Of a stretch of DNA of 64,000 bases, positions 1 to 64,000 are shown piece by piece. The stretch spans positions 1-64,000 of the forward strand of contig JAKRSH010000041.1 in assembly GCA_022402465.1 (NCBI GenBank). The letters are read 5' to 3'. This DNA comes from Leptospiraceae bacterium (GTDB taxonomy: Bacteria > Spirochaetota > Leptospiria > Leptospirales > Leptospiraceae). The notes beneath the pieces are model-generated. The model saw only the letters and a list, made by a program, of their open reading frames with translations. It did not search any database and was not told the origin of the DNA. The translations under genes were made by a program, and so were the position numbers. The stretch's first letter is position 1. Each line of letters begins with the position of its first letter.

Positions 1-489
1 CTTGCAAGAAGTGATATCGGAAGAGGTTATTCAAGATTAATGAAATGGACTCGTAGTATGGGTGATCAATACCTACATTACTTAAAAAATCCTAAATATG
101 CTTTAGAGAATAGTGACCTGGCTAGAAGTGATATTGGAAGGACAGTTACTTCCTACTGGAAAGGTCATATCAGAACGATTACTAATATCTTAAATCAATA
201 TTGGCATTACACTCAATATCCTGCATATGCAATTGAGAATAGTGATTTAGCTAAAAGTGATCTCGGTAGAGCTGGAACTCATTTTTGGAAACATGGTTGT
301 GGAGCACTGATCTTTACAATACTATTATCGGTAAGTGGAGTAGGCAAAGCTATTGCGGCATCTTTAACACTGGTACCTGAATGGTTAAAATATACTTACG
401 CTGCTAGTTCTGGAGCTAATGACATAGCTTCATGTGCGTCCTCATCTGGTGGTTACTATGGATATGGTGGAGGATCATTTGGTGGTTAA
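1..489 (+). CDS. RHS-type orphan toxin C-terminal segment (5' end outside window)
   Basis: The frame is open from base 1, so the gene starts before the window. It carries two and a half copies of a roughly 40-residue unit beginning SDLARSDIGR. A short hydrophobic stretch (around TILLSVSGVGKAIAASL) follows, then a Gly/Ser/Tyr-rich tail ending YGYGGGSFGG. Bases 1-314 are identical to 6442-6755, after which the two copies diverge until the Gly-rich tail. No catalytic motif is recognisable. The next ORF overlaps its 3' end, as expected for a toxin tip followed by an immunity gene. The toxin role is inferred only from this layout and the nearby RHS core; a membrane-acting effector is possible but unproven. 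Confidence 0.55.
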   Translation, partial: LARSDIGRGYSRLMKWTRSMGDQYLHYLKNPKYALENSDLARSDIGRTVTSYWKGHIRTITNILNQYWHYTQYPAYAIENSDLAKSDLGRAGTHFWKHGCGALIFTILLSVSGVGKAIAASLTLVPEWLKYTYAASSGANDIASCASSSGGYYGYGGGSFGG

Positions 490-1123
490 ACTTATTTTTA
501 TAATATTTTTAAACTTTATGAATTGCTTGCTTGGTGACGATTCAAAATCACATTGGTACATTACTAATAGTATTCAAAATAACTGCATGCTATCAAGGGT
601 TAAACTAAATAGGGAAACATTGTATTTTATACCTTATAAGATAACTATAGAAGAATTTTATATTATATTTAATAAAGATAAAATGGCTATTGATGAACAG
701 AATTATTTAGATGCTCAAAAAAGAGTATTATACTTTAAAGAAGAATGTTTAAATAATTCAATTTTTTTAATCGAAAATTACAACAAAGATATTGAATCAA
801 AAGGATTTGTTAACTATCTTTTCAAATATAATGAAAATGAAGCTAATTTCGAATTAAATTACTTATTGAATTATTCCTTTTATTACCGTGGATTTCCAAA
901 AGGTCCAATTGTATATTATACAGACTCCCCAAGAAGAGTAAGTAGTATATTTTTTGGTAATCCTCCAGAATTTTATAGTAAAGATGACTTAGAAGAAAGG
1001 TATTTAGAAAGGAAAGTTTTATTTTTTTGTAATGATTCATTTAATGAAAAAAATATACTGAAAATAGAATCAAGAAGCGATCAAAAGAATAAAGAATATT
1101 TTAATATAAATAATAACTGCTAA
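479..1123 (+). CDS. Secreted or lipoprotein-like candidate immunity protein
   Basis: Not assignable to a named family. I chose the TTG start because GGAGG lies just upstream and the same GGAGGATCATTTGGT context begins its paralogue at 6929; an ATG further upstream in frame (434 or 464) is possible. The N terminus is hydrophobic and ends in a cysteine (FMNCLL), suggesting a signal peptide or loose lipobox. The body shares KLNRETLY-IPYK and a C terminus ending NNC with the protein at 6929-7585. The gene overlaps the end of the preceding toxin tip. Pairing and paralogy suggest an exported immunity protein specific for that tip; this is inference. Confidence 0.55.
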   Translation: MVVKLIFIIFLNFMNCLLGDDSKSHWYITNSIQNNCMLSRVKLNRETLYFIPYKITIEEFYIIFNKDKMAIDEQNYLDAQKRVLYFKEECLNNSIFLIENYNKDIESKGFVNYLFKYNENEANFELNYLLNYSFYYRGFPKGPIVYYTDSPRRVSSIFFGNPPEFYSKDDLEERYLERKVLFFCNDSFNEKNILKIESRSDQKNKEYFNINNNC

Positions 1124-1130
1124 TTTTAAA

Positions 1131-1312
1131 TGATAAAGTTAGTGCCTACGCTCGCCTGAGTCTCGCAAAAACTATTTAATTGGATATATTGTCTGGGTGT
1201 TTCCTTATTCAATGCAAGATGAGTTCTATGGTTGTTATAGAACTGAATGAATTCATCTAACTTAGTTTCTAGATGGTATTGATTGTGAGGCTCGCATAAA
1301 TTAATATAGCGA
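1131..1312 (-). pseudogene. Transposase/integrase C-terminal remnant
   Basis: Read on the minus strand, this stretch encodes [18 protein letters not shown] followed by [10 protein letters not shown]. That is the typical C-terminal end of rve-type transposases (IS3/IS481-like). There is no start codon and no catalytic core, so it is a decayed 3' fragment. It lies directly after the candidate immunity gene. Similar short tails occur after the other immunity genes near 5200 and 7590, so this sequence may mark a cassette boundary. Confidence 0.6.
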
Positions 1313-1600
1313 ACAAAAAGTCTGTTATATTAGCTGGAGCCTTAATCAAGGATACATAATCTTAAGAATATATTTCATAAAATGAGAGGTATAAACAGAA
1401 AAAGTCATTATTTTCAATAAATTTCTAATTAGCTGATGATACAAATGCAAGGCTTTCTTGTTGGTATATTTGAAAAGACCGATTATGATTCTAGAACTCT
1501 AAGCTTCTTTCTGATCGGAATAGGTATGATACAAACCATTCAAAACGGGGGTAGCAACTAATTAGGAGTCAGGAGGTTTGTAAATTTTAGATGGAATGGA
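1313..1600. other. Non-coding decayed stretch
   Basis: AT-rich sequence between two transposase remnants. I see no gene, no convincing promoter and no RNA fold in it. It is probably degraded mobile-element or RHS DNA. Confidence 0.4.
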
Positions 1601-1660
1601 CGTTTCCTTGTTCAAAGCAGTATGGGTTCGATGATTGTTATAAAATTAAGTGAATGTCTG
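1601..1660 (-). pseudogene. Second transposase C-terminal remnant
   Basis: The minus strand encodes [16 protein letters not shown] preceded by an in-frame stop. This is a second, independently decayed copy of the rve-type transposase end seen at 1131-1312. Only about 20 codons are recognisable. Confidence 0.5.
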
Positions 1661-1711
1661 TTTTTGCTAGACAATAAATACCAACTAGCATAGAATAGAA
1701 AAGATCACCTA

Positions 1712-1890
1712 GCGAAAGGGACCCCTCACCATTTTACGGTTGCAAGCGGAATACCCGTCAACAACCTAAATGGTGAGGGGCAAGTAGAAGACGGGGTCAA
1801 TAAATTGGAGGAAGATAGAAAGTGATACAATCTAAACCAAACAGCAATTTATTGACCGAAGCTGACAGACAGTTCCAGCATCATTTGGTT
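1712..1890 (+). repeat. 179-bp direct repeat, copy A
   Basis: Matches 5694-5872 at all but two positions by eye. The 5' part contains a perfect 13-bp inverted repeat (CCCCTCACCATTT at 1722-1734 and its complement at 1768-1780). One frame is open through KGTPHHFTVASGIPVNN to a stop at 1823-1825, with no start codon. That peptide is conserved between copies and may be the end of a lost RHS gene. The GTG start of the next ORF overlaps this stop, after a GGAGG motif. Confidence 0.85.
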
Positions 1891-3057
1891 GTATTTTTCC
1901 TTTATCTGTATATTCATAAACAGATTCAAATGGTGCTGGGTTCGCCCTCCCGAATAACAGAAGAATCTTCCGCTAACAGAACCGAAGCGAAGTGCTTTCC
2001 TCCGCAGCGACTTTGGCAGACCCAACTGGCCATCGGGCGCGAGGAAGGGAAGCATGGAGCCTATACAGGACAAGAGGAAGATAGAGAGAGTGGCTTGATC
2101 TTCTATAAAGCTAGATACTATGATGCGAAGATAGGACGGTTCTTGCAGAGTGACAGTATGGCATTTCCAAATCAGATCAATGGTATGAACAGGATGATGT
2201 ACGTAGATGGGAATCCTGTTGGCTATCGTGATCCGAGTGGGAATAATGCTGGAAAAGGATTAATGGAAATGTTTTCTAGTTTAATTTCTCAACCTATAAG
2301 TAATGAGCTATTACTATATGCAACCTTTGCAACTGGAAAGGGTGAAAGGGCAGCGAGAGATCTAGCATTAGTAAGTCTGACTAGTCAATTCTTAGCTGGA
2401 ACCTTTGGTCAGGAATTCTTCTCACAAAACTCAATTACACAACAAAATATTGCAGCAGTCCTCTCAATCTCAAAATTCGGTGCAAGAGTAGGGGATGCTT
2501 TTAAAAGAGTGTTTAGATCTATAGACCATTCATTGAAAAAAATAGCAAGAGCTGGCGATCATGTATCGAAGTTCATTGCAAAATCAGCTACAAATTATAT
2601 GCTAGACGAAGCTAGAAAGTATGATAAAGCATATAAAAGTGCAGCCAAAGGCATAGCTGGAACTGCTAGAAGGATCGCAAAAGGAATGGATGGCGGTGTT
2701 CGTTGGCTTATAAGTGGTGGTAATTTTTCTAGAAATAATGGAAATGATTTGGATTATGCTTTTGGAAGTATTGGAATAAATACTAATGGTTTTTATGATT
2801 CAATTGTTAGAAGTGATTTTGGAACGGGAGTAACAAATCTTTGGAGGTATCTTTCTAAGGAAATAAATTGGACATTGATTTCAACAGGTGTAAGTATAAT
2901 TGGGGTCGGTCTTATTGTTACGCTCTACAATCCCGCTGTTGGTGTTGTAATAATGACTACGGGTGCAGAGTTTATTTCGGAAGGTCTTACAGGAATCACA
3001 CCTCAAGACACGCCTGGTCAAAATTCCCAAGGTCAAGGAATGCAATTTTTCCCTTAA
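1822..3057 (+). CDS. Truncated RHS core with variable C-terminal toxin domain
   Basis: Residues about 80-141 are a clear RHS-associated core end: YTGQ, then GLIFYKARYYDAKIGRFLQS, then NPVGYRDPSG. In RHS proteins this marks the junction to a polymorphic C-terminal toxin. The large YD-repeat shell that should precede it is absent. Residues 1-79 look like scrambled sequence, so this is a truncated or orphan RHS tip and may not be secreted on its own. The C-terminal domain (142-411) has a lysine/arginine-rich helical stretch, a segment NNGNDLDYAFGSIGI shared with the orphan tip at 3778, an RSDFG motif, and a hydrophobic glycine-rich segment at about 351-380. No nuclease or deaminase motif is visible. 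A lipoprotein gene follows 8 bases later. Confidence 0.7.
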   Translation: MIQSKPNSNLLTEADRQFQHHLVVFFLYLYIHKQIQMVLGSPSRITEESSANRTEAKCFPPQRLWQTQLAIGREEGKHGAYTGQEEDRESGLIFYKARYYDAKIGRFLQSDSMAFPNQINGMNRMMYVDGNPVGYRDPSGNNAGKGLMEMFSSLISQPISNELLLYATFATGKGERAARDLALVSLTSQFLAGTFGQEFFSQNSITQQNIAAVLSISKFGARVGDAFKRVFRSIDHSLKKIARAGDHVSKFIAKSATNYMLDEARKYDKAYKSAAKGIAGTARRIAKGMDGGVRWLISGGNFSRNNGNDLDYAFGSIGINTNGFYDSIVRSDFGTGVTNLWRYLSKEINWTLISTGVSIIGVGLIVTLYNPAVGVVIMTTGAEFISEGLTGITPQDTPGQNSQGQGMQFFP

Positions 3058-3065
3058 CTAGACAT

Positions 3066-3722
3066 ATGAATATTCAGAACTCTAAACAAACCTTGAATGT
3101 ATTATACTCCGTTATATTTATTTTAAGCGTAAGTTGTCTTTATCCAATGGATACCTACAATAGTAACCGTAAAGTAACTGAGGTAGAATATTCAATTGAT
3201 GAAGCATTAGTTTCACAAAGTTGTCTGGATAACAATAATAATGAAGTTCTTTCATATTTCAGGAAAAACCCCCTTATTAAAGAATTAGAATATCAATTAG
3301 AGGCTAAAAAATTTACTAAGATAAATAATAATTCAAAGAATAAAATTGAAAATTATAAGTTTAGAATAAATTGGAAAAATTGTGAGTTTTCCGGTTCTGA
3401 AAAATCAATAGAAGAAATGGATGAATTCATAGAAAGTCAAAGATTGCAATTTTTTTCAATAATGACACTTGGAATCTTTCCTGTATTCATTAGAACCAGG
3501 ACTCATATTTATATTGAAGCAGAAGTTAATGATTATATATGTAAATCAACACAACCAGTTAAAATTGGAAATATAAGCCACCTATTTTATCTACCTTTAG
3601 TATTTTACAGCCTTAGGGAAGATACCAATAGAAATATTATTAGATCAGCTATCTCAAGAGGGATAGACGACATTTTGTCTCACATTGAAAATCATAATTG
3701 TGTTTTTTCTCGTAAAAACTAA
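3066..3722 (+). CDS. Lipoprotein, candidate immunity protein for the RHS tip
   Basis: Start ATG chosen because it opens directly onto a signal peptide with lipobox LSVSC near residue 27; a longer frame exists upstream inside the RHS gene. About 218 residues, family not recognised. The mature part is charged, with a central hydrophobic patch (around FFSIMTLGIFPVFI) and several cysteines. It follows the RHS toxin tip directly. An exported immunity protein would imply that the toxin acts in the periplasm or envelope. The function is inferred from position only. Confidence 0.6.
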   Translation: MNIQNSKQTLNVLYSVIFILSVSCLYPMDTYNSNRKVTEVEYSIDEALVSQSCLDNNNNEVLSYFRKNPLIKELEYQLEAKKFTKINNNSKNKIENYKFRINWKNCEFSGSEKSIEEMDEFIESQRLQFFSIMTLGIFPVFIRTRTHIYIEAEVNDYICKSTQPVKIGNISHLFYLPLVFYSLREDTNRNIIRSAISRGIDDILSHIENHNCVFSRKN

Positions 3723-3777
3723 TCCTTTGAACCAATCCTCTGTAACATTAGCTGAATATTTGTTTTGAATGGTTTGA

Positions 3778-4113
3778 ATGATTGGCTTAGTCTTACAAAA
3801 AACAGATTTTTGGGATAAAGCTGGTAAATGGCTGTTAGGTTGTGGCAAAATTTCTAGAAATAATGGAAATGATTTAGATTTTGCATTAGGAAGTATTGGA
3901 ATTGATACTAATGAATTTTTTGCAAAAAATGAAATAGATCTTAAAAATCTTTGGGATATAAGTGGAATAATTCCCGGAGGAATACCGTCAAAATTAGCTA
4001 TCAAATTTGGATTTCCTACACTTGCAAATTGGTTTAATATAGGTATTCCCATTTATACATATATTTCTTTATGCTCTAAAAATACGGAAAGTGTTCAATG
4101 CTTCAGCCAATAA
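3778..4113 (+). CDS. Orphan RHS toxin-tip fragment
   Basis: A short protein of 111 residues. Residues about 20-48 (ISRNNGNDLDFALGSIGI...) match the distal part of the RHS toxin at 1822-3057. The C-terminal half differs and ends in a hydrophobic segment (LANWFNIGIPIYTYISL). It lacks an RHS core, so it looks like a displaced alternative tip that could replace the expressed one by recombination within the shared segment. It overlaps the next gene by 16 bases. Confidence 0.5.
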   Translation: MIGLVLQKTDFWDKAGKWLLGCGKISRNNGNDLDFALGSIGIDTNEFFAKNEIDLKNLWDISGIIPGGIPSKLAIKFGFPTLANWFNIGIPIYTYISLCSKNTESVQCFSQ

Positions 4114-4415
4114 TAATTATAGGTATAATTGGCTTATTAAATTCTTGTATATTACTTGGAACAGTAACAAAGGATGATTACTTCCTGAGTAAATTTTACT
4201 ACACTAACGAAACAAAAGAAAGGTATAAGCTCAATAAATATGAAACTAAGGTTTGTAGGTCGAAATCAACTAAGAATAGACAACTAATGGAAGAATTAAA
4301 GAATAGACTTCATGATGATAAAATGAATCAGAAATTTTATAATGTAAGAATAACTTATTTATATAATGTAGATAGCATGAACAATTGTTTATTGTTTTTC
4401 GGTGAATATGAATGA
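4098..4415 (+). CDS. Small lipoprotein, candidate immunity protein
   Basis: 105 residues with an N-terminal hydrophobic segment and lipobox LLNSC. It overlaps the orphan toxin tip upstream and the next gene downstream (ATGA), so the three are likely translationally coupled. No known family. Its position matches that of the other candidate immunity lipoproteins in this locus. Confidence 0.55.
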   Translation: MLQPIIIIGIIGLLNSCILLGTVTKDDYFLSKFYYTNETKERYKLNKYETKVCRSKSTKNRQLMEELKNRLHDDKMNQKFYNVRITYLYNVDSMNNCLLFFGEYE

Positions 4416-4720
4416 ATAAAATAATAATATTTATTTTAATTCTCCCGAACATTTTTTTATATTCTGAAAATAAAAGAGAAAGAATTTCACTTAATAATTT
4501 AGAATTTACAGAGCATAGATGTGACCTTAAACCTTATATTAAATGTAACTATTCGTTTGTAAATAATGAAATTACAATAGAGGAAGCAGTAAAAGGGATT
4601 GTATTTTATAAAAAAATTTATATAGATAATTTTCAATTTTATCAAGAAGAATACATCGGCATTCCATATGGGTATTATAAAAATTGCGTTAGAGTTTTTT
4701 ATTGTGAAATTCATGATTGA
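4412..4720 (+). CDS. Small exported protein of unknown function
   Basis: 102 residues. It starts inside the stop of the preceding gene (ATGA overlap). The N terminus (MNKIIIFILILPNIFLYSEN) is a signal peptide without a lipobox cysteine. The mature part has four cysteines and the segment EITIEEAVKGIVFYK, which resembles the YKITIEEF region of the candidate immunity protein at 479-1123. It is probably a member of the same exported immunity-like group. Confidence 0.5.
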   Translation: MNKIIIFILILPNIFLYSENKRERISLNNLEFTEHRCDLKPYIKCNYSFVNNEITIEEAVKGIVFYKKIYIDNFQFYQEEYIGIPYGYYKNCVRVFYCEIHD

Positions 4721-5183
4721 AGTTATAAATTTAATAAGATTCTTGAATATCTTAAAATTATTTTGTAAAACAATTTCACTTTTTAGTATTGTATTCTTCC
4801 TCTCCTGTAAAAATAACCAAGAAATCGATTTAGGAAATACAGTTGATTTTACGACAGCAAACAGAGAAATGCGAGTATTGATTACTCCCTTTCTTAGACC
4901 AAATGAAATCGATTTATTCTTTGTAGGTATTGTAGACTTAATTCCAAATCCTGATAGTGAAAAATGCAATAGGAAGTACCACTTTAAAAGATCCGAGTTT
5001 GATAGATGTAAGTTGTTAGTTTTATCCATTCTACTCGTTACAAAGGATATGAAGCCTATAGCAGGATTGCTTGCAGTAGATACTTTTGATCGCTTTTGTC
5101 GATTGCATAAAGTTTATTTTATGGATAATTCTTCTCTAGAAGGAGAATTGAATTTATGTAGTGTTTTTAATTTTAAACTTTAG
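4713..5183 (+). CDS. Lipoprotein of unknown function
   Basis: The ATG chosen overlaps the preceding stop by 8 bases; a longer in-frame start at 4668 lies inside the previous gene. A long hydrophobic leader ends in VFFLSC, a good lipobox. The mature domain of about 120 residues has several cysteines and matches no family I know. It is the last gene of the 3778-5183 coupled set. Confidence 0.55.
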   Translation: MIEVINLIRFLNILKLFCKTISLFSIVFFLSCKNNQEIDLGNTVDFTTANREMRVLITPFLRPNEIDLFFVGIVDLIPNPDSEKCNRKYHFKRSEFDRCKLLVLSILLVTKDMKPIAGLLAVDTFDRFCRLHKVYFMDNSSLEGELNLCSVFNFKL

Positions 5184-5199
5184 AATGCATTTTATATGA

Positions 5200-5240
5200 A
5201 CGAAATCTCGCCCAGCGTCTCTGAGTTGTTTAATTTTCTA
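5200..5240 (-). pseudogene. Possible transposase tail remnant
   Basis: On the minus strand this reads KLNNSETLGEIS, which aligns loosely with the tail [11 protein letters not shown] of the remnant at 1131-1312. The match is short and uncertain. It is notable because it again sits just after an immunity-like gene. Confidence 0.3.
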
Positions 5241-5317
5241 TACCTTTAAAAACAATAAAAAATATTAAAAATATTAAAAAATTCCAACCTATATAAAAAC
5301 TAATTGCCATTATCTTT

Positions 5318-5623
5318 ATGAAACACTATTCTTGCTTAGTTATGCTTGCATCTCTTGGAAAACAATACAACACGCTGATAATGGAAATCTCTAAACTCCA
5401 TGATACTGCTCAGAGCCAAGGAACAAAGAACTGGAATAATGCTTTGATAACCTCGAATTGGAAGATAGGTGAACAGATCGTTAAAGTAGAGCAAGGCAAC
5501 AATAACCGAGCAAGCTATGGTGACCAAATCCTTAAACAACTGTCTAAGGATTTAAACAGAAGATACAGAAAAGGATTCAAAATTTTTCTGATGAATTTGG
5601 CACACAGTGTGCAAAATTACTAG
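5318..5623 (+). pseudogene. Truncated DUF1016/YhcG-type nuclease, N-terminal part only
   Basis: The segment NNALITSNWKIGEQIVKVEQ, followed by SYGDQILKQLSKDL and RKGF, is the start of the DUF1016 N-terminal domain. That domain normally leads into a PDDEXK nuclease of about 350 residues. Here the frame breaks after RKGF and ends within 20 residues, and the catalytic domain is missing. A better start than the first ATG may be the internal ATG (MEISKLHD). It is a relic in the RHS junkyard and not expected to be functional. Confidence 0.6.
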
Positions 5624-5693
5624 ATTCAAAACAAATAATTAATAATAGTTAGGTGATTAAAGTGTGAAATTATCAGTGTTAAAGCTCATCACC
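5624..5693. other. Short spacer without gene
   Basis: AT-rich spacer between the broken nuclease gene and repeat copy B. Nothing recognisable. Confidence 0.3.
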
Positions 5694-5872
5694 GCGAAAG
5701 GGACCCCTCACCATTTTACGGTTGCAAGCGGAATACCCGTCAACAACCTAAATGGTGAGGAGCAAGTAGAAGACGGGGTCAATAAATTGGAGGAAGATAG
5801 GAAGTGATACAATCTAAACCAAACAGCAATTTATTGACCGAAGCTGACAGACAGTTCCAGCATCATTTGGTT
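5694..5872 (+). repeat. 179-bp direct repeat, copy B
   Basis: Second copy of 1712-1890, with two visible substitutions. The inverted repeat arms lie at 5704-5716 and 5750-5762, the right arm with one mismatch. A shorter shared block follows (5902-5921, matching 1920-1939). The frame that begins the RHS fragment in copy A ends here after about 28 codons. This copy leads instead into a structured non-coding element and then another toxin tip. Confidence 0.85.
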
Positions 5873-5973
5873 AGCTTAGTAATCTATCTCTAAATTTACA
5901 GACAGATTCAAATGGTGCTGGATGCAAGCACAACCAAAGAAGAATCACTGGCATACAACCATCAAGGAGGACG

Positions 5974-6059
5974 GATTGTCCTTCACACAGCTTGCGACAA
6001 GGAAGTCGCAACTTTCGCTTTTGGGCAGGAGGCCCAATGGCGAAATGGGAAGGACAATC
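5974..6059. other. Nested inverted-repeat element
   Basis: Outer arms GATTGTCCTTC (5974-5984) and GAAGGACAATC (6049-6059) are perfect complements. They enclose two further hairpins: TTGCGAC/GTCGCAA (5992-5998, 6005-6011) and TTTCGC with TTGGGC against GCCCAA with GCGAAA (6013-6045). The GC content is higher than the surroundings. It could be a structured RNA, a miniature mobile element or a recombination site. The frames across it look like chance ORFs. Confidence 0.6.
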
Positions 6060-6174
6060 GCCCGCACTCCATGTCGTTTTGGCTCGAAAGGGCAAATCCT
6101 CGTTTGGTGGGTAGAAATCAACTAACTTAAAAATATATTTACAATTTTTAATACATTGCATATTTTGATTAATT

Positions 6175-6939
6175 GTGGATGAATTACAGAATTACAAGCG
6201 TCTGCACCTGTATGTGGAATGGAATCAACTGACAATGATCTATGCGGCTTCTGCTTATGGCGTAGGAAGAGCAAAAGATAAAAACCAAGGAGATTTCTGG
6301 AAGCATAATGATATAAGTAGGGGAATTACTTCTGCATGGAGTAGTTATCTTAGGTCTGATTTTGGTCGTGCATATAAAAGCTTAGGAAGGCAATTATCCG
6401 ACTACATAAAATATCCAATAAGATCACTTGAAAGTAGTGATCTTGCAAGAAGTGATATCGGAAGAGGTTATTCAAGATTAATGAAATGGACTCGTAGTAT
6501 GGGTGATCAATACCTACATTACTTAAAAAATCCTAAATATGCTTTAGAGAATAGTGACCTGGCTAGAAGTGATATTGGAAGGACAGTTACTTCCTACTGG
6601 AAAGGTCATATCAGAACGATTACTAATATCTTAAATCAATATTGGCATTACACTCAATATCCTGCATATGCAATTGAGAATAGTGATTTAGCTAAAAGTG
6701 ATCTCGGTAGAGCTGGAACTCATTTTTGGAAACATGGTTGTGGAGCACTGATCTTCGATTTAATCTTACTTTTAACGCCTGGTGGAGCGAAAATTCAAGC
6801 AATACTTAAAGGAAGACATATATTAATTCAAATAGGTGCTAAAGCATATTCATATGGTTCTGGTGCCAATTATATAGCTTCTTGTTATTCTTCGTCTGGA
6901 GGCTATTATGGCTATGGAGGAGGATCATTTGGTAACTAA
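6175..6939 (+). CDS. Orphan toxin-tip protein with SDLARSDIGR repeats
   Basis: GTG is the first possible start after an in-frame TGA. 254 residues without an RHS core. It has four degenerate repeats of about 40-45 residues, each marked by an (R/K)SD(F/I/L)GR motif. A hydrophobic variable region (about residues 193-225) and a Gly/Ser/Tyr-rich tail ending YGYGGGSFGN follow. Bases 6442-6755 equal the first 314 bases of the window; after that the variable region differs while the tail is related. The next gene starts inside its end. It is probably a displaced C-terminal effector module; its activity is unknown. Confidence 0.55.
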   Translation: MDELQNYKRLHLYVEWNQLTMIYAASAYGVGRAKDKNQGDFWKHNDISRGITSAWSSYLRSDFGRAYKSLGRQLSDYIKYPIRSLESSDLARSDIGRGYSRLMKWTRSMGDQYLHYLKNPKYALENSDLARSDIGRTVTSYWKGHIRTITNILNQYWHYTQYPAYAIENSDLAKSDLGRAGTHFWKHGCGALIFDLILLLTPGGAKIQAILKGRHILIQIGAKAYSYGSGANYIASCYSSSGGYYGYGGGSFGN

Positions 6940-7585
6940 ATTAATATTATTTACTTATTCTTTAATAATATTTAAATGCTTGCTTGGACCTATGTCAGCG
7001 TTACAAGATTCATGGGATATTTCGAGGGGAATTAATAATAAGTGTATGCTACCAAGAATAAAACTGAATAGGGAAACTTTATATGTAATTCCGTATAAGC
7101 TTACGTACAATGAATTTGCTGATATATATCAGGATTCTCTTGTAATGGATGATTTTAACTCTAAAGAGATCCATAATAATTCTCCACCAAATTCAGAATC
7201 AAATTGTAATAATTTCTCTTATTTCCTCATTGAACAATATGAACCTGATGGAAAATTTGAATCTTTAGAAAATTATAATATTAAATTTAATAATCAAGAA
7301 TTAATTTATAAAAAATACTTTGGATTAAATTTTTATTATTATAAAGGTTTAGATATTTTTACAGAACCGATTGTTTATTATTCAACTAGTCCAAAACGAG
7401 TTGAAAATATATATTTTCGAGAATTACCTTCCGATATAGATGCAACTCGTTTAGAAAAAAGAAATCTTCAAAAAGGATTATTTATTTTTTGTGAAGGAGA
7501 AAATAAAATAAATAAAATTTTAAAAATAGAATCAAAAAATTATAAATTAAACAATGAAGAATTCCGTATCCCAAATAATTGTTGA
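6929..7585 (+). CDS. Exported candidate immunity protein, paralogue of 479-1123
   Basis: The TTG start follows GGAGGAGGATCAT, the same context as the paralogue; an ATG at 6908 is the alternative. The leader LVTKLILFTYSLIIFKCLLG is hydrophobic with a cysteine. The body shares KCMLPRIKLNRETLYVIPYK, then IVYY-TSP-RV, then ILKIES and a terminal NNC with the first copy; the middle differs. Divergence in step with the variable part of the upstream toxin fits a cognate immunity pair. Confidence 0.55.
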   Translation: MVTKLILFTYSLIIFKCLLGPMSALQDSWDISRGINNKCMLPRIKLNRETLYVIPYKLTYNEFADIYQDSLVMDDFNSKEIHNNSPPNSESNCNNFSYFLIEQYEPDGKFESLENYNIKFNNQELIYKKYFGLNFYYYKGLDIFTEPIVYYSTSPKRVENIYFRELPSDIDATRLEKRNLQKGLFIFCEGENKINKILKIESKNYKLNNEEFRIPNNC

Positions 7586-7630
7586 GTTGTGCCTCGCCAA
7601 AGCTTTTAAATTGGATATATTCTATAAAAT
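7586..7630 (-). pseudogene. Transposase tail remnant
   Basis: The minus strand reads EYIQFKSFGEAQ, which aligns with the [11 protein letters not shown] tail of the remnant at 1131-1312. It begins within a few bases of the immunity gene stop, as in the first cassette. Confidence 0.4.
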
Positions 7631-7711
7631 ATTAGAAGATTCATTGTTAAAAAAAAGAGATTAAACTAAAAAATCTACTACCGATTCAACGAGGAAGAAT
7701 CCAGCTTTTAG

Positions 7712-7731
7712 CCCCATGTTTTAACATGGGG
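7712..7731. other. Short perfect hairpin
   Basis: CCCCATGTT and AACATGGGG are perfect complements separated by two bases. There is no T-run, so it is not a typical terminator. It may be the end of a decayed mobile element. Confidence 0.45.
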
Positions 7732-7811
7732 TAAAGCGCGTTGCAAAATAAATTTCATGCGCCCCCAAACAAAGAAGAATCACTAGACTACAAAACCGTG
7801 CGTAGTGACCG

Positions 7812-7861
7812 CCTTGTGGCGACTCTTTGCCGACCCAACTTAGCAACCTGGCGACACAAGG
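7812..7861. other. Inverted repeat in decayed RHS-flank DNA
   Basis: CCTTGTG (7812-7818) pairs with CACAAGG (7855-7861), and GGCGAC occurs beside both arms. The upstream block CAAAGAAGAATCACT matches the flank at about 5935, so this resembles the start of another RHS-associated repeat unit. It marks the right edge of the scrambled locus. Confidence 0.4.
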
Positions 7862-7877
7862 TGAATCACGTAGCCTA

Positions 7878-8348
7878 CTATCGAATCTTCGACCATCTAT
7901 CCAAAGTTTTTTCATCGGGAAATGTATCTTTAAGATCGCGAATTTCGCCTGAGGAATTCAATAGATAAAATTTTGGTAAGACATCTAATTCTCTTTCGAA
8001 GCGATCATCGTATTGGAATTCAAGGAAAGATTCAGAGTTTCGAATTACTTGCAGTAAGGCAAAATTTTTTAAGGCTGGGGGTTCATTTGCATCAGGGCAG
8101 GGGTTTTCTTTGCTAGTTCCACCGCATTCCTTTTCGACAAATGCAAGTAAGATGGCTTGGTTCTTTAGCTCGGCTTGGAGAAAAGCTTGCTTTTGCTCTT
8201 GGTGCCAAATATTTTCTTCCACCTGTGAGCGGATAAAAAACCAATACGTAGCTAGGGAAATTGCCAAAATGAGAACGAGTGATACTGTAAGCAGCAAATT
8301 TTTAGATATTTTATGATTCAGAGCCATCTTTCCTAAAAAATCGTCCAT
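7878..8348 (-). CDS. Hypothetical single-pass membrane protein
   Basis: 156 residues with a transmembrane helix near residues 17-39 (LLLTVSLVLILAISLATYWFF) and then an extracytoplasmic, partly coiled domain. The first ATG has GGAG a few bases upstream and was kept; an internal ATG at codon 8 is possible. Cysteines at CGGTSKENPC may form a disulfide. No family recognised. Its 3' end marks the border of the accessory region, and it diverges from speD. Confidence 0.7.
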   Translation of the reverse strand: MDDFLGKMALNHKISKNLLLTVSLVLILAISLATYWFFIRSQVEENIWHQEQKQAFLQAELKNQAILLAFVEKECGGTSKENPCPDANEPPALKNFALLQVIRNSESFLEFQYDDRFERELDVLPKFYLLNSSGEIRDLKDTFPDEKTLDRWSKIR

Positions 8349-8500
8349 ATTGCTCCAAACTACCAGTCAAATACTACATTGACTGCAAAAAAATCAGAGT
8401 TTTATGGAACATATTTTTTTATTTACTTGTTCAGGAAGGCGTCTGGTTTTTATGGTCAAATTTCTAATTTACTTTAAGGGAGGCTTTAGACGAAAAAAGA

Positions 8501-8893
8501 ATGAAAGCATTGGGAAAACACGTGATTGCCGAATTCTACGACTGCGACCATGAGTCGATCAACAACCATGAGCTAGTGGAGACCATAATGCTTGAGGCTT
8601 GTGAGATCTCTGGAGCTACTGTGATAAAACCATCTTTTCACAAATTCAATCCTCACGGTGTGAGTGGTTGTATCGTGATTAGTGAGTCTCATTTCACAAT
8701 CCACACATGGCCCGAATACGGGTATGCAGCCGTTGACGTATTTACTTGTGGAGACTTAATTGATAACCAAGCCGCTCTCAATTATATGAGAGAGAAATTT
8801 GGTGCAAGAAATGTTTCCGTTGTCGAAATGAACCGTGGTGTTCTCAACCTAGGTGTGGGGGAAGATCTCCGTCACAAACCGATTGGTGCATAA
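8501..8893 (+). CDS. speD: S-adenosylmethionine decarboxylase proenzyme
   Basis: SpeD decarboxylates S-adenosylmethionine to supply aminopropyl groups for spermidine. The 130-residue length is normal for the short bacterial class. The motif ISESHFTIHTWPE is diagnostic: self-cleavage between Glu62 and Ser63 produces the pyruvoyl cofactor. His68 and Cys83 (VFTCG) are the expected processing and proton-donor residues. The partner SpeE lies 2.8 kb downstream on the same strand. A GGGAGG motif lies about 16 bases before the ATG, rather far for a ribosome site. Confidence 0.95.
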   Translation: MKALGKHVIAEFYDCDHESINNHELVETIMLEACEISGATVIKPSFHKFNPHGVSGCIVISESHFTIHTWPEYGYAAVDVFTCGDLIDNQAALNYMREKFGARNVSVVEMNRGVLNLGVGEDLRHKPIGA

Positions 8894-9202
8894 ATGACAG
8901 CTCAAGTGAATTTCGAGATAGAAGAGGAACCCCCCGGTGCGAGACGCAAGTCATCGTTAGCTGAAGGTCTATTCCAAACTATCACCCCTACCAACCACCA
9001 CCAAACCATCCAGAAACTCTCTGTAACATTGTTACGAGACACCTTCGTGGGGACCGATAACACAGGTCTCTCTGGGTCTTTTGCGCACTCTTACGTGCGG
9101 GCAAAAACCAGCTTCTCGTCTCAGAGATCCCTTTCCACGATCTCGCCTTGGGCTGGAAAAAATAAACCAAATATTTTGCTTGAAGGAGGTTTCAGTATAT
9201 GA
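8894..9202 (+). CDS. Uncertain small ORF between speD and the SET-SpeD gene
   Basis: The ATG directly abuts the speD stop and the stop overlaps the next ATG (ATGA), so the spacing looks genic. The protein is rich in Ser and Thr, has no recognisable domain, and its composition is unlike its neighbours. The DNA contains several short hairpins (for example CGCAC/GTGCG near 9086-9101). It may instead be a structured leader that happens to be open. A GAAGGAGG site just before its stop serves the next gene. Confidence 0.35.
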   Translation: MTAQVNFEIEEEPPGARRKSSLAEGLFQTITPTNHHQTIQKLSVTLLRDTFVGTDNTGLSGSFAHSYVRAKTSFSSQRSLSTISPWAGKNKPNILLEGGFSI

Positions 9203-10059
9203 AACTCAAGAACAAAGACAAACTGGTGTCCCGATTTTCTTACATCCACAAATCATTGGAGTGGATGGAGAACGAAGCAGGACAATCTGTAATTATCGCT
9301 AAGTCTCCCATTTCCCAAGGGGAAACTGTAGCAGTTTGGGGCGGAAAGGTAGTGCATAAATCTGAACTTTTCAATTTAGGCACTCACGCATATGCTCATC
9401 CGATATCTAAGGATCTTTATATCGTAACTCCAGTTCACGATGACGGTCCAGATGCGGTTCATTTGATTCGTACAAGTGGTAAGCCTAACTGTGGATTCAA
9501 AGGTGAGATTACTCTAGCTGCACTTCGTAATATCGAAGTTGGAGAAGAGCTTACTTATGATTCTTATATGGTGAATCCAGATGTATTAGAATCCAATGAT
9601 ACTTTTTTCGAAGCCATCCGAAAAAGATACAATGGCAACTTCTCCAATTTCATCCAGCAAGAAATTGACAGCGATCCTAATCTAAGAGTATTCCCAGCAT
9701 TCCAAGAAGGTGCTTGGGGACTTCTTACTAGCCTTGATGTTGAATCTTGCAATGGAGATACCATTCGTGATCCAGAAGCTATTCGTCGTTATGTGCTTGA
9801 ACTCTGCGAGCTCATAGACATGAAGCGTTTTGGAGAGACACATGTGGTTCACTTTGGAGAAGATGAAAGAGTAGCAGGATATTCTATGTTTCAGTTGATT
9901 GAGACATCTTGTATTTCGGCTCATTTTGCCAATGATACGAACACTTCGTACATTGACATTTTCTCTTGCAAGGAATACGATCCAAAGGTAGCATCTGAGT
10001 TTACTAAGAAATTTTTCCAAGGTGGAAAGATGAGAGTAAACGTAGTCAACAGATTCTAG
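9199..10059 (+). CDS. SET-domain protein fused to a SpeD-like domain
   Basis: Residues about 10-130 are a SET-type lysine methyltransferase fold: GETVAVWGG, then SGKPNCGF and GEELTYDSY (Tyr120) near the cofactor and active site. Residues about 205-286 resemble AdoMet decarboxylase. The segment IETSCISAHF...YIDIFSC aligns without gaps to ISESHFTIHT...VDVFTC of SpeD. It keeps the serine (237), the histidine (242) and the cysteine (257), while Glu before the serine is Thr and the His after it is Cys. Both domains relate to AdoMet. A GGAGG site lies 5-10 bases before the ATG. Whether the second domain self-cleaves is unknown. Confidence 0.75.
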   Translation: MKLKNKDKLVSRFSYIHKSLEWMENEAGQSVIIAKSPISQGETVAVWGGKVVHKSELFNLGTHAYAHPISKDLYIVTPVHDDGPDAVHLIRTSGKPNCGFKGEITLAALRNIEVGEELTYDSYMVNPDVLESNDTFFEAIRKRYNGNFSNFIQQEIDSDPNLRVFPAFQEGAWGLLTSLDVESCNGDTIRDPEAIRRYVLELCELIDMKRFGETHVVHFGEDERVAGYSMFQLIETSCISAHFANDTNTSYIDIFSCKEYDPKVASEFTKKFFQGGKMRVNVVNRF

Positions 10060-10076
10060 ATTCGTATAAAAAGTAT

Positions 10077-10107
10077 AAAGCCTGCCTAGTTTCTAGACAG
10101 GCTTTTT
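10077..10107 (+). terminator. Rho-independent terminator
   Basis: AAGCCTGCCTAG and CTAGACAGGCTT pair almost fully around a three-base loop and are followed by a run of T. It sits 18 bases after the SET-SpeD gene and ends the speD transcription unit. Confidence 0.85.
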
Positions 10108-10230
10108 TATTTCTACCATCCCTTCTTTCTCTCTCTATTCCTTACCAAGTCTCTATGAATCGCATTTTCTGCTAAGCAGATGATTTCGATTTGGACTTCC
10201 AGAGAAAACAGATTTCTAGATAAAAATTTC

Positions 10231-10260
10231 TTGACTAGATTCTTTTTGTTTATATATGAT
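10231..10260 (+). promoter_or_regulatory. Sigma-70-type promoter for the TMEM43-like gene
   Basis: TTGACT and TATGAT are separated by 18 bases, 33 bases before the ATG. A clear AGGGAG ribosome site follows downstream. Assigned by pattern only. Confidence 0.55.
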
Positions 10261-10292
10261 TATACCCACTTATCATTATCAGGGAGAAACCA

Positions 10293-11480
10293 ATGGCGAA
10301 TGAACCATATTCGGAAGTAACAAATCAAAGCTGGGGTGGAAGACTTATGGAGTCCATCAAAGGCGTAGTAGCAGGGGGCGCATTATTTATAGCTGCTTTT
10401 CCAGTGCTTTGGATGAACGAAGGTTGCTCCGTAGACACTGCAAAGGGTCTAGAAGAGGGTGCAAAAGTTGCTATCTCTATTGATTTATCAAAATATTCTA
10501 ATGATAACAATGGCAAACTTATCCATGGATCAGGAATGGCTACAACAACTGATACAGTAGCGGATTCACAATTTGGAATCAATTTGAAAGCAATAAGATT
10601 AGAAAGAAAAGTGGAAATGTTTCAAAATGAAGAAAATGTCAAAGAAGAAACAAGTGAAAAGTTAGGTGGCGGAAAGGAAACCAAAAGAACCTACACATAC
10701 AGTACAACTTGGTCTTCTAATTTGATCAATTCCAATAACTTCAAAGATCCCAATGCTCCCAAGAACCCATCCACTATGCCTTATGAGTCTGAGAACTGGG
10801 GTGCAAGCAATGTCAAAGTAGGAGATTACAAGATTTCAAAATCATTGATTGGTCAAATTAATGCGAATGAATCTATAGATTATAAATCTGCTGGAATTAG
10901 CATTCCTTCTTCTATTTCTTCCAGAGCACAAATTTCGAATACGGAAATCTATTTAGGTAAGGATCCATCGAATCCACAGATAGGTGATATTCGAATCTCA
11001 CATAAGGTAGCCAACCCTAAGGAAGTATCCATACTTGGTCAGCTTTCTGGTGGTGTAGTTGGAGCCTTTAAAACATCACGTGACACTACCATTGAAAGAT
11101 TGGATGAAGGGACTTTGTCTAAAGAAGATATGTTTGCGGCAGCTCAGAAAGAAAATGCCATCATGACTTGGGCCGTACGAGTTGGAGGATTCTTCATGAT
11201 GTATATGGGATTGTCCTTGATTCTTAAGCCTATCTCAACATTAGGAGCAGTGGTTCCTTTCCTTGGAAATCTACTCGGAATGGGTCTAGGATTAATTGCG
11301 GGATTGGTATCCTTTGTTCTAACAATAATTACTATCGCATTAGCATGGGTCTTCTTTAGACCAATTCTAGGAATTGCCTTACTTGCGATCGCTGGTGGAG
11401 TTGGTTTCTTCCTATGGAAGAAGAAGCAAGAGATGGATGCAAAAGCGCCTACGACTCCAAGCACATCTGCAGCAGGCTAA
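10293..11480 (+). CDS. TMEM43 family membrane protein
   Basis: 395 residues with the layout of bacterial TMEM43/DUF1625 proteins. There is one N-terminal membrane helix (about 27-43), a long soluble domain with the GKLIHGSG motif typical of the family, and about four hydrophobic helices at 288-382 ending in a lysine-rich tail. Its role in bacteria is not established. It stands alone between two terminators with its own promoter. Confidence 0.75.
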   Translation: MANEPYSEVTNQSWGGRLMESIKGVVAGGALFIAAFPVLWMNEGCSVDTAKGLEEGAKVAISIDLSKYSNDNNGKLIHGSGMATTTDTVADSQFGINLKAIRLERKVEMFQNEENVKEETSEKLGGGKETKRTYTYSTTWSSNLINSNNFKDPNAPKNPSTMPYESENWGASNVKVGDYKISKSLIGQINANESIDYKSAGISIPSSISSRAQISNTEIYLGKDPSNPQIGDIRISHKVANPKEVSILGQLSGGVVGAFKTSRDTTIERLDEGTLSKEDMFAAAQKENAIMTWAVRVGGFFMMYMGLSLILKPISTLGAVVPFLGNLLGMGLGLIAGLVSFVLTIITIALAWVFFRPILGIALLAIAGGVGFFLWKKKQEMDAKAPTTPSTSAAG

Positions 11481-11579
11481 GACTTACATAAACTGAAAGT
11501 TAAATGAGGCTAAGCCTAAAGTAATTTAATAAAATGAGAATCTGAGTTTCATTTTATCAATTGCTTTTTAGCTACTAGG

Positions 11580-11612
11580 AAGGCAGATTCGAATCTAAGG
11601 ATCTGCCTTTTT
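11580..11612 (+). terminator. Rho-independent terminator
   Basis: AAGGCAGAT and ATCTGCCTT form a nine-base stem followed by TTTTTT. It ends the TMEM43-like transcript. Confidence 0.8.
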
Positions 11613-11694
11613 TCATTTCTAATTGATCCTTTCTTGATTTACAGATTCAAACCTGATCACAGATTTGTAGAAAATCAAAAGAAGAGGTCATTTT

Positions 11695-12537
11695 TTGGAA
11701 ATTTGGTACACAGAAGGTTTAGAAGTTAGCAAAGGTAGAAAAGTTAGTTATAGAGTTACCAAGACTCTTGATAGTATTCAGACTCCCTTCCAGAAAATAG
11801 ACGTATTTGAAACAGAAAGCTTTGGTCGTATGTTTACTCTCGACGATGTTACCATGGTTACAGAAAGAGATGAGCATTCTTACCATGAAATGATAGCACA
11901 TATTCCTATGATGAGCCATCCTAATCCAGAATCCGTATTGGTGATTGGTGGGGGAGATGGGGGAACGGTTCGTGAAGTCCTTAAGCATCCTTCCGTTAAA
12001 GAAGTTGTTCTTTGTGAGATAGACAAAGGTGTTGTCGATGCCTGTTATAAATATTTTCCAGATATTGCTCAGGCTATGAAGGACAAAAAAGTAACGCATT
12101 ATTATGATGATGGAGCTAAGTACGCAAGAGAAAACAAAGGTCGATTTGATGTAATTCTGGTTGATTCCTCAGATCCAGTTGGTCCTGCTGAAGTCTTGTT
12201 TAAAGAACCTTTTTTCCGAGATATGCATTCAGCTCTAAAGACTCCCGGTATTATTGCAACTCAGGCTGAAAGCTACTGGTACCATGGAGATGTAATCCAA
12301 TCCTTATTCGAATTTATTCCTAAGATATTTACTAAGTATGGTTACTACTATACAACTATCCCTACCTATCCTTCTGGAATTATAGGATTTACATTTTTAT
12401 CCAATCAGATAAGTCCTTATGAAGTTACTCCTGATCCTCAGAGAGTGCCTAAAGGTTTAAAATACTATAGCCCTGAAATCCATAAAGCTGCCTTTGTTCT
12501 TCCAGAATTTGCTAAATCCTTTATTAAGAGAAGTTAG
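11695..12537 (+). CDS. speE: Spermidine synthase
   Basis: Transfers the aminopropyl group of decarboxylated AdoMet to putrescine. 280 residues, normal for the family. The AdoMet-binding motif VLVIGGGDGGTVRE, the acidic LCEIDK, the DDGAKY loop and the catalytic VDSSDPVGPAE are all present. The TTG start is chosen because MEIWYTEG is a typical SpeE beginning and GAAGAGG lies upstream. It works with SpeD encoded at 8501-8893. Confidence 0.95.
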   Translation: MEIWYTEGLEVSKGRKVSYRVTKTLDSIQTPFQKIDVFETESFGRMFTLDDVTMVTERDEHSYHEMIAHIPMMSHPNPESVLVIGGGDGGTVREVLKHPSVKEVVLCEIDKGVVDACYKYFPDIAQAMKDKKVTHYYDDGAKYARENKGRFDVILVDSSDPVGPAEVLFKEPFFRDMHSALKTPGIIATQAESYWYHGDVIQSLFEFIPKIFTKYGYYYTTIPTYPSGIIGFTFLSNQISPYEVTPDPQRVPKGLKYYSPEIHKAAFVLPEFAKSFIKRS

Positions 12538-13044
12538 ATGATAATTGCCAGTTTGCGATTAATAAATAGAATGAACCTTACTGGCATCTTAGTTTTTTCT
12601 TTTAGTTTTATAGTATCCTGTACAGGTATCAATGTATTTCGTTCAGCCTATGGATCTGAAGGAAATACGCATCCTACACCAGAATATTCGAATCTTGGAG
12701 TAATCTACAAAGGTGGTGGGGTGATTCACCGCAATACTGTCCCAGGTGCCTTAGGTAAACAAAGAGAGGGAGAATTGAGACGGGGAGAGGCATGCAGTTG
12801 GTCAGCAGTTTGGTTGCTTGCGGGTGGTGATTCTTCTATCAATGCCGCTAAGCAATTAGGTGGTATCGATTACATTCACTTTATTGAATACAAACAAGAA
12901 GCTACCTTTGGCTTTCTCAGCCATAACTTTTGTACTATCATAGTTGGTACTAAGGCACAAAAGCCAAATCCAAGTTCTATGACTAGTTCAAAGGACTCAA
13001 CAAGCTTAGATTTAAAGTCTTCTAAGGACAAGGAGGACAAATGA
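12538..13044 (+). CDS. TRL-like lipoprotein
   Basis: Starts immediately after the speE stop; an internal ATG at 12571 would give a cleaner signal peptide. The lipobox is FIVSC. The mature part carries the TRL-type pattern GEACSWSAVWLLAGGDSSI, then AAKQLGGI and a final CTIIVG. The C-terminal tail is rich in Ser, Lys and Asp. It overlaps the next gene by four bases (ATGA). TRL-like proteins are small envelope lipoproteins of unknown role; this is the first of three in a row. Confidence 0.7.
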   Translation: MIIASLRLINRMNLTGILVFSFSFIVSCTGINVFRSAYGSEGNTHPTPEYSNLGVIYKGGGVIHRNTVPGALGKQREGELRRGEACSWSAVWLLAGGDSSINAAKQLGGIDYIHFIEYKQEATFGFLSHNFCTIIVGTKAQKPNPSSMTSSKDSTSLDLKSSKDKEDK

Positions 13045-13370
13045 TCTTTAGAAGAATTTTCATCTTATTTTCAAATGCTCTTTTCATTGGACTGCTTCTG
13101 AACTCTTGTGCAGTAGCACCTAATCATGGCTTGATCTTGACTCAAGTTTCCTACCCTGGTGAGTTCAACGCTGAAAACGATGTTCTAGACAAAAAAGAAG
13201 GCATGGCTTGCCAAGTTAGCTTTTTTGGATTGATTGCCTTGGGCGATATAAGCGTTGGTTCTGTTGCAAGAGAGTTCGCTATCGCAAAAGTTTCCACAAC
13301 AGATTATAACTTCACTGGAATACTGTATCCTGCCTATGGAAGACTATGTATTTTTGTTAGAGGCGAATAA
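13041..13370 (+). CDS. TRL-like lipoprotein
   Basis: 109 residues with signal peptide and lipobox LLLNSC. The mature protein follows the same plan as its neighbours: PNHGLILT, a cysteine with GLIALGDISV in place of the first protein's WLLAGGDSSI, and a final CIFV. It is coupled to both neighbours by overlap or abutment. Function unknown. Confidence 0.65.
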   Translation: MIFRRIFILFSNALFIGLLLNSCAVAPNHGLILTQVSYPGEFNAENDVLDKKEGMACQVSFFGLIALGDISVGSVAREFAIAKVSTTDYNFTGILYPAYGRLCIFVRGE

Positions 13371-13742
13371 ATGAGCAAGTCACGAATCATCAAAAGCTTC
13401 CCAATTTTTAAACCCCTATTGCTCTTAGTACTTCTTACCATCATAAGCAATTGTGTATCTTCTCCTATGCCTGGGCTTATTCTTTCTCGTACCAAACAGC
13501 ATCTAGCTCCTGGGACAACTTCTGGAGTCAAAATCCAGTCTGTTCGGATACTTAAATCAGGAAGATCTTGTTCCGTTGGTTCTTGGTTGTACCTTGCCTA
13601 TTTTTATTATGGTGGAGGCGGCTCTATCCAAGAAGCTATGCAAGAGGGTGGCATACAAAATATTGCAAGTATAGATAGAGAGTCTTTTTCATTATTTTCA
13701 GGATTATACTACCAAGAGTGTACAGTAGTTTGGGGAGAATAA
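13371..13742 (+). CDS. TRL-like lipoprotein
   Basis: 123 residues with lipobox TIISNC. It carries SPMPGLILSRTK, then GRSCSVGSWLYLAYFYYGGG, SIQEAMQEGGI and a final CTVVWG, a fuller match to the TRL pattern than the second copy. Its ATG abuts the previous stop, and its 3' end overlaps the next gene. The three paralogues likely arose by tandem duplication. Confidence 0.65.
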   Translation: MSKSRIIKSFPIFKPLLLLVLLTIISNCVSSPMPGLILSRTKQHLAPGTTSGVKIQSVRILKSGRSCSVGSWLYLAYFYYGGGGSIQEAMQEGGIQNIASIDRESFSLFSGLYYQECTVVWGE

Positions 13743-15001
13743 GCTATTTCTTAATTCTGTTTGCAGTGAGTGGTATCAGCTTTCGTTTGCTTGCTGGTGA
13801 GGTTCAAGCAGTTCAGTTCGAGAGAGAAGCCGAGCAATTTGAAAGAAAATCAAGAATCGAATTAGATCCAGATAAGAAGGAATATTTTTCAAGTTTAGCA
13901 AAATCAAGAAGAGAAGATGCTGCAAGAGAAAGGCAGGCTCACTATCAATCTAAGCAAACAACTAAGATTATTGATGATGAACTAAAATCAAAGAAATCTA
14001 AAACTTTTATCCAATCTGAAAACGAATTCCTGGATGGGACATGGGAACTGAGTACCTTCTTAGGTGCTGGTTCTTTCAATTCATCCGGGGGAGATGAGCT
14101 TTTAGGTTATAGTTCCAATCTTGGCGTGACTGATGCTATCGTTTCCAAGAGAAATAGCTTGAGTTATGACAATATTCCTTATTATAACAATCAGGGTTCT
14201 GCATCCCGTTATGCGATTCGACCTATTGGTCTGAAGCTTAGATATACGAATAATGAAGATAAATACGGGTTTCAATTAGATGTTCGATCCTTTCAAATGG
14301 ATACAAGTTTTCTTGGGTGGAATTTTCTCACAAGTGACCTTAGCAATCAAGCGATTCAAGACTCCAAATATTATTGGATGGATTCCAAAATAAATTATTT
14401 CTACTTAGAAGAATTCATACACAATCAATCTATAGAATTGATATTTGGTATAAGAAACCAAGGAAGCTTAATCCAAGAAAAAGCCACTCTGCCATATTCT
14501 AGCAATTACCGAGAATACAAGGAACTCAGCAATGCACTAGGTCTTAATATTGGTCTAGCTTATAAAAAGAATTTTTATGGAGTATTTATTTTTACAGCAG
14601 GGGCTGAGATTGGAGCTTTAGGTGGAATACTTGAATACGATAGTCTTGTACTCAGAGGGCAGCCTACAAGATTTGGAACAGAAGCACTTAGTTTTACTAA
14701 GATGACTATGAATAATCCTATCAATTTCTCTATGTCGGTGATTGAACTTTATGCAAAATATGATTTCCTACTAGGCGAACGCAATAGAATTGGAATTGGA
14801 TTTACAAACATCCAGTCCAACCGAATTTCAACTTGGGACCAAAGTCTGCCATTTATAGTTTCAAATGACCAAAATCAATTGGTGGAAGATTACAAAAATT
14901 TCATTTTAAGGAATATAATATACAACCAAGAATCTCAGAATTTGGAAAGCAGAAATATAAATATTCAATATATTCAATTGGAGTTAACTCATGTTTTCTA
15001 A
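13718..15001 (+). CDS. Predicted outer-membrane beta-barrel protein
   Basis: 427 residues. GTG start overlapping the previous gene; a TTG at 13730 is an equal candidate. A signal peptide is followed by a charged coiled-coil segment (about residues 30-90). A long region of alternating amphipathic strands rich in Tyr, Phe and Asn then ends in LELTHVF, a terminal aromatic residue typical of outer-membrane proteins. No named family recognised. It is co-directional and overlapping with lipoprotein genes, suggesting an envelope operon. Confidence 0.6.
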   Translation: MYSSLGRISYFLILFAVSGISFRLLAGEVQAVQFEREAEQFERKSRIELDPDKKEYFSSLAKSRREDAARERQAHYQSKQTTKIIDDELKSKKSKTFIQSENEFLDGTWELSTFLGAGSFNSSGGDELLGYSSNLGVTDAIVSKRNSLSYDNIPYYNNQGSASRYAIRPIGLKLRYTNNEDKYGFQLDVRSFQMDTSFLGWNFLTSDLSNQAIQDSKYYWMDSKINYFYLEEFIHNQSIELIFGIRNQGSLIQEKATLPYSSNYREYKELSNALGLNIGLAYKKNFYGVFIFTAGAEIGALGGILEYDSLVLRGQPTRFGTEALSFTKMTMNNPINFSMSVIELYAKYDFLLGERNRIGIGFTNIQSNRISTWDQSLPFIVSNDQNQLVEDYKNFILRNIIYNQESQNLESRNINIQYIQLELTHVF

Positions 15002-15719
15002 TCCATTGCAAAGAGTTCTATTTACTGTTTCTATCTTACTTATCACAATGGCTTTAAGCTGCAATTATAAATTCATTCGTTTACGCATCTATCCTCCTTT
15101 GCCAAGCAAAACCTTTGTTTCTGATCAGAAATTGAAAGGATTTGAAATTATCGATGAACGTAAGTTAGATAATAGATTAGGATTGCATCAGCCTTATTTT
15201 TTTAAAGAAAGAGTCTTATTCAATGAATATGGAAGTTTAGCAAATATGCTAGCTAGAGAGATACAAAATCATCCCGAAAAATATAGCAAAGTATTGAATA
15301 AGGATAATAGTAAAATCCATATTATCGATTTCCAAGTTGGAACCAAGGATTCTTGTTGGAAGAATCTTAGCTATGTAAATTTTCATGCAGAAATTCAAAT
15401 CGCTAGCAGCAAAGAAAGCTTTATTTATAAGGACAGCATTGGTTCCAAAGTTACGGATTGCTATTTAATAGGATCAAGTTTAACATTGATTCCACTCTTG
15501 GTATACATACCCTACCAAGGTTTTAGAGGCAATAGAGAGGACCAAGTCAATGAATTGGGTCGAAATGCAATAGATGCCTTCTTACATTATCTGCAAGAGA
15601 AGGATTACAAACCATTATTTAAGAAATACAATAGCCAGGTTCAAGTAGAAGCACGAACAGAATCCGTTCCTGGTATAGAATCCAATGAGAAGAAGGACAT
15701 GGGGGCAAGAGAGAAATGA
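14991..15719 (+). CDS. Lipoprotein of unknown function
   Basis: 242 residues, signal peptide and lipobox TMALSC. It overlaps the preceding gene by 11 bases. The mature domain is mixed alpha/beta with a hydrophobic stretch SSLTLIPLLVYIPYQG near residues 163-178. The C-terminal tail is rich in Glu and Lys. It overlaps the next lipoprotein gene by four bases. Confidence 0.65.
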   Translation: MFSNPLQRVLFTVSILLITMALSCNYKFIRLRIYPPLPSKTFVSDQKLKGFEIIDERKLDNRLGLHQPYFFKERVLFNEYGSLANMLAREIQNHPEKYSKVLNKDNSKIHIIDFQVGTKDSCWKNLSYVNFHAEIQIASSKESFIYKDSIGSKVTDCYLIGSSLTLIPLLVYIPYQGFRGNREDQVNELGRNAIDAFLHYLQEKDYKPLFKKYNSQVQVEARTESVPGIESNEKKDMGAREK

Positions 15720-16567
15720 AATTACTATTTGCAATTCTCTTATTTCCTTGTCTGATAGGTTGCTATAGTTTAGAAAAAAAATACAATTATGGGGAGTCTT
15801 TCCAATCTTCACCAGCAAATTGGGATGAAGAAAATCCACAATTTGAATCCGGCAAGCCCTACGAGGGACTAGATGATATTGGTGATTATATTTTCTCCCT
15901 ACCATCCAAACTCATTCTTTGGAACAGAGACATTTCAAGTCACAAAATCACAGAGGAAAATAAATTAATACTTAAGCAATATATCTTAGAAAATAACCTA
16001 AGAGCAGTTAAGGTTAGATTCAATCAATATTCTCCTGGAGGTGAATTGCAAAGAATTGTTCAAAATGAAAAGATTCATCCAGCAGCCAAATATACAGTGG
16101 GGCTTTTCAGTTGGTTAATTTATTCCATACTTCCAGAACGATTGTTTGCAGGACTTATTGGTGGGGATCATTACAACCCTTTTTCCGATACTATTCATAT
16201 ATATTCTAATAATGTTGTTGTGATGATTCATGAGGGTGGTCATGCCAAAGATTTTAGCCAAAGAGAGGCAGCGACATTGTATTCAGCCATATATTCAATT
16301 CCTATCATTGGCACCTTATACCACGAAGCTGTTGCAAGTGATGATGCACTCTCTTATTTTGCTGAGAAGGGCAATGATAAGGAAATAGAAGAGTCCTATA
16401 AATTATTGATCCCAGCTTATAGCACATACTTGGGAGGGTCCTTCGGTTATATATTGCAATCACCTTATTCAATAGTTGCTGTGATTCCTGGGCATACCTA
16501 TGGAAGATACAAAGCAAGGAAATTTCGAAATCGAGAAGAAGATAACAATGAAAGATCTAAAGACTAA
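15716..16567 (+). CDS. Putative zinc-metalloprotease lipoprotein (HEGGH)
   Basis: 283 residues with lipobox LIGC (Cys16). The segment VVVMIHEGGHAKDF contains HEGGH (His172 to His176), which fits the HExxH zinc signature. Glu204 in LYHEAVASDDA, about 30 residues on, could be the third ligand as in gluzincins. I do not recognise the family, and catalysis is inferred from the motif. The product is probably anchored in the cell envelope and is encoded with other lipoproteins. Confidence 0.6.
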   Translation: MKLLFAILLFPCLIGCYSLEKKYNYGESFQSSPANWDEENPQFESGKPYEGLDDIGDYIFSLPSKLILWNRDISSHKITEENKLILKQYILENNLRAVKVRFNQYSPGGELQRIVQNEKIHPAAKYTVGLFSWLIYSILPERLFAGLIGGDHYNPFSDTIHIYSNNVVVMIHEGGHAKDFSQREAATLYSAIYSIPIIGTLYHEAVASDDALSYFAEKGNDKEIEESYKLLIPAYSTYLGGSFGYILQSPYSIVAVIPGHTYGRYKARKFRNREEDNNERSKD

Positions 16568-17393
16568 ATTTTCTGAGCGATTTCAACATCTTAAATCCAA
16601 TCTTACAGTTGGCTTAGATCCTGAATGGAATAAGATTCCAGAATTTCTCAAGAAAGAAGAATTTCCTTTATTTATTTTTTGTAAAGAAATTATTGATGCA
16701 ACTGGTGAATTTGCCTTAGCATTCAAACCAAATATTGCCTTCTTTGAGAGATTCGGTTCAAAAGGTATTCAACAATTTGAAATGGCAGTAGAGTATATGA
16801 AACATGCTCATCCTTCTGCTATCATCATTGCTGATGCAAAAAGGGGTGATCTTGCCAATACCGCAAAAGAATATGCGGCTTATTATTTCCAATCTTTGGA
16901 ACTAGACTCTTTGACAATATCACCTTACATGGGTAAGGATACAATTATTCCCTATCTAGAAAATAATCTAGGCTCGGTCTTTGTACTTTGCTTAACATCC
17001 AATCCCTCTGCGATTGAATTCCAGAAATGGAAGGATGATTCTAGACCTAAGCAGTACCAAATTTTGCATGAGGCTGTTGCACATTTAGCCCGCGAATTGA
17101 ATCAAGAATACAAAGGTAGAGTAGGCATAGTTGTAGGTGGAACTAGACCATCCGAGATTGCAAAGATTCGATCTCAAGAAGAGGAATTGCTTTTTCTGAT
17201 TCCTGGATTTGGTGCCCAAGGTGGCAGTCTAGAAGAAATTATGGATGCCTCTGGTGAATTATCCTTTATCAATTCATCTAGAGGAATCCATTTTCTTAGT
17301 AGTGGTAAAGATTTTGCAGATCTTGCTCACGCAAAAGCAAAAGAAATCACTCAATCTATGAAAAATTGGTACGGCATTAAGTCTAAAAGTTAA
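16548..17393 (+). CDS. pyrF: Orotidine 5'-phosphate decarboxylase
   Basis: Last step of UMP synthesis: OMP to UMP plus CO2. The start is the ATG with GAGAAGAAG upstream, overlapping the previous gene by 20 bases; an upstream ATG at 16500 would add a spurious extension. The 281 residues include the catalytic DAKRGDLANTA motif. NLTVGLDPEW and a C-terminal GIVVGGTRPSEI place it in the longer type-2 subfamily. Confidence 0.93.
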   Translation: MKDLKTKFSERFQHLKSNLTVGLDPEWNKIPEFLKKEEFPLFIFCKEIIDATGEFALAFKPNIAFFERFGSKGIQQFEMAVEYMKHAHPSAIIIADAKRGDLANTAKEYAAYYFQSLELDSLTISPYMGKDTIIPYLENNLGSVFVLCLTSNPSAIEFQKWKDDSRPKQYQILHEAVAHLARELNQEYKGRVGIVVGGTRPSEIAKIRSQEEELLFLIPGFGAQGGSLEEIMDASGELSFINSSRGIHFLSSGKDFADLAHAKAKEITQSMKNWYGIKSKS

Positions 17394-17405
17394 AAAGGTA
17401 TTTCA

Positions 17406-18782
17406 TTGAAGAAGAAAGTAGCAGTTATTGGTTCAGGTATTTCAGGTTTAAGCATCTCTTATTTTTTATCAAAGAATTATGAAGTCGATTTATATGAATC
17501 TGCAGATTATATTGGTGGTCATACTAACACAGTAGATGTGGATGAAGATGGCAAGAAAATACCCATTGACACAGGATTTATAGTTTTCAATCACCAAACA
17601 TATCCTAATCTATTAAAATTATTTCACCACTTAGACGTACCAACTAAGAAATCGAATATGTCTTTCTCTGTTCAAAACGAAAAGACAGGTTTAGAATTTT
17701 GTGGTTCTGGTTTAAATGGATTGTTTGCACAAAGAAAGAATTTGTTGAGTTTATCTTATATTCGTTTTCTTCTTGAAATCGATAGATTCAATAAGGAAAG
17801 CATCAAAATACTCGAAGACCCCAAATACAAATCCTATACTCTAGGGCAGTATATGAAGGAAGAAAACTTTAACGAACGTATGTTGAGTGATTATTTAGTT
17901 CCTATGAGTTCTGCTGTTTGGTCAACCCCACCTGATCAAATGCTTCAATTTCCAGCAAGAACCTTGGTTCGCTTCTTTTATAACCATGGTTTTCTAGGTT
18001 TGAATACCCAGCACCAATGGTATACGGTAGATGGAGGCTCAAGAGAATACGTGCGCAGAATTATAAAGCCTTTTGAGAAAAACATTCACTTGAAATCTCC
18101 TGTTCTTGCAGTTGAGCCTAAGGGCAAGAAAGTAGAAATCACTTTGAAATCAAAAAACGTTCTTAGCTATGACAAAGTGATCCTTGCTAGCCACGGTGAC
18201 ACTGCTATGAAACTTTTAAAGAAACCAAGCAAGCTCCAGAAAGAAGTTCTCTCCGAATTTAAATTCCAACCTAACACAGCAACTCTGCATACTTATGAAG
18301 GGGATATGCCCAAAATCAAATCTACTTGGTCATCCTGGAATTATAAATATGGTAGGCAAGGCAATGAAACGGTCTCAGCAGTATCATCCTCATCCTCTAA
18401 ATCAAAGGCAAATTCAAAATCAAAAGCAAGTTCCTCTTCAATACCAAGTATTCATGCAGCGAACAAGGGAGAGCTAGTTCCTTTCACTGTCTATTGGATG
18501 AATAGGTTACAAGATGTATCTAAGAAGAAAAATTATTTTGTGACCATCAATGACCCCGATAGAATTCCAAAAGAACATATTATTCGAAAGATCCAATACG
18601 ACCATCCTCTATTTAGCATGGGATCGGTACAGGCTCAAGAGAGGTTTGCTGATTTGAATTCTGAATCCAATATTCATTTCGTTGGTGCCTACTTTCGTTA
18701 TGGTTTTCATGAGGATGGTATTGAATCTTCTGTGAGACTAGCTGAGCTAATTTTGGGGGAGAATCCTTGGCTGAGTCTATAG
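17406..18782 (+). CDS. FAD-dependent amine-oxidase-type oxidoreductase
   Basis: 458 residues. TTG start preceded by AAAGG. The N-terminal Rossmann motif VAVIGSGISGLSISYFLS binds FAD, with YESADYIGGHTNT and IDTGFIVFN typical of the amine-oxidase-like flavoproteins. These are found next to DUF1365 and cyclopropane synthase genes, as here, and are implicated in lipid modification. It has an unusual Ser/Lys-rich low-complexity insertion (about residues 327-348). It overlaps the next gene by 16 bases. Confidence 0.88.
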   Translation: MKKKVAVIGSGISGLSISYFLSKNYEVDLYESADYIGGHTNTVDVDEDGKKIPIDTGFIVFNHQTYPNLLKLFHHLDVPTKKSNMSFSVQNEKTGLEFCGSGLNGLFAQRKNLLSLSYIRFLLEIDRFNKESIKILEDPKYKSYTLGQYMKEENFNERMLSDYLVPMSSAVWSTPPDQMLQFPARTLVRFFYNHGFLGLNTQHQWYTVDGGSREYVRRIIKPFEKNIHLKSPVLAVEPKGKKVEITLKSKNVLSYDKVILASHGDTAMKLLKKPSKLQKEVLSEFKFQPNTATLHTYEGDMPKIKSTWSSWNYKYGRQGNETVSAVSSSSSKSKANSKSKASSSSIPSIHAANKGELVPFTVYWMNRLQDVSKKKNYFVTINDPDRIPKEHIIRKIQYDHPLFSMGSVQAQERFADLNSESNIHFVGAYFRYGFHEDGIESSVRLAELILGENPWLSL

Positions 18783-19579
18783 ACTTGAAGAGCTCAATCT
18801 ACGAGGCTAAGGTTTATCACACTAGACTACAGGGAGTGAAAAATATCTTCAGCTATGGAGTCTATACCTTCTTTCTTGATTTAGCAGAGATCGATACATT
18901 AGATAAAAATTATTTCCTATTTGCAAGAAATAGATTCTCTCTATTCTCCTTCTATGATAAAGATCATTTAGATCTAGGGGAAGCGGATATTCAAAAAAAT
19001 ATCCATGCTTATATTCGAAAAGAAGGATATAAGGGGACTATAGGAAAGATATTTTTACTAACGAATCTTCGAGTACTTGGTTATGTTTTTAATCCAGTTT
19101 CATTTTACTTTATTCTGAATGCGGAAGGAGAAAAGGTTTGTGCGATTGCTCAGGTAGGCAACACATTTGGTGAAATGAAACCATATTTCTTCCCCAAGCC
19201 TCGTACGGAAGGTGATTTTGATTTTGTCCTTGAGGCTGATAAATTTTTTTATGTTTCGCCATATATATCCTTGGATTCGAAATTTATTTTTAAATTAAAA
19301 ATGCCTTCCGAACAACTTAAGATACAAGTAGATTCTTATGAATCAGGTGAAAAAGTTTTGGGAACAGCATACACTGGCAAAAAAAAGGAATTCAATAACT
19401 CGAAATTACTACTTTATTTTCTAAAATACCCATTCGTAACAGTCAAAGTGATAGGGGCTATCCATGTACAGGCCCTCAAATTGTATATGAATAAGTTACC
19501 CTTCTTAAAAAAGAGCGATAATCAGGAATTACAAAGAGGTGTCTTCCTTGGAAAAAACAGCCACTCAGAGCATATCTGA
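18767..19579 (+). CDS. DUF1365 family protein
   Basis: 270 residues. TTG start within the end of the flavoprotein gene. Family hallmarks visible are YEAKVYHTRL near the N terminus and GYVFNPVSFYF with a following VGNTFGE. DUF1365 proteins almost always accompany the flavoprotein and cyclopropane-synthase-like methyltransferase found on either side. Their reaction is not established. It overlaps the next gene by about 40 bases. Confidence 0.85.
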   Translation: MAESIDLKSSIYEAKVYHTRLQGVKNIFSYGVYTFFLDLAEIDTLDKNYFLFARNRFSLFSFYDKDHLDLGEADIQKNIHAYIRKEGYKGTIGKIFLLTNLRVLGYVFNPVSFYFILNAEGEKVCAIAQVGNTFGEMKPYFFPKPRTEGDFDFVLEADKFFYVSPYISLDSKFIFKLKMPSEQLKIQVDSYESGEKVLGTAYTGKKKEFNNSKLLLYFLKYPFVTVKVIGAIHVQALKLYMNKLPFLKKSDNQELQRGVFLGKNSHSEHI

Positions 19580-20840
19580 AGAATCATTAGACAAGCAAAG
19601 GTCTAGTGGATATAAATTTTACCAATCTTTATTTTTTAAAGCACTATCATCCATGCAGAAAGGATCCTTGCGAATTTTATTGCCAGATGGGACACAAACC
19701 TATTTAGGAAATCCTAATTCAAATCTGGATCCGAAATTCCACAATGGGATGATCCAAATTCATGACCCTGTTTTCTTTCGCAAGGCTGTACTCTATGGAG
19801 ATATAGGCTTTAGTGAAGCATATCTAGATGGAGACTGGGATACAGATAACATAGAACATGTGATTAGTTGGTTTATTCTCAATGTTGAAGCAGCACCAAA
19901 TATGTCAGGAACAAATAATAAAATGTTCCACTTAGACCTCTTCAACCTTGCCAATAAATTTTTGAATGTAATTCGAAAGAATTCAATCAAGGGATCTCGC
20001 AAAAATATTGTAGCTCACTACGATCTTGGGAATGGTTTTTATAAATTATTTCTTGATAAGACTATGACATACTCTTCTGCCTACTTTGAAGAGGTAGATC
20101 AGAAATTAGAAGATGCTCAATTGCTTAAAGTTGATAAGTTATGTAAGAAACTCAAACTAAAGAAGGGTGAGCATCTTCTCGAAATTGGTTCTGGTTGGGG
20201 ATTTCTTGCCGTTCATGCAGCTAAACACTATGGAGTCAAAGTAACATCGGTTACGCTTTCTGATGAGCAATTGAAGTATGCGAGAGCAAGAGCTGTTCAA
20301 GAAAATCTGTCGAACCAGATTGAGTTCAAATTATTGGACTACAGAAAGATAGAAGGCTCTTATGATAAGATTGTCTCAGTGGAAATGCTTGAGGCTGTAG
20401 GGGAAAAATACTATGAGTCCTTCTTCGCTAAATGCCAGGAAGTTCTTAAGCCAGATGGGCTTATGGCCTTGCAAGTAATTACCTGCCCAGACAATCGCTT
20501 TGAAGAAATCAAAAAAGGCGTAGATTTTATCCAAAAACATATTTTCCCAGGCTCCTTGATCCCATCCATAGCACGCTTAAACAAGGCGGTCAATCGAACA
20601 GGAGATATGTTCCTCTATGAAATGGAAGATATGGGAAGGCATTATGCAAGAACCTTGAATCTTTGGCAAGATACCTTTGATAAGAATGTGGAAGAGGTTC
20701 GTAAAGAAGGCTTCGATGAGAAATTCATTCGCAAATGGAGATACTATTTAAGTTATTGTGCGGCTGCTTTCAGGATGAAGAATCTTAGTGTTATTCAGAT
20801 GGTATATACAAGACCTAACAATTATAACTTAGAGGATTAA
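19539..20840 (+). CDS. Cyclopropane-fatty-acyl-phospholipid synthase-like methyltransferase
   Basis: 433 residues, usual length. NIVAHYDLGNGFYKLFLD and MTYSSAYFE are family signatures, with the AdoMet motif LLEIGSGWGFLAVHAA. The enzyme methylates unsaturated fatty-acyl chains of membrane lipids using AdoMet. With the two genes upstream it probably makes a modified membrane fatty acid, though the exact product cannot be told from sequence. The GTG start is the longest; a TTG three codons later is possible. Confidence 0.88.
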   Translation: MSSLEKTATQSISEESLDKQRSSGYKFYQSLFFKALSSMQKGSLRILLPDGTQTYLGNPNSNLDPKFHNGMIQIHDPVFFRKAVLYGDIGFSEAYLDGDWDTDNIEHVISWFILNVEAAPNMSGTNNKMFHLDLFNLANKFLNVIRKNSIKGSRKNIVAHYDLGNGFYKLFLDKTMTYSSAYFEEVDQKLEDAQLLKVDKLCKKLKLKKGEHLLEIGSGWGFLAVHAAKHYGVKVTSVTLSDEQLKYARARAVQENLSNQIEFKLLDYRKIEGSYDKIVSVEMLEAVGEKYYESFFAKCQEVLKPDGLMALQVITCPDNRFEEIKKGVDFIQKHIFPGSLIPSIARLNKAVNRTGDMFLYEMEDMGRHYARTLNLWQDTFDKNVEEVRKEGFDEKFIRKWRYYLSYCAAAFRMKNLSVIQMVYTRPNNYNLED

Positions 20841-20845
20841 ATCAC

Positions 20846-21289
20846 TTGCGCGAGATCAAAAAAGATTATGAATTTCCTTGTTCTATCGATATACTTTGGG
20901 AGACCTGCACAGTATACGAGATACTCATACATTGGTTAGCTGATGAAGTAAGAGGTCGTCCCAAGCTTGGACAAGAATTTTCTTGGTCTTGGAAATTTGG
21001 GGAAGAGGGCGAGTTCACCACAAAAGGTATTTATGAAGCCATAGAACCTAATAAACTTTTGGTGTTAAGGTGGAAGAATCATCCGGCAGGAGATATTTTC
21101 TTGAAGTTGGAGTTCAAAGAACATAATAAAGGCTCTTTACTAACAATCACAAATGGAGGTTATCCAGACTCAGGACATTTTGATTTATGGCTAGAAGGTG
21201 CAGAAGCTGGTTGGGATGATCAAGTAAAACGATTGAGAAGTTTCTTAGAGGCACATCCTAATCCAAGAGAAGTCATAGTAAACAAATAA
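20846..21289 (+). CDS. SRPBCC/AHSA1-type protein
   Basis: 147 residues with the Bet v1/AHSA1 pattern: an N-terminal strand around DYEFPCSID, WSWKFGEEGEF, and the C-terminal helix GWDDQVKRLRSFLE. These bind hydrophobic ligands. It starts (TTG) five bases after the methyltransferase stop and may belong to the lipid-modification operon. Confidence 0.75.
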   Translation: MREIKKDYEFPCSIDILWETCTVYEILIHWLADEVRGRPKLGQEFSWSWKFGEEGEFTTKGIYEAIEPNKLLVLRWKNHPAGDIFLKLEFKEHNKGSLLTITNGGYPDSGHFDLWLEGAEAGWDDQVKRLRSFLEAHPNPREVIVNK

Positions 21290-21360
21290 GACTTGAATGC
21301 AGGAGTCGTTTAAAAATCATGGTAAATAGACAGGATTTTTTAAATCAGAAGGAAAAAAAT

Positions 21361-21726
21361 ATGGAATATCCGGAACTAGAAACTTATTTCCAGGAATTAA
21401 CGGACATTACAGATAAGGTAGCAACAATGAATACTCATTTTGATGCTACCCCAAAAGATGATATACAAGCTATGCTTAAGTTTCATGAGAATTTGCTCAC
21501 TATCCCTTGGGAACATTCGGAGAAGCCTTACTTTGAATTATTTTGTAGCTACTTTTCCTTTCATCTAAAGATTGTTGAAGAGATTATAATGGAAGCTAGA
21601 GAAATTCTGGAACCAGAGCATAGACCTTATGTAAAACAAATTGTAGCTTATGTAAAATCATGCGAAGAGTGGTTTGCAAATCTTAAGAAAAACAAGAAAA
21701 AATCTATTAAAGCCCAGGTTGCATAA
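21361..21726 (+). CDS. Hypothetical helical protein
   Basis: 121 residues from the ATG preceded by AAGGA; an ATG at 21319 adds 14 residues. Mostly helical and acidic at the N terminus, with a basic C-terminal tail (KKNKKKSIKAQ). It has His and Glu residues in HFDA, KFHENL and SFHLKIVEEI that could suggest a hemerythrin-like bundle, but I cannot confirm this. No membrane segment. Confidence 0.6.
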   Translation: MEYPELETYFQELTDITDKVATMNTHFDATPKDDIQAMLKFHENLLTIPWEHSEKPYFELFCSYFSFHLKIVEEIIMEAREILEPEHRPYVKQIVAYVKSCEEWFANLKKNKKKSIKAQVA

Positions 21727-21742
21727 TTTTCTATTTCCCATA

Positions 21743-21785
21743 AATTGCCTATCCTGATTAATTTGAAGATTACGGTGATAGGCAA
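21743..21785 (+). promoter_or_regulatory. Hairpin at the start of the DUF1574 gene
   Basis: AATTGCCTATC and GATAGGCAATT are perfect complements separated by about 22 bases. The right arm runs into the TTG start codon of the next gene and would cover its ribosome site. It could end the preceding transcript or restrict translation. It lacks a T-run. Confidence 0.5.
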
Positions 21786-22853
21786 TTGAAATCCAAAAAA
21801 TTCTTATTCTATCCAATCATACTTTTTGGTTTTTTGTTTCTAGTTGATAAAATATTTCTTCTAGATTCGGTTCGGCTTTTAATCAAAAGCGATTTTACTT
21901 ATGTTTACTACGAAACCAAAGATAAGCTTCTCAAAGTTTTTATAGAAAAATACAAATCTGGTGAGTTAACAGCTAACAACAAAAAAGTTATGGTGATTCT
22001 TGGATCATCTCGTCTTCTTTATTTCAACAATAAAGAATTGGAGGAATTCTATCCTAGTTGGGAGATCTATAATTTTTCTTCTGCCGTTACAACACCTGCT
22101 TACTACTGGTATTATTTACAGCAAATAATCGAAGCTGGAGTGCGACCTGATTTGGTTGTTCTTGAGACCGATCCGAATCAGTTCAATGTGAATTCAATCT
22201 TCAAGGAATCGAATCTAACTTATAGCTTTGATCTTCCCTTTATCTTTCAATATGCTGGTCTTTTCGGTAGAGATTATGTTAATTATTATATTGGCAAAAG
22301 TCTATTCGCTGTTAAGGTAAACAAACCTTATTTAGATGCAGCTTTTCGAAATTACAATAGCCCGAATCTTCCTCTAGTTGCTGCTATGAAAGAATCCATT
22401 CGTACGGAATTGATAAAGAATAAAGGGCATGCTTCTTCTCCAGTTGAAGAGTTTTTTGAAAAAGATTCAAGCAATTTAGAGGCAACAAGCCAAAGAACAA
22501 TTGATTGGCTTTTTAGTTCCTATAAGCCTTCCGAAATGCAATTTTCCTTTTTCGATATTTTACTTTCTGAAACCAAGAAGAAGAATATCCCGCTATTGAT
22601 TGTCTGGCCTCAGTCTTCCAAGTCTATGCAAGATCGATTGAAGGCATCATCCTTGCCCCAAGAATGGTACAAGCAAGCTGAGAGTATAACATCGAAATAC
22701 GGATATTCCATCATGAATATGGACGATACGAAGGAGTACTTTTGCAACAGCTTTGCAGACGGTGGGCACATTGCTAAAGATTGCTACCGACCATTCATTC
22801 GTTATATATTCTTACAGTATTTCAAGACTTACCAGCCTGATAAGTACAATTAG
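21786..22853 (+). CDS. DUF1574 family protein
   Basis: 355 residues; one N-terminal membrane helix (about 6-25), then an extracytoplasmic SGNH-like domain with VILGSSRLLYF near the N terminus and a late ADGGHIAKDC histidine. DUF1574 proteins are characteristic of Leptospira and resemble esterases or acyltransferases; the substrate is unknown. The start is TTG. Its stop is followed one base later by the ZIP gene. Confidence 0.75.
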   Translation: MKSKKFLFYPIILFGFLFLVDKIFLLDSVRLLIKSDFTYVYYETKDKLLKVFIEKYKSGELTANNKKVMVILGSSRLLYFNNKELEEFYPSWEIYNFSSAVTTPAYYWYYLQQIIEAGVRPDLVVLETDPNQFNVNSIFKESNLTYSFDLPFIFQYAGLFGRDYVNYYIGKSLFAVKVNKPYLDAAFRNYNSPNLPLVAAMKESIRTELIKNKGHASSPVEEFFEKDSSNLEATSQRTIDWLFSSYKPSEMQFSFFDILLSETKKKNIPLLIVWPQSSKSMQDRLKASSLPQEWYKQAESITSKYGYSIMNMDDTKEYFCNSFADGGHIAKDCYRPFIRYIFLQYFKTYQPDKYN

Positions 22854-22854
22854 G

Positions 22855-23697
22855 ATGAGCGAATCAAATATTATTTCTTGGTTTAGTGAATTAAATCCTA
22901 TTAGTCTTGCTTTTCTTGCAACAATGTTTACTTGGTTTTGCACAGCCTTAGGTGCGTCGTTTGTCTATTTTTTTAATTCTATCAATCAGAAAGTTTTTAA
23001 TGGAATGCTTGGTTTTGCTGCAGGAATTATGATCTCAGCAAGCTTCTGGTCATTGCTTTTACCTGCTATAGAAATCAGTGAAGAAAATGGAAATTTATTA
23101 CCATGGCTTCCTGCTACAATTGGTTTTCTAGTTGGTAGTTTATCCTTATTTGCATTTCATAAAATACTTCCTCATCTTCATGTTGGATTTGATTCCAATC
23201 GACAAGAAGGTGGTAAAAGTTCGTGGACTAGGAGTATGTTACTCATAATTGCAATTACGATTCATAATTTGCCTGAAGGCTTAGCAGTTGGTGTTGCCTT
23301 TGGTGTACTTGGCAATGGATTTAGTCCTGAAATTTTTCTCACTGCTATAGCAGTTGCATTTGGTATTGGTATTCAAAATATTCCTGAAGGTGCTGCTGTT
23401 TCTATTCCACTTAGAAGAGAAGGGTATTCTAGAAATAAAAGTTTTTATTATGGTCAACTTTCAGGCATGGTAGAGCCCATAGGTGGAATAATAGGTGCTG
23501 CCTTGGTTGTGTCTATACAATCCTTGTTACCATATGCTCTTGGTTTTGCGGCCGGTGCTATGATCTTTGTAGTTGTTGAAGAACTTATTCCTGAGTCACA
23601 TAGCGGGAATGAAACACAAAACTCTACCTTGGGAGCAATTATTGGCTTTACTCTAATGATGGTCTTAGACTTGGGAATGAATGGCATCATTCTTTGA
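22855..23697 (+). CDS. ZIP family metal transporter
   Basis: 280 residues, about eight membrane helices. Helix IV has ITIHNLPEGLAVG and helix V has IQNIPEGAAVS, the metal-binding motifs of ZupT/ZIP importers of zinc and other divalent cations. The ATG one base after the preceding stop is preferred over the upstream ATG inside that gene. It is the last gene of the long plus-strand run. Confidence 0.9.
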   Translation: MSESNIISWFSELNPISLAFLATMFTWFCTALGASFVYFFNSINQKVFNGMLGFAAGIMISASFWSLLLPAIEISEENGNLLPWLPATIGFLVGSLSLFAFHKILPHLHVGFDSNRQEGGKSSWTRSMLLIIAITIHNLPEGLAVGVAFGVLGNGFSPEIFLTAIAVAFGIGIQNIPEGAAVSIPLRREGYSRNKSFYYGQLSGMVEPIGGIIGAALVVSIQSLLPYALGFAAGAMIFVVVEELIPESHSGNETQNSTLGAIIGFTLMMVLDLGMNGIIL

Positions 23698-23928
23698 TTG
23701 GCAAACGGATTAGGAATTTTTCGAGCTACTGCTACTAATCTCGAAAGGAACCTAAAACCCCCTGTTCAGGGGAGTAGAAATAGGGAAAATAAATATCCAA
23801 CAAAATTTTGTTTTGAATAAATTAAACAAGCTGATATATTAAAGTTGATTAGAACTGAAAAAGATGAAATTTGGAAGAGAGATCAGGGCATTATTTACTT
23901 TTTATTGCTAAGCCTACACTAAGGAAGA
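23698..23928. other. Intergenic region with two inverted repeats
   Basis: TTTCGAG/CTCGAAA flank a 14-base loop near 23718-23745, and CCCCTG/CAGGGG lie at about 23760-23775. Neither is followed by a T-run on the plus strand, so termination is uncertain. The remainder must hold the promoter for the response-regulator gene, which has an AAGGAAG ribosome site. Confidence 0.4.
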
Positions 23929-24570
23929 ATGAAAGAAGATAAGAAAAATATCCATATAGGTATTGTAGAGAATGATTCTTACTTCTTGAAGGAAGTTGAA
24001 GAAAGACTTTCGAAATTAGATAATATTGCATCAATTTCTTCTTGGGCTTCTTCAGAATTATTTTTACAAGATTCAAATATTAAAAAAATAGAGATTTTAT
24101 TCCTAGATATAATGCTACCCGGTCAAAATGGAATAGATTTGGTTGAGAATTTATCTGTGCAGTATCCGAACTTAAAGGTAATTATGCTCACGAATATGAA
24201 TTCAGATGAAATGATTTTTAGTTCAATTAAGAATGGTGCCCAAGGATATATATTGAAATCTGATATTTCACGACTCAGTGAAGTTGTAGAGGTTGTAAGA
24301 AATGGAGGAGCAATCATCACACCAACGATTGCATTGAGGGTTTTTTCAAGTTTTAGAAGACCAACTGTAGATGAAATCCCCGAACTTAGTCTACGTGAGA
24401 AACAAATTTTACAATTATTAGTTAAAGGAAAAACCATAGGTTCGGTAGCCAGTTTTCTAATGCTTAGTGAGCATACTGTTCATGGTTATGTGAAGTCTAT
24501 TTATAAAAAATTGAATGTGCATAATAGAGTAGAACTTACAAAAAAAGCTCAAAAACTTTCCTTAGATTAA
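23929..24570 (+). CDS. NarL/LuxR-type response regulator
   Basis: 213 residues. The receiver domain (about 8-125) has Asp60 in LFLDIMLPG as phospho-acceptor, with the VIMLTN and YILKSD positions conserved. The C-terminal helix-turn-helix (about 150-213) reads LSLREKQILQLLVKGKTI, then LSEHTVHGYVKSIYKKLNV. It should bind DNA when phosphorylated. Its presumed partner is the sensor encoded four bases downstream. Confidence 0.92.
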   Translation: MKEDKKNIHIGIVENDSYFLKEVEERLSKLDNIASISSWASSELFLQDSNIKKIEILFLDIMLPGQNGIDLVENLSVQYPNLKVIMLTNMNSDEMIFSSIKNGAQGYILKSDISRLSEVVEVVRNGGAIITPTIALRVFSSFRRPTVDEIPELSLREKQILQLLVKGKTIGSVASFLMLSEHTVHGYVKSIYKKLNVHNRVELTKKAQKLSLD

Positions 24571-24574
24571 ACAT

Positions 24575-26509
24575 TTGAATCTCTTAAATAAAAATTACAT
24601 ATCTAAATTCTTAATCATTTCACTCTTCCTGTCTTGCGGAGTAAGCCAGCTCTCAATAAATCCAAAAGGGGATACTAGTTCAATTGATCTTTCATCGGAA
24701 GAATTTAGTAAATTCAAAGTATTCTCTTTGAAAAAACCTTGGGATTTATATTGGATGAAGTTAATTGATCCTAGTAATGGAAGTGTTGATTCAACAAGAA
24801 ATACTTTAATAGATATCAAGGGAATGAGTTTTGATCTGTGGACTAATCATAGTATAGACGGATTAAAATTACCCGTTCAGGGATATGCTACCTATAGAAC
24901 AAATGTTAGGATCCCTCCGAATTTAAGAAATTTTGGCATATTTTTTTCTCATCAATTCTCTTCTTCAAGATTAATTATCAATGGTGAATTGGTATCTGAA
25001 GTAGGCTTTGTTTCTGAAGATTTAAATAAAGTAGTAGCCAAAAGGAATAATACTATTGTGTATTTCACATCAAATGAATCTGAGTTAGATATTATATTAC
25101 AAATAGGGAATCGAGATTTTTACCAAGGTGGAGCTCGCTCTGAGTTTCTTTTTGGAAGTAAACAAGGTATTGAATTTTATGTATTTCGAAATATTATCTT
25201 TGAAATATTAGTTTTTGGATTAATTTTAGGTGCAAGTATTTATCATTTTCTTTTTTATTTATTAAATCGAAATTATCTTCCATTCTTATTATTTGCGCTT
25301 ATGTGTGGTTTTTTCTTAATTCGAATTCCATTTCAGAATATTAAAGTTATAGAATTCTTTCTTGATGAGATTAGTTGGCAGAACCAAGCTAAAATCTTAC
25401 ATTTGTCTAATGTGTTTGCAATTATATTAGGCATGTATTTCTTACGCAGTTTAGTACCTCATGCAAATAATACAAAGATATCAAAAATAATTTATTTATT
25501 AAATATTTTAGGCTTTATAATAGGAATTTTATCAATGATTTCAAATGGTTATATCGCTTATAGAGTTAACTTTTATTATGTTTTAATATTTTTACCAATT
25601 TATTTATTTCATTCTGGCTATATTGTCTATTTAAATTTTAAAGAAAAGACGACCTTCTATTTACTAGGAATTGGATTTATTACCTTAGGAATTTTTGCTA
25701 ATTTAGCTATCATTTTGAGTTATTATGGTTACCAAAGTGGATCGCTACTGTTAGTTGGATTGTTGTCTCTTATTTTGACCCACTCATTGGCACTAAGTAG
25801 ATTTTTTGCAACAGCTTTGGAAACCAAAGCAAAACTTATGGCTGAGTTCTCAAAGAAAAACCAAAAAGATCTTACTAAACAACGAGAAGAACTTCAAGTC
25901 ATGATGCATGATAGTCTAGGTAGTGAACTTACTGACATTCATGTGTTTTTAGAAAGATTGATTTCTAACAAATCTTCCTCAGTGCCTAGATTATCCATTG
26001 AGAATTTATATGATAGAGTTCAGAAAATCATTAAATCATTTCGAAATCAGCTATTATTTATGGAAGATTTAAACACAGCCTATGAAGACTTATTTACAGG
26101 TTTAAACTTAACAGTTCTCCGTAGGTATTCTGATGCAGAAAGAGAATTAGATTTTGAGATTTCAAAGAACGCTTTTCATAATTTCGGAAAAAGGACAATG
26201 CAATTTCATTCTACCAGCCCCCAATCAGATATATTTTATTTAATAACAGAATTGTGCACAAATGATTTAAAGTATGGTGTGGGTGAATCAATCTGGAGAT
26301 TAGATATAAACGACAATAGTCTTAAAATCTATCAAACAAATAGGATCAAATATCCATTGCAGGATAATGAGATGATTCTTAAATCTGCTTTGCTTAGAGT
26401 ATTAAACTTAAAGGGTGAATTGAAATCAAGACTAGTCAACAATACATTTATTGTTGATATTTCTATTCCTATTTCAAAAGCTCATGAATCGCTGAAATAC
26501 TTGACATAG
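24575..26509 (+). CDS. 7TM-DISM sensor histidine kinase-like protein
   Basis: 644 residues. A lipoprotein-like leader (SLFLSCG) is followed by an extracytoplasmic 7TMR-DISM sensory domain (about 50-190), seven membrane helices (about 205-410) and a cytoplasmic kinase region. The H-box MMHDSLGSELTDIH gives a candidate phospho-histidine. The ATPase domain keeps an N-box (TELCTNDLKYG), but I find no DxGxG or GLG boxes, so ATP binding may be impaired. Its 3' end overlaps the convergent meaB gene by 41 bases. TTG start. Confidence 0.8.
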   Translation: MNLLNKNYISKFLIISLFLSCGVSQLSINPKGDTSSIDLSSEEFSKFKVFSLKKPWDLYWMKLIDPSNGSVDSTRNTLIDIKGMSFDLWTNHSIDGLKLPVQGYATYRTNVRIPPNLRNFGIFFSHQFSSSRLIINGELVSEVGFVSEDLNKVVAKRNNTIVYFTSNESELDIILQIGNRDFYQGGARSEFLFGSKQGIEFYVFRNIIFEILVFGLILGASIYHFLFYLLNRNYLPFLLFALMCGFFLIRIPFQNIKVIEFFLDEISWQNQAKILHLSNVFAIILGMYFLRSLVPHANNTKISKIIYLLNILGFIIGILSMISNGYIAYRVNFYYVLIFLPIYLFHSGYIVYLNFKEKTTFYLLGIGFITLGIFANLAIILSYYGYQSGSLLLVGLLSLILTHSLALSRFFATALETKAKLMAEFSKKNQKDLTKQREELQVMMHDSLGSELTDIHVFLERLISNKSSSVPRLSIENLYDRVQKIIKSFRNQLLFMEDLNTAYEDLFTGLNLTVLRRYSDAERELDFEISKNAFHNFGKRTMQFHSTSPQSDIFYLITELCTNDLKYGVGESIWRLDINDNSLKIYQTNRIKYPLQDNEMILKSALLRVLNLKGELKSRLVNNTFIVDISIPISKAHESLKYLT

Positions 26510-27527
26510 AGCCTTCGACAACTTTTTTCTCAAGGCTAAGCGCAAGTTCCTTCCTACCCTTAGTCTCATAAAATTTTGTTTGGATTGCTTCCGCAAGAAA
26601 TTCTCGAAACCAAAAGCGGTTTTGTTGTTTGCGATTCTCTTTATAAAAATTATTTTCAGAAGTAATTTGGGAATACTCTAGGATCTTCTTCCAAATGTCT
26701 GCTATGCCAAGCTCTTGAATCGCCGAACAAGTAAGAACATCTGGTATCCAGCCTGAATTTGTAGGGGGAAAAAGATGCAGAGCTGATTTGTACTCGGCTT
26801 GAGCAGATGTTGCTTTGGCTAAGTTTTCACCGTCAGCTTTATTGATTGCAATGAGGTCTGCCATTTCCATGATACCACGCTTGATACCTTGGAGCTCATC
26901 TCCTGCACCAGCTAACATCAGCAATAAGAAGAAATCGACCATGGAGTGAACTGCTGTTTCAGATTGTCCAACACCTACGGTTTCGATTATGATGGTATCA
27001 TATCCAGCAGCCTCACATAATAAAATTGTCTCTCTTGTCTTTCTAGCAACTCCACCCAAAGAACCGCCAGCAGGGGAGGGACGGATATAGGCTTGTTCTG
27101 CTTTGGATAGATTTTCCATTCTTGTTTTATCTCCAAGAATGCTACCATGGGTTCTTTGTGAAGTAGGATCAATTGCTAGGACGGATATTTTCTTGCCTTG
27201 GCTTATAAGATATTCTCCAAAGCATTCTATAAAAGTAGACTTACCAACACCAGGTACACCTGTGATTCCAATTCGAATAGAATTCCCAGTAAAGGGGAGT
27301 ATGGCTTCCAAAATATCCTGTGAAAGCATCTGGTGTTCCGGTTTGTTGGACTCTACTAAAGTTATTGCCTTACTCAAAGCCAACCGATCTCCTGAACGAA
27401 TGCCATCTACATAATCCTTCAAGGAAAAATTCCTTTTCTTAGATTTCTGAAATTGTTCCTTTAAATTAGGATTTAGTGATTTTACTGAATCGACTCCCTT
27501 CATTACATTCAAAGCAGATTTTTTCAT
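26469..27527 (-). CDS. meaB: Methylmalonyl-CoA mutase-associated GTPase
   Basis: MeaB protects and reloads B12-dependent methylmalonyl-CoA mutase using GTP. 352 residues with Walker A GITGVPGVGKSTF, SVLAIDPTS, the switch ETVGVGQSE and NKADGEN. It shares a four-base overlap with the upstream PrsW gene, and the mutase itself lies just beyond, so the three are probably co-expressed. Confidence 0.93.
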   Translation of the reverse strand: MKKSALNVMKGVDSVKSLNPNLKEQFQKSKKRNFSLKDYVDGIRSGDRLALSKAITLVESNKPEHQMLSQDILEAILPFTGNSIRIGITGVPGVGKSTFIECFGEYLISQGKKISVLAIDPTSQRTHGSILGDKTRMENLSKAEQAYIRPSPAGGSLGGVARKTRETILLCEAAGYDTIIIETVGVGQSETAVHSMVDFFLLLMLAGAGDELQGIKRGIMEMADLIAINKADGENLAKATSAQAEYKSALHLFPPTNSGWIPDVLTCSAIQELGIADIWKKILEYSQITSENNFYKENRKQQNRFWFREFLAEAIQTKFYETKGRKELALSLEKKVVEGSMSSISAIHELLK

Positions 27528-28765
27528 AAGGCAGTCCGATTCTCATTGATTGAAATTTTTGGGATTCTACCAAGCTTGAAGAAGTAAAATGCAAAAAAGC
27601 ATAAATAAAAAAGTATAAATACATTGCTACTGTGTCCAGAATCACCCAACTCGGAGGTAAAGATAAGAATCATAAAAATAATTCCAAACAACAAGCAAAA
27701 AGCAGCTAAGGTTTTAAAAAGTCCGCGCACTAAACTAGAACGCTGTATCCTCATCATTTCAGAGTGATTGAATTCTAAATTCTTTTTTAGCTTATAAGAA
27801 TATAATAATAAAATAGCAGAGATAGTCATTACAACTAGTATTGCAATTCCATCCTCTATAAATATTTCTGATAGAGCTTTGTTCTCGGAATAATTTTCAG
27901 CAGAATATACTATGAGTAAGGAACCAAAAACAAAAAAACAAAATCCAAAGAAGGAAAGGGCATTCTTGAGAATTTTCTTTAGCCTTGGGCTTGTACTCCT
28001 AACTGCTATAGATTTCTTAGAGTAGGAATAAGTTTCTTGGGTCTCTGCACTTTCAATAATTACATCAGCCCTCGTTTCTACAACTTGGATGGAATGAATA
28101 TTTTCTAAGTCATGCTTGATTGCTTCTTTGAAATATTTTTTAGTAAGCCATCCAGTATAAAACACTACTAAGGGTGCAAATACTATAGTCTCTCCAAAGC
28201 TTAGGAAGGTATTGAACAAACCATGGGCTAGTATGGATACACCTAGTCCATAGACTAGCATAGGCAAGACTGCTATGTTTTGGAATTTGAACTTTCCAAG
28301 CCAGTATCCTGAGATAGATCCCCAGAAAATATGACCTGGAACAGAAAGTACGGCTCGTAGAATCGCTGTTTCAAAACCATTCTCCAAAACATAAAAAATA
28401 TTCTCGAATACAGCAAACCCAGCACCAGCACTGGCTCCATACACCAAGCCATCAGTAAGTTCATCAAAATTAAAATTTCGATAAGAAAAAAATCTAGTAA
28501 CCAGCCATTTGCCGAGTTCTTCACTAAATCCAACAATTAAAATCATGTATAAGAGTTGCAGAAGGAAATTTTCAGAAATCCCCTCATCCGGAATAAATGT
28601 CTGAAATATCCCAATTGGAAGAACCAGAGCAGCACCCCAAAAGAATGCTTTTAGTATCAGTCCAATTGGCTCCTTTTTATGTTTGTCTAGATTATAGTAT
28701 ATACTAACATAGATTAACCCAGGAAGAATGGCAATTGCTATAAGAAATAGTTCATTTTGCAGCAT
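27524..28765 (-). CDS. PrsW family intramembrane metalloprotease
   Basis: 413 residues. The N-terminal half has about eight membrane helices with the PrsW motifs GFSEELGKW, AGFAVFENIFY, VPGHIFWG and LAHGLFNTF, which supply Glu and His residues for metal binding. The C-terminal half adds at least three helices. PrsW proteases cleave membrane proteins such as anti-sigma factors. Its position between meaB and the mutase gene is unusual and may be incidental. Confidence 0.85.
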   Translation of the reverse strand: MLQNELFLIAIAILPGLIYVSIYYNLDKHKKEPIGLILKAFFWGAALVLPIGIFQTFIPDEGISENFLLQLLYMILIVGFSEELGKWLVTRFFSYRNFNFDELTDGLVYGASAGAGFAVFENIFYVLENGFETAILRAVLSVPGHIFWGSISGYWLGKFKFQNIAVLPMLVYGLGVSILAHGLFNTFLSFGETIVFAPLVVFYTGWLTKKYFKEAIKHDLENIHSIQVVETRADVIIESAETQETYSYSKKSIAVRSTSPRLKKILKNALSFFGFCFFVFGSLLIVYSAENYSENKALSEIFIEDGIAILVVMTISAILLLYSYKLKKNLEFNHSEMMRIQRSSLVRGLFKTLAAFCLLFGIIFMILIFTSELGDSGHSSNVFILFYLCFFAFYFFKLGRIPKISINENRTAL

Positions 28766-28807
28766 ATGTTCTCCTTGAATTAAAAATCTATTGCCTATGA
28801 AAATGAA

Positions 28808-28839
28808 TCCCTAGGTATCAAAGCCTGCACTCACCTAGG
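28808..28839 (-). terminator. Possible terminator after the mutase gene
   Basis: CCTAGGT (28810-28816) and ACCTAGG (28833-28839) form a seven-base stem. On the minus strand it lies 16 bases after the mutase stop, followed by a modest T-rich stretch. Weak candidate. Confidence 0.35.
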
Positions 28840-28854
28840 AACTAATTCAATCGT

Positions 28855-31044
28855 TTAGCTTGACCTTCTTGCTGTTAGAAGAATTTCTAGAATTTGTTTG
28901 GCGGCAAGAGAGATGACAGTTCCTGGTCCAAATACTCCTGCAACACCTGCCTTATATAAGAAGTCGTAGTCTTGGTGGGGGATTACTCCTCCAACTATTA
29001 CGAGAACATCTTCTGCGCCCAATTTCTTTAATTCTTCTATGACCTGTGGTACTAAGGTTTTGTGACCAGCTGCAAGGGACGAAACTCCTAGAATATGAAC
29101 ATCATTCTCTACGGCTTGTTTGGCGACTTCAGCTGGAGTCTGAAAGAGTGGTCCTATATCAACATCGAAGCCAAGATCTGCAAAACTGGTAGATATTACT
29201 TTGGCACCTCTATCATGACCATCTTGTCCCATCTTAGCAACCATGATTCTTGGTCTACGTCCTTCTAGTTCTGCGAATTCATCCGCAAGCTTCTGTGCAT
29301 CCTGAAAGGATGTATCATTGGATATTTCAGAATAATAAACACCTGAGATAGATCGAATCACTGCTTTGTACCTCCCAAAAACTTTCTCCATGGCGTAGGA
29401 GATTTCCCCTAGAGTTGCTCTCTTTCGTGCCGCATCCACTGCAAGTTCCAGAAGATTGCCATTCCCAGATTCCGAACATTTTGTTATCGCATCCAATGCA
29501 GAATCTACTTCGGATTGGTTTCGTTCCGATTTTAGCTTCTTAAGTCTCTCTAATTGTGCATTACGTACGAGTGTATTGTCTATATCAAGGATATCGATAG
29601 GATCTTCTTTCTCTAATCTGTATTTATTTACACCAACGATAATATCTTTACCAGAGTCGATTCTAGCTTGTTTCCTTGCGGCAGCTTCTTCAATTCTCAT
29701 TTTTGGAATACCAGTCTCTATTGCTTTTGCCATTCCACCTAACTTTTCCACTTCTTCAATAAGTGACCAAGCTTTAGTAGCAATTTCATGAGTTAGGCGT
29801 TCGACGTAATGAGAACCAGCCCAAGGATCAACCACTTTGTTAATCTTTGTTTCCTCTTGCAGAAAGATCTGAGTATTTCTTGCAATGCGAGCAGAAAAGT
29901 CGGTAGGAAGAGCAATTGCCTCATCCAAGGCATTGGTATGCAGAGATTGTGTGTGTCCCAAAGCAGCAGCTAGAGCCTCTATACAAGTTCTTCCTACGTT
30001 ATTGAAAGGATCTTGTTCTGTCAAAGACCAACCAGATGTCTGGCAATGTGTACGGAGTGCCATGGATTTTGCATTTTTCGGATTGAATTTTTTTACAATT
30101 TTCGCCCAGAGAATTCGTGCCGCACGCATCTTGGCTATCTCCATGAAATGGTTCATTCCAATTGCCCAGAAGAATGAAAGTCTTGGAGCAAATGCATCTA
30201 CATCCAGGCCCGCTTCAATTCCAGTACGAAGGTATTCCAAGCCATCAGCAAGAGTATAACCTAACTCAATGTCAGCGGTCGCACCTGCTTCCTGCATGTG
30301 GTATCCAGAGATGGAGATGGAATTGAATTTTGGCATGAAGCGAGAAGTGTATGAAAAAATATCAGCTATTATCTTCATAGAATGCTTAGGTGGATAGATA
30401 TAAGTATTACGCACCATGAATTCTTTGAGGATATCATTTTGGATAGTTCCTGAAAGCTTGGCTATAGGAACACCCTGCTCTTCACCCGCGACTATGAAGA
30501 AGGCAAGAATAGGAATTACTGCACCATTCATAGTCATGGACACGGACATTTGATCCAAGGGAATCTGATCAAAAAGAATCTTCATATCGAGAATAGAATC
30601 TATAGCTACACCCGCTTTCCCAACATCACCAACAACTCTCTCATGATCTGAATCATACCCTCTATGTGTTGCTAAATCAAAGGCAACAGATAAACCCTTC
30701 TGTCCAGCCGCAAGATTTCTACGATAGAAGGCATTGGATTCTTCGGCAGTTGAAAATCCTGCATACTGACGAATTGTCCAAGGTTGCATCACATACATGG
30801 TTGAATAAGGGCCTCGAAGAAATGGTGGGAGACCTGCCGCATAGTGCAAATGTTCAAGACCTTTGCTGTCTTCGGCTGAGTAGGATTTCTTAACTTGTAT
30901 GCCTTCCGGAGTTGCCCAAGTTGTTTCGGAGGAAGGTTTGCTAGCAGAGCTTTGAGTTGCTGGAAAGAAATTTTCTGAAAAAGGGATCTCTGAAAAATTA
31001 GGTCTCATATAGGATGATGCTGACCAAATTTTGGTATTTGGCAA
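28855..31044 (-). CDS. mcmA: Methylmalonyl-CoA mutase, catalytic subunit
   Basis: Interconverts (R)-methylmalonyl-CoA and succinyl-CoA with adenosylcobalamin, feeding propionate and odd-chain fatty acids into the TCA cycle. 729 residues, full length. The N-terminal barrel includes [20 protein letters not shown] and [20 protein letters not shown]. The C-terminal B12 domain has [14 protein letters not shown] with the cobalt-ligand histidine and [14 protein letters not shown]. MeaB is encoded downstream. Confidence 0.96.
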
Positions 31045-31056
31045 GCCAAAAACTAT

Positions 31057-31518
31057 TTAAAACAAAGTCTCGGCTTTTGCTGGGTTTTCTGATTCTATAA
31101 TTTTTCGAAAGCGAGCAATACGAAGTCGATTCGCAAAGACATCCCAAAGTCCTATCCAAGAATGAGAGCGAACTTCTATCTGCTTTTGGTTCTTTGGAAA
31201 AAATAATTCCACACGATCTGGGAAGCGGAATACTTTTGTAAAGTAGGTAACTCGAATGTATTCACCTGGGATCATCTCATCGAGGTGGATGTTTTCCGAA
31301 TTTTCAAAATAAGAAATCATTCTTCTATATGCTTCCAAGGAATCATACGAATAAGCGATAGGTTCTATGTGGTGGATATAATTATAATCCCAACTGCCAC
31401 TGGATACGCAGTTAGGTGAAGGAGGGCAGCCATGCAATTGTCCTTTCTCATCCACTCCATAAAAGGGGCTGAGTAGACTCATGCAACAGATTATAAAGAT
31501 TTCTATTCCTGCTTCCAT
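31057..31518 (-). CDS. DUF1499 family protein
   Basis: 153 residues. An N-terminal hydrophobic leader is followed by GCPPSPNCVSSGS, the signature of DUF1499, and a C-terminal RSHSWIGLWDVFANRLR. Probably exported. It ends 12 bases before the mutase gene begins, on the same strand. Function unknown. Confidence 0.8.
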   Translation of the reverse strand: MEAGIEIFIICCMSLLSPFYGVDEKGQLHGCPPSPNCVSSGSWDYNYIHHIEPIAYSYDSLEAYRRMISYFENSENIHLDEMIPGEYIRVTYFTKVFRFPDRVELFFPKNQKQIEVRSHSWIGLWDVFANRLRIARFRKIIESENPAKAETLF

Positions 31519-31596
31519 GGTTTCCTAAATTCTATAATTATAGCAAAAGTCTATTTACAGAACTCCTTTGTAAATTTAATAGAAATAGTTTATTAA

Positions 31597-32382
31597 TTAT
31601 TGAACAGGGAAAAGATACTTCATACCTAGGTTGGTTTGAATTTCAGGAGTCCAAAGCTCATCCAATGTTCGATTGGCTTCCCTTGCGTTCATAGGAATTC
31701 GAACCTGTCCTTCAAAGATAAAATTCGAAGAAGTGGAAACACTCACACCAGAGTTCGCATAAATTTGCTTCATGCTAAGAGAAGTTCTATTTGCATTTTC
31801 TGCAGTCTTGAGTAGGCCAGTCTGTAGAGGTTTCTGCCAGAGATACGAATGAGCATATCCAAATCTTTGCAATTCAGAAAGTTCTAAAAAGATTTCAACT
31901 CGTGTATCAGAATCTTTCAAGCCAATCCACTTGGAGGGAAGGCGGTAAGAGGCACGAATTCTGGAAGTATTCATCTCGAGAATCTTCTGCCCAATTTCAT
32001 TGCTTGCCATCTGCATGGTCATCCCCAGGTTCAATCCAAAATTTTTCTTACGATATAAAAAGGCAACGGACTTAGGCCCTTGGTAATTTTGGTTTCGTAA
32101 CATTTGGTAAGGTGCAATTGCAAGATCGCTAGTGGTTCCCTCAGAAATGGGAGCTATGTCTTTGTACGTATATAATAAAGCAGTCTCCATAGGAAAAGAA
32201 AAAGGTACTGAGACAGCTTGGAGAAATTCCGGATCATTTCTTGGAATGGAATAAGAAGTCTCCCAGATTTGGGAACTCCAAGGCATTTGGGTAAGTAGGG
32301 AATAAAAAGGAATTTCTTGCGAACCTAGGTAGGAGAAGGCAAAAAATTGCATTAGGATAATGGATATCAGCTTCTTATTCAA
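31597..32382 (-). CDS. Hypothetical exported, probably outer-membrane protein
   Basis: 261 residues. A signal peptide ends near SYLGSQ. The rest is rich in alternating polar and hydrophobic residues and aromatic positions, suggesting beta strands, and ends with MKYLFPVQ. No named domain. Divergent from the phosphofructokinase gene. Confidence 0.6.
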   Translation of the reverse strand: MNKKLISIILMQFFAFSYLGSQEIPFYSLLTQMPWSSQIWETSYSIPRNDPEFLQAVSVPFSFPMETALLYTYKDIAPISEGTTSDLAIAPYQMLRNQNYQGPKSVAFLYRKKNFGLNLGMTMQMASNEIGQKILEMNTSRIRASYRLPSKWIGLKDSDTRVEIFLELSELQRFGYAHSYLWQKPLQTGLLKTAENANRTSLSMKQIYANSGVSVSTSSNFIFEGQVRIPMNAREANRTLDELWTPEIQTNLGMKYLFPVQ

Positions 32383-32487
32383 AAAAAATACCTACCAGTT
32401 CCATTCACGGCATTTTTCTAGGAGTGGCAAGTAAAAAACGTTTGGTTTTGGATTTTAATCTCTGAAACTAGGTAGTTAGGAGCTCAT

Positions 32488-33780
32488 ATGGATACAAGGA
32501 TAGAAAATTTTGGCGAATGCAAACTTCAAAGCCCAGCAGGTTATGATTATTGGACAAAAGATGGTTCCATGGTTGTGATCCAGACTATTTTTGAAACCAA
32601 GGAAGCTCTGAGGGAACATATGCAAGATCCTCTTTGCTTTGAGCAAGCTGGACCGCGTGAGAAAATTTTTTATGACCCTAGCACGGTAACTGCTGGCATA
32701 GTAACCTGCGGAGGTTTGTGCCCAGGTATAAATGATGTTATACGATCTTTAGTGATGGAGTTACACTACCGTTATAAGGTGACAAGAATTCTGGGATTCC
32801 CTTTTGGATATGAAGGCTTGGTTAAGAAATTGGGGCATAGACCTATAGAATTATTTCCCGATAAGGTTGCTCAAATTATGGACCAAGGTGGTTCTATACT
32901 TTCGTCTTCTAGAGGAGACCAATCTGTAACAGATATTGTGGACACCTTAGCTCTGTATGGTGTCAAGATGCTCTTCTGCATAGGAGGTGATGGGACTCTC
33001 CGAGGAGCCCAGGCTATCACAGCAGAGATTAAAAGAAGAAAGGAAGAAATTTCCGTAATCGGAATTCCTAAGACGATAGACAATGATATCAATTATGTGC
33101 AAAAGACTTTTGGATTCTCAACTGCTTTCTCCAAGGCAGTAGAAGCAGTGAACTGTGCTCATGTAGAAGCTAAAGGAGCACCTAACGGAATAGGGCTGGT
33201 CAAATTAATGGGACGCCACTCTGGGTTCATAGCGGTGAATGCAGCGCTTGCATCTAAGAATGTAAATTTTGTTCTAATTCCTGAGAAAAATTTTGACCTA
33301 GAAGGCAAGGGCGCTTTCTTAGAAGTCCTTAAAGAACGTATTAAAAACCGAGGGCATGCAGTTATCATAGTCGCAGAAGGTGCTGGGCAGAAATTTTTTG
33401 ATGAATCCAATGAAAGAGATCCTTCTGGCAACAAAAAATTGAGCGATATAGGTACCTTTATGAAGGACAAGATCAATTCCTTCTTCAAAAAGGAAAATAT
33501 CAAAGTCAATCTAAAATATATAGATCCAAGCTATATCATACGGTCTGTTCCAGCTAACGAAGATGATTCGGTGTTCTGTGGCTTCCTTGCTCAAAATGCG
33601 GTCCATGCCGCCATGTGCGGTAAAACCAACATGGTAGTTGGAATCTGGAACAATGTTTTTACACATATTCCCATCCAAGTTGCAATCTCAGAACGTAAGG
33701 TTCTTCGACCTGAGAAAAGTACACTTTGGCGTGCCTTAGTTGCTTCTACAGGACAGCCTAACGAAATGACTGCGCAGTAG
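32488..33780 (+). CDS. 6-phosphofructokinase (long, group II-like)
   Basis: Phosphorylates fructose 6-phosphate. 430 residues, longer than E. coli PfkA. Motifs are [34 protein letters not shown] (with the catalytic Asp) and MGRHSGFIA. The GGDG glycine predicts ATP use, while PKTIDND is shared with pyrophosphate-type enzymes. This mix is known from trypanosomal and some spirochaetal ATP-dependent enzymes. A TTAGGAG ribosome site supports the ATG. Confidence 0.92.
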
Positions 33781-34109
33781 TTCACCTCTTACTTTGCAGC
33801 CTGGAATCAAAATTCTCATCCACCGTAGCAGTAGGGATTGTGTTTCTCAATAGTACTCTTTTAGCTAAAGATGCCTATCTACAGAAAATTTTGAATGTTT
33901 TTTCGAATAATTGGGAATAGTAATTGGAAAAATGGGGTAGTCGTATAACTGTAGGATTCAATCCTACGGCTTTGAGAATGAATTTCATTTAACAAAAACC
34001 TCAAATTGTGGTAGATATGCAGTTGCTCTGCAAATATTTACAAAAGAATATCTAAAGAAGGAGTCAGTCCTCCACAAGAAAAGGCGCCCAAATGCTACTA
34101 TCCTAATAC
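33781..34109. other. Intergenic region
   Basis: Lies between converging genes. GTAGGATT/AATCCTAC form a short stem at 33951-33967, without a T-run. No ORF with coding character and no tRNA-like fold was seen. Confidence 0.4.
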
Positions 34110-34802
34110 CTATAAACCCCCAACAAGACTTGTAAGATATGCTGGGATGTTTGTTGCGAAAGACATTTCTTTTTCAGTAAATGGATGGAGGAAAGTTATA
34201 GATAACGAATGTAAGGCGAGTCTTTGGTGGGAACTTCCCGCTTCACCGTACTTTTTGTCCCCAACAATAGGATGTTTTTGCTCAGCGAAATGCACGCGGA
34301 TCTGATTTTTACGCCCAGTTAAGAGATCTACTTCGAGTAGGGAATAGTGTTTACTTTCCTTTTTTACTTCGTAGAAAGTGTGAGATAGCTTACCAAGTTT
34401 TGCATCCTGAGTAGAATGGACTTTCTGGTTGATGTTCTCAACTAAGTAGCTTGTTATCGTACCCGATTTAGATTCCCAAATACCATGGGTAACAGCGATA
34501 TATTTTTTCTTAGTGGAATGCCAGTTCTCTTGTAAGTGGTTTTTGGCTGTTGCTGATTTAGCAAAAAGCAGAAGTCCAGAGGTATCCCTATCCAGTCTAT
34601 GAACGATAAAGATTCTATTCTTGGAACGTACACTGCCTTTCTTCACATAATCTGTCAGTGCCGCATAAGCTGTCTTAGACTTCTCTGACTCAGTAGCTAT
34701 CGTTAAAAGGCCTGAAGGCTTATCAACTACAAGGATGTCGCGGTCTTCATAAATGATGCTCAAACCCTTAGGTAGAAAGCGAGTGTTGGGCTTGGAGGAC
34801 AT
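34110..34802 (-). CDS. RluA family pseudouridine synthase
   Basis: 230 residues, catalytic domain only, without an S4 domain. The motif VHRLDRDTSGLLLFAK contains the catalytic aspartate. Also visible are DKPSGLLT, LLTGRKNQIRVHFAE and GDKKYG. It converts uridine to pseudouridine in rRNA or tRNA; the exact target cannot be told. Confidence 0.92.
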   Translation of the reverse strand: MSSKPNTRFLPKGLSIIYEDRDILVVDKPSGLLTIATESEKSKTAYAALTDYVKKGSVRSKNRIFIVHRLDRDTSGLLLFAKSATAKNHLQENWHSTKKKYIAVTHGIWESKSGTITSYLVENINQKVHSTQDAKLGKLSHTFYEVKKESKHYSLLEVDLLTGRKNQIRVHFAEQKHPIVGDKKYGEAGSSHQRLALHSLSITFLHPFTEKEMSFATNIPAYLTSLVGGL

Positions 34803-34838
34803 TTTTAATTTAAAGTATATCTGAATGATTCAAGTGGT

Positions 34839-35726
34839 TTATGTTTTGGTTAAGAATTTTGTAACAACTTTTTCAAATTCTTCTTGTTCTTCTAGGTGCA
34901 CAAAATGTCCACATTGGTTGAATAAAACTTCCTTAATACAAGGAAATTCTTTAGCAAGATGATCCGATGAAAAAGAAGGAACAATAGGATCTACAAGACT
35001 GCGCACCAATAGAGTGGGTGAGTTATAATCTTTCATCAGTGGCCTGAGATCTGTTCTATCTATCATTTCTAACATCAAATGCATATTTCTTCCAGAGAGT
35101 TGTTTAAAGTAAGGGAAGTAATTCTCCAAATAGGAATGCATACCGACTAAGTTTTTAAATTTCTTAGTGTTTTGTACTCCCCGTAGAAATCCCTGTTCTA
35201 GAAACTTAACGGATGTTTGTGTAGCTGTAAATCCAAGTTCGAAGATAAATCCAACCCTGAATCTATGCATAAGAACTGCTGTTTTAAACAAGCCCACAAC
35301 TGGGCCATAGACAACAGGAGCGATTGCTATTGTTTTTGAGATTCTATTTGGATGAAGAGCAGTGATTCCTAAAACCGCCAAACCGCCTGTAGAGTGTCCA
35401 ACGAGGATGGGCTTTTTTTTGCCTGAGACATGGAGGACGGCGGCTGACTGTGCTTCCAAAAATGCTTCAAAATCCAATTGTCCCAAAGAAGGATCAATGG
35501 TTGCTGGGTAGTGACCTAACAAATCCAAGATGATTACATCGGAATGCTTGAGGAAATAACTTAGGTTGCGGTTCCAATAACCAGGTGCCGAAGTCCAACC
35601 TCCAATTAAAATGATGAGCGGACCCGTCTTTTTACCTTTATGTTTTGTGTAGGTAAAAGTAAAATCCTTATATGCAAATTCATATCTTTCAGGCTCTATT
35701 TCTAATTCTTTAAAATTTTCTGCCAT
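34839..35726 (-). CDS. Alpha/beta hydrolase
   Basis: 295 residues. VGHSTGGLAVLG holds the nucleophile serine, LIILIGGWTSAPGYW the oxyanion region, RSLVDPIVP the likely acid and NQCGHFVHLEE the catalytic histidine. No signal peptide. The substrate is unknown. It lies 17 bases beyond the alanine racemase gene on the same strand. Confidence 0.85.
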   Translation of the reverse strand: MAENFKELEIEPERYEFAYKDFTFTYTKHKGKKTGPLIILIGGWTSAPGYWNRNLSYFLKHSDVIILDLLGHYPATIDPSLGQLDFEAFLEAQSAAVLHVSGKKKPILVGHSTGGLAVLGITALHPNRISKTIAIAPVVYGPVVGLFKTAVLMHRFRVGFIFELGFTATQTSVKFLEQGFLRGVQNTKKFKNLVGMHSYLENYFPYFKQLSGRNMHLMLEMIDRTDLRPLMKDYNSPTLLVRSLVDPIVPSFSSDHLAKEFPCIKEVLFNQCGHFVHLEEQEEFEKVVTKFLTKT

Positions 35727-35743
35727 AAATTTCCTTTCTAACT

Positions 35744-36883
35744 TTAATCCACAATCTTTCTTGGGAAATGTGGAAGTATTTTTGTTACCGTTTCATAATT
35801 GATTGTATGTGCCCATTGTGACAGATCGTCCGCAGATATTCTTTCATTCATAGAATCTCCTATAATCACAACTTCATCTCCAAGCTTAACATCTTTTATA
35901 TGAGTGATATCTATCATAGTCATATTCATACATACTCTTCCAAGTATTTTTGCCCTTTCACCTAATACTAACATATATCCATTATTGGATAATTTTCTAT
36001 CTAGACCTTCATAATATCCCATAGGAACAACTCCTACTTTAGTAGGTGAAGTTGTTTTGTAAGTAGATCCATATCCTATAAATGAACCTGTTGGTAATTC
36101 TTGGATATGTTGTAGTTGTGACTTCCAACTTAGAACTGGTTTGAGATCTGCTTCGGGACGTTTGAGGATATTCATGGAGAGTTTGGTCTCAATACTTGGC
36201 CAAAGTCCATAGAGGGAGATTCCCACTCTCACCATATCCATTCTTGCTTCATCGAATAAGAGAGCCGAGGCAGAAGCAGCGCAGTGGCGTATCAAGTTTA
36301 CATAACCATAAGATTCTAATTTACTAAGATACTCATTGAATTTTGCAAGTTGCATTTTAGAATAAGAATGCTCTGTAAAATCTTCTGTAGATGCAAAATG
36401 TGTAGCAACTCCATCTAAGGGAAGTTTATGTTTGGCAGCATTGGAAACAATTTCTTCCCACTTTACTCCAAATGTTCCAAGTCTACCCATGCCTGTATCT
36501 ATCTTTAGATGGATTTTCGGTCTTGTGCTTTGTTTGGAAAGAAATTGCCATTCCTCAAAGCGAGAAATCATAATCCAGAAATTCTCATCTTGTATTTCAT
36601 CGGATCGCTCGGAGAGCTTAGGGATATCACCCATGATCAGAATAGGAATGCTTGGATGAATTGCACGTATGGTATGCGCTTCTTCTAGACTGTTGACTCC
36701 AAAAAGATTTACCTTAGATTCCAAACAGAGTTTTGTAATTTCAAGCAGCCCATGTCCATAAGCATTGGATTTAACGACTGCACAGAATAGGGAACTAGGA
36801 TTGGATTGGTTGATTAGCTTTCGAAATACATTGATATTATGATCTATGTTCTTTCTCGAAAGCTCTACATTGGCTGAGAGCAT
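35744..36883 (-). CDS. alr: Alanine racemase
   Basis: Makes D-alanine for peptidoglycan. I chose the internal ATG (MLSANVELSRKNI), which gives 379 residues, the usual length. The first ATG at 37012 would add 43 atypical residues and overlap the divergent gene. The PLP lysine is in CAVVKSNAYGHG. GMGRLG, RVGISLYGLWP and GSFIGYGSTY follow, the latter with the catalytic tyrosine. Confidence 0.92.
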   Translation of the reverse strand: MLSANVELSRKNIDHNINVFRKLINQSNPSSLFCAVVKSNAYGHGLLEITKLCLESKVNLFGVNSLEEAHTIRAIHPSIPILIMGDIPKLSERSDEIQDENFWIMISRFEEWQFLSKQSTRPKIHLKIDTGMGRLGTFGVKWEEIVSNAAKHKLPLDGVATHFASTEDFTEHSYSKMQLAKFNEYLSKLESYGYVNLIRHCAASASALLFDEARMDMVRVGISLYGLWPSIETKLSMNILKRPEADLKPVLSWKSQLQHIQELPTGSFIGYGSTYKTTSPTKVGVVPMGYYEGLDRKLSNNGYMLVLGERAKILGRVCMNMTMIDITHIKDVKLGDEVVIIGDSMNERISADDLSQWAHTINYETVTKILPHFPRKIVD

Positions 36884-36986
36884 ATGCGATAAGAGACAGA
36901 TTAAAAAATTCTTCTCTACTGACAAGATTATTCTTTCTGAAGAAAACAGATTGAAGGAAAGCAGATTCTTTTGAATCCTTGATCCA

Positions 36987-38126
36987 ATGAAACTAGAATG
37001 GAAACAAATCAATGAGCTCTATCCAGTAAATAAGCAAAGAATCTGGTTGAACAATTGTGGAACAACAACCATTGGCAATCCACAAAGAGACTTGCTTGCA
37101 GACTATTTAGAGGATTATTCCCGCAATGGAGTTTTTACTGAAAAATATTCCTATCCTATTATTAAAAATGAAATCCTTTCCATCTTGGCAAAATTAATTG
37201 GAACGGAAACGAGAAACCTTGCTTTAATTCATAATACCTTCGAAGGTATGAGTTTTATTTCTATGGGACTAAGACTTACTAGCAAAGATACAGTTGTTCT
37301 CTTGGAAAATGAATACCCTAGCAATTACTATCCTTGGGAATTCTGGAAGAAGGAAGGCATCAAGATTGATTTTATTCCCATGCAAGATAGCCCTGAGGCC
37401 TATCTCAATGCAATTCAGGAAACCATCACCAAGTTGAAACCTACAATACTGAGTTTGTCTCCTGTACATTGGTGTACAGGTCTTAGTCTGCCAATGAAAG
37501 AAATTTCTAGTATTTGCAAGCAGTACAATGTGAAACTTATTCTGGATGGTGCTCAGGCTGTGGGTCATGTACCAGTAGAGACAGAAGCATGGGGAGTCTA
37601 TGCCATGGCTTTTTCTGCTTGGAAATGGTTACTCGGTCCACTCGGACTAGGTGTACTCTATGTTTCGGATCAGGCGCTAGATGAATTGGAATTAGTATTC
37701 AAAGGAACCCAATCTGTAGTTGGTGATTCAGAATACCTGCCTTATAAATCAGAAATTAAAGCTAGTGCCGACCGGTATGAATACTCTACTTCCGGTTATG
37801 TGGATTGGATTTATTTTCTAGGATCTCTTAGAATGCTAAGTGGAATTGGTTTCGATGAAGTTAGATCACGTATTTATGAATTGACTAGATATTTAAAAGA
37901 AAAAGTAAACAAGAAGGCTTACACGACTACCCATGATAATCTACCTGAAATGAAGTCAGGGATTCTATCTATTAATCCAAAAGATGGTCAGAATACATCC
38001 GAGCTTGCCTTCTTACTAAAATCAAAAGGCATCATCTTTGCAGAAAGAATGAACCGAGTGAGAGTGAGTCCTCATATTTTTCTCTTAGAAGATCAGTTAG
38101 ATATTTTTGCGGGATATCTACCTTGA
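36987..38126 (+). CDS. Class V aminotransferase-fold PLP enzyme
   Basis: 379 residues. LILDGAQAVGHVPV holds the PLP-binding Asp and FSAWKWLLGPLGLG the Schiff-base lysine. RIWLNNCGTTTIG resembles the N terminus of cysteine-desulfurase/isopenicillin epimerase-like enzymes. No conserved desulfurase Cys loop is obvious, so the substrate is open. Divergent from alr. Confidence 0.85.
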   Translation: MKLEWKQINELYPVNKQRIWLNNCGTTTIGNPQRDLLADYLEDYSRNGVFTEKYSYPIIKNEILSILAKLIGTETRNLALIHNTFEGMSFISMGLRLTSKDTVVLLENEYPSNYYPWEFWKKEGIKIDFIPMQDSPEAYLNAIQETITKLKPTILSLSPVHWCTGLSLPMKEISSICKQYNVKLILDGAQAVGHVPVETEAWGVYAMAFSAWKWLLGPLGLGVLYVSDQALDELELVFKGTQSVVGDSEYLPYKSEIKASADRYEYSTSGYVDWIYFLGSLRMLSGIGFDEVRSRIYELTRYLKEKVNKKAYTTTHDNLPEMKSGILSINPKDGQNTSELAFLLKSKGIIFAERMNRVRVSPHIFLLEDQLDIFAGYLP

Positions 38127-38225
38127 GATTTGAATGGAATGTTCTAGCTAACGAAAATAAACATTTTTTTATAAATAGAGTCGTATTATGTTATTAGAAT
38201 CTTTCTTTGTTATCAGAACTGTATC

Positions 38226-39131
38226 ATGCTAGCTAAGAATTTTCCTTGGATAGTGCTCGGTGCTAGTATACTCTCTTGGTTTTTTCCAGACTTGTTTACT
38301 TGGTTTAACAGCAATCTAATTACTCTTGCCTTAGGTGGAATTATGATTGGTATGGGCTTGCATCTTCATCTGGAAGATTTTGCTATCATACAGAAATCCC
38401 CCTGGCATGTATTTTTGGGGGTATTTCTCCAATTTAGTATCATGCCATTGACAGGCGCATGGATTGCGTACACAATGAACTTAGATCCAGTTTTTTACTC
38501 CGGTCTAGTACTAGTTGCCTCTTGCCCAGGTGGAACTGCATCCAATGTAGTTGTTTATCTTGCACGAGCTAACTTAGCCTTGTCTGTAGTTCTCACCTCT
38601 CTTTCCACTTTTCTTGCCATTATCCTTACTCCCTTGCTCACTTCGTTTTACCTAGGACAAATTGTTACAGTAAACACCAAAGGAATGATCCTCTCAACGA
38701 TTCAAGTGATTCTCGTCCCTGTTCTTTTGGGAGTCATTCTCAATCGTTTTTTCCCCAAATTTGCCAAGTTTGGCAGAAACTATTCTAGCGGTCTGAGTGT
38801 AATCTTGATCGCAATGATAGTTGCTTCTGTCATAGGAGCAAGTAAGACACAGATCCAAATAGCAGGCATTAAATTAATCTTTGCCTGTATCTTTCTCCAT
38901 AGCCTAGGCTTTTTCTTTGGTTATGTGATTACGAGGTATATCAATGGCAAAGACCCCATTCTTGCCAAAACAATCTCGATTGAAGTAGGGATGCAGAACT
39001 CAGGTCTAGGGGTTGTGCTTGCAAGACAAAATTTCCCACAGCCCGAAACAGCAATTCCGAGTGCCATATCGAGTCTGACTCACTCCTTGATTGGAAGTTT
39101 TTTGGTCTGGGTCTGGAGGCATAAGTCTTAA
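38226..39131 (+). CDS. Bile acid:sodium symporter (BASS) family transporter
   Basis: 301 residues with about nine to ten membrane helices. VASCPGGTASNVVVYLARAN and the later EVGMQNSGLGVVLA are the crossing-helix motifs of BASS transporters, which import organic acids with sodium. The substrate is unknown (pantoate, pyruvate and bile acids are all known in the family). Confidence 0.88.
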   Translation: MLAKNFPWIVLGASILSWFFPDLFTWFNSNLITLALGGIMIGMGLHLHLEDFAIIQKSPWHVFLGVFLQFSIMPLTGAWIAYTMNLDPVFYSGLVLVASCPGGTASNVVVYLARANLALSVVLTSLSTFLAIILTPLLTSFYLGQIVTVNTKGMILSTIQVILVPVLLGVILNRFFPKFAKFGRNYSSGLSVILIAMIVASVIGASKTQIQIAGIKLIFACIFLHSLGFFFGYVITRYINGKDPILAKTISIEVGMQNSGLGVVLARQNFPQPETAIPSAISSLTHSLIGSFLVWVWRHKS

Positions 39132-39176
39132 TTTGCCATTGACGATAAGTGTCCCAATAAAATAATGACTTAAACT

Positions 39177-39338
39177 ATGAGAGAGATCATTAAATTAGGT
39201 TGTACAGGTTGTGAAAATCCTGGGAAAAGTGCATATTTTCAAACTAAGAATAAGAAAACCAAATCTGAAAAATTAGTTACAAAGAAATATTGTAAATTTT
39301 GCAAGAAGCACAACGATCACAAAGAGACGAAAGTCTAA
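39177..39338 (+). CDS. rpmG: 50S ribosomal protein L33
   Basis: 53 residues, MREIIKLGCTGCENPGK at the start and KYCKFCKKHNDHKETK at the end. Two CxxC pairs (Cys9/Cys12 and Cys39/Cys42) form the zinc ribbon of the C+ form of L33, and the length is right. No strong ribosome site precedes the ATG. The DksA-like gene starts 8 bases after the stop. Confidence 0.9.
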   Translation: MREIIKLGCTGCENPGKSAYFQTKNKKTKSEKLVTKKYCKFCKKHNDHKETKV

Positions 39339-39346
39339 TAATTATC

Positions 39347-39781
39347 ATGCCAACGAAAGCTGCCCTAGATAAGAAGACCATGGAAGAGCTCAAATCCGCT
39401 CTTGTTGAGAAGAGACTGAATCTACTTCAGAAACTCAATCAATGGGAAGATAATAGCTCTCCCTCAGGACTGAAAGAAATGGGTGATATAGCAGACATTG
39501 CATCACAATTAAATGACGAAGCCTTGAGTTCAGTTCTGACGGAAGTTGAAATCGACACTCTAAGACAAATAGAATTTGCCTTGGAGAAAATTGAAAACGG
39601 AAGTTATGGAATCTGCGAAGGAACTAAGAAGAAGATTCCTATTGCTAGACTCAAAGCAATACCTTGGACAAGATACACTGTGGAGTATGCAGAGCAACTT
39701 TCCAAAAACAGACCGCGTTCCCATAGGTCTGATTCCTTAACCCACTTTCCTGTTCCTATGGATATGGATAATTTAGACTAG
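39347..39781 (+). CDS. TraR/DksA family protein lacking most zinc cysteines
   Basis: 144 residues from the ATG after rpmG. It has a coiled-coil hairpin (about 10-82) with GDIADIASQ near the tip, then the family end YGICEGTKKKIPIARLKAIP. The usual four cysteines appear as Cys90, Thr93, Thr111 and Tyr114, so zinc binding is unlikely. DksA proteins modulate RNA polymerase through the secondary channel; zinc-free variants exist in other bacteria. Confidence 0.85.
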   Translation: MPTKAALDKKTMEELKSALVEKRLNLLQKLNQWEDNSSPSGLKEMGDIADIASQLNDEALSSVLTEVEIDTLRQIEFALEKIENGSYGICEGTKKKIPIARLKAIPWTRYTVEYAEQLSKNRPRSHRSDSLTHFPVPMDMDNLD

Positions 39782-39813
39782 ATTTTTTCCCCCCTTAAGC
39801 CAATACTGGGAGA

Positions 39814-41463
39814 GTGATTTCCCACTCGATATTATCCTTATTCCTATTTATAATTTCTCTTTTCCTCTACCGTTATAGTTTTCCTTATCCTGTAGTAGAA
39901 TATCTTTCTATATTTTTTCCATTATTTCTTTTAGGTTTTATTCCCAATTTTTTATACCGAAGGTGGGGTAGAATCTTTACTGTTTGTTTTGCTGTACTTT
40001 TCGTACGCTTTGGTGCCTTAACAGGCGCTCTAACAACCATCCCCGAATGGACGAGTCTTCATCCACTATTTTGGGGAGCAATTCTTGGAATCTTAAGTAG
40101 AGAGCATTTTTTGATTTTCATGGGAAGAGGGAAGCAAGCGGCAGATATTTCTGACAAGGATCCTCTTAGAAGGAGACTCGCTTTGAATCCTAGTCCTGGT
40201 CAGAAACTGCCATATTGGATGGAGCCTGATATCTGGATGGTTTTCTTTCTGTCTATTCTTGTTATTGAGAGAACACTTCATTATTTTCCTTGGAGCTTTG
40301 AGACTGGAATCAACTTTGCGGATGGTTTCTTTATAAAAGGGCTGTCTTACAAGGAAGCCTTTGGTTTGACTTGGATGTATTGGGACAATATAGTCCCCGT
40401 TATATGGTATATCTTTACGGAAGAACGTTGTTCCAGCGATTTGGATAATCCCAATAAACATTGGATCATAGGACTTACTATTGGTTATTTGATCCAAGCT
40501 GTAATTATTTTGGAACAAACATTTCTAAATCCTAATTTACTCATGACGGCAACTGGTGAATCTCTCAAAGTTGGGAGGGTCGCTGGGCTTTGGCGAGATT
40601 CAGGCTCAGCATCCTGGATTATTCCTACTCTTGGTTTGTATCTTGTTTGGAAGGTATGGGAGAGGCGTGGGATATGGAGAGAATCAAGTCGAAGAATTCT
40701 AGCTATCTTCCTCTTGCTGATTACGGGAAGTCTGGGTCTGAAATTAGGAAAGACATTTTGGTTGGCTTATGGAGCTGGCTTATTTGGATTTTTAATCTAT
40801 TTCGTTCTTCGTAGAATTCAACATCCTAATGATTGGATCCAAGGTGCATTTCGTACTTTTGTTATCTTACTTATGTTGAGTTTTGGATTTTCCCTACTTT
40901 GGTTTGGTGAAAATCAAAAGTTAGTTCCTGCTCTCTCTCATGCTAGTTCTCTTCTCAAGAAAACAATTTCTGGTGAGAAATTAGATGATTTAGATCATAG
41001 GAACAAATTAATGCAGGCATCCTTGGATCTGTGGAAGGATTCAATATTTTTCGGAAATGGCTTTGGTTCAATGATAGTTCACCTGAAAGATTTGAAGTCG
41101 CCCATACAGGAACGTCCTAGGAACCATTTTGTTGATACGCCTGCCAATTTTTATTTAGGTTGGTTAGGCGAAACTGGAATCTTAGGCTGCTTACTTCTAG
41201 CTATGTATACTTTTCTTAAGACGTATATAGCTCAAAATGCAAAATATCTATTGCTACTAGTGATTCCATTTATGACGGGTTACCAAATCACCCATGCAGA
41301 TGGGGCATTTGTAGTATTGTTTATACTCTCTGGTACTCGATGCATTGAAAATTCCAGATCTAAGCTATTGAGCAAAGTGGATCTTATGAAAATAATATGG
41401 ATGGTATTTGCAATCGGAATTTCTCTGCATTATTTAGCCTTCGCTATTCTTAAGCACTCCTAA
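39814..41463 (+). CDS. O-antigen ligase/polymerase-like membrane protein
   Basis: 549 residues, about 12 membrane helices. The segment [10 protein letters not shown], then [23 protein letters not shown], matches the Wzy_C/WaaL pattern of a large periplasmic loop followed by a conserved helix. It may join or polymerise surface glycans, but no other glycan genes lie nearby. GTG start. The 3' end overlaps the convergent chemoreceptor gene by 30 bases. Confidence 0.7.
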
Positions 41464-42669
41464 GTATTCATCCGTCTTTGAATTGATTTTTTGTGCAATT
41501 TCGAATACATTATCTGCAAGTTTCGTTATGCCTATTTGCAATTTAGAAATTTCTTTAATTTGGGCTCTAACCCGTTCGGATTGTTCATTGATTGATTCCA
41601 GAGTGTTATTGACAAAGACAATTTCACCATACACTTCGCCTGAGGAATCTTTCACCATGGAAGCAGATTTATCTAATTTCTCGGCTTTTTCTATCACAAC
41701 TCCACCTCTGTTTTTTAATTCAGAGATTGTTTGCACTACTTCTGCTATGGTTCCAGAAATGATATGAATTTCGGAAGAGATAAATTGAAAAGCCTCTCCA
41801 CTTTCCTCACTCACCTTACTTGCGAATTGGTAGTCTTCAATATTGCCCTTCATGAGTTTATTGATTTCTTTTGCTTTTTGGGATGTTAGGATTGCAAGCT
41901 TTTTCATTTCATCAGCGATTACAGCAAAACCTTTGCCTTCGGAGTCAGAATGGCTGGCTTCAATGGCTGCATTGATGGCAAGAAGATTTGTTTCTTTCGT
42001 GATGTTATTGATAAAGTCGATTAGTTTAAGCATGTCATCAGCCTTTTCGCTCACGGACTTAATCAAAGTATTCGTTCTTTGGACTTTCTCGCCACCAGTT
42101 CGACTCATTTGTACGAGATTCTTCATATTTTCGTTTCTCGAATCAATTTCAAAAATAACAGTATTTACTACATCAAACATGAAACGAATTTCTTCAGATG
42201 TCTTTCCCACATCATCCATCAAAGAAACTTCTTGGTTCGCGAGTTGGGTTACGATTTGAAAGATTCTACCCATATCATCATTGGTAGAATGAATCTTTTG
42301 ATCTAACTCCTCAATCTCTGAGGAGATCATTTCAATTTGCTTAAGAACAAGCTTAGTAGAGTCTAGGATTTCATCAATAAAGCCATAGAGATCCAAACCA
42401 TTGCCCATGAGCATCAGAATTGGATCTGGCCTATTATTCAGGGGAATGGCAATAATTTTCAAATATTTATTGCAAATAAAAATTAATACAATTATTATTA
42501 AACCAAGAAAGATAGATGCGTACAGGAAAATATTTTTAGGAACATTGGAAATCTTACCTGATGATTCAAGTATAGCGAAAATTATTGACAGAAAGAGGAT
42601 TGATAAGCTGACCCAATTTATAGTAATGATTTTTTTATGAATTTCGGAAGCTTTTTGAGAATTTTTCAT
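41434..42669 (-). CDS. Methyl-accepting chemotaxis protein without periplasmic domain
   Basis: 411 residues. Two membrane helices close together (about 17-34 and 46-66) leave almost no external domain. No HAMP domain is obvious. The cytoplasmic hairpin has the signalling tip around [18 protein letters not shown] and [15 protein letters not shown]. It probably senses an internal signal or a partner protein. It is transcribed away from the photoactive yellow protein operon, sharing a 73-base intergenic region. Confidence 0.88.
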
Positions 42670-42742
42670 ATTATATTATTGTCTATATATATATCGACTA
42701 GCGTATACACTAATTTGAATGTAAAAAAACCGTGGAGAAAAA

Positions 42743-43126
42743 ATGGTCTTTACTAAAGAAGAGATTTTAGGAAATTTCCCATTCGCAGAAAGATTAAAGC
42801 TAGAGAAAGCTAAATCTCAAAATTCAATCATATATTGGATCAATGAGTTAGTCGCTTCTAATTTTTCAGGAACTGATGATATCCCATCTTTAATTGCTTA
42901 TACAAAAAATGTTACTGAGCAATTAGAGGCTCTCTATGAAGAGAAGGAAAACAGTTCCATTGACTCAGGAGCTTCTATTTTAGAGCAATTAGAGGGACTT
43001 TATAGCGAAAAAGACGAATTGTACGCTCAATTCCCAGGAGTTCATTCCAACCAAGACTTGGTTGATATGATACGTGACATGGAAGCACAGCTCAGTGATT
43101 TATACAAAGAAAAAGAGAAAGTTTAG
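42743..43126 (+). CDS. Small coiled-coil protein upstream of PYP
   Basis: 127 residues, acidic and helical, with heptad-like repeats of LEALYEEK, LEGLYSEKDE and LSDLYKEKEK. No known family. GTGGAG precedes the ATG. It ends eight bases before the PYP gene and is surely co-transcribed with it. It might link the photoreceptor to a chemoreceptor or flagellar partner; that is a guess from position. Confidence 0.7.
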   Translation: MVFTKEEILGNFPFAERLKLEKAKSQNSIIYWINELVASNFSGTDDIPSLIAYTKNVTEQLEALYEEKENSSIDSGASILEQLEGLYSEKDELYAQFPGVHSNQDLVDMIRDMEAQLSDLYKEKEKV

Positions 43127-43134
43127 GAGATACA

Positions 43135-43506
43135 ATGAATACTTTTGTTGATAACGCAATTTTAAACAAACTAGGGAATTTGACTCGAGCAGAAGCAGAT
43201 AATGCGCCTTTCGGAATTATTAAATTAGAGACCGATGGCAAAATTTTACTGTACAATAAGTACGAATCTAATCTAGCCGGTGTTCCCATAGAAAAGGCAG
43301 AAGGGAGAAACTTTTTTACAGATATTGCAGTATGTACAAATAACAGAATTTTCTTTGGAAGATTCAAAGATGGAATCGCTCAAGGAAACTTGGATCTTGT
43401 TTTTAATTACGTATTTACGTACAAAATGAAACCAACAAATGTTGTGATTCATTTGTATTATGACAAAGTTTCTAAAACAAACTGGGTTTTTGTTAAATTT
43501 CGGTAA
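43135..43506 (+). CDS. pyp: Photoactive yellow protein (blue-light PAS photoreceptor)
   Basis: 123 residues, aligned over its whole length with Halorhodospira PYP from memory of that sequence. FFTDIAVCTNNRIFFGRFKD matches the chromophore loop, with Cys67 equal to Cys69. Tyr40 and Glu44 equal Tyr42 and Glu46, which hydrogen-bond the p-coumaroyl chromophore. GNLDLVFNYVF, YKMKPTNV and WVFVK complete the match. Thr50 and Arg52 are replaced by Ala and Val, so colour or kinetics may be shifted. AGGAG lies upstream. Its end overlaps the convergent ACP gene by 14 bases. Confidence 0.92.
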   Translation: MNTFVDNAILNKLGNLTRAEADNAPFGIIKLETDGKILLYNKYESNLAGVPIEKAEGRNFFTDIAVCTNNRIFFGRFKDGIAQGNLDLVFNYVFTYKMKPTNVVIHLYYDKVSKTNWVFVKFR

Positions 43507-43747
43507 TTGAGTAGTATTCACTAAATAAGGTGGCTATTCCTTCTACGGATGCGAAATAGCCACTTTTAGGTAGCTGCTCTTCAATTTCGATACCAAACTC
43601 ATCTTCCAACAACAAAACAAGCTTTTGGTAACCTAGAGAATCTAAGCCATAATCAAAGTGAAGATGCTTTTGGATATCATGGTTTTTAAGATCTATTGCC
43701 AAAGCTTTTTCAACACAGGTAAAGATTCTAGATTGTAAAGAATTCAT
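43493..43747 (-). CDS. Acyl carrier protein
   Basis: 84 residues from the ATG inside the end of the ligase gene; a longer start at 43798 exists. YGLDSLGYQKLVLLLEDEFG contains the phosphopantetheine serine (DSL) and the acidic helix II of carrier proteins. Coupled to the ligase, it probably receives the adenylated acid as a thioester. Its position beside PYP suggests a link to chromophore supply. Confidence 0.82.
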   Translation of the reverse strand: MNSLQSRIFTCVEKALAIDLKNHDIQKHLHFDYGLDSLGYQKLVLLLEDEFGIEIEEQLPKSGYFASVEGIATLFSEYYSITEI

Positions 43748-44924
43748 TTTTTGCTTTTTGGTAATCCTTTTTTCCATTGGGTAGTTTGGGCATTTCATGA
43801 ACCAAGCAGATTTTACTTGGTTGAAAGTGAGCAGGAAGGCTTGAAAGTTTAGCTTGAATAGATTTCAATTCTTTGGTTTTAGTTGGATCTGAAATCAATA
43901 AACCAATTCGGAATTCTCCTTGCTTGGACTTAAAATCAGATATGAGTATTTCTCCTTCTTGCAATAGGGAGGAAATTTCTTGCTCTAAAGAATCCAAATG
44001 AACTCTTTTCCCATTTACTTTTATGATTCTATCCTTCCTTCCTTGGTAGTAGAAAAATCCATCCTTCATTTCACCAGTATCTTTGGTTGCAAAAAAGCCA
44101 TCCTCACTAAGCAGTTCCTTAGCAATAAAAGGGCTCCTGGTATGTAATTCCTGATCTACTAATTTTGTTTCTACACTTGGAAAAAATTGAATTCCATCTT
44201 GAAGAGATGGAGTTCTAAATCCCATACCACCTGTTTCTGTAGATCCATAAATTTCTATAAGCCTAGTATGCCAATCCTGCTCCAAACTGATTGCAAGTTC
44301 AGTTTGAATCCTAGAACCTGAAGTAACTATCACTTGCATATTCTTAGGTTTAATTTCAGAACTTGCACTATAAAGCGATTGAAGGATGGAAGGAACAGAA
44401 ATTAGAAGATTCGCTGATGAATTCAACAATTCTTTTCGTAATTGGGAAAGAGAACTTGTATCTATAACACTTACTTCCAATTCCAGTGGTAAAGCATAAC
44501 TCCATAAAAATCCGTAGATATGACAAAGTGGAATTGAACTTAGAACAGAGTGTATTGTAAATTTTTTGACAAAAGACATTAGTACATTTAGTTCTGTTAA
44601 TATTTCCTTTTCGGACTTAATGAAAATCTTGGCTTCTCCAGTACTTCCTGAAGTTGCAAAACCACATTGGAATCTTGCTATCTCAGAAAGTTTTCTAGGA
44701 TTGTGATGCTTATATTCCGAATTAAGATTAAGTTTAGAGAGGTCCTTAATTTCGATAGAAAACTTATTCTGCCAATACGATACGGCAGATGGATCTACCA
44801 AAATAGGGATTTCACTTCTTTCTATAGATTGTTGAAAATAATTTTCTCGAAAAAACTTTAGGTCTGCAGAATAAAATGCAAATTTATCAGAATTAGAGTG
44901 AGGCTCGAATTTTGAATTTCCCAA
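43728..44924 (-). CDS. Compact AMP-forming acyl-CoA/ACP ligase, possible p-coumarate ligase
   Basis: 398 residues, about 100 shorter than usual at the N terminus. All core motifs are present: [10 protein letters not shown] for [34 protein letters not shown] and the catalytic lysine region [13 protein letters not shown] needs p-coumarate activated as a thioester by a ligase of this superfamily, and this gene and an ACP converge on pyp. The substrate is inferred from context; another aryl or fatty acid is possible. It overlaps the chemoreceptor gene by 32 bases. Confidence 0.78.
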
Positions 44925-46998
44925 TTTCTTTTTGTAAATCTCCAGATATATTATTCATTAATGTCGATACATTCGCTAATTCCTCAGAGGATGCAGATAT
45001 AGTCATAGTTCCATCGGATAGGTCTGTCATCATTATATTCATTTGATCTGTTGATAGTTTTTGTTCTTGGGTGGCAGTTTCAATTTCTGAGGCAAGTTTT
45101 GCAATCTCATCTAGGTTAGCTGAAATATTATTGGAATGCGCCGATTGTTCACTCATTTTTCGAGATAGAATATTAGTCGATTGATCTATAATTTTTATCG
45201 TATCTATAATTTTAACTAAAACTTTAACCGATTGATTCACATTTTTAATTCCATTTTCAACAGACTTCTCCGTGGTGTTGATAAGTCTTTGGATTTCAGA
45301 TACACTTGCCACAGTTCGATCAGCAAGTTTAGAGATTTCTTCAGCAACAACTGCAAAGCCTCTTCCTGCATCACCAGCTCTTGCAGCTTCTATGGATGCA
45401 TTTAATGCTAGTAAATTGGTTTGGTCTGAGATGTCTGAAATGATATCAGCTATTCCGGAAATTTCTTCCGATACAACTCGAATTTCTTCCATAGCGTCCG
45501 TAGTTGCCGCAATACTTTTCTGTCCTTCTTCCGCAGCTCTAGAAGATTCTTCTGCTCTTTCACCTAATTTATGTAAACTTTCATTGATCTCTTGGATGGC
45601 GATAGAAAAGCTTCTTGCATTCTTATCTATATTTGTAATTCCTTTGGTTTCTTTAGAAATTGCATTCGTAACATTTTCGAAAGAAGCAGAAAGTTCCTCC
45701 AAGGAAGCACTTGACTCTTCAGCTCCTGCTGCCTGTGTTTGTGAAGTTTCAGCAAGATTGTTAGCAGAAAGTTCTAGCTCCATAGAAGATGTATTTATTT
45801 GAGTAGTTAAGTTTTGGATTTTAGCCATTATATTTTCTAGCTTATCCATAAAATTATTCACCCAGAAAGATGCCATAGCAATCTCATCCTTGCCATGAAC
45901 TGGAAGTCTAATGGTTAGATCTCCTTCCCCTTCTGCAAGGTCACGTATTCTCTTTTCGATTTGTTGAATAGGTGCAGAAATTGTCCTGACTAAGTAAAGA
46001 ATAAACATCAGTGAAAAAACTAAGATAATACCCGCTATGCTTGCTTGCATGATGGTGCGTTTTCTTAGTAAGGAAATTCTATCTTCTAGGGACGCATATA
46101 AGGAAGGAATGAGCATATCATAAAAGGCATATTGGTGATTCCGAGAATCAGTTGATAGCTTCAACCAATCTTCACGAGTCACAAGCATTTTGTCAGATTC
46201 AAACGACTTTGTTAAAATATTTTCTATGTTTAGATTATCTTGCAGAAAGCTGTCGAATACTGGCTTGAGTAAGGGTTCAAGATTAGGGTTTTCTCTTAAG
46301 ACAAGATTAAATTGACTGATCATATCTTCTTTTAAAGAAATCAATTTAGATTTGAGAATTACCATTTCAAGTTTCTGTGATGCTTGGATCTTATTCTCTA
46401 AGATAGCAATTTCCGCTTCTAAGGAAATTTGGTTGTGTAAGGAGATGAATGCGGGAAATTTTTCTAGAGCCAGAGCCATCATATAATAAGATTTGATATC
46501 TGGATCAAGAATGAGATTCGAATTATTTCCGTTTTCAACAATCAAGTTTTGAGTTGAAGTCAAGAACTCTGCATAAGCAGTCTTGATACCATTGCTTTTT
46601 CTTTCACTACTTTCTTTAAAATTAAGCCATTTCAGTTTCATATCTTCAAATTCTGAATTTAAGGAAAGTGTATCTTTCTTCTCAATAGTAAGAACTTCTA
46701 AACGGGATATGGCTTTGTCTATCCGTCGGATTCTATCTGAATCTTTTAGGAAACTTTCCTCTAAGGGTAGATTGGAAGCTTGGAATCTTAGAGATTTATT
46801 TAAATAATTAGCATCACGAGTAATCAGCGTTATTTGGTGTAAATATGTTGTCCCATCTTTTTCAGCTTCAGCTATACTAATGTCCTTTGACTTTTCAACA
46901 TAGATAAGATATATTAAGAAAAATGTAGGAATAAAAGTTGGGACAATTGCTAGAATTAACTTTTGCCAGATTTTTAGTTTAGAGAGAAAGGTATTCAT
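44893..46998 (-). CDS. Methyl-accepting chemotaxis protein with periplasmic domain
   Basis: 701 residues. Membrane helices at about 12-31 and 317-337 flank a 280-residue helical periplasmic sensor domain. A HAMP domain (around [20 protein letters not shown]) and a long signalling hairpin with [21 protein letters not shown] at its tip follow. It overlaps PrsW-like and ligase genes on both sides, so it forms one minus-strand operon with the ligase and ACP. Confidence 0.93.
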
Positions 46999-48356
46999 TT
47001 TTTAAGAACTCGTTCTATATTTAGTTTCGGCATTTGGAAGGCGTTTTTTAATCTTTGACGAAAAAGTGCAAAATTCCAAAACACAATTAATTTCCATGGG
47101 ATTTTACTAAATTTCACTAAAGCTCCCGAATTACCATCTTCCCCAACTGATTGATCAATCCAATAAATTTCTCCAGGAATATTCGCAATTGATGTACCGG
47201 AAATCCAGAATTCCATACTTACTTGAGATTGGAATTTATCTGGATTTAAGAGTGGAACATAAAAACCTTTTCTAGACAAATAAAAAACAACAGTCATTTC
47301 ATGGTGTTCCTTGGATCTTATATCTAAGGAAACAAAGATTGGAATTCTAAGTACTCTGGTTCTAAAATATTCTGCATTCAAGGTTCCAGAAAAGCTAAGA
47401 ATAAATGAAAGAAAAATAGGATAGAAAACGAAGATACTCATGTATTCAGGAAATTGAATTCCTTGGAATGTCTTAAGTATCATTTCTGGTGAAGCATAAA
47501 AATAGGTTCCAAAAATACATCCCAAAAATAAGAAAAAAAATGAAATAATTAATTTCCAAATCGTTGGTTTTTTAAGAATTGAAACATGTTTTAGATGTAT
47601 TTTTTCTTGGTCAAGATCCATCCAATCTAAATATTGTTTGAATCTAAATATGCTTTTGTAATCATCCCATTTCAATCCAAGTATATCCATTACTTCTCTA
47701 GGAAGTGTATTCTTGGAAATCATTATCTTATATTCTAAGATTGCAAAACCTATGACTAAGATCACAGGCAATAAGTATAAATAATCCAGTGACTTAAAAA
47801 CACTGAAATTATAAAATGCGTGTATTACATAAGTGAATATAAATCCAGTTAATAAATCTAGCACAGGTGTATTGCGAGGATTTGAATTTTCATAAGTCAG
47901 TATGAATGAGCCTAGAATTCCTCCTGAAATCATGTGCAGAGGCAAGGCAGTGGTTGAGCGAACCATCATAGGCCAGAGTTCAAGATTCAATGCATAGAAG
48001 GCAGATTCGATAAGGCCGAAAAACAATCCGAATAGTATCCCATAAAAGATTCCCTCAGCAAGACTGTGTTCAATTTGGTTGGTTCTAAAGAAGATAAAAA
48101 GAAACGCGCATTTTGCAAGTTCTTCAGGTAAGGCAGAGAGAAGGAAGGCTTGAATGATAGCTGATTCACTGTAATCATCTGGGGTTAATGTGTGCAAACT
48201 AATTTCTAGAACAATAGATAGACCAACTGATGATAAGGAATAAAAAAAAGCAACAGATGCTGTCCTAGCATCTAATGAGTTTATAAATATTTTTTTATAG
48301 AATTGATAAAAGGAAAATGCCACCAGGAGACCTGGTAGCATTTTGAAGATAGTCAT
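46995..48356 (-). CDS. PrsW-like membrane protease with an extra C-terminal domain
   Basis: 453 residues. The N-terminal 200 residues carry PrsW motifs: [37 protein letters not shown] and VIHAFYNF. Two further helices follow, then a soluble domain of about 120 residues beginning near [17 protein letters not shown]. That domain has a LSRKGFYV turn, faintly like PilZ but without the exact RxxxR and D/NxSxxG residues. It overlaps the chemoreceptor gene by four bases. Confidence 0.75.
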
Positions 48357-48361
48357 TTTTT

Positions 48362-49987
48362 CTAGTTAGAAAGATGACCATTATTTCTGCGAGTCAAAAA
48401 ATATCCAATAGAAAGTCCTGAGATTAGAAGAAGCATTGCTACAAGCAGCCAATTTTCTTCGGCAGCTTTGGCAAGGTATCCTGCTAGATTTGAATCATCA
48501 GGAAGAGGGAACACTTTGGAAGGATCAGACACATTATTGTACCAAGTTTTGTTTAAACTTCCTTTGCTTGTTGCCCAAGTATTGAACTCTGCATATCCTG
48601 TTTTGGACGCATTTCTGATATCATTTCCTTCTAGAGGCCATTTCCATTTTCCTGGCACTATGATAGCCCAAGGAAAACCTGTGGCATCAAGGAAAGAATC
48701 CTTACCATTGGCATCAAAATACTTTCCAGGCAAGTGGATAAACTTCTTAGTATTAACAACATATATGTAGATGTCATACGGAGAATTCCCTAATGCTGCT
48801 CTTGTTACTGGTTCATTGAATGTGATTTCAAATGAAACTGTGTAACCAAATTTTAAATTGTTTGCATGAGCTGCATTATTGTTAGGAGTGCTTAGAGTTG
48901 TGTTGCTTTCTGGTAGTAATTCGAATCCTTTGCTTAAGTCTGCTGAGGAAAGGTTCAAGGTTACTTCACCTTTATTATTCAAAGTCTTCCCTTTATCATC
49001 GTAGATAACTTTTGTTACTGTGGCACCTGTTCCAGCATTCAATTTAAGGTTTAAGGTATGTCTATAGCCTGCACCACGAGCAACATGTTGGTAGGATCCT
49101 CTAAGCTTTACAATTTTACCTTGAGCGTTCAAATCTTCTTCTGTATTGAAGAACAACACATAATCATTAAGGTCAGCGTCACCTGCATTTGGGAAGAGAT
49201 CTTCAAATGCTATTGTGTTAACTCCAGCTTTTGGAAAGCGAGTCATAGTTGCTCTTGTAGGATCATCAGGATAATCATCACTAGAATTCTCTATCCCATC
49301 TCCGTCATTATCTGCAAAGAACTGAGTAGGATTGTGAGAACCAGATACTACAACATCTCTATCAATTGCTAGCACATCCGCTTGTTGGCCTGTGGTTGGG
49401 TTTGTAGCTGTTGTTGGAATTGTAGTTGTAACTATTTCATTTCCTAAATTGATATTTGCTACTACACTAGTAACTCCATTGCTTACGATAATTGAACCCG
49501 AGGCTGTTCCTGTTGTATCAGTTGTTTGTTGAAAAAGTATATCAGGATTTGTTTCATCTGAAGGGTCTAGTATTGTAACAATTGCACCAGCAACCGGTCC
49601 ATTATCATCATTTACTTGAATCGAGATCGGCACAGTACTGTTGGTCTGAAAGACGAAATCAGAATTTCCAATTACATCTTGGTTGTTCGTTGTTACAGTA
49701 GTAGGCTGGAAAGCAGGCGTTCCTGAGTCAGAAGATTCACTGTTAGCTGATTCTTCATTTGATTCTGTGGATTCTGCTTGAGCTACAGGCAGGTGGATCA
49801 CTGAAGTGTTCTCATCTATCTGTTCTACTTTGCTCCCGTCTGGTGCATTAGTTGCAGTTGAAGCAGCTGCAGAATCTGTATTTCCAGATCCTAATAGACC
49901 GAATAGAAGCCAGAGACCATCTTTCTTTTTATTTGAGCAATTCATCGAAAGGAAAATTGCTAAGGATAGTATTATTACTTGTTTCAT
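48362..49987 (-). CDS. LruC-domain lipoprotein
   Basis: 541 residues, lipobox SMNCSN. A Ser/Thr/Glu-rich linker follows, then an Ig-like region (about 110-215) and an Asp-rich calcium-type loop DNDGDGIENSSDDYPDDP. The LruC domain proper (about 245-470) includes FPKAGVNTIAFEDLFPNAGD and DLNDYVLFF. A C-terminal membrane helix (LLVAMLLLISGLSIGYFL) with RRNN after it is odd for a lipoprotein. LruC proteins are leptospiral surface-associated antigens of unclear role. It ends five bases after the start region of the PrsW-like gene's upstream side. Confidence 0.8.
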   Translation of the reverse strand: MKQVIILSLAIFLSMNCSNKKKDGLWLLFGLLGSGNTDSAAASTATNAPDGSKVEQIDENTSVIHLPVAQAESTESNEESANSESSDSGTPAFQPTTVTTNNQDVIGNSDFVFQTNSTVPISIQVNDDNGPVAGAIVTILDPSDETNPDILFQQTTDTTGTASGSIIVSNGVTSVVANINLGNEIVTTTIPTTATNPTTGQQADVLAIDRDVVVSGSHNPTQFFADNDGDGIENSSDDYPDDPTRATMTRFPKAGVNTIAFEDLFPNAGDADLNDYVLFFNTEEDLNAQGKIVKLRGSYQHVARGAGYRHTLNLKLNAGTGATVTKVIYDDKGKTLNNKGEVTLNLSSADLSKGFELLPESNTTLSTPNNNAAHANNLKFGYTVSFEITFNEPVTRAALGNSPYDIYIYVVNTKKFIHLPGKYFDANGKDSFLDATGFPWAIIVPGKWKWPLEGNDIRNASKTGYAEFNTWATSKGSLNKTWYNNVSDPSKVFPLPDDSNLAGYLAKAAEENWLLVAMLLLISGLSIGYFLTRRNNGHLSN

Positions 49988-50045
49988 CCAATTTACTCCT
50001 ATTTATATTTTAATTAAACGGCAGATTTGGGAAAAAATCAACAGG

Positions 50046-50411
50046 CTAGGAAATAAATTCTATCCAATCACCATTTTTAATTTCTTGAATACTCTCAGGT
50101 GGTCTAGAGCCTTTAATATATATATAAAATGAATGTTTATGATCCCAAATCCTCTGGTATTCAAGATTTTCTATATCCTCGTAGAAGTCCAATTCAGCCA
50201 ATAATTGACTAGAGATCTCAAATATGTCACCAATAATGGAATCAAGAGGATCAAGACTTGGCTCTACAATAGGGAAATCCCCACAAGAGTACATTTTGTA
50301 ATGAGAAATTCGAATTCCCTGTTCAACTAGAACTGAATTTTCCATTTTCCAGTAAGCAGACCCATTTTGGCGTAGGGTTCCATAAACAAAAATTTGTTTA
50401 TTTTCTTCCAT
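50046..50411 (-). CDS. Gamma-glutamylcyclotransferase-like (AIG2) protein
   Basis: 121 residues from the ATG overlapping the menG stop; an upstream ATG at 50438 adds nine residues. IFVYGTLRQNGSAY is the substrate loop signature, and ELDFYEDIE supplies the family acidic residues. Members act on gamma-glutamyl amines or peptides. It is translated with menG by a 14-base overlap. Confidence 0.82.
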   Translation of the reverse strand: MEENKQIFVYGTLRQNGSAYWKMENSVLVEQGIRISHYKMYSCGDFPIVEPSLDPLDSIIGDIFEISSQLLAELDFYEDIENLEYQRIWDHKHSFYIYIKGSRPPESIQEIKNGDWIEFIS

Positions 50412-51117
50412 GATGGAGAACAGCATTTCCGAATACAAAATTTTTGTAATATACTTCTCGAAAGCCTTCCTCTTCTAGAATCGATTTGAGTTCTTTTTGT
50501 CCTGGATAATGCAATGAAGATACTGGTAGATAGTCGAACATTTCGTTCTTCCCACCCCAAATAAGATAACCGATCAAAGGGACTATCTTGAAGAAATAAA
50601 TTTTTGCAAAAAAACCTATGATAGGTGATTCAACCTTTCCAACATCTAAATTCAAGAAGATTCCATTTTGCTTGAGGACTCGTTTTACTTCCCTAAGACA
50701 TACTCTAAGATCTTTTACATTCCTAAGACCAAAACTAATTGTTACAGCATCTAGGCTAGAAGAAGCGAAGGTTTTTAATTCCATAGCATCACCCACTTCT
50801 GTTATGGCCTTTGGAAATGATCTTAATCGCGTACTTGCAACTGCTAGCATAGAAGGCGAAAAGTCCACAGCATGCAGTTTTTCAATCGAAGGAACTTGGG
50901 CGATACGAACTGCTACATCACCTGTGCCACAGCAAAGATCTAAAACTTCTTTGGGAGATTCCTTCTTTAGAATTTTTACTAAGGAATTTTTCCAAGATCT
51001 GTGTAAGAAAAATGAGTTTAAATCATTGAATAAATCATACTTGGAAGCAATCTTTTCAAAATTTTCTTTAACGAAAGTAGATTTCTTATCCTTATCTGGC
51101 ATAGAGAATGCAGTCAT
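50398..51117 (-). CDS. menG: Demethylmenaquinone methyltransferase
   Basis: 239 residues, UbiE/MenG family. VLDLCCGTGDVAVRIA is the AdoMet motif, and KYDLFNDLNSFFLHRSWK and ISFGLRNVKD are family signatures. It methylates demethylmenaquinone in quinone synthesis; spirochaetes of this type use menaquinone, so MenG is preferred to UbiE. Confidence 0.9.
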   Translation of the reverse strand: MTAFSMPDKDKKSTFVKENFEKIASKYDLFNDLNSFFLHRSWKNSLVKILKKESPKEVLDLCCGTGDVAVRIAQVPSIEKLHAVDFSPSMLAVASTRLRSFPKAITEVGDAMELKTFASSSLDAVTISFGLRNVKDLRVCLREVKRVLKQNGIFLNLDVGKVESPIIGFFAKIYFFKIVPLIGYLIWGGKNEMFDYLPVSSLHYPGQKELKSILEEEGFREVYYKNFVFGNAVLHHGRK

Positions 51118-51190
51118 AATTTGTCCTTTCCTTTAAGGAAATTTTTTAAGCTTTTCTAGGGAACACAATTTCTTAATCTAGTATCAAAAG

Positions 51191-51772
51191 ATGGAATTTC
51201 CCAGTATCCTTAGTAACTCTGGTTGGATTGCGGTCCCGCTAATTTTTATTTCCATGATTAATTTAGGACTTTTTCTTTACACTTTCGTTTTTCTCTTCTC
51301 CCTAAGAAAGTCTCTTCAATCACCCAGGGATTTCGCTCTTGAATTTTTATTCTCAGCAGATGAAGAGAATCTTAAACTTACAATTGAATCCTTGGGGCAA
51401 ATAGATATTGCTCAAAGAGAATATCTCTTGGACAGATGGGAATCTTTTACTGCTCCTATTTTAAGGAATGCTTCTTGGATAAATAACTTAGCAGCCCAAG
51501 CAACTTTGTTAGGCTTACTGGGAACTGTTCTTGGAATCCAAGAATCATTTGCCGCTATGCAAGAGATGGGTAAGACAACCTTGGATATTTTTGCAGGTGG
51601 AGTAAGTCGTGCCTTATCTACAACTATATTTGGGTTGAGTATTGCCATTCCTTCCTACTTAATGAACCAATACTTAAAATCAGAACTTCTTCAAGCATCC
51701 GTACTTTTCCAAGATAAACTTATGAAACTATCTGAAAGAAATGCAATTGGAAAATCGAAAACAAATGCGTAG
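51191..51772 (+). CDS. exbB: MotA/TolQ/ExbB proton channel family protein
   Basis: 193 residues with three membrane helices (about 15-38, 95-118, 136-160). AAQATLLGLLGTVLGI and GVSRALSTTIFGLSIAIPSY are the channel motifs. With the ExbD-like partner it turns the proton gradient into force for outer-membrane transport or envelope upkeep. ExbB or TolQ cannot be separated by sequence alone. Confidence 0.88.
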   Translation: MEFPSILSNSGWIAVPLIFISMINLGLFLYTFVFLFSLRKSLQSPRDFALEFLFSADEENLKLTIESLGQIDIAQREYLLDRWESFTAPILRNASWINNLAAQATLLGLLGTVLGIQESFAAMQEMGKTTLDIFAGGVSRALSTTIFGLSIAIPSYLMNQYLKSELLQASVLFQDKLMKLSERNAIGKSKTNA

Positions 51773-52169
51773 AAAAATAATTTCAGACCAACACTTTCAA
51801 TCTGACTTAGATCTAACGAGTTTACTGGATGTTATTTTTATTCTTTTGATCTTTACTATGTTAGCTGTTCAATTGGAGACTATCCGAACCATAGATCTTG
51901 ATTTGGTGGAGACAGAATCCCAAGCTGGATCAAGTATTAAGTTAGAATCCAATACAATTAGAATTCTTACAGATGGAAGTATAGGATTCCAAGATAAAGT
52001 AATCAGCTTAAGCGAGCTTAAGCTAGAATTAGTAAACAAAGAATGGCAGGATTCAGAATGGAATATTATTGTAGAGAAGAAAGTTGAATTTCAGAATTTT
52101 GTTGAGATATTATCACTTGTTAGACAAACAAATCCCAAAACTATAGATCTCGGAGTTAAAGAAAAATGA
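51741..52169 (+). CDS. exbD: ExbD/TolR family protein
   Basis: 142 residues. The membrane helix DLTSLLDVIFILLIFTML contains the conserved aspartate. A periplasmic domain follows. The first ATG overlaps the ExbB end by 32 bases; an ATG at 51765 would give a tighter overlap and a more typical N terminus (MRRKIISD). It overlaps the esterase gene by four bases. Confidence 0.88.
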   Translation: MQLENRKQMRRKIISDQHFQSDLDLTSLLDVIFILLIFTMLAVQLETIRTIDLDLVETESQAGSSIKLESNTIRILTDGSIGFQDKVISLSELKLELVNKEWQDSEWNIIVEKKVEFQNFVEILSLVRQTNPKTIDLGVKEK

Positions 52170-52867
52170 ATACAAGGGATCCTGAATTAGAACAAATTGG
52201 TCCACTAAAGGTATTACGTGTGAAAGGTGATCCACAGTCACCAACAATAGTGCTCTTCCATGGTTACGGAGCAAGTGCGTACGATTTGTATCCACTTCAC
52301 CAATACATATTCCCTGAACGTAAATTAAATTGGATATTCCCAGATGGACATTTAGAAATTCCACTTGGCCCAGGTTATATCGGTAAAGCATGGTTTCCTA
52401 TCGATATGGAAGCTTTGCAAAGAGCTATGGCTTCGGGAACATTTAGGGATTTTGCTGAGATAACTCCACCTGGATTAGATATTGCACGCAATAAGGCTCA
52501 AGAAATGATAGAACAACTTGGAATACCCTTTCAAGAATTAATTCTCGGTGGTTTTAGCCAAGGAGCCATGCTTACCACCGATCTGAGTCTTAGATCAGAG
52601 ATTCGACCAAAAGGTTTGATTGTATTATCAGGAACATTATTAAACAAAGATATCTGGAAAGAACTTGCCTCTAAGAAAAGCATGCTGACCTTTTTCCAAT
52701 CTCATGGAAAGCAAGATATGGTTCTAGGATTTAAACCTGCCAAAGAATTAAATAAGCTCTTTCATGACGCTGGTATGGTCGGTGAGTTTGTAGAATTTTA
52801 TGGAGGCCATGAGATTCCAATGGAAGTTATAGAAGGTGTGAATCGTTACTTAAAGACTTTAGTTTAA
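52166..52867 (+). CDS. Phospholipase/carboxylesterase-type hydrolase
   Basis: 233 residues. LGGFSQGAMLTTDLS holds the nucleophile serine, SHGKQDMVLGF the aspartate and YGGHEIPMEV the histidine. TIVLFHGYGASAYDL is the oxyanion loop. This is the acyl-protein-thioesterase-like family, and the substrate is unknown. It is coupled to exbD by ATGA. Confidence 0.88.
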   Translation: MNTRDPELEQIGPLKVLRVKGDPQSPTIVLFHGYGASAYDLYPLHQYIFPERKLNWIFPDGHLEIPLGPGYIGKAWFPIDMEALQRAMASGTFRDFAEITPPGLDIARNKAQEMIEQLGIPFQELILGGFSQGAMLTTDLSLRSEIRPKGLIVLSGTLLNKDIWKELASKKSMLTFFQSHGKQDMVLGFKPAKELNKLFHDAGMVGEFVEFYGGHEIPMEVIEGVNRYLKTLV

Positions 52868-52934
52868 TCTAAGTGTAGAGAAATTAAAAATATTTTATGA
52901 ACAATATGACCAACTAGAATTTACCTATATAAAA

Positions 52935-53306
52935 TTAGATAAGAGAAGAAACATCTATTGTATAACCATTAGGATCTTTCAAAAGCATTCTTCTTTGCCC
53001 ATAAAAAGTATTTTCAGGCTCTTGGATTATTTCATATTTATTTTTCTTGGAGACATCAAAGACTTCATCAACATTGTCCACAACCAAAGTTATATATGAA
53101 GCTGTTCCTTGTATTTTAGATTCTTTTGGAACAATCTCACTATTTATATCAATGAGTCCTAATTCTAGTTTTGTTTCTTTTGAAATAAGATGAATGAACC
53201 AATCACTTTCATAATCAATGACAAAGTCAAAGAGTTTAGTATAAAATTCAGCACTTTCAGATAACTTCTCTGAACAGATATTAGTTAACATTCTATTTAT
53301 TTTCAT
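52935..53306 (-). CDS. VOC/glyoxalase family protein
   Basis: 123 residues in two beta-alpha-beta modules. The C-terminal LLKDPNGYTIDV is the metal-ligand strand of the family. INRMLTNICSEKLSESAEFYTKLF begins the first module, in which the usual His is not obvious. The activity is unknown; it might be a resistance or lyase enzyme. Confidence 0.82.
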   Translation of the reverse strand: MKINRMLTNICSEKLSESAEFYTKLFDFVIDYESDWFIHLISKETKLELGLIDINSEIVPKESKIQGTASYITLVVDNVDEVFDVSKKNKYEIIQEPENTFYGQRRMLLKDPNGYTIDVSSLI

Positions 53307-53360
53307 TTAATTTTTCCTTTAAGTGAATTATTGAATAAAGCAGAAAAGACTGAAATATTG

Positions 53361-53582
53361 TCATGGGCATACAACATTTGAATCTAAAGGATACCGGTAT
53401 TTCGAAGAAAGGTAGCATTCCACAATGTTTTGCTCTTCTGTAGAGAGCACTGATTTAAACCAAATAATTTCACCAATTCCTCCTTCGTAGAAATCAGGCC
53501 ACTGGATTGATTTACTGACAATCGTTTTTACATTTGCTTTTGCTACTTCGATTCTTTTAATTAGGTTAATAATTAATTCCAT
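53361..53582 (-). pseudogene. Fragment of a LamG-like domain protein
   Basis: The end of the frame (GEIIWFKSVLSTEEQNIVECYLSSKYRYPL, quoted in parts: WFKSVLSTEEQ and VECYLSSKY) matches the last strand of concanavalin/LamG domains in large surface proteins. No start, signal or remaining domain is present, so it is a relic. Confidence 0.5.
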
Positions 53583-53753
53583 AAGGTGACTTTGAACTAC
53601 AAGTCGAAATTTGTAAATTACTAATATCTAGCAGATATTCGAAGTTTCATTCTTTCCTAGGTGAAGTATAAATTAGTCTAGCCGTATATTTTGTATCCAC
53701 CAAATGCATTTCTCAATGCGACTAAGTTTTTTACTTTGACCACATCCACATTT

Positions 53754-55127
53754 TCAAGTCTTAATGTTTTGATTTGATTTTCTAGTAAGCAAGCTTACCA
53801 AGATTCCCACAGCAAAAGTCATAGGTATTCCTCCAAAAGCCCAATACAAAGTGTAACTTCCTTCTTCTCCCCAATACAAGAAACAGAATATGCCCCAGAA
53901 GAATCCAAAGAAAACACTAGCATAAACACCAAATTTGGTGATGCCTTTCCAATAGAATCCACCCAATAAGGCAAAACTAAGAGCCGCAACGGGAATGTTA
54001 GCAAGAATCAATTTATTTAAAATGTTATCCACTAAAACTATCCCTAAGACATAAGCTAGAATTGCCCAAATGCTTGTTAGTAGAATAGATCTTCCAAGTT
54101 TCGTATCATTTTGTCCAAGAAAATCTCCAACAACCATGGTTGTCATAGCAGACCAAACCCCAGCAAGTGTTGTAGAGCCTGCCATTAGAAAAACTCCATA
54201 AGCAAAACCTCTCCAAGCAGGCGGAAAGGCAACATCAATCAGCTGAGGAATGGCAATTTGAGCATTGATATTTTCTGGTGAACTTAAGGAATAAAATCCA
54301 GTAGCTAAGACAGGAAAACCATAGAGTAGAAATACTAGAATAGACGATATGCCAACAGCTCTAAATGCCACTGTAGAACTCTCAGCCGAGAATATTTTCT
54401 GGGAATACCAAGGAGCAGAGATATAAGTAAACATAGTTAAGACCACCAAACTTCCAATAAATGAAAGAGGGAGTTTCTTTAAGGCTTCTTCCATGGGAAA
54501 ATGATTTACCAAAGCAAGAGTATTTCTACCACTATAATCCCAAGAAAAATACAACAAAGCAGGAATGAGAGCGATAAGGGCAAGAAATCCAAAGACATCT
54601 GTTCGAATGATGGAGACTAAGCCACCTCGAATTGTAAAAAGTAAGACCAAAGAAACAAGTGCAAATCCTATCATCCATTCAGATGTTTGAGGAAAAATCG
54701 GCTGAAAAATTAAGATCATAGATTTCACATAGGTTGCAGTAAATCCTATCATGGCTAAAAGTAAGAAGAGGGATGCAGTCTGTCCCAATCCCTTACCATA
54801 CTTTTCTGTGAAGAAACCAGCAGTAGATAGACCATTGTATTCTTTCCATTTCTTAGCGACTGTTAGTGCATAAAATCCTATACCAAATAAAAATACTGAA
54901 GGTAAAAGCAAGCCCCAAGCTCCCACAAACAAGCCTGCTGAAGAAAATCCAAGCAAGGTCGAGGTATTGAACTCTGTCATGACTAGGGTCGCAACAAGGG
55001 GGAAGAGTTTGGTAGAGCGATTGGCTAGTAAGTAACTTGTTTCTGATTGAATCTTGGCTGTTTTGTACCAACCAAGGCTAAGAAGTAGAAATAAGAAAAG
55101 GAAAAATACAATTAAGTCAAGATTCAT
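53754..55127 (-). CDS. Sodium:solute symporter family protein
   Basis: 457 residues, about 12-13 membrane helices. SYLLANRSTKLFPLVATLVMTEF and GGLVSIIRTDVFGFLALI resemble SSSF symporter signatures. The solute is unknown. Its ATG overlaps the stop of the upstream phosphatidyltransferase gene by four bases. Confidence 0.85.
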   Translation of the reverse strand: MNLDLIVFFLFLFLLLSLGWYKTAKIQSETSYLLANRSTKLFPLVATLVMTEFNTSTLLGFSSAGLFVGAWGLLLPSVFLFGIGFYALTVAKKWKEYNGLSTAGFFTEKYGKGLGQTASLFLLLAMIGFTATYVKSMILIFQPIFPQTSEWMIGFALVSLVLLFTIRGGLVSIIRTDVFGFLALIALIPALLYFSWDYSGRNTLALVNHFPMEEALKKLPLSFIGSLVVLTMFTYISAPWYSQKIFSAESSTVAFRAVGISSILVFLLYGFPVLATGFYSLSSPENINAQIAIPQLIDVAFPPAWRGFAYGVFLMAGSTTLAGVWSAMTTMVVGDFLGQNDTKLGRSILLTSIWAILAYVLGIVLVDNILNKLILANIPVAALSFALLGGFYWKGITKFGVYASVFFGFFWGIFCFLYWGEEGSYTLYWAFGGIPMTFAVGILVSLLTRKSNQNIKT

Positions 55128-55711
55128 TCGAAAGTATCATGCGTCCCTTTGTAAATTTGAATAAAGCGAGGAATATATGTAACTAAAATATAAACTTCTA
55201 CGAAGGATGAAATTGAATAAATGAAAGTAAGGATTGTGTCAAAGAATGGGAATTGAACCTTCTCCCAGAATGGGAAGAGAGGCAGGGCAACAAATACTAA
55301 AATGATGAAATTCAAAGCAGTTCCCCATTTTGGGATGAGCCTTGGTTTTACTTTGAATGCAATTTTTTTCCAAAGGAGTAGAACAGGAATGCTGAGTAAC
55401 TGGGCAATATCTCTCGTTAATATCAGATCATAGTAGTAAGCAGGAACCATATCTAGGAGGAAGAAGTAACTAAAAAGGGCAAGAACAACAAGCTTATCGC
55501 AAATGGGATCTAAAATAGCACCTATAAAGGATGTTTGATTGAGCTTTCTTGCTAGATAGCCATCAAAAAAATCGGAAATAAACACCCAAAATAAAAAGAT
55601 ACTCGCATAGAGCATTTGGTTTTTACGAAGGTAGTAAATGGATGGGAGCAAGAAGAATACCCGTGAGAGTGTAATAATATTTGGAATTAAAAATATTTCT
55701 TTCCCATTCAT
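55124..55711 (-). CDS. CDP-alcohol phosphatidyltransferase
   Basis: 195 residues, about six helices. DFFDGYLARKLNQTSFIGAI followed by LDPICDKL gives the motif DGxxAR...GxxxDxxxD that binds CDP-diacylglycerol. It most resembles phosphatidylglycerophosphate synthase (PgsA), though cardiolipin or other products are possible. Confidence 0.88.
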   Translation of the reverse strand: MNGKEIFLIPNIITLSRVFFLLPSIYYLRKNQMLYASIFLFWVFISDFFDGYLARKLNQTSFIGAILDPICDKLVVLALFSYFFLLDMVPAYYYDLILTRDIAQLLSIPVLLLWKKIAFKVKPRLIPKWGTALNFIILVFVALPLFPFWEKVQFPFFDTILTFIYSISSFVEVYILVTYIPRFIQIYKGTHDTFE

Positions 55712-55802
55712 AGTTTCCTTTTTAGTCTAGGTCTAAAAATTGAAAAGTAGATTTCAAGAATTGCAAATAATTTGCACCAATAAAGAATACTAGGAGTATT
55801 TT

Positions 55803-57941
55803 GTGTCTTATAAGAAAATTGTCTTACTTATTTTATTTATCAGTTTCATCATTCTTGCAAGAGTTTATCATCTAGAAGAATACCTTACCTTGGAGAAGTT
55901 GAAAGAGTACAAGGAGTTACTTCTCCAAGCCTACCAAGACAATGTTCTTTTATTTTCTTTGGGTTATGTTGCCGTCTACATACTTTCTGTTGCTATCAAT
56001 ATCCCAGGAGCAGCAATTCTCACAATTGCTGGAGGAGCCTTGTTTGGACTTTGGTATGGACTACTTTTGGTATCCTTAGCTAGTACTTCTGGTGCTACTG
56101 TGAGCTTTCTTATTTCACGGTATTTGCTAAGAGATGGCCTCCGTTCGAAATTTGCAGAAACATTCAAATCACTGGATGCTGGCATTCATAAAAATGGAGC
56201 CTTTTATTTGTTATCTTTGAGACTAGTTCCTCTTTTCCCTTTCTTTTTGATAAATATGCTAATGGGCCTTACCTCTATTCGTCTGTTGGTATATATATTT
56301 GTTAGCTGGGCAGGAATGTTGCCAGGGACATTTGTATTTGTAAATGCTGGAACTCAAATTGCTAGCCTAACATCAATTCGTGGAATTTTATCTGCTAATA
56401 TTCTAATCGCATTAATCCTTCTTGGAATCTTCCCTCTCATAGCAAAATTTTGTTTATCCATCTACCAAAATTCTAAGATTTATAGCAAATTCACCAAACC
56501 AAAAAAATACGATTATAATTTTATTGCTATTGGAGCTGGGGCTGCTGGCTTAGTCAGTTCCTTGATAGGTGCAACTGTTCGTGCCAAGGTAGCACTTATC
56601 GAAAGAGAAAAGATGGGAGGGGATTGCTTGAATACAGGCTGCGTTCCTTCTAAAGCAATTCTAGCCACTGCTAAGAAAGTTCACCTAGCGGAGAATTTTA
56701 AAAAGTTTGGTCTCTTGAAGGCAGATGTGAAAGTTTCTTTCCCTGAAGTAATGAAGAGAGTACGAAGTGTAATCAAAACTATAGAACCCAATGACTCTAT
56801 AGAACGATACACTAAGCTTGGCGTAGATTGCATCCAAGGTGAAGCCAAGGTTCTTTCTCCTTTCGAAGTGCAGGTAGCTGGCAAGACTTATACAACTCGC
56901 AATATCATTTTAGCGACTGGGGCAGAACCTATAATTCCAGGTATTCCTGGGCTTAAGCAAGCACCGCATTACACTTCTGAGACGATTTGGAGTATCAAAT
57001 CTTTACCAAAGAAATTGCTCGTACTTGGCGGCGGACCAATAGGATCTGAACTAGCCCAAGCCTATTGTAGATTGGGTTCAAAAGTATCCTTAGTTGAAAT
57101 GGGTGATTTTCTTCTTCCTAAAGAAGATGAGGATGTTTCAGAACTTATAAAGAAGCGCTTCCAAGAAGAAGGTATGTCTGTTCTAACTTCGCATAAGGCA
57201 GTGTCTTTTTTTAAAAAAGCGAATAAACATTATGTGGAATTGCAAAAGTCCGATGGTAAGCTTGTGAACATTGAATTTGATGTATGTTTGCTTGCCCTAG
57301 GACGAAGAGCTAGAATCAAGGGCTTTGGCTTAGAAGAATTAGGAATAGAAATGAATCCTAATGGAACAGTTGCAACCGATGAATACCTTCAGACATCAAT
57401 TCCGAATATACTAGCATGTGGAGATGTAGCGGGTCCTTATCAATTTACACACACAGCCTCGCATACTGCTTGGTATGCATCCGTTAATGCTTTGTTTGGT
57501 GGAATCAAGAAATTTAAAAAAGATTTTTCTGTAATTCCTTGGGCTACTTACACAGATCCTGAGGTTGCACATGTTGGGCTTTCAGAAAAAGATGCTAAAG
57601 AAGCGGGAATTGATGTTGAGGTAACGAAATTTGAATTGAAAGAATTGGACAGAGCTATTGCTGAGAGTGAAGAAACTGGATTTATCAAAGTCCTTACTCC
57701 ACCAGGTAAGGATAAGATACTAGGTGCAACAGTCGTAGGCTCTCATGCAGGTGAACTCCTTATGGAATTTGTCTTAGGTATGAAGCATGGTCTTGGCTTA
57801 AATAAAATCATGGGTACCATTCATCCTTATCCATCTTGGGCGGAAGCAACTAAATTTGCTGCTGGAAATTGGAAGAAGAAGCACAAACCTGAAAAGGCAT
57901 TGGATCTGTTAGAAAAATTTCATACTTGGAAGCGTGGATAA
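55803..57941 (+). CDS. DedA/TVP38-type membrane domain fused to a flavin disulfide reductase
   Basis: 712 residues. The first 230 have TVP38/TMEM64 (SNARE-associated) helices with INIPGAAILTIAGGALFG and LRLVPLFPFFLINMLMG. Residues about 237-712 are a mercuric/dihydrolipoyl reductase-like enzyme: GAGAAGLVSS for FAD, GGDCLNTGCVPSK with the redox cysteines, LGGGPIGSELAQ for NAD(P)H, ACGDVAGPY, and HPYPSWAE in place of HPTxxE. GTG start after AGGAG. The membrane-tethered substrate is unknown. Confidence 0.9.
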   Translation: MSYKKIVLLILFISFIILARVYHLEEYLTLEKLKEYKELLLQAYQDNVLLFSLGYVAVYILSVAINIPGAAILTIAGGALFGLWYGLLLVSLASTSGATVSFLISRYLLRDGLRSKFAETFKSLDAGIHKNGAFYLLSLRLVPLFPFFLINMLMGLTSIRLLVYIFVSWAGMLPGTFVFVNAGTQIASLTSIRGILSANILIALILLGIFPLIAKFCLSIYQNSKIYSKFTKPKKYDYNFIAIGAGAAGLVSSLIGATVRAKVALIEREKMGGDCLNTGCVPSKAILATAKKVHLAENFKKFGLLKADVKVSFPEVMKRVRSVIKTIEPNDSIERYTKLGVDCIQGEAKVLSPFEVQVAGKTYTTRNIILATGAEPIIPGIPGLKQAPHYTSETIWSIKSLPKKLLVLGGGPIGSELAQAYCRLGSKVSLVEMGDFLLPKEDEDVSELIKKRFQEEGMSVLTSHKAVSFFKKANKHYVELQKSDGKLVNIEFDVCLLALGRRARIKGFGLEELGIEMNPNGTVATDEYLQTSIPNILACGDVAGPYQFTHTASHTAWYASVNALFGGIKKFKKDFSVIPWATYTDPEVAHVGLSEKDAKEAGIDVEVTKFELKELDRAIAESEETGFIKVLTPPGKDKILGATVVGSHAGELLMEFVLGMKHGLGLNKIMGTIHPYPSWAEATKFAAGNWKKKHKPEKALDLLEKFHTWKRG

Positions 57942-58122
57942 TTTTTCCAAATGAAAAAGGTTTTACTTAAGAAGGGCTATTTTGTTTTTATAGCTTAGCT
58001 TACGAAATACAATAGAATTAAAATTTGAAAAATTGTTATTCTGATGAAACCAATAGAGTAATTCTACGAAAGAAAAAATAGATTAGTGAATAGGAAACAA
58101 GGGAAATAGGAAGCTAAGAGCT

Positions 58123-58977
58123 ATGAATACAAACCAAGAAAATTTAAAAACTGAAATAGGCATACAACATAACCAGGATGAAGAATCTATGAAATTCAAA
58201 GTTTCGAATTTAAAATATCTGTTCGCTTTAGGACTGTTTTTAGTTTCAAGTATAACTTTTTCTCTGTCGGCACAAGGCTTTGATCATTCTCATTCTGAAT
58301 TTGACTTAATCTTAAAAAAGTACGTTGTGAACGGTTTTGTAAAATACAAAGATCTATCTAAGGACCGAGTTGCTTTGACTCAGTATTTAAAATCTCTTTC
58401 CTCACTGAGTTCAGATGAATATAATGATTTTAACAATGCCCAAAAGATGGCTTTTCTTATCAATGCATACAATGCATTTACAATTGAATTAATCTTAAAC
58501 AATTATCCTATCAAGAGTATTGGCGATATCGGAGGACCAATTCGATTGGTGAATCTTGCTCGTGGGGCACCGTGGAAGAATTATAAATTCCCACTTCTGG
58601 GTGCAGATAGAACTTTGGATTGGATAGAGCATAGTAAGCTAAGAATAGATTTTAATGATCCTAGAATACATTTTGCAATCAATTGTGCAAGTATCGGTTG
58701 TCCTGCGCTTCGAAAAGAAAGTTTTAAAGCTAAGAATTTGGATGCTCAATTACAAGATTCCATGCTATCTTTTCTTAAAGATAAGACAAAGAACTCGTAT
58801 AACAAAGAAAAGCAAATCCTTACTTTATCAAAAATATTCGATTGGTTTAAATCCGATTTTGAGAAAAAATCTGGATCAGTAGTGCAATTTGTACAAATTG
58901 GATTCCAAGAAGCTCTTCCAAAGGAAGTGGATATTGAATACTCCACTTATGATTGGAATTTGAATGAAGCAAAATAA
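58123..58977 (+). CDS. DUF547 family exported protein
   Basis: 284 residues from the first ATG (AGGAAG upstream). An internal ATG at 58189 starts a clean signal peptide and may be the true start. DUF547 hallmarks are KMAFLINAYNAFTIELIL, RGAPWKNYKF and IHFAINCASIGCPALR. Function unknown. Likely periplasmic. Confidence 0.82.
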   Translation: MNTNQENLKTEIGIQHNQDEESMKFKVSNLKYLFALGLFLVSSITFSLSAQGFDHSHSEFDLILKKYVVNGFVKYKDLSKDRVALTQYLKSLSSLSSDEYNDFNNAQKMAFLINAYNAFTIELILNNYPIKSIGDIGGPIRLVNLARGAPWKNYKFPLLGADRTLDWIEHSKLRIDFNDPRIHFAINCASIGCPALRKESFKAKNLDAQLQDSMLSFLKDKTKNSYNKEKQILTLSKIFDWFKSDFEKKSGSVVQFVQIGFQEALPKEVDIEYSTYDWNLNEAK

Positions 58978-58992
58978 GAATAGAATCTCATT

Positions 58993-59427
58993 ATGCCTAA
59001 GAAACTAGAATTAAAAACCGCAAAGAACGAAAGCAATCCGAAATCTTTCTTAAGCAAAATTTCAGATAAGAAGTTAAAGGAAGATTGCTATATTTTATTT
59101 GAACTTTTTGAACAAGTAACTGGTCTCCAAGCAAAAATGTGGGGAGACTCTATTATTGGTTATGGAGAATATACCTATTTCCGTTCCAATGGAGATGAGG
59201 GACAATTTATGGCAGCTGGGTTTAGCGCTCGTAAGTCGGGCCCTACAATTTATATTCTTCCTGGTTATAACGATTATTCTAAGGATCTCGAAAAACTTGG
59301 TCCACATAAGCTTGGAAAATCCTGCCTCTATCTTAAATCCTTAGAAGGAATTGATCTTAAAGTTCTTTCGAAACTAATTCAAAAGAGCATGAAGGATCTT
59401 AAGAAAAAATACAAAACAAACTATTGA
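58993..59427 (+). CDS. DUF1801 family protein
   Basis: 144 residues, cytosolic. MWGDSIIGYGEYTYFRSNG and the LGKSCLYLKSLEGIDLKVL segment match DUF1801 (YdhG-like). Function unknown. It lies 15 bases after the DUF547 gene. Confidence 0.82.
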   Translation: MPKKLELKTAKNESNPKSFLSKISDKKLKEDCYILFELFEQVTGLQAKMWGDSIIGYGEYTYFRSNGDEGQFMAAGFSARKSGPTIYILPGYNDYSKDLEKLGPHKLGKSCLYLKSLEGIDLKVLSKLIQKSMKDLKKKYKTNY

Positions 59428-59445
59428 TGTATAGTTTTTCTTTGA

Positions 59446-59491
59446 AACAGTGTTTATGGATTCATTGATTATCCTATAAACACTATTTGTT
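59446..59491. terminator. Likely bidirectional terminator
   Basis: AGTGTTTAT with following GGA pairs with TCC and ATAAACACT around a 10-12 base loop. It sits between converging genes, with T-rich sequence on one side and A-rich on the other. Confidence 0.5.
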
Positions 59492-59502
59492 ACAGTAAGT
59501 TT

Positions 59503-59673
59503 TTACAGCCCTTTCACAAAAGTAGCGATCGCTAAAATTGCAAATCCTGCCATTACTAAATATCCTGCATAAGCTGATACAACTGGGATAGCAACAAAGC
59601 TTGCAATTATTCCAACAACTCCTAATACCACTGCAATCATCCAAGTCATTTTTTTTGGTGCGTTTAATTTCAT
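59503..59673 (-). CDS. Small two-helix membrane protein
   Basis: 56 residues beginning MKLNAPKKMTWMIAVVLGVV, with two hydrophobic helices (about 11-30 and 34-53) and ending TFVKGL. An AGGAG ribosome site lies 8 bases before the ATG, and codon use fits the genome. No family is recognised beyond a generic small membrane protein. Confidence 0.75.
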   Translation of the reverse strand: MKLNAPKKMTWMIAVVLGVVGIIASFVAIPVVSAYAGYLVMAGFAILAIATFVKGL

Positions 59674-59978
59674 TCTTTTTCTCCTAGGTTTTAATAAATT
59701 GAATTTCTTGTTAGAATTCAGTCAATTTCTTTCTAATGTTAAGAATCTCTATATCGTAGGCAATCGTTTTTTGTAGTATTTCAATTGTTGGCTTGCAAGA
59801 ATGGAAGAAGAAGCAGATTTGTTTGGTAAGAATTAAGTGGTACCGTTTGCAAGGAAGGATTCATTGTAATTTTTTCGCATCCATCTTAATAAAGGAATCT
59901 ACTTTCCACTTTTGCAATCCGTTTTAAAAAATCTATGAAAAAATAGGAACTCGAAAAGATACACTTTCTAAAGTTGAA
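59674..59978. other. Intergenic region
   Basis: AT-rich spacer between two minus-strand genes. No ORF of coding character, no tRNA fold and no clear terminator were seen. It probably contains the promoter of the small membrane protein. Confidence 0.4.
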
Positions 59979-60623
59979 TCACAAATTGTAGCTAGGTGAG
60001 GATTCAATTCTTAAAAACAATCTCGAATCTCCTTCTTCTAATTCGGGTGATTTATGAATGATACCATAGCCCATATTCCCAGGGAAGCGTTCTCCTTTTA
60101 ATATGGCAACCGACGTTTGTTTGGTTTGATGGATTAAATTTATATCTTTCACAACTTCTTCATTTCTTCCACAACCCAAATGCCTACGATCTGAATTCTC
60201 CTCATCTATCCATTGAGTTCCTTTCCCCTTGTATGTACAAATGAGTCTTAGGTGATTAAAATCAACATGAAAGAGTGGGCATTGTGTTTGGTGGATGAGT
60301 GCCAAGTGAATTTTTGGATAGGGATTTCCGGATAATTGTTGCATAAATCCATACAATAATTGTATATCCTGGAAAAATTCTTGATAGCCCGGGTGAGAAC
60401 TGTAGGGAAGGGAAGCCAAAAGTTCTCTTAAGGAGCCATTTAATTCATCTTTTTTTGACTGAGAGGTAAAATTTTTTTGGACTAAAATATCTATGTAAGA
60501 CTTCATCTCATGGGATATCTCTCTATTCCAAATACTCAAATTGCAATGTGGATTATTAATAGCATCTAGAACTTCTATTGTATCCGATATCTCTTGGATT
60601 CGCGCAGCTTCTTTGGTAATCAT
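59979..60623 (-). CDS. DUF1826 family protein
   Basis: 214 residues. CPLFHVDFNHLRLICTYKGK then GTQWIDEENSDRR is the family core, with several His, Asp and Cys residues suited to metal binding. In other bacteria DUF1826 genes often belong to zinc-starvation (Zur) regulons. A strong palindrome lies 14 bases before the ATG. Function unproven. Confidence 0.82.
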   Translation of the reverse strand: MITKEAARIQEISDTIEVLDAINNPHCNLSIWNREISHEMKSYIDILVQKNFTSQSKKDELNGSLRELLASLPYSSHPGYQEFFQDIQLLYGFMQQLSGNPYPKIHLALIHQTQCPLFHVDFNHLRLICTYKGKGTQWIDEENSDRRHLGCGRNEEVVKDINLIHQTKQTSVAILKGERFPGNMGYGIIHKSPELEEGDSRLFLRIESSPSYNL

Positions 60624-60627
60624 TAAC

Positions 60628-60648
60628 GCAACGATGTTGCATATGCAA
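60628..60648. promoter_or_regulatory. Palindromic operator candidate
   Basis: GCAACGATGTTGC (60628-60640) and TTGCATATGCAA (60637-60648) are two overlapping perfect or near-perfect dyads just upstream of the DUF1826 start. The position suits a repressor. A Fur-family (Zur) regulator is a reasonable guess given the gene family. Confidence 0.45.
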
Positions 60649-60876
60649 TTCTATGTCAATAAAATATCCTTCCATGAAAAAACAAAAGGCGAGTGCTTAG
60701 TAAAAATACAAGATCTCAGAGTTAAAATTTTTCTATATATGGAGGTTCAAATCCTAACTATTTTATAAGGATGCAGCTGCTATTTGAAAAAGAATTCGTA
60801 TTTTTTCCTTGAAGGAAAAGTTTCCAGGTAGATAAAGGAAAGATAAATCGTTAAATTCGATTCTCCAGGAGATAAA

Positions 60877-63144
60877 ATGGCATTTGATATTGAAATGATC
60901 CAAGCCCGTTATAAGAAAATGGGTGAAGCAATTGGTGCAGCGCGTAAAGCTGTTGGTAAACCTCTTACCTTAACTGAAAAAATTCTCTATTCCCACCTTT
61001 GGGACGGCAATGCGAAGTCCGCTTTTACAAGAGGCAAAGATTACGTGGATTTTGAACCTGACAGAGTTGCCATGCAAGATGCTACAGCGCAAATGGCTCT
61101 TCTACAATTTATGCAAGCAGGACGTCCTAAGGTTGCAGTTCCTTCAACAGTCCACTGTGACCATTTAATTACTGCTCAAGTAGGCTCTAAGGATGACCTC
61201 AATAAAGCGAACCAAGAGAATAAAGAAGTCTATGATTTTTTATCTTCTGTTTCCAATAAATATGGAATCGGATTTTGGAAACCTGGCGCAGGAATTATCC
61301 ACCAAGTTGTTTTAGAAAATTATGCCTTCCCTGGTGGAATGATGATAGGAACTGATTCTCACACTGTAAACGCCGGCGGACTTGGGATGGTCGCAATTGG
61401 AGTCGGTGGAGCAGATGCATGCGATGTTATGGCAGGGCTTCCTTGGGAATTAAAGTTTCCTAAATTGATAGGTATCAAACTAACAGGCAAATTGAATGGT
61501 TGGACTTCTGCCAAAGATGTAATCCTCAAGGTTGCTGGTATTCTTACTGTGAAAGGTGGGACAGGTTGTATCGTTGAATACTTCGGTCCAGGTGCCGAGG
61601 CTCTTTCTTGTACTGGAAAAGGTACAATTTGTAACATGGGTGCTGAGATTGGTGCTACAACTTCGACTTTTGCTTATGATGCTTCCATGGAAAGATACCT
61701 AAGAGCAACCAATCGTGCCGATGTTGCTGATGCTGCGAATTCCTACAAAGAGCACCTAACAGCAGACCCCGAAGTCTATGCTGATCCTGCAAAATACTTT
61801 GATCAAGTTATCGAAATCAATCTTGATGAATTAGAACCTTATTTAAATGGACCATTTACACCAGATTTGGCGACACCAATCTCTCAAATGAAAGAGATTG
61901 CAGCTAAAAATGGTTGGCCAACTAAGATTGAGGCTGGACTCATAGGCTCCTGTACGAATTCTTCTTATGAGGATATTTCAAGAGCTGCCTCTCTTGCAGA
62001 GCAGGCTTCGTCTAAGAACCTTAAGCCCAAGGCTGAATTTTCCATTACACCTGGATCGGAACAAGTACGTTTCACGATAGAGAGAGATGGCTTTATCAAA
62101 ACCTTCGATAAAATTGGTGCCAAAGTATTTGCAAATGCTTGCGGACCATGTATAGGAATGTGGGCTAGAGTAGGCGCCGAAAAGAAAGAAAAGAACACCA
62201 TTGTTCATTCCTTCAATCGAAACTTCCAAGCAAGACAAGACGGGAATCCGAATACCTATGCCTTCGTGGGTAGCCCTGAACTTGTAACCGCTCTTGCCAT
62301 TGCAGGGGATTTGACTTTCAATCCTTTGAAAGATAAATTAAAGAATGAGAAAGGCGAAGATGTTATGTTAGACGCTCCAACTGGCGAAGAACTTCCTGCC
62401 AAGGGTTTTGCTGTTGAGGATGCTGGATACCAAGCACCCGCTGCTGATGGTTCTAAGGTTCAAATCAACGTTGACCCTAAATCAGATCGTCTGCAATTAC
62501 TGGATCCTTTTACCGCCTGGGACGGTAAAGATATAACAGGCCTTAAGTTGCTCATCAAAGCTAAAGGCAAATGTACAACAGATCATATTTCTATGGCTGG
62601 TCCTTGGTTGAAATACCGTGGTCATTTAGATAATATTTCTAACAACTTATTGATAGGTGCGACGAATTCTTTCAATGGTAAAATCAATGAAGTAAAGAAC
62701 CAACTCACAGGTGCATACGGTGCGGTTCCAGCAACTCAAAGGGATTACAAAGCGAAGGGAATAGGCTCTATTGTTGTAGGAGATGAGAATTATGGCGAAG
62801 GATCTTCTAGAGAGCATGCGGCTATGGAGCCTAGATTTTTGGGAGTTCGCGCAGTTCTTGTAAAATCTTTTGCAAGAATCCATGAGACCAATTTGAAGAA
62901 ACAGGGAATGCTTGGTCTTACATTTGCGAACCCAGCGGATTATGATAAAATCCAAGAAGATGATACAATTGATATCACAGGTCTTACGAGCTTTACAGAA
63001 GGTAAGCCACTGACTCTTGTATTGCATCATAAGGATGGTTCTAAAGAAGAAATTTCCGTGAACCATACTTACAATTCGCAACAAATCGAATGGTTCAAAG
63101 CTGGATCAGCCTTAAACATCGTTAAGAAGCAACACGGAGTTTAG
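60877..63144 (+). CDS. acn: Aconitate hydratase, mitochondrial-type
   Basis: Interconverts citrate and isocitrate in the TCA cycle. 755 residues, the length of the mitochondrial (ACO2) type. The iron-sulfur cysteines are in [13 protein letters not shown] and [30 protein letters not shown] and the C-terminal [17 protein letters not shown] swivel-domain motif are intact. AGGAG precedes the ATG. Confidence 0.97.
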
Positions 63145-63179
63145 GTAACTTCGTTTTCTTTTTAAAAATTAGGAGTCAT

Positions 63180-63225
63180 AAGCCATGGGAGATGGGAGAG
63201 TTCTTAGACCTTCCCCATGGCTTTT
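63180..63225 (+). terminator. Rho-independent terminator after aconitase
   Basis: AAGCCATGGG pairs with CCCATGGCTT around a loop of about 22 bases, followed by a short T-run. It is 35 bases after the stop. Confidence 0.65.
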
Positions 63226-63301
63226 CAAAACTCAACTTCAAGAATTTTTACCCTTTGTTCTATGCGCATACTTCAATATATTTTAATACTTAAAACCTAT
63301 T

Positions 63302-63952
63302 ATGCATCCTAAAGCAAATAAAGGTTTAGTTATGGATGAGAAGTATTGGAACACACTGTATGGTGAGACCTATGATATTGATGGAGTCTTCAATGCGAAG
63401 AAGCATGCGAGCTATGTAAAATCCTTACTAACTTTGATGGAGACTAAGGTTCAAAGTTTAGGCGATTTTGGATTTGGGAAAGCAGCCTTGCTCAGAGAAT
63501 TTGTTAAAGCTCTAAAGCCTGCTAGAGTCATAGCAGTAGAACCATCACCAGAGAGAGTTGAAGAACTGAGGACTAAGCCATGGATACAAAATGTTCATAT
63601 TCAGATCCATAACTCCACTCTGCAAGATTTTAATCCGCCTTACTTAAAGTATGCGCCTTTGGATTTAATCATTTGCAATTCTGTATTTCAATATATGGAA
63701 GATGGAGATATCAAAAAAGTTACTGAAAAATTATCTAAATCTACAAGATTTCTTTATTTTACTGTTCCGACTAAAAAAGATTATGAACGCATGAAAAAGC
63801 AAATTGCTTTTTCTGATCCGTATGCTTTTGTAAGAAGCACAGAGTTTTACAGACGTATACTTTCTAAGCATTTCAATTTTGTAGGCTATAATCTCTTGGA
63901 AAGCAAATACCAAAATCCTCCTGTCTTTGAGGAAGAGCTATTTAAATTTTAA
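63302..63952 (+). CDS. Class I SAM-dependent methyltransferase
   Basis: 216 residues. SLGDFGFGKAALLREFV is a variant AdoMet motif I, VIAVEPSPERVEEL follows as motif II, and LDLIICNSVFQYMED is the motif IV region. The first ATG is used; an internal ATG at 63332 (MDEKYWNTLYG) is plausible. The substrate is unknown. Confidence 0.78.
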   Translation: MHPKANKGLVMDEKYWNTLYGETYDIDGVFNAKKHASYVKSLLTLMETKVQSLGDFGFGKAALLREFVKALKPARVIAVEPSPERVEELRTKPWIQNVHIQIHNSTLQDFNPPYLKYAPLDLIICNSVFQYMEDGDIKKVTEKLSKSTRFLYFTVPTKKDYERMKKQIAFSDPYAFVRSTEFYRRILSKHFNFVGYNLLESKYQNPPVFEEELFKF

Positions 63953-64000
63953 AAAATATCTTATATAAAATTTTCTTTTTCAATTCTTTGGAAAATCCTA

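Follow-up and report, generated by a model that had tools for sequence, protein, structure and literature searches.

A small coiled-coil protein, cc, is the near-exclusive companion of clade-B photoactive yellow proteins (PYPs) and is far better tied to them than is the chemoreceptor encoded beside the PYP gene in the DNA analysed here. The whole stretch, 64,000 nucleotides long and hereafter called the window, is part of one contig (C36) of a 3.99-Mb spirochaete genome in 45 contigs, whose closest searchable relatives are uncultured Leptospiraceae. The cc gene (42743..43126, forward strand, 127 amino acids) was followed by alignments, a 393-genome search and gene neighbourhoods. Every PYP-bearing family member (6/6) has a cc homologue with a conserved N-terminus immediately 5′ of pyp, and the spirochaete search found none in the two PYP-less family members (2/2). 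When cc was the sole query against 393 spirochaete genomes, matches were obtained in 17, of which 16 adjoin pyp and the last is a flagellar hook-type protein (E 5e-5); the genome-level association of cc with pyp has a Fisher p of 3e-21, uncorrected for kinship. Counted by locus, cc is present at 18/18 clade-B spirochaete pyp loci and at 0/9 PYP loci of other types; of these nine, seven fall with the H. halophila PYP in a tree. Weak PYP matches with E > 1e-5 were taken as other PAS domains and excluded from these counts. By association, the link between cc and PYP is strong, and we consider it highly probable.

The identity of the window PYP (43135..43506, forward strand, 123 amino acids) is firm and rests on family models, PDB comparison, alignment and tree placement. 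TIGR02373 (photo_yellow) is its top NCBIfam model at 117 bits (E 4.2e-34), a score under the curated cut-off of 143 bits for a model that has been reported to recover only 20% of PYP homologs (PMC9664959). Against the H. halophila PYP structures, phmmer aligns residues 7-121 with an E of 3e-27, and Tyr40, Glu44 and Cys67 correspond to Tyr42, Glu46 and Cys69, the codon of the chromophore cysteine lying at 43333-43335. The protein joins other Leptospiraceae PYPs (99/99) within clade B of the literature, in a tree that includes the H. halophila PYP. An earlier sequence-only reading, which had called a PYP from its chromophore cysteine, its Tyr and Glu partners and a full-length PAS fold, was thus right on each of these points. 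The PYP of L. biflexa binds p-coumarate and photocycles (457 nm, 0.35 s; PMC12826048), and by analogy the window PYP would be expected to do the same. Two PYPs per genome occur in G089 (L097) and G191 (L095/L096), with tandem cc-pyp pairs in the former. The PYPs of other spirochaete families (L098-L104) group with that of H. halophila and adjoin a short p-coumarate ligase (pCL), without cc, which suggests separate acquisition; most are accompanied by a divergent ammonia-lyase.

The gene layout and coordinates given by the sequence-only reading are correct. The cc gene ends 8 nt upstream of the pyp start in the same operon, chemoreceptor A (41434..42669, reverse strand), described as lacking an external domain, diverges from cc-pyp across a 73-nt gap, and chemoreceptor B (44893..46998, reverse strand) lies in the converging operon. 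Two genes left unmentioned there converge on pyp directly, namely an acyl carrier protein (ACP) gene (43493..43798, reverse strand) and an AMP-forming ligase gene (43728..44924, reverse strand). Together with chemoreceptor B and a PrsW-like membrane protease (46995..48356, reverse strand; PF13367, E 2e-14; 4-nt overlap with the receptor B start), they form an apparent operon with overlapping gene ends that stands tail to tail with pyp. The protease is operon context only; it and a DUF4842 protein gene upstream, in the same apparent operon, span 46995-49987 on the reverse strand. On the other side, an O-antigen-ligase-family gene (39814-41463, forward strand) overlaps the 3′ end of the receptor A gene by 30 nt (41434-41463), tail to tail. 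A promoter scan returned nothing above chance.

The ligase and ACP genes matter more than the chemoreceptor B gene beside them. The ACP, which matches PF00550 (E 5e-7, over the cut-off), NCBIfam ACP models and PDB ACPs, carries a DSL motif with its Ser codon at about 43637-43639; its gene overlaps the pyp 3′ end by 14 nt and may truly start at an ATG at 43747. The top NCBIfam model for the ligase is TIGR02372 (4-coumarate-CoA ligase), and the protein is the best of three matches to this model in the genome, but we do not file it as a member because its 93 bits compare with a curated cut-off of 334.7. A tree of adenylation cores places it with pyp-adjacent short pCLs and ligases of aryl-polyene clusters (99/96), outside the pCL clade, and another ligase tree places it with the short pCLs (99/98). 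It is probably a relative of the PYP coumarate ligase that would activate p-coumarate and work with the adjacent ACP. A single aromatic ammonia-lyase is encoded in the source genome; it lies on contig C27 and has the His-Leu pair associated with tyrosine lyases.

We favour, with some reserve, the ACP and ligase as the loader of the PYP chromophore. Alternatively, the two could serve an unrelated acyl or aryl pathway while another ligase loads PYP, which we consider rather unlikely, though several observations lean that way: the ligase is at most 26% identical to any PYP pCL, scores under the TIGR02372 cut-off, is also basal to the aryl-polyene ligases, and belongs to an operon that opens with DUF4842, PrsW and a receptor. 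Moreover, the window-type ligase was not found in the PYP-bearing relatives, which have a different, long-type pCL instead, and a pCL of that long type may also exist elsewhere in the source genome. Against this, a PYP pCL model is the one that the ligase matches best, no other match to it in the genome is better, and the gene is tail to tail with pyp.

The proposed role as chromophore loader also bears on how the chromophore is delivered. All 14 short PYP ligases compared (L107, L109-L113 and L098-L104 among them) contain DS(L/I/F)E in a carrier-protein-like segment within the N-terminal ~100 amino acids. Pfam does not annotate this segment (best E 0.06), a PDB search with these N-termini found nothing, and a direct comparison of ACP with the pCL N-terminus using five sequences gave no signal; with 14 N-termini, pairwise hhalign against an ACP set that includes E. 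coli and B. subtilis sequences reached an E of only 5e-4, and the best single ACP model an E of 0.003. The resemblance to a carrier protein is suggestive only. It suggests that the window ACP and ligase may be a split form of the same arrangement and that coumarate may come from a carrier; delivery from ACP rather than CoA is proposed on the basis of neighbourhood and tree only.

Chemoreceptor A (MCPsignal, E 1e-25) has two transmembrane helices (residues ~13-38 and 42-78) with a nearly absent loop between them, and a Pfam search recognised neither HAMP nor a sensory domain, so that it belongs to the CetA-like class with a membrane anchor and an MCP signalling domain but no sensory domain. Its signalling tip has diverged, with EASH in place of EAAR and without the usual Arg, which may weaken coupling to CheA. 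The receptor was also considered as an orthologue of the receptors of relatives, but its branch is long and it cannot be placed. Chemoreceptor B, by comparison, has HAMP and MCPsignal domains and ~280 residues, a periplasmic region, between its transmembrane helices; it is probably incidental and not the target of PYP. With 17 MCPs and eight CheW-domain matches in the source genome, the chemotaxis machinery is present.

Of the 18 clade-B loci, four (those of the window, G004 and G007, and one of those in G191) have a chemoreceptor next to cc, in each case one without an external domain; at the other 14, four of which hit a contig end near pyp or cc, none was found beside pyp. The sequence-only reading had named pyp apart from chemotaxis genes in relatives as evidence against its proposal, and this is partly what these loci show, softened by orthologues of the G004 receptor that lie away from pyp in three PYP-bearing relatives (G006, 82%; G005, 43%; G001, 37%). 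In the PYP-less G002 and G003 the best matches are ordinary longer receptors (29-31%), and no close orthologue was found. As receptors adjoin pyp at some loci and have orthologues elsewhere in PYP-bearing relatives, a chemotaxis output is plausible in the family without being a constant feature. Signalling from PYP to receptor A, as proposed earlier, remains the best reading for this genome, with receptor adjacency variable and the idea of a PYP acting through an MCP already published (PMC9664959); that the receptor is the target of PYP seems to us modestly favoured, while coupling of a clade-B PYP photosensory module to chemotaxis in the source organism is, overall, evenly balanced.

The output of PYP, cc and their helical partner (described below) might generally lie outside chemotaxis, with the Leptospira-like receptor incidental or a recent add-on. 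The majority of clade-B loci lacking an adjoining receptor, a single genus in which two genomes have the receptor next to pyp and two do not, response-regulator-like genes near the Rhodothermota loci and the diverged tip of receptor A are all in keeping with such an output. We nevertheless find it doubtful, as a published survey places the Leptospira PYPs always next to receptors without sensory domains (PMC9664959), 5/5 PYP-bearing family relatives have orthologous sensorless receptors and no close one was found in the two PYP-less relatives, and at one locus (L096) receptor, cc, PYP and helical partner follow each other in a row. Light is known to control the swimming of Leptospira kobayashii through a nucleotide second messenger (PMC9043183), and light control of spirochaete motility could run through a photoactivated nucleotide cyclase, with PYP serving something slower; this is improbable in our view, since that study makes no mention of PYP and the two routes are not mutually exclusive. 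A PYP that signals to the sensorless receptor, and to CheA, is the preferred reading for the window.

The composition of cc and its varying arrangement provide a second line of evidence for its tie to PYP. A Leptospiraceae-type N-terminus is followed by repeats of the SxExQLxxLYxEKE type, and the element common to cc proteins is a repeat of ~39 residues with the aligned core SLExQLxxLYxEKExLxxELGVSxxxxLVxMIKSMExQLxDLYxEKE. A structure model built from six sequences is all-helical but of low confidence and poor (pLDDT 52). The gene may lie upstream of pyp, or downstream as a fusion with the helical partner (L095), or may be joined to PYP-like domains without the cysteine. Two Rhodothermota-type genomes from metagenomes (L023 Salinivenus and L024) show the last case: the repeats form long coiled coils with C-terminal PYP-like domains in which Gly, Ala or Ser replaces Cys, and a true PYP is encoded adjacent (fusion genes at L023 6070-7725, L024 6003-7631, L157 7901-10708 and L158 5982-8522). 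In whole-genome searches of these two genomes, which make up the Rhodothermota survey, cc repeats occur at two loci each, and all four are pyp loci. That cc is a generic coiled coil linked to pyp by inherited synteny only, as might be argued from the readiness of coiled coils to match one another and from all cc-linked PYPs falling in one tree group, is very improbable given that its gene order and fusion state differ between lineages, and that the repeat adjoins PYP in two phyla, is also fused to PYP-like domains and was found almost nowhere else in 395 genomes.

Across clade-B loci, PYP and cc are constant and a third component, the helical partner, is frequent. In many clade-B loci its gene, which encodes 138 to 182 amino acids, comes after pyp or the accompanying ligase gene; in L095 it is fused to cc, and in the Rhodothermota loci it diverges from the fusion gene. 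Homology between the spirochaete and Rhodothermota-type partners is supported by hhalign E values of 1e-12 and 5e-18. In the source genome, the partner (138 amino acids, E 6e-32) is alone on contig C13 and unlinked to pyp. AlphaFold predicts a confident helical bundle (pLDDT 92), whose fold has no significant match in the PDB (best E 1.6).

From these observations we infer that the core of the system is PYP with cc, often joined by the helical partner, and that the receptor is a lineage-specific output; PYP most likely signals via cc, which in this genome would act on the sensorless receptor and CheA. In the source organism, p-coumarate would probably come from the ammonia-lyase on contig C27, be activated by the ligase and pass, probably through the adjacent ACP, to Cys67 of PYP, which would then undergo a photocycle driven by blue light, as demonstrated for L. 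biflexa PYP. PYP would be held by the repeat-built coiled coil of cc, aided by the helical bundle protein encoded elsewhere, and cc would relay the light-driven change to the coiled coil in the cytoplasmic part of receptor A, to CheA and to the motor. A broader and distinctly tentative proposal is that clade-B PYPs share an undescribed complex, in which PYP docks on the repeat-built coiled coil and helical bundle. In Rhodothermota-type genomes, the PYP domain without chromophore that is carried by the coiled coil would pair with true PYP, and light would alter their contact. In parallel, the chromophore would come from a carrier-protein thioester (a separate ACP here, a carrier-like N-terminal domain in canonical pCLs) and not from free CoA.

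Few photoreceptors have been studied as thoroughly as PYP, and a 2025 survey names its signal chain, with the signalling partner unknown, as the main gap (PMC12826048). Both cc and the helical protein accompany an entire clade of PYPs in two phyla, and cc is in addition fused to PYP-like domains, which makes the two families specific candidates for the link between PYP and the cell. The ACP and ligase pair raises the question whether PYP receives its chromophore from a carrier protein. Phototaxis through PYP and a receptor has already been proposed for Leptospira by analogy with CetA/CetB (PMC9664959), and the value of the present analysis lies in the conserved partners. The word "coiled" is absent from the main texts of the 2022 and 2025 surveys (PMC9664959; PMC12826048); as coverage is that of these two main texts, priority for cc is not certain.

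Among known systems, the canonical pyp-pcl-tal cluster (TIGR02372 ligase; e.g., Indioceanicola profundi) likewise has PYP near a ligase with a related adenylation core, but in the window the ACP has a gene of its own next to that of the ligase, the two genes run towards pyp, and the lyase gene lies on a different contig. Aryl-polyene starter ligase clusters (e.g., L114, L117 and L118) resemble the window in having an AMP ligase beside ACP genes, in some cases with an ammonia-lyase, and their ligases group with that of the window, whereas no ketosynthase or dehydratase is among the genes examined at the window locus. The PYP companions described in the 2025 survey are pCL, TAL, GGDEF/EAL, kinases and MCP fusions (PMC12826048); in the last of these, PYP is wired to a chemoreceptor signalling domain, while the window has separate genes and a coiled-coil protein. 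In Campylobacter, the soluble PAS protein CetB signals to a separate receptor, CetA, much as proposed for the window, but CetB binds FAD and senses redox, and the text of the 2022 survey names no counterpart of cc (PMC9664959). Another close system is that of Leptospira in the same survey, where clade-B PYPs always adjoin chemoreceptors with transmembrane regions and without sensory domains, as in the window; to that published description, whose text leaves them unmentioned, the window adds cc, the helical partner and the ACP and ligase pair.
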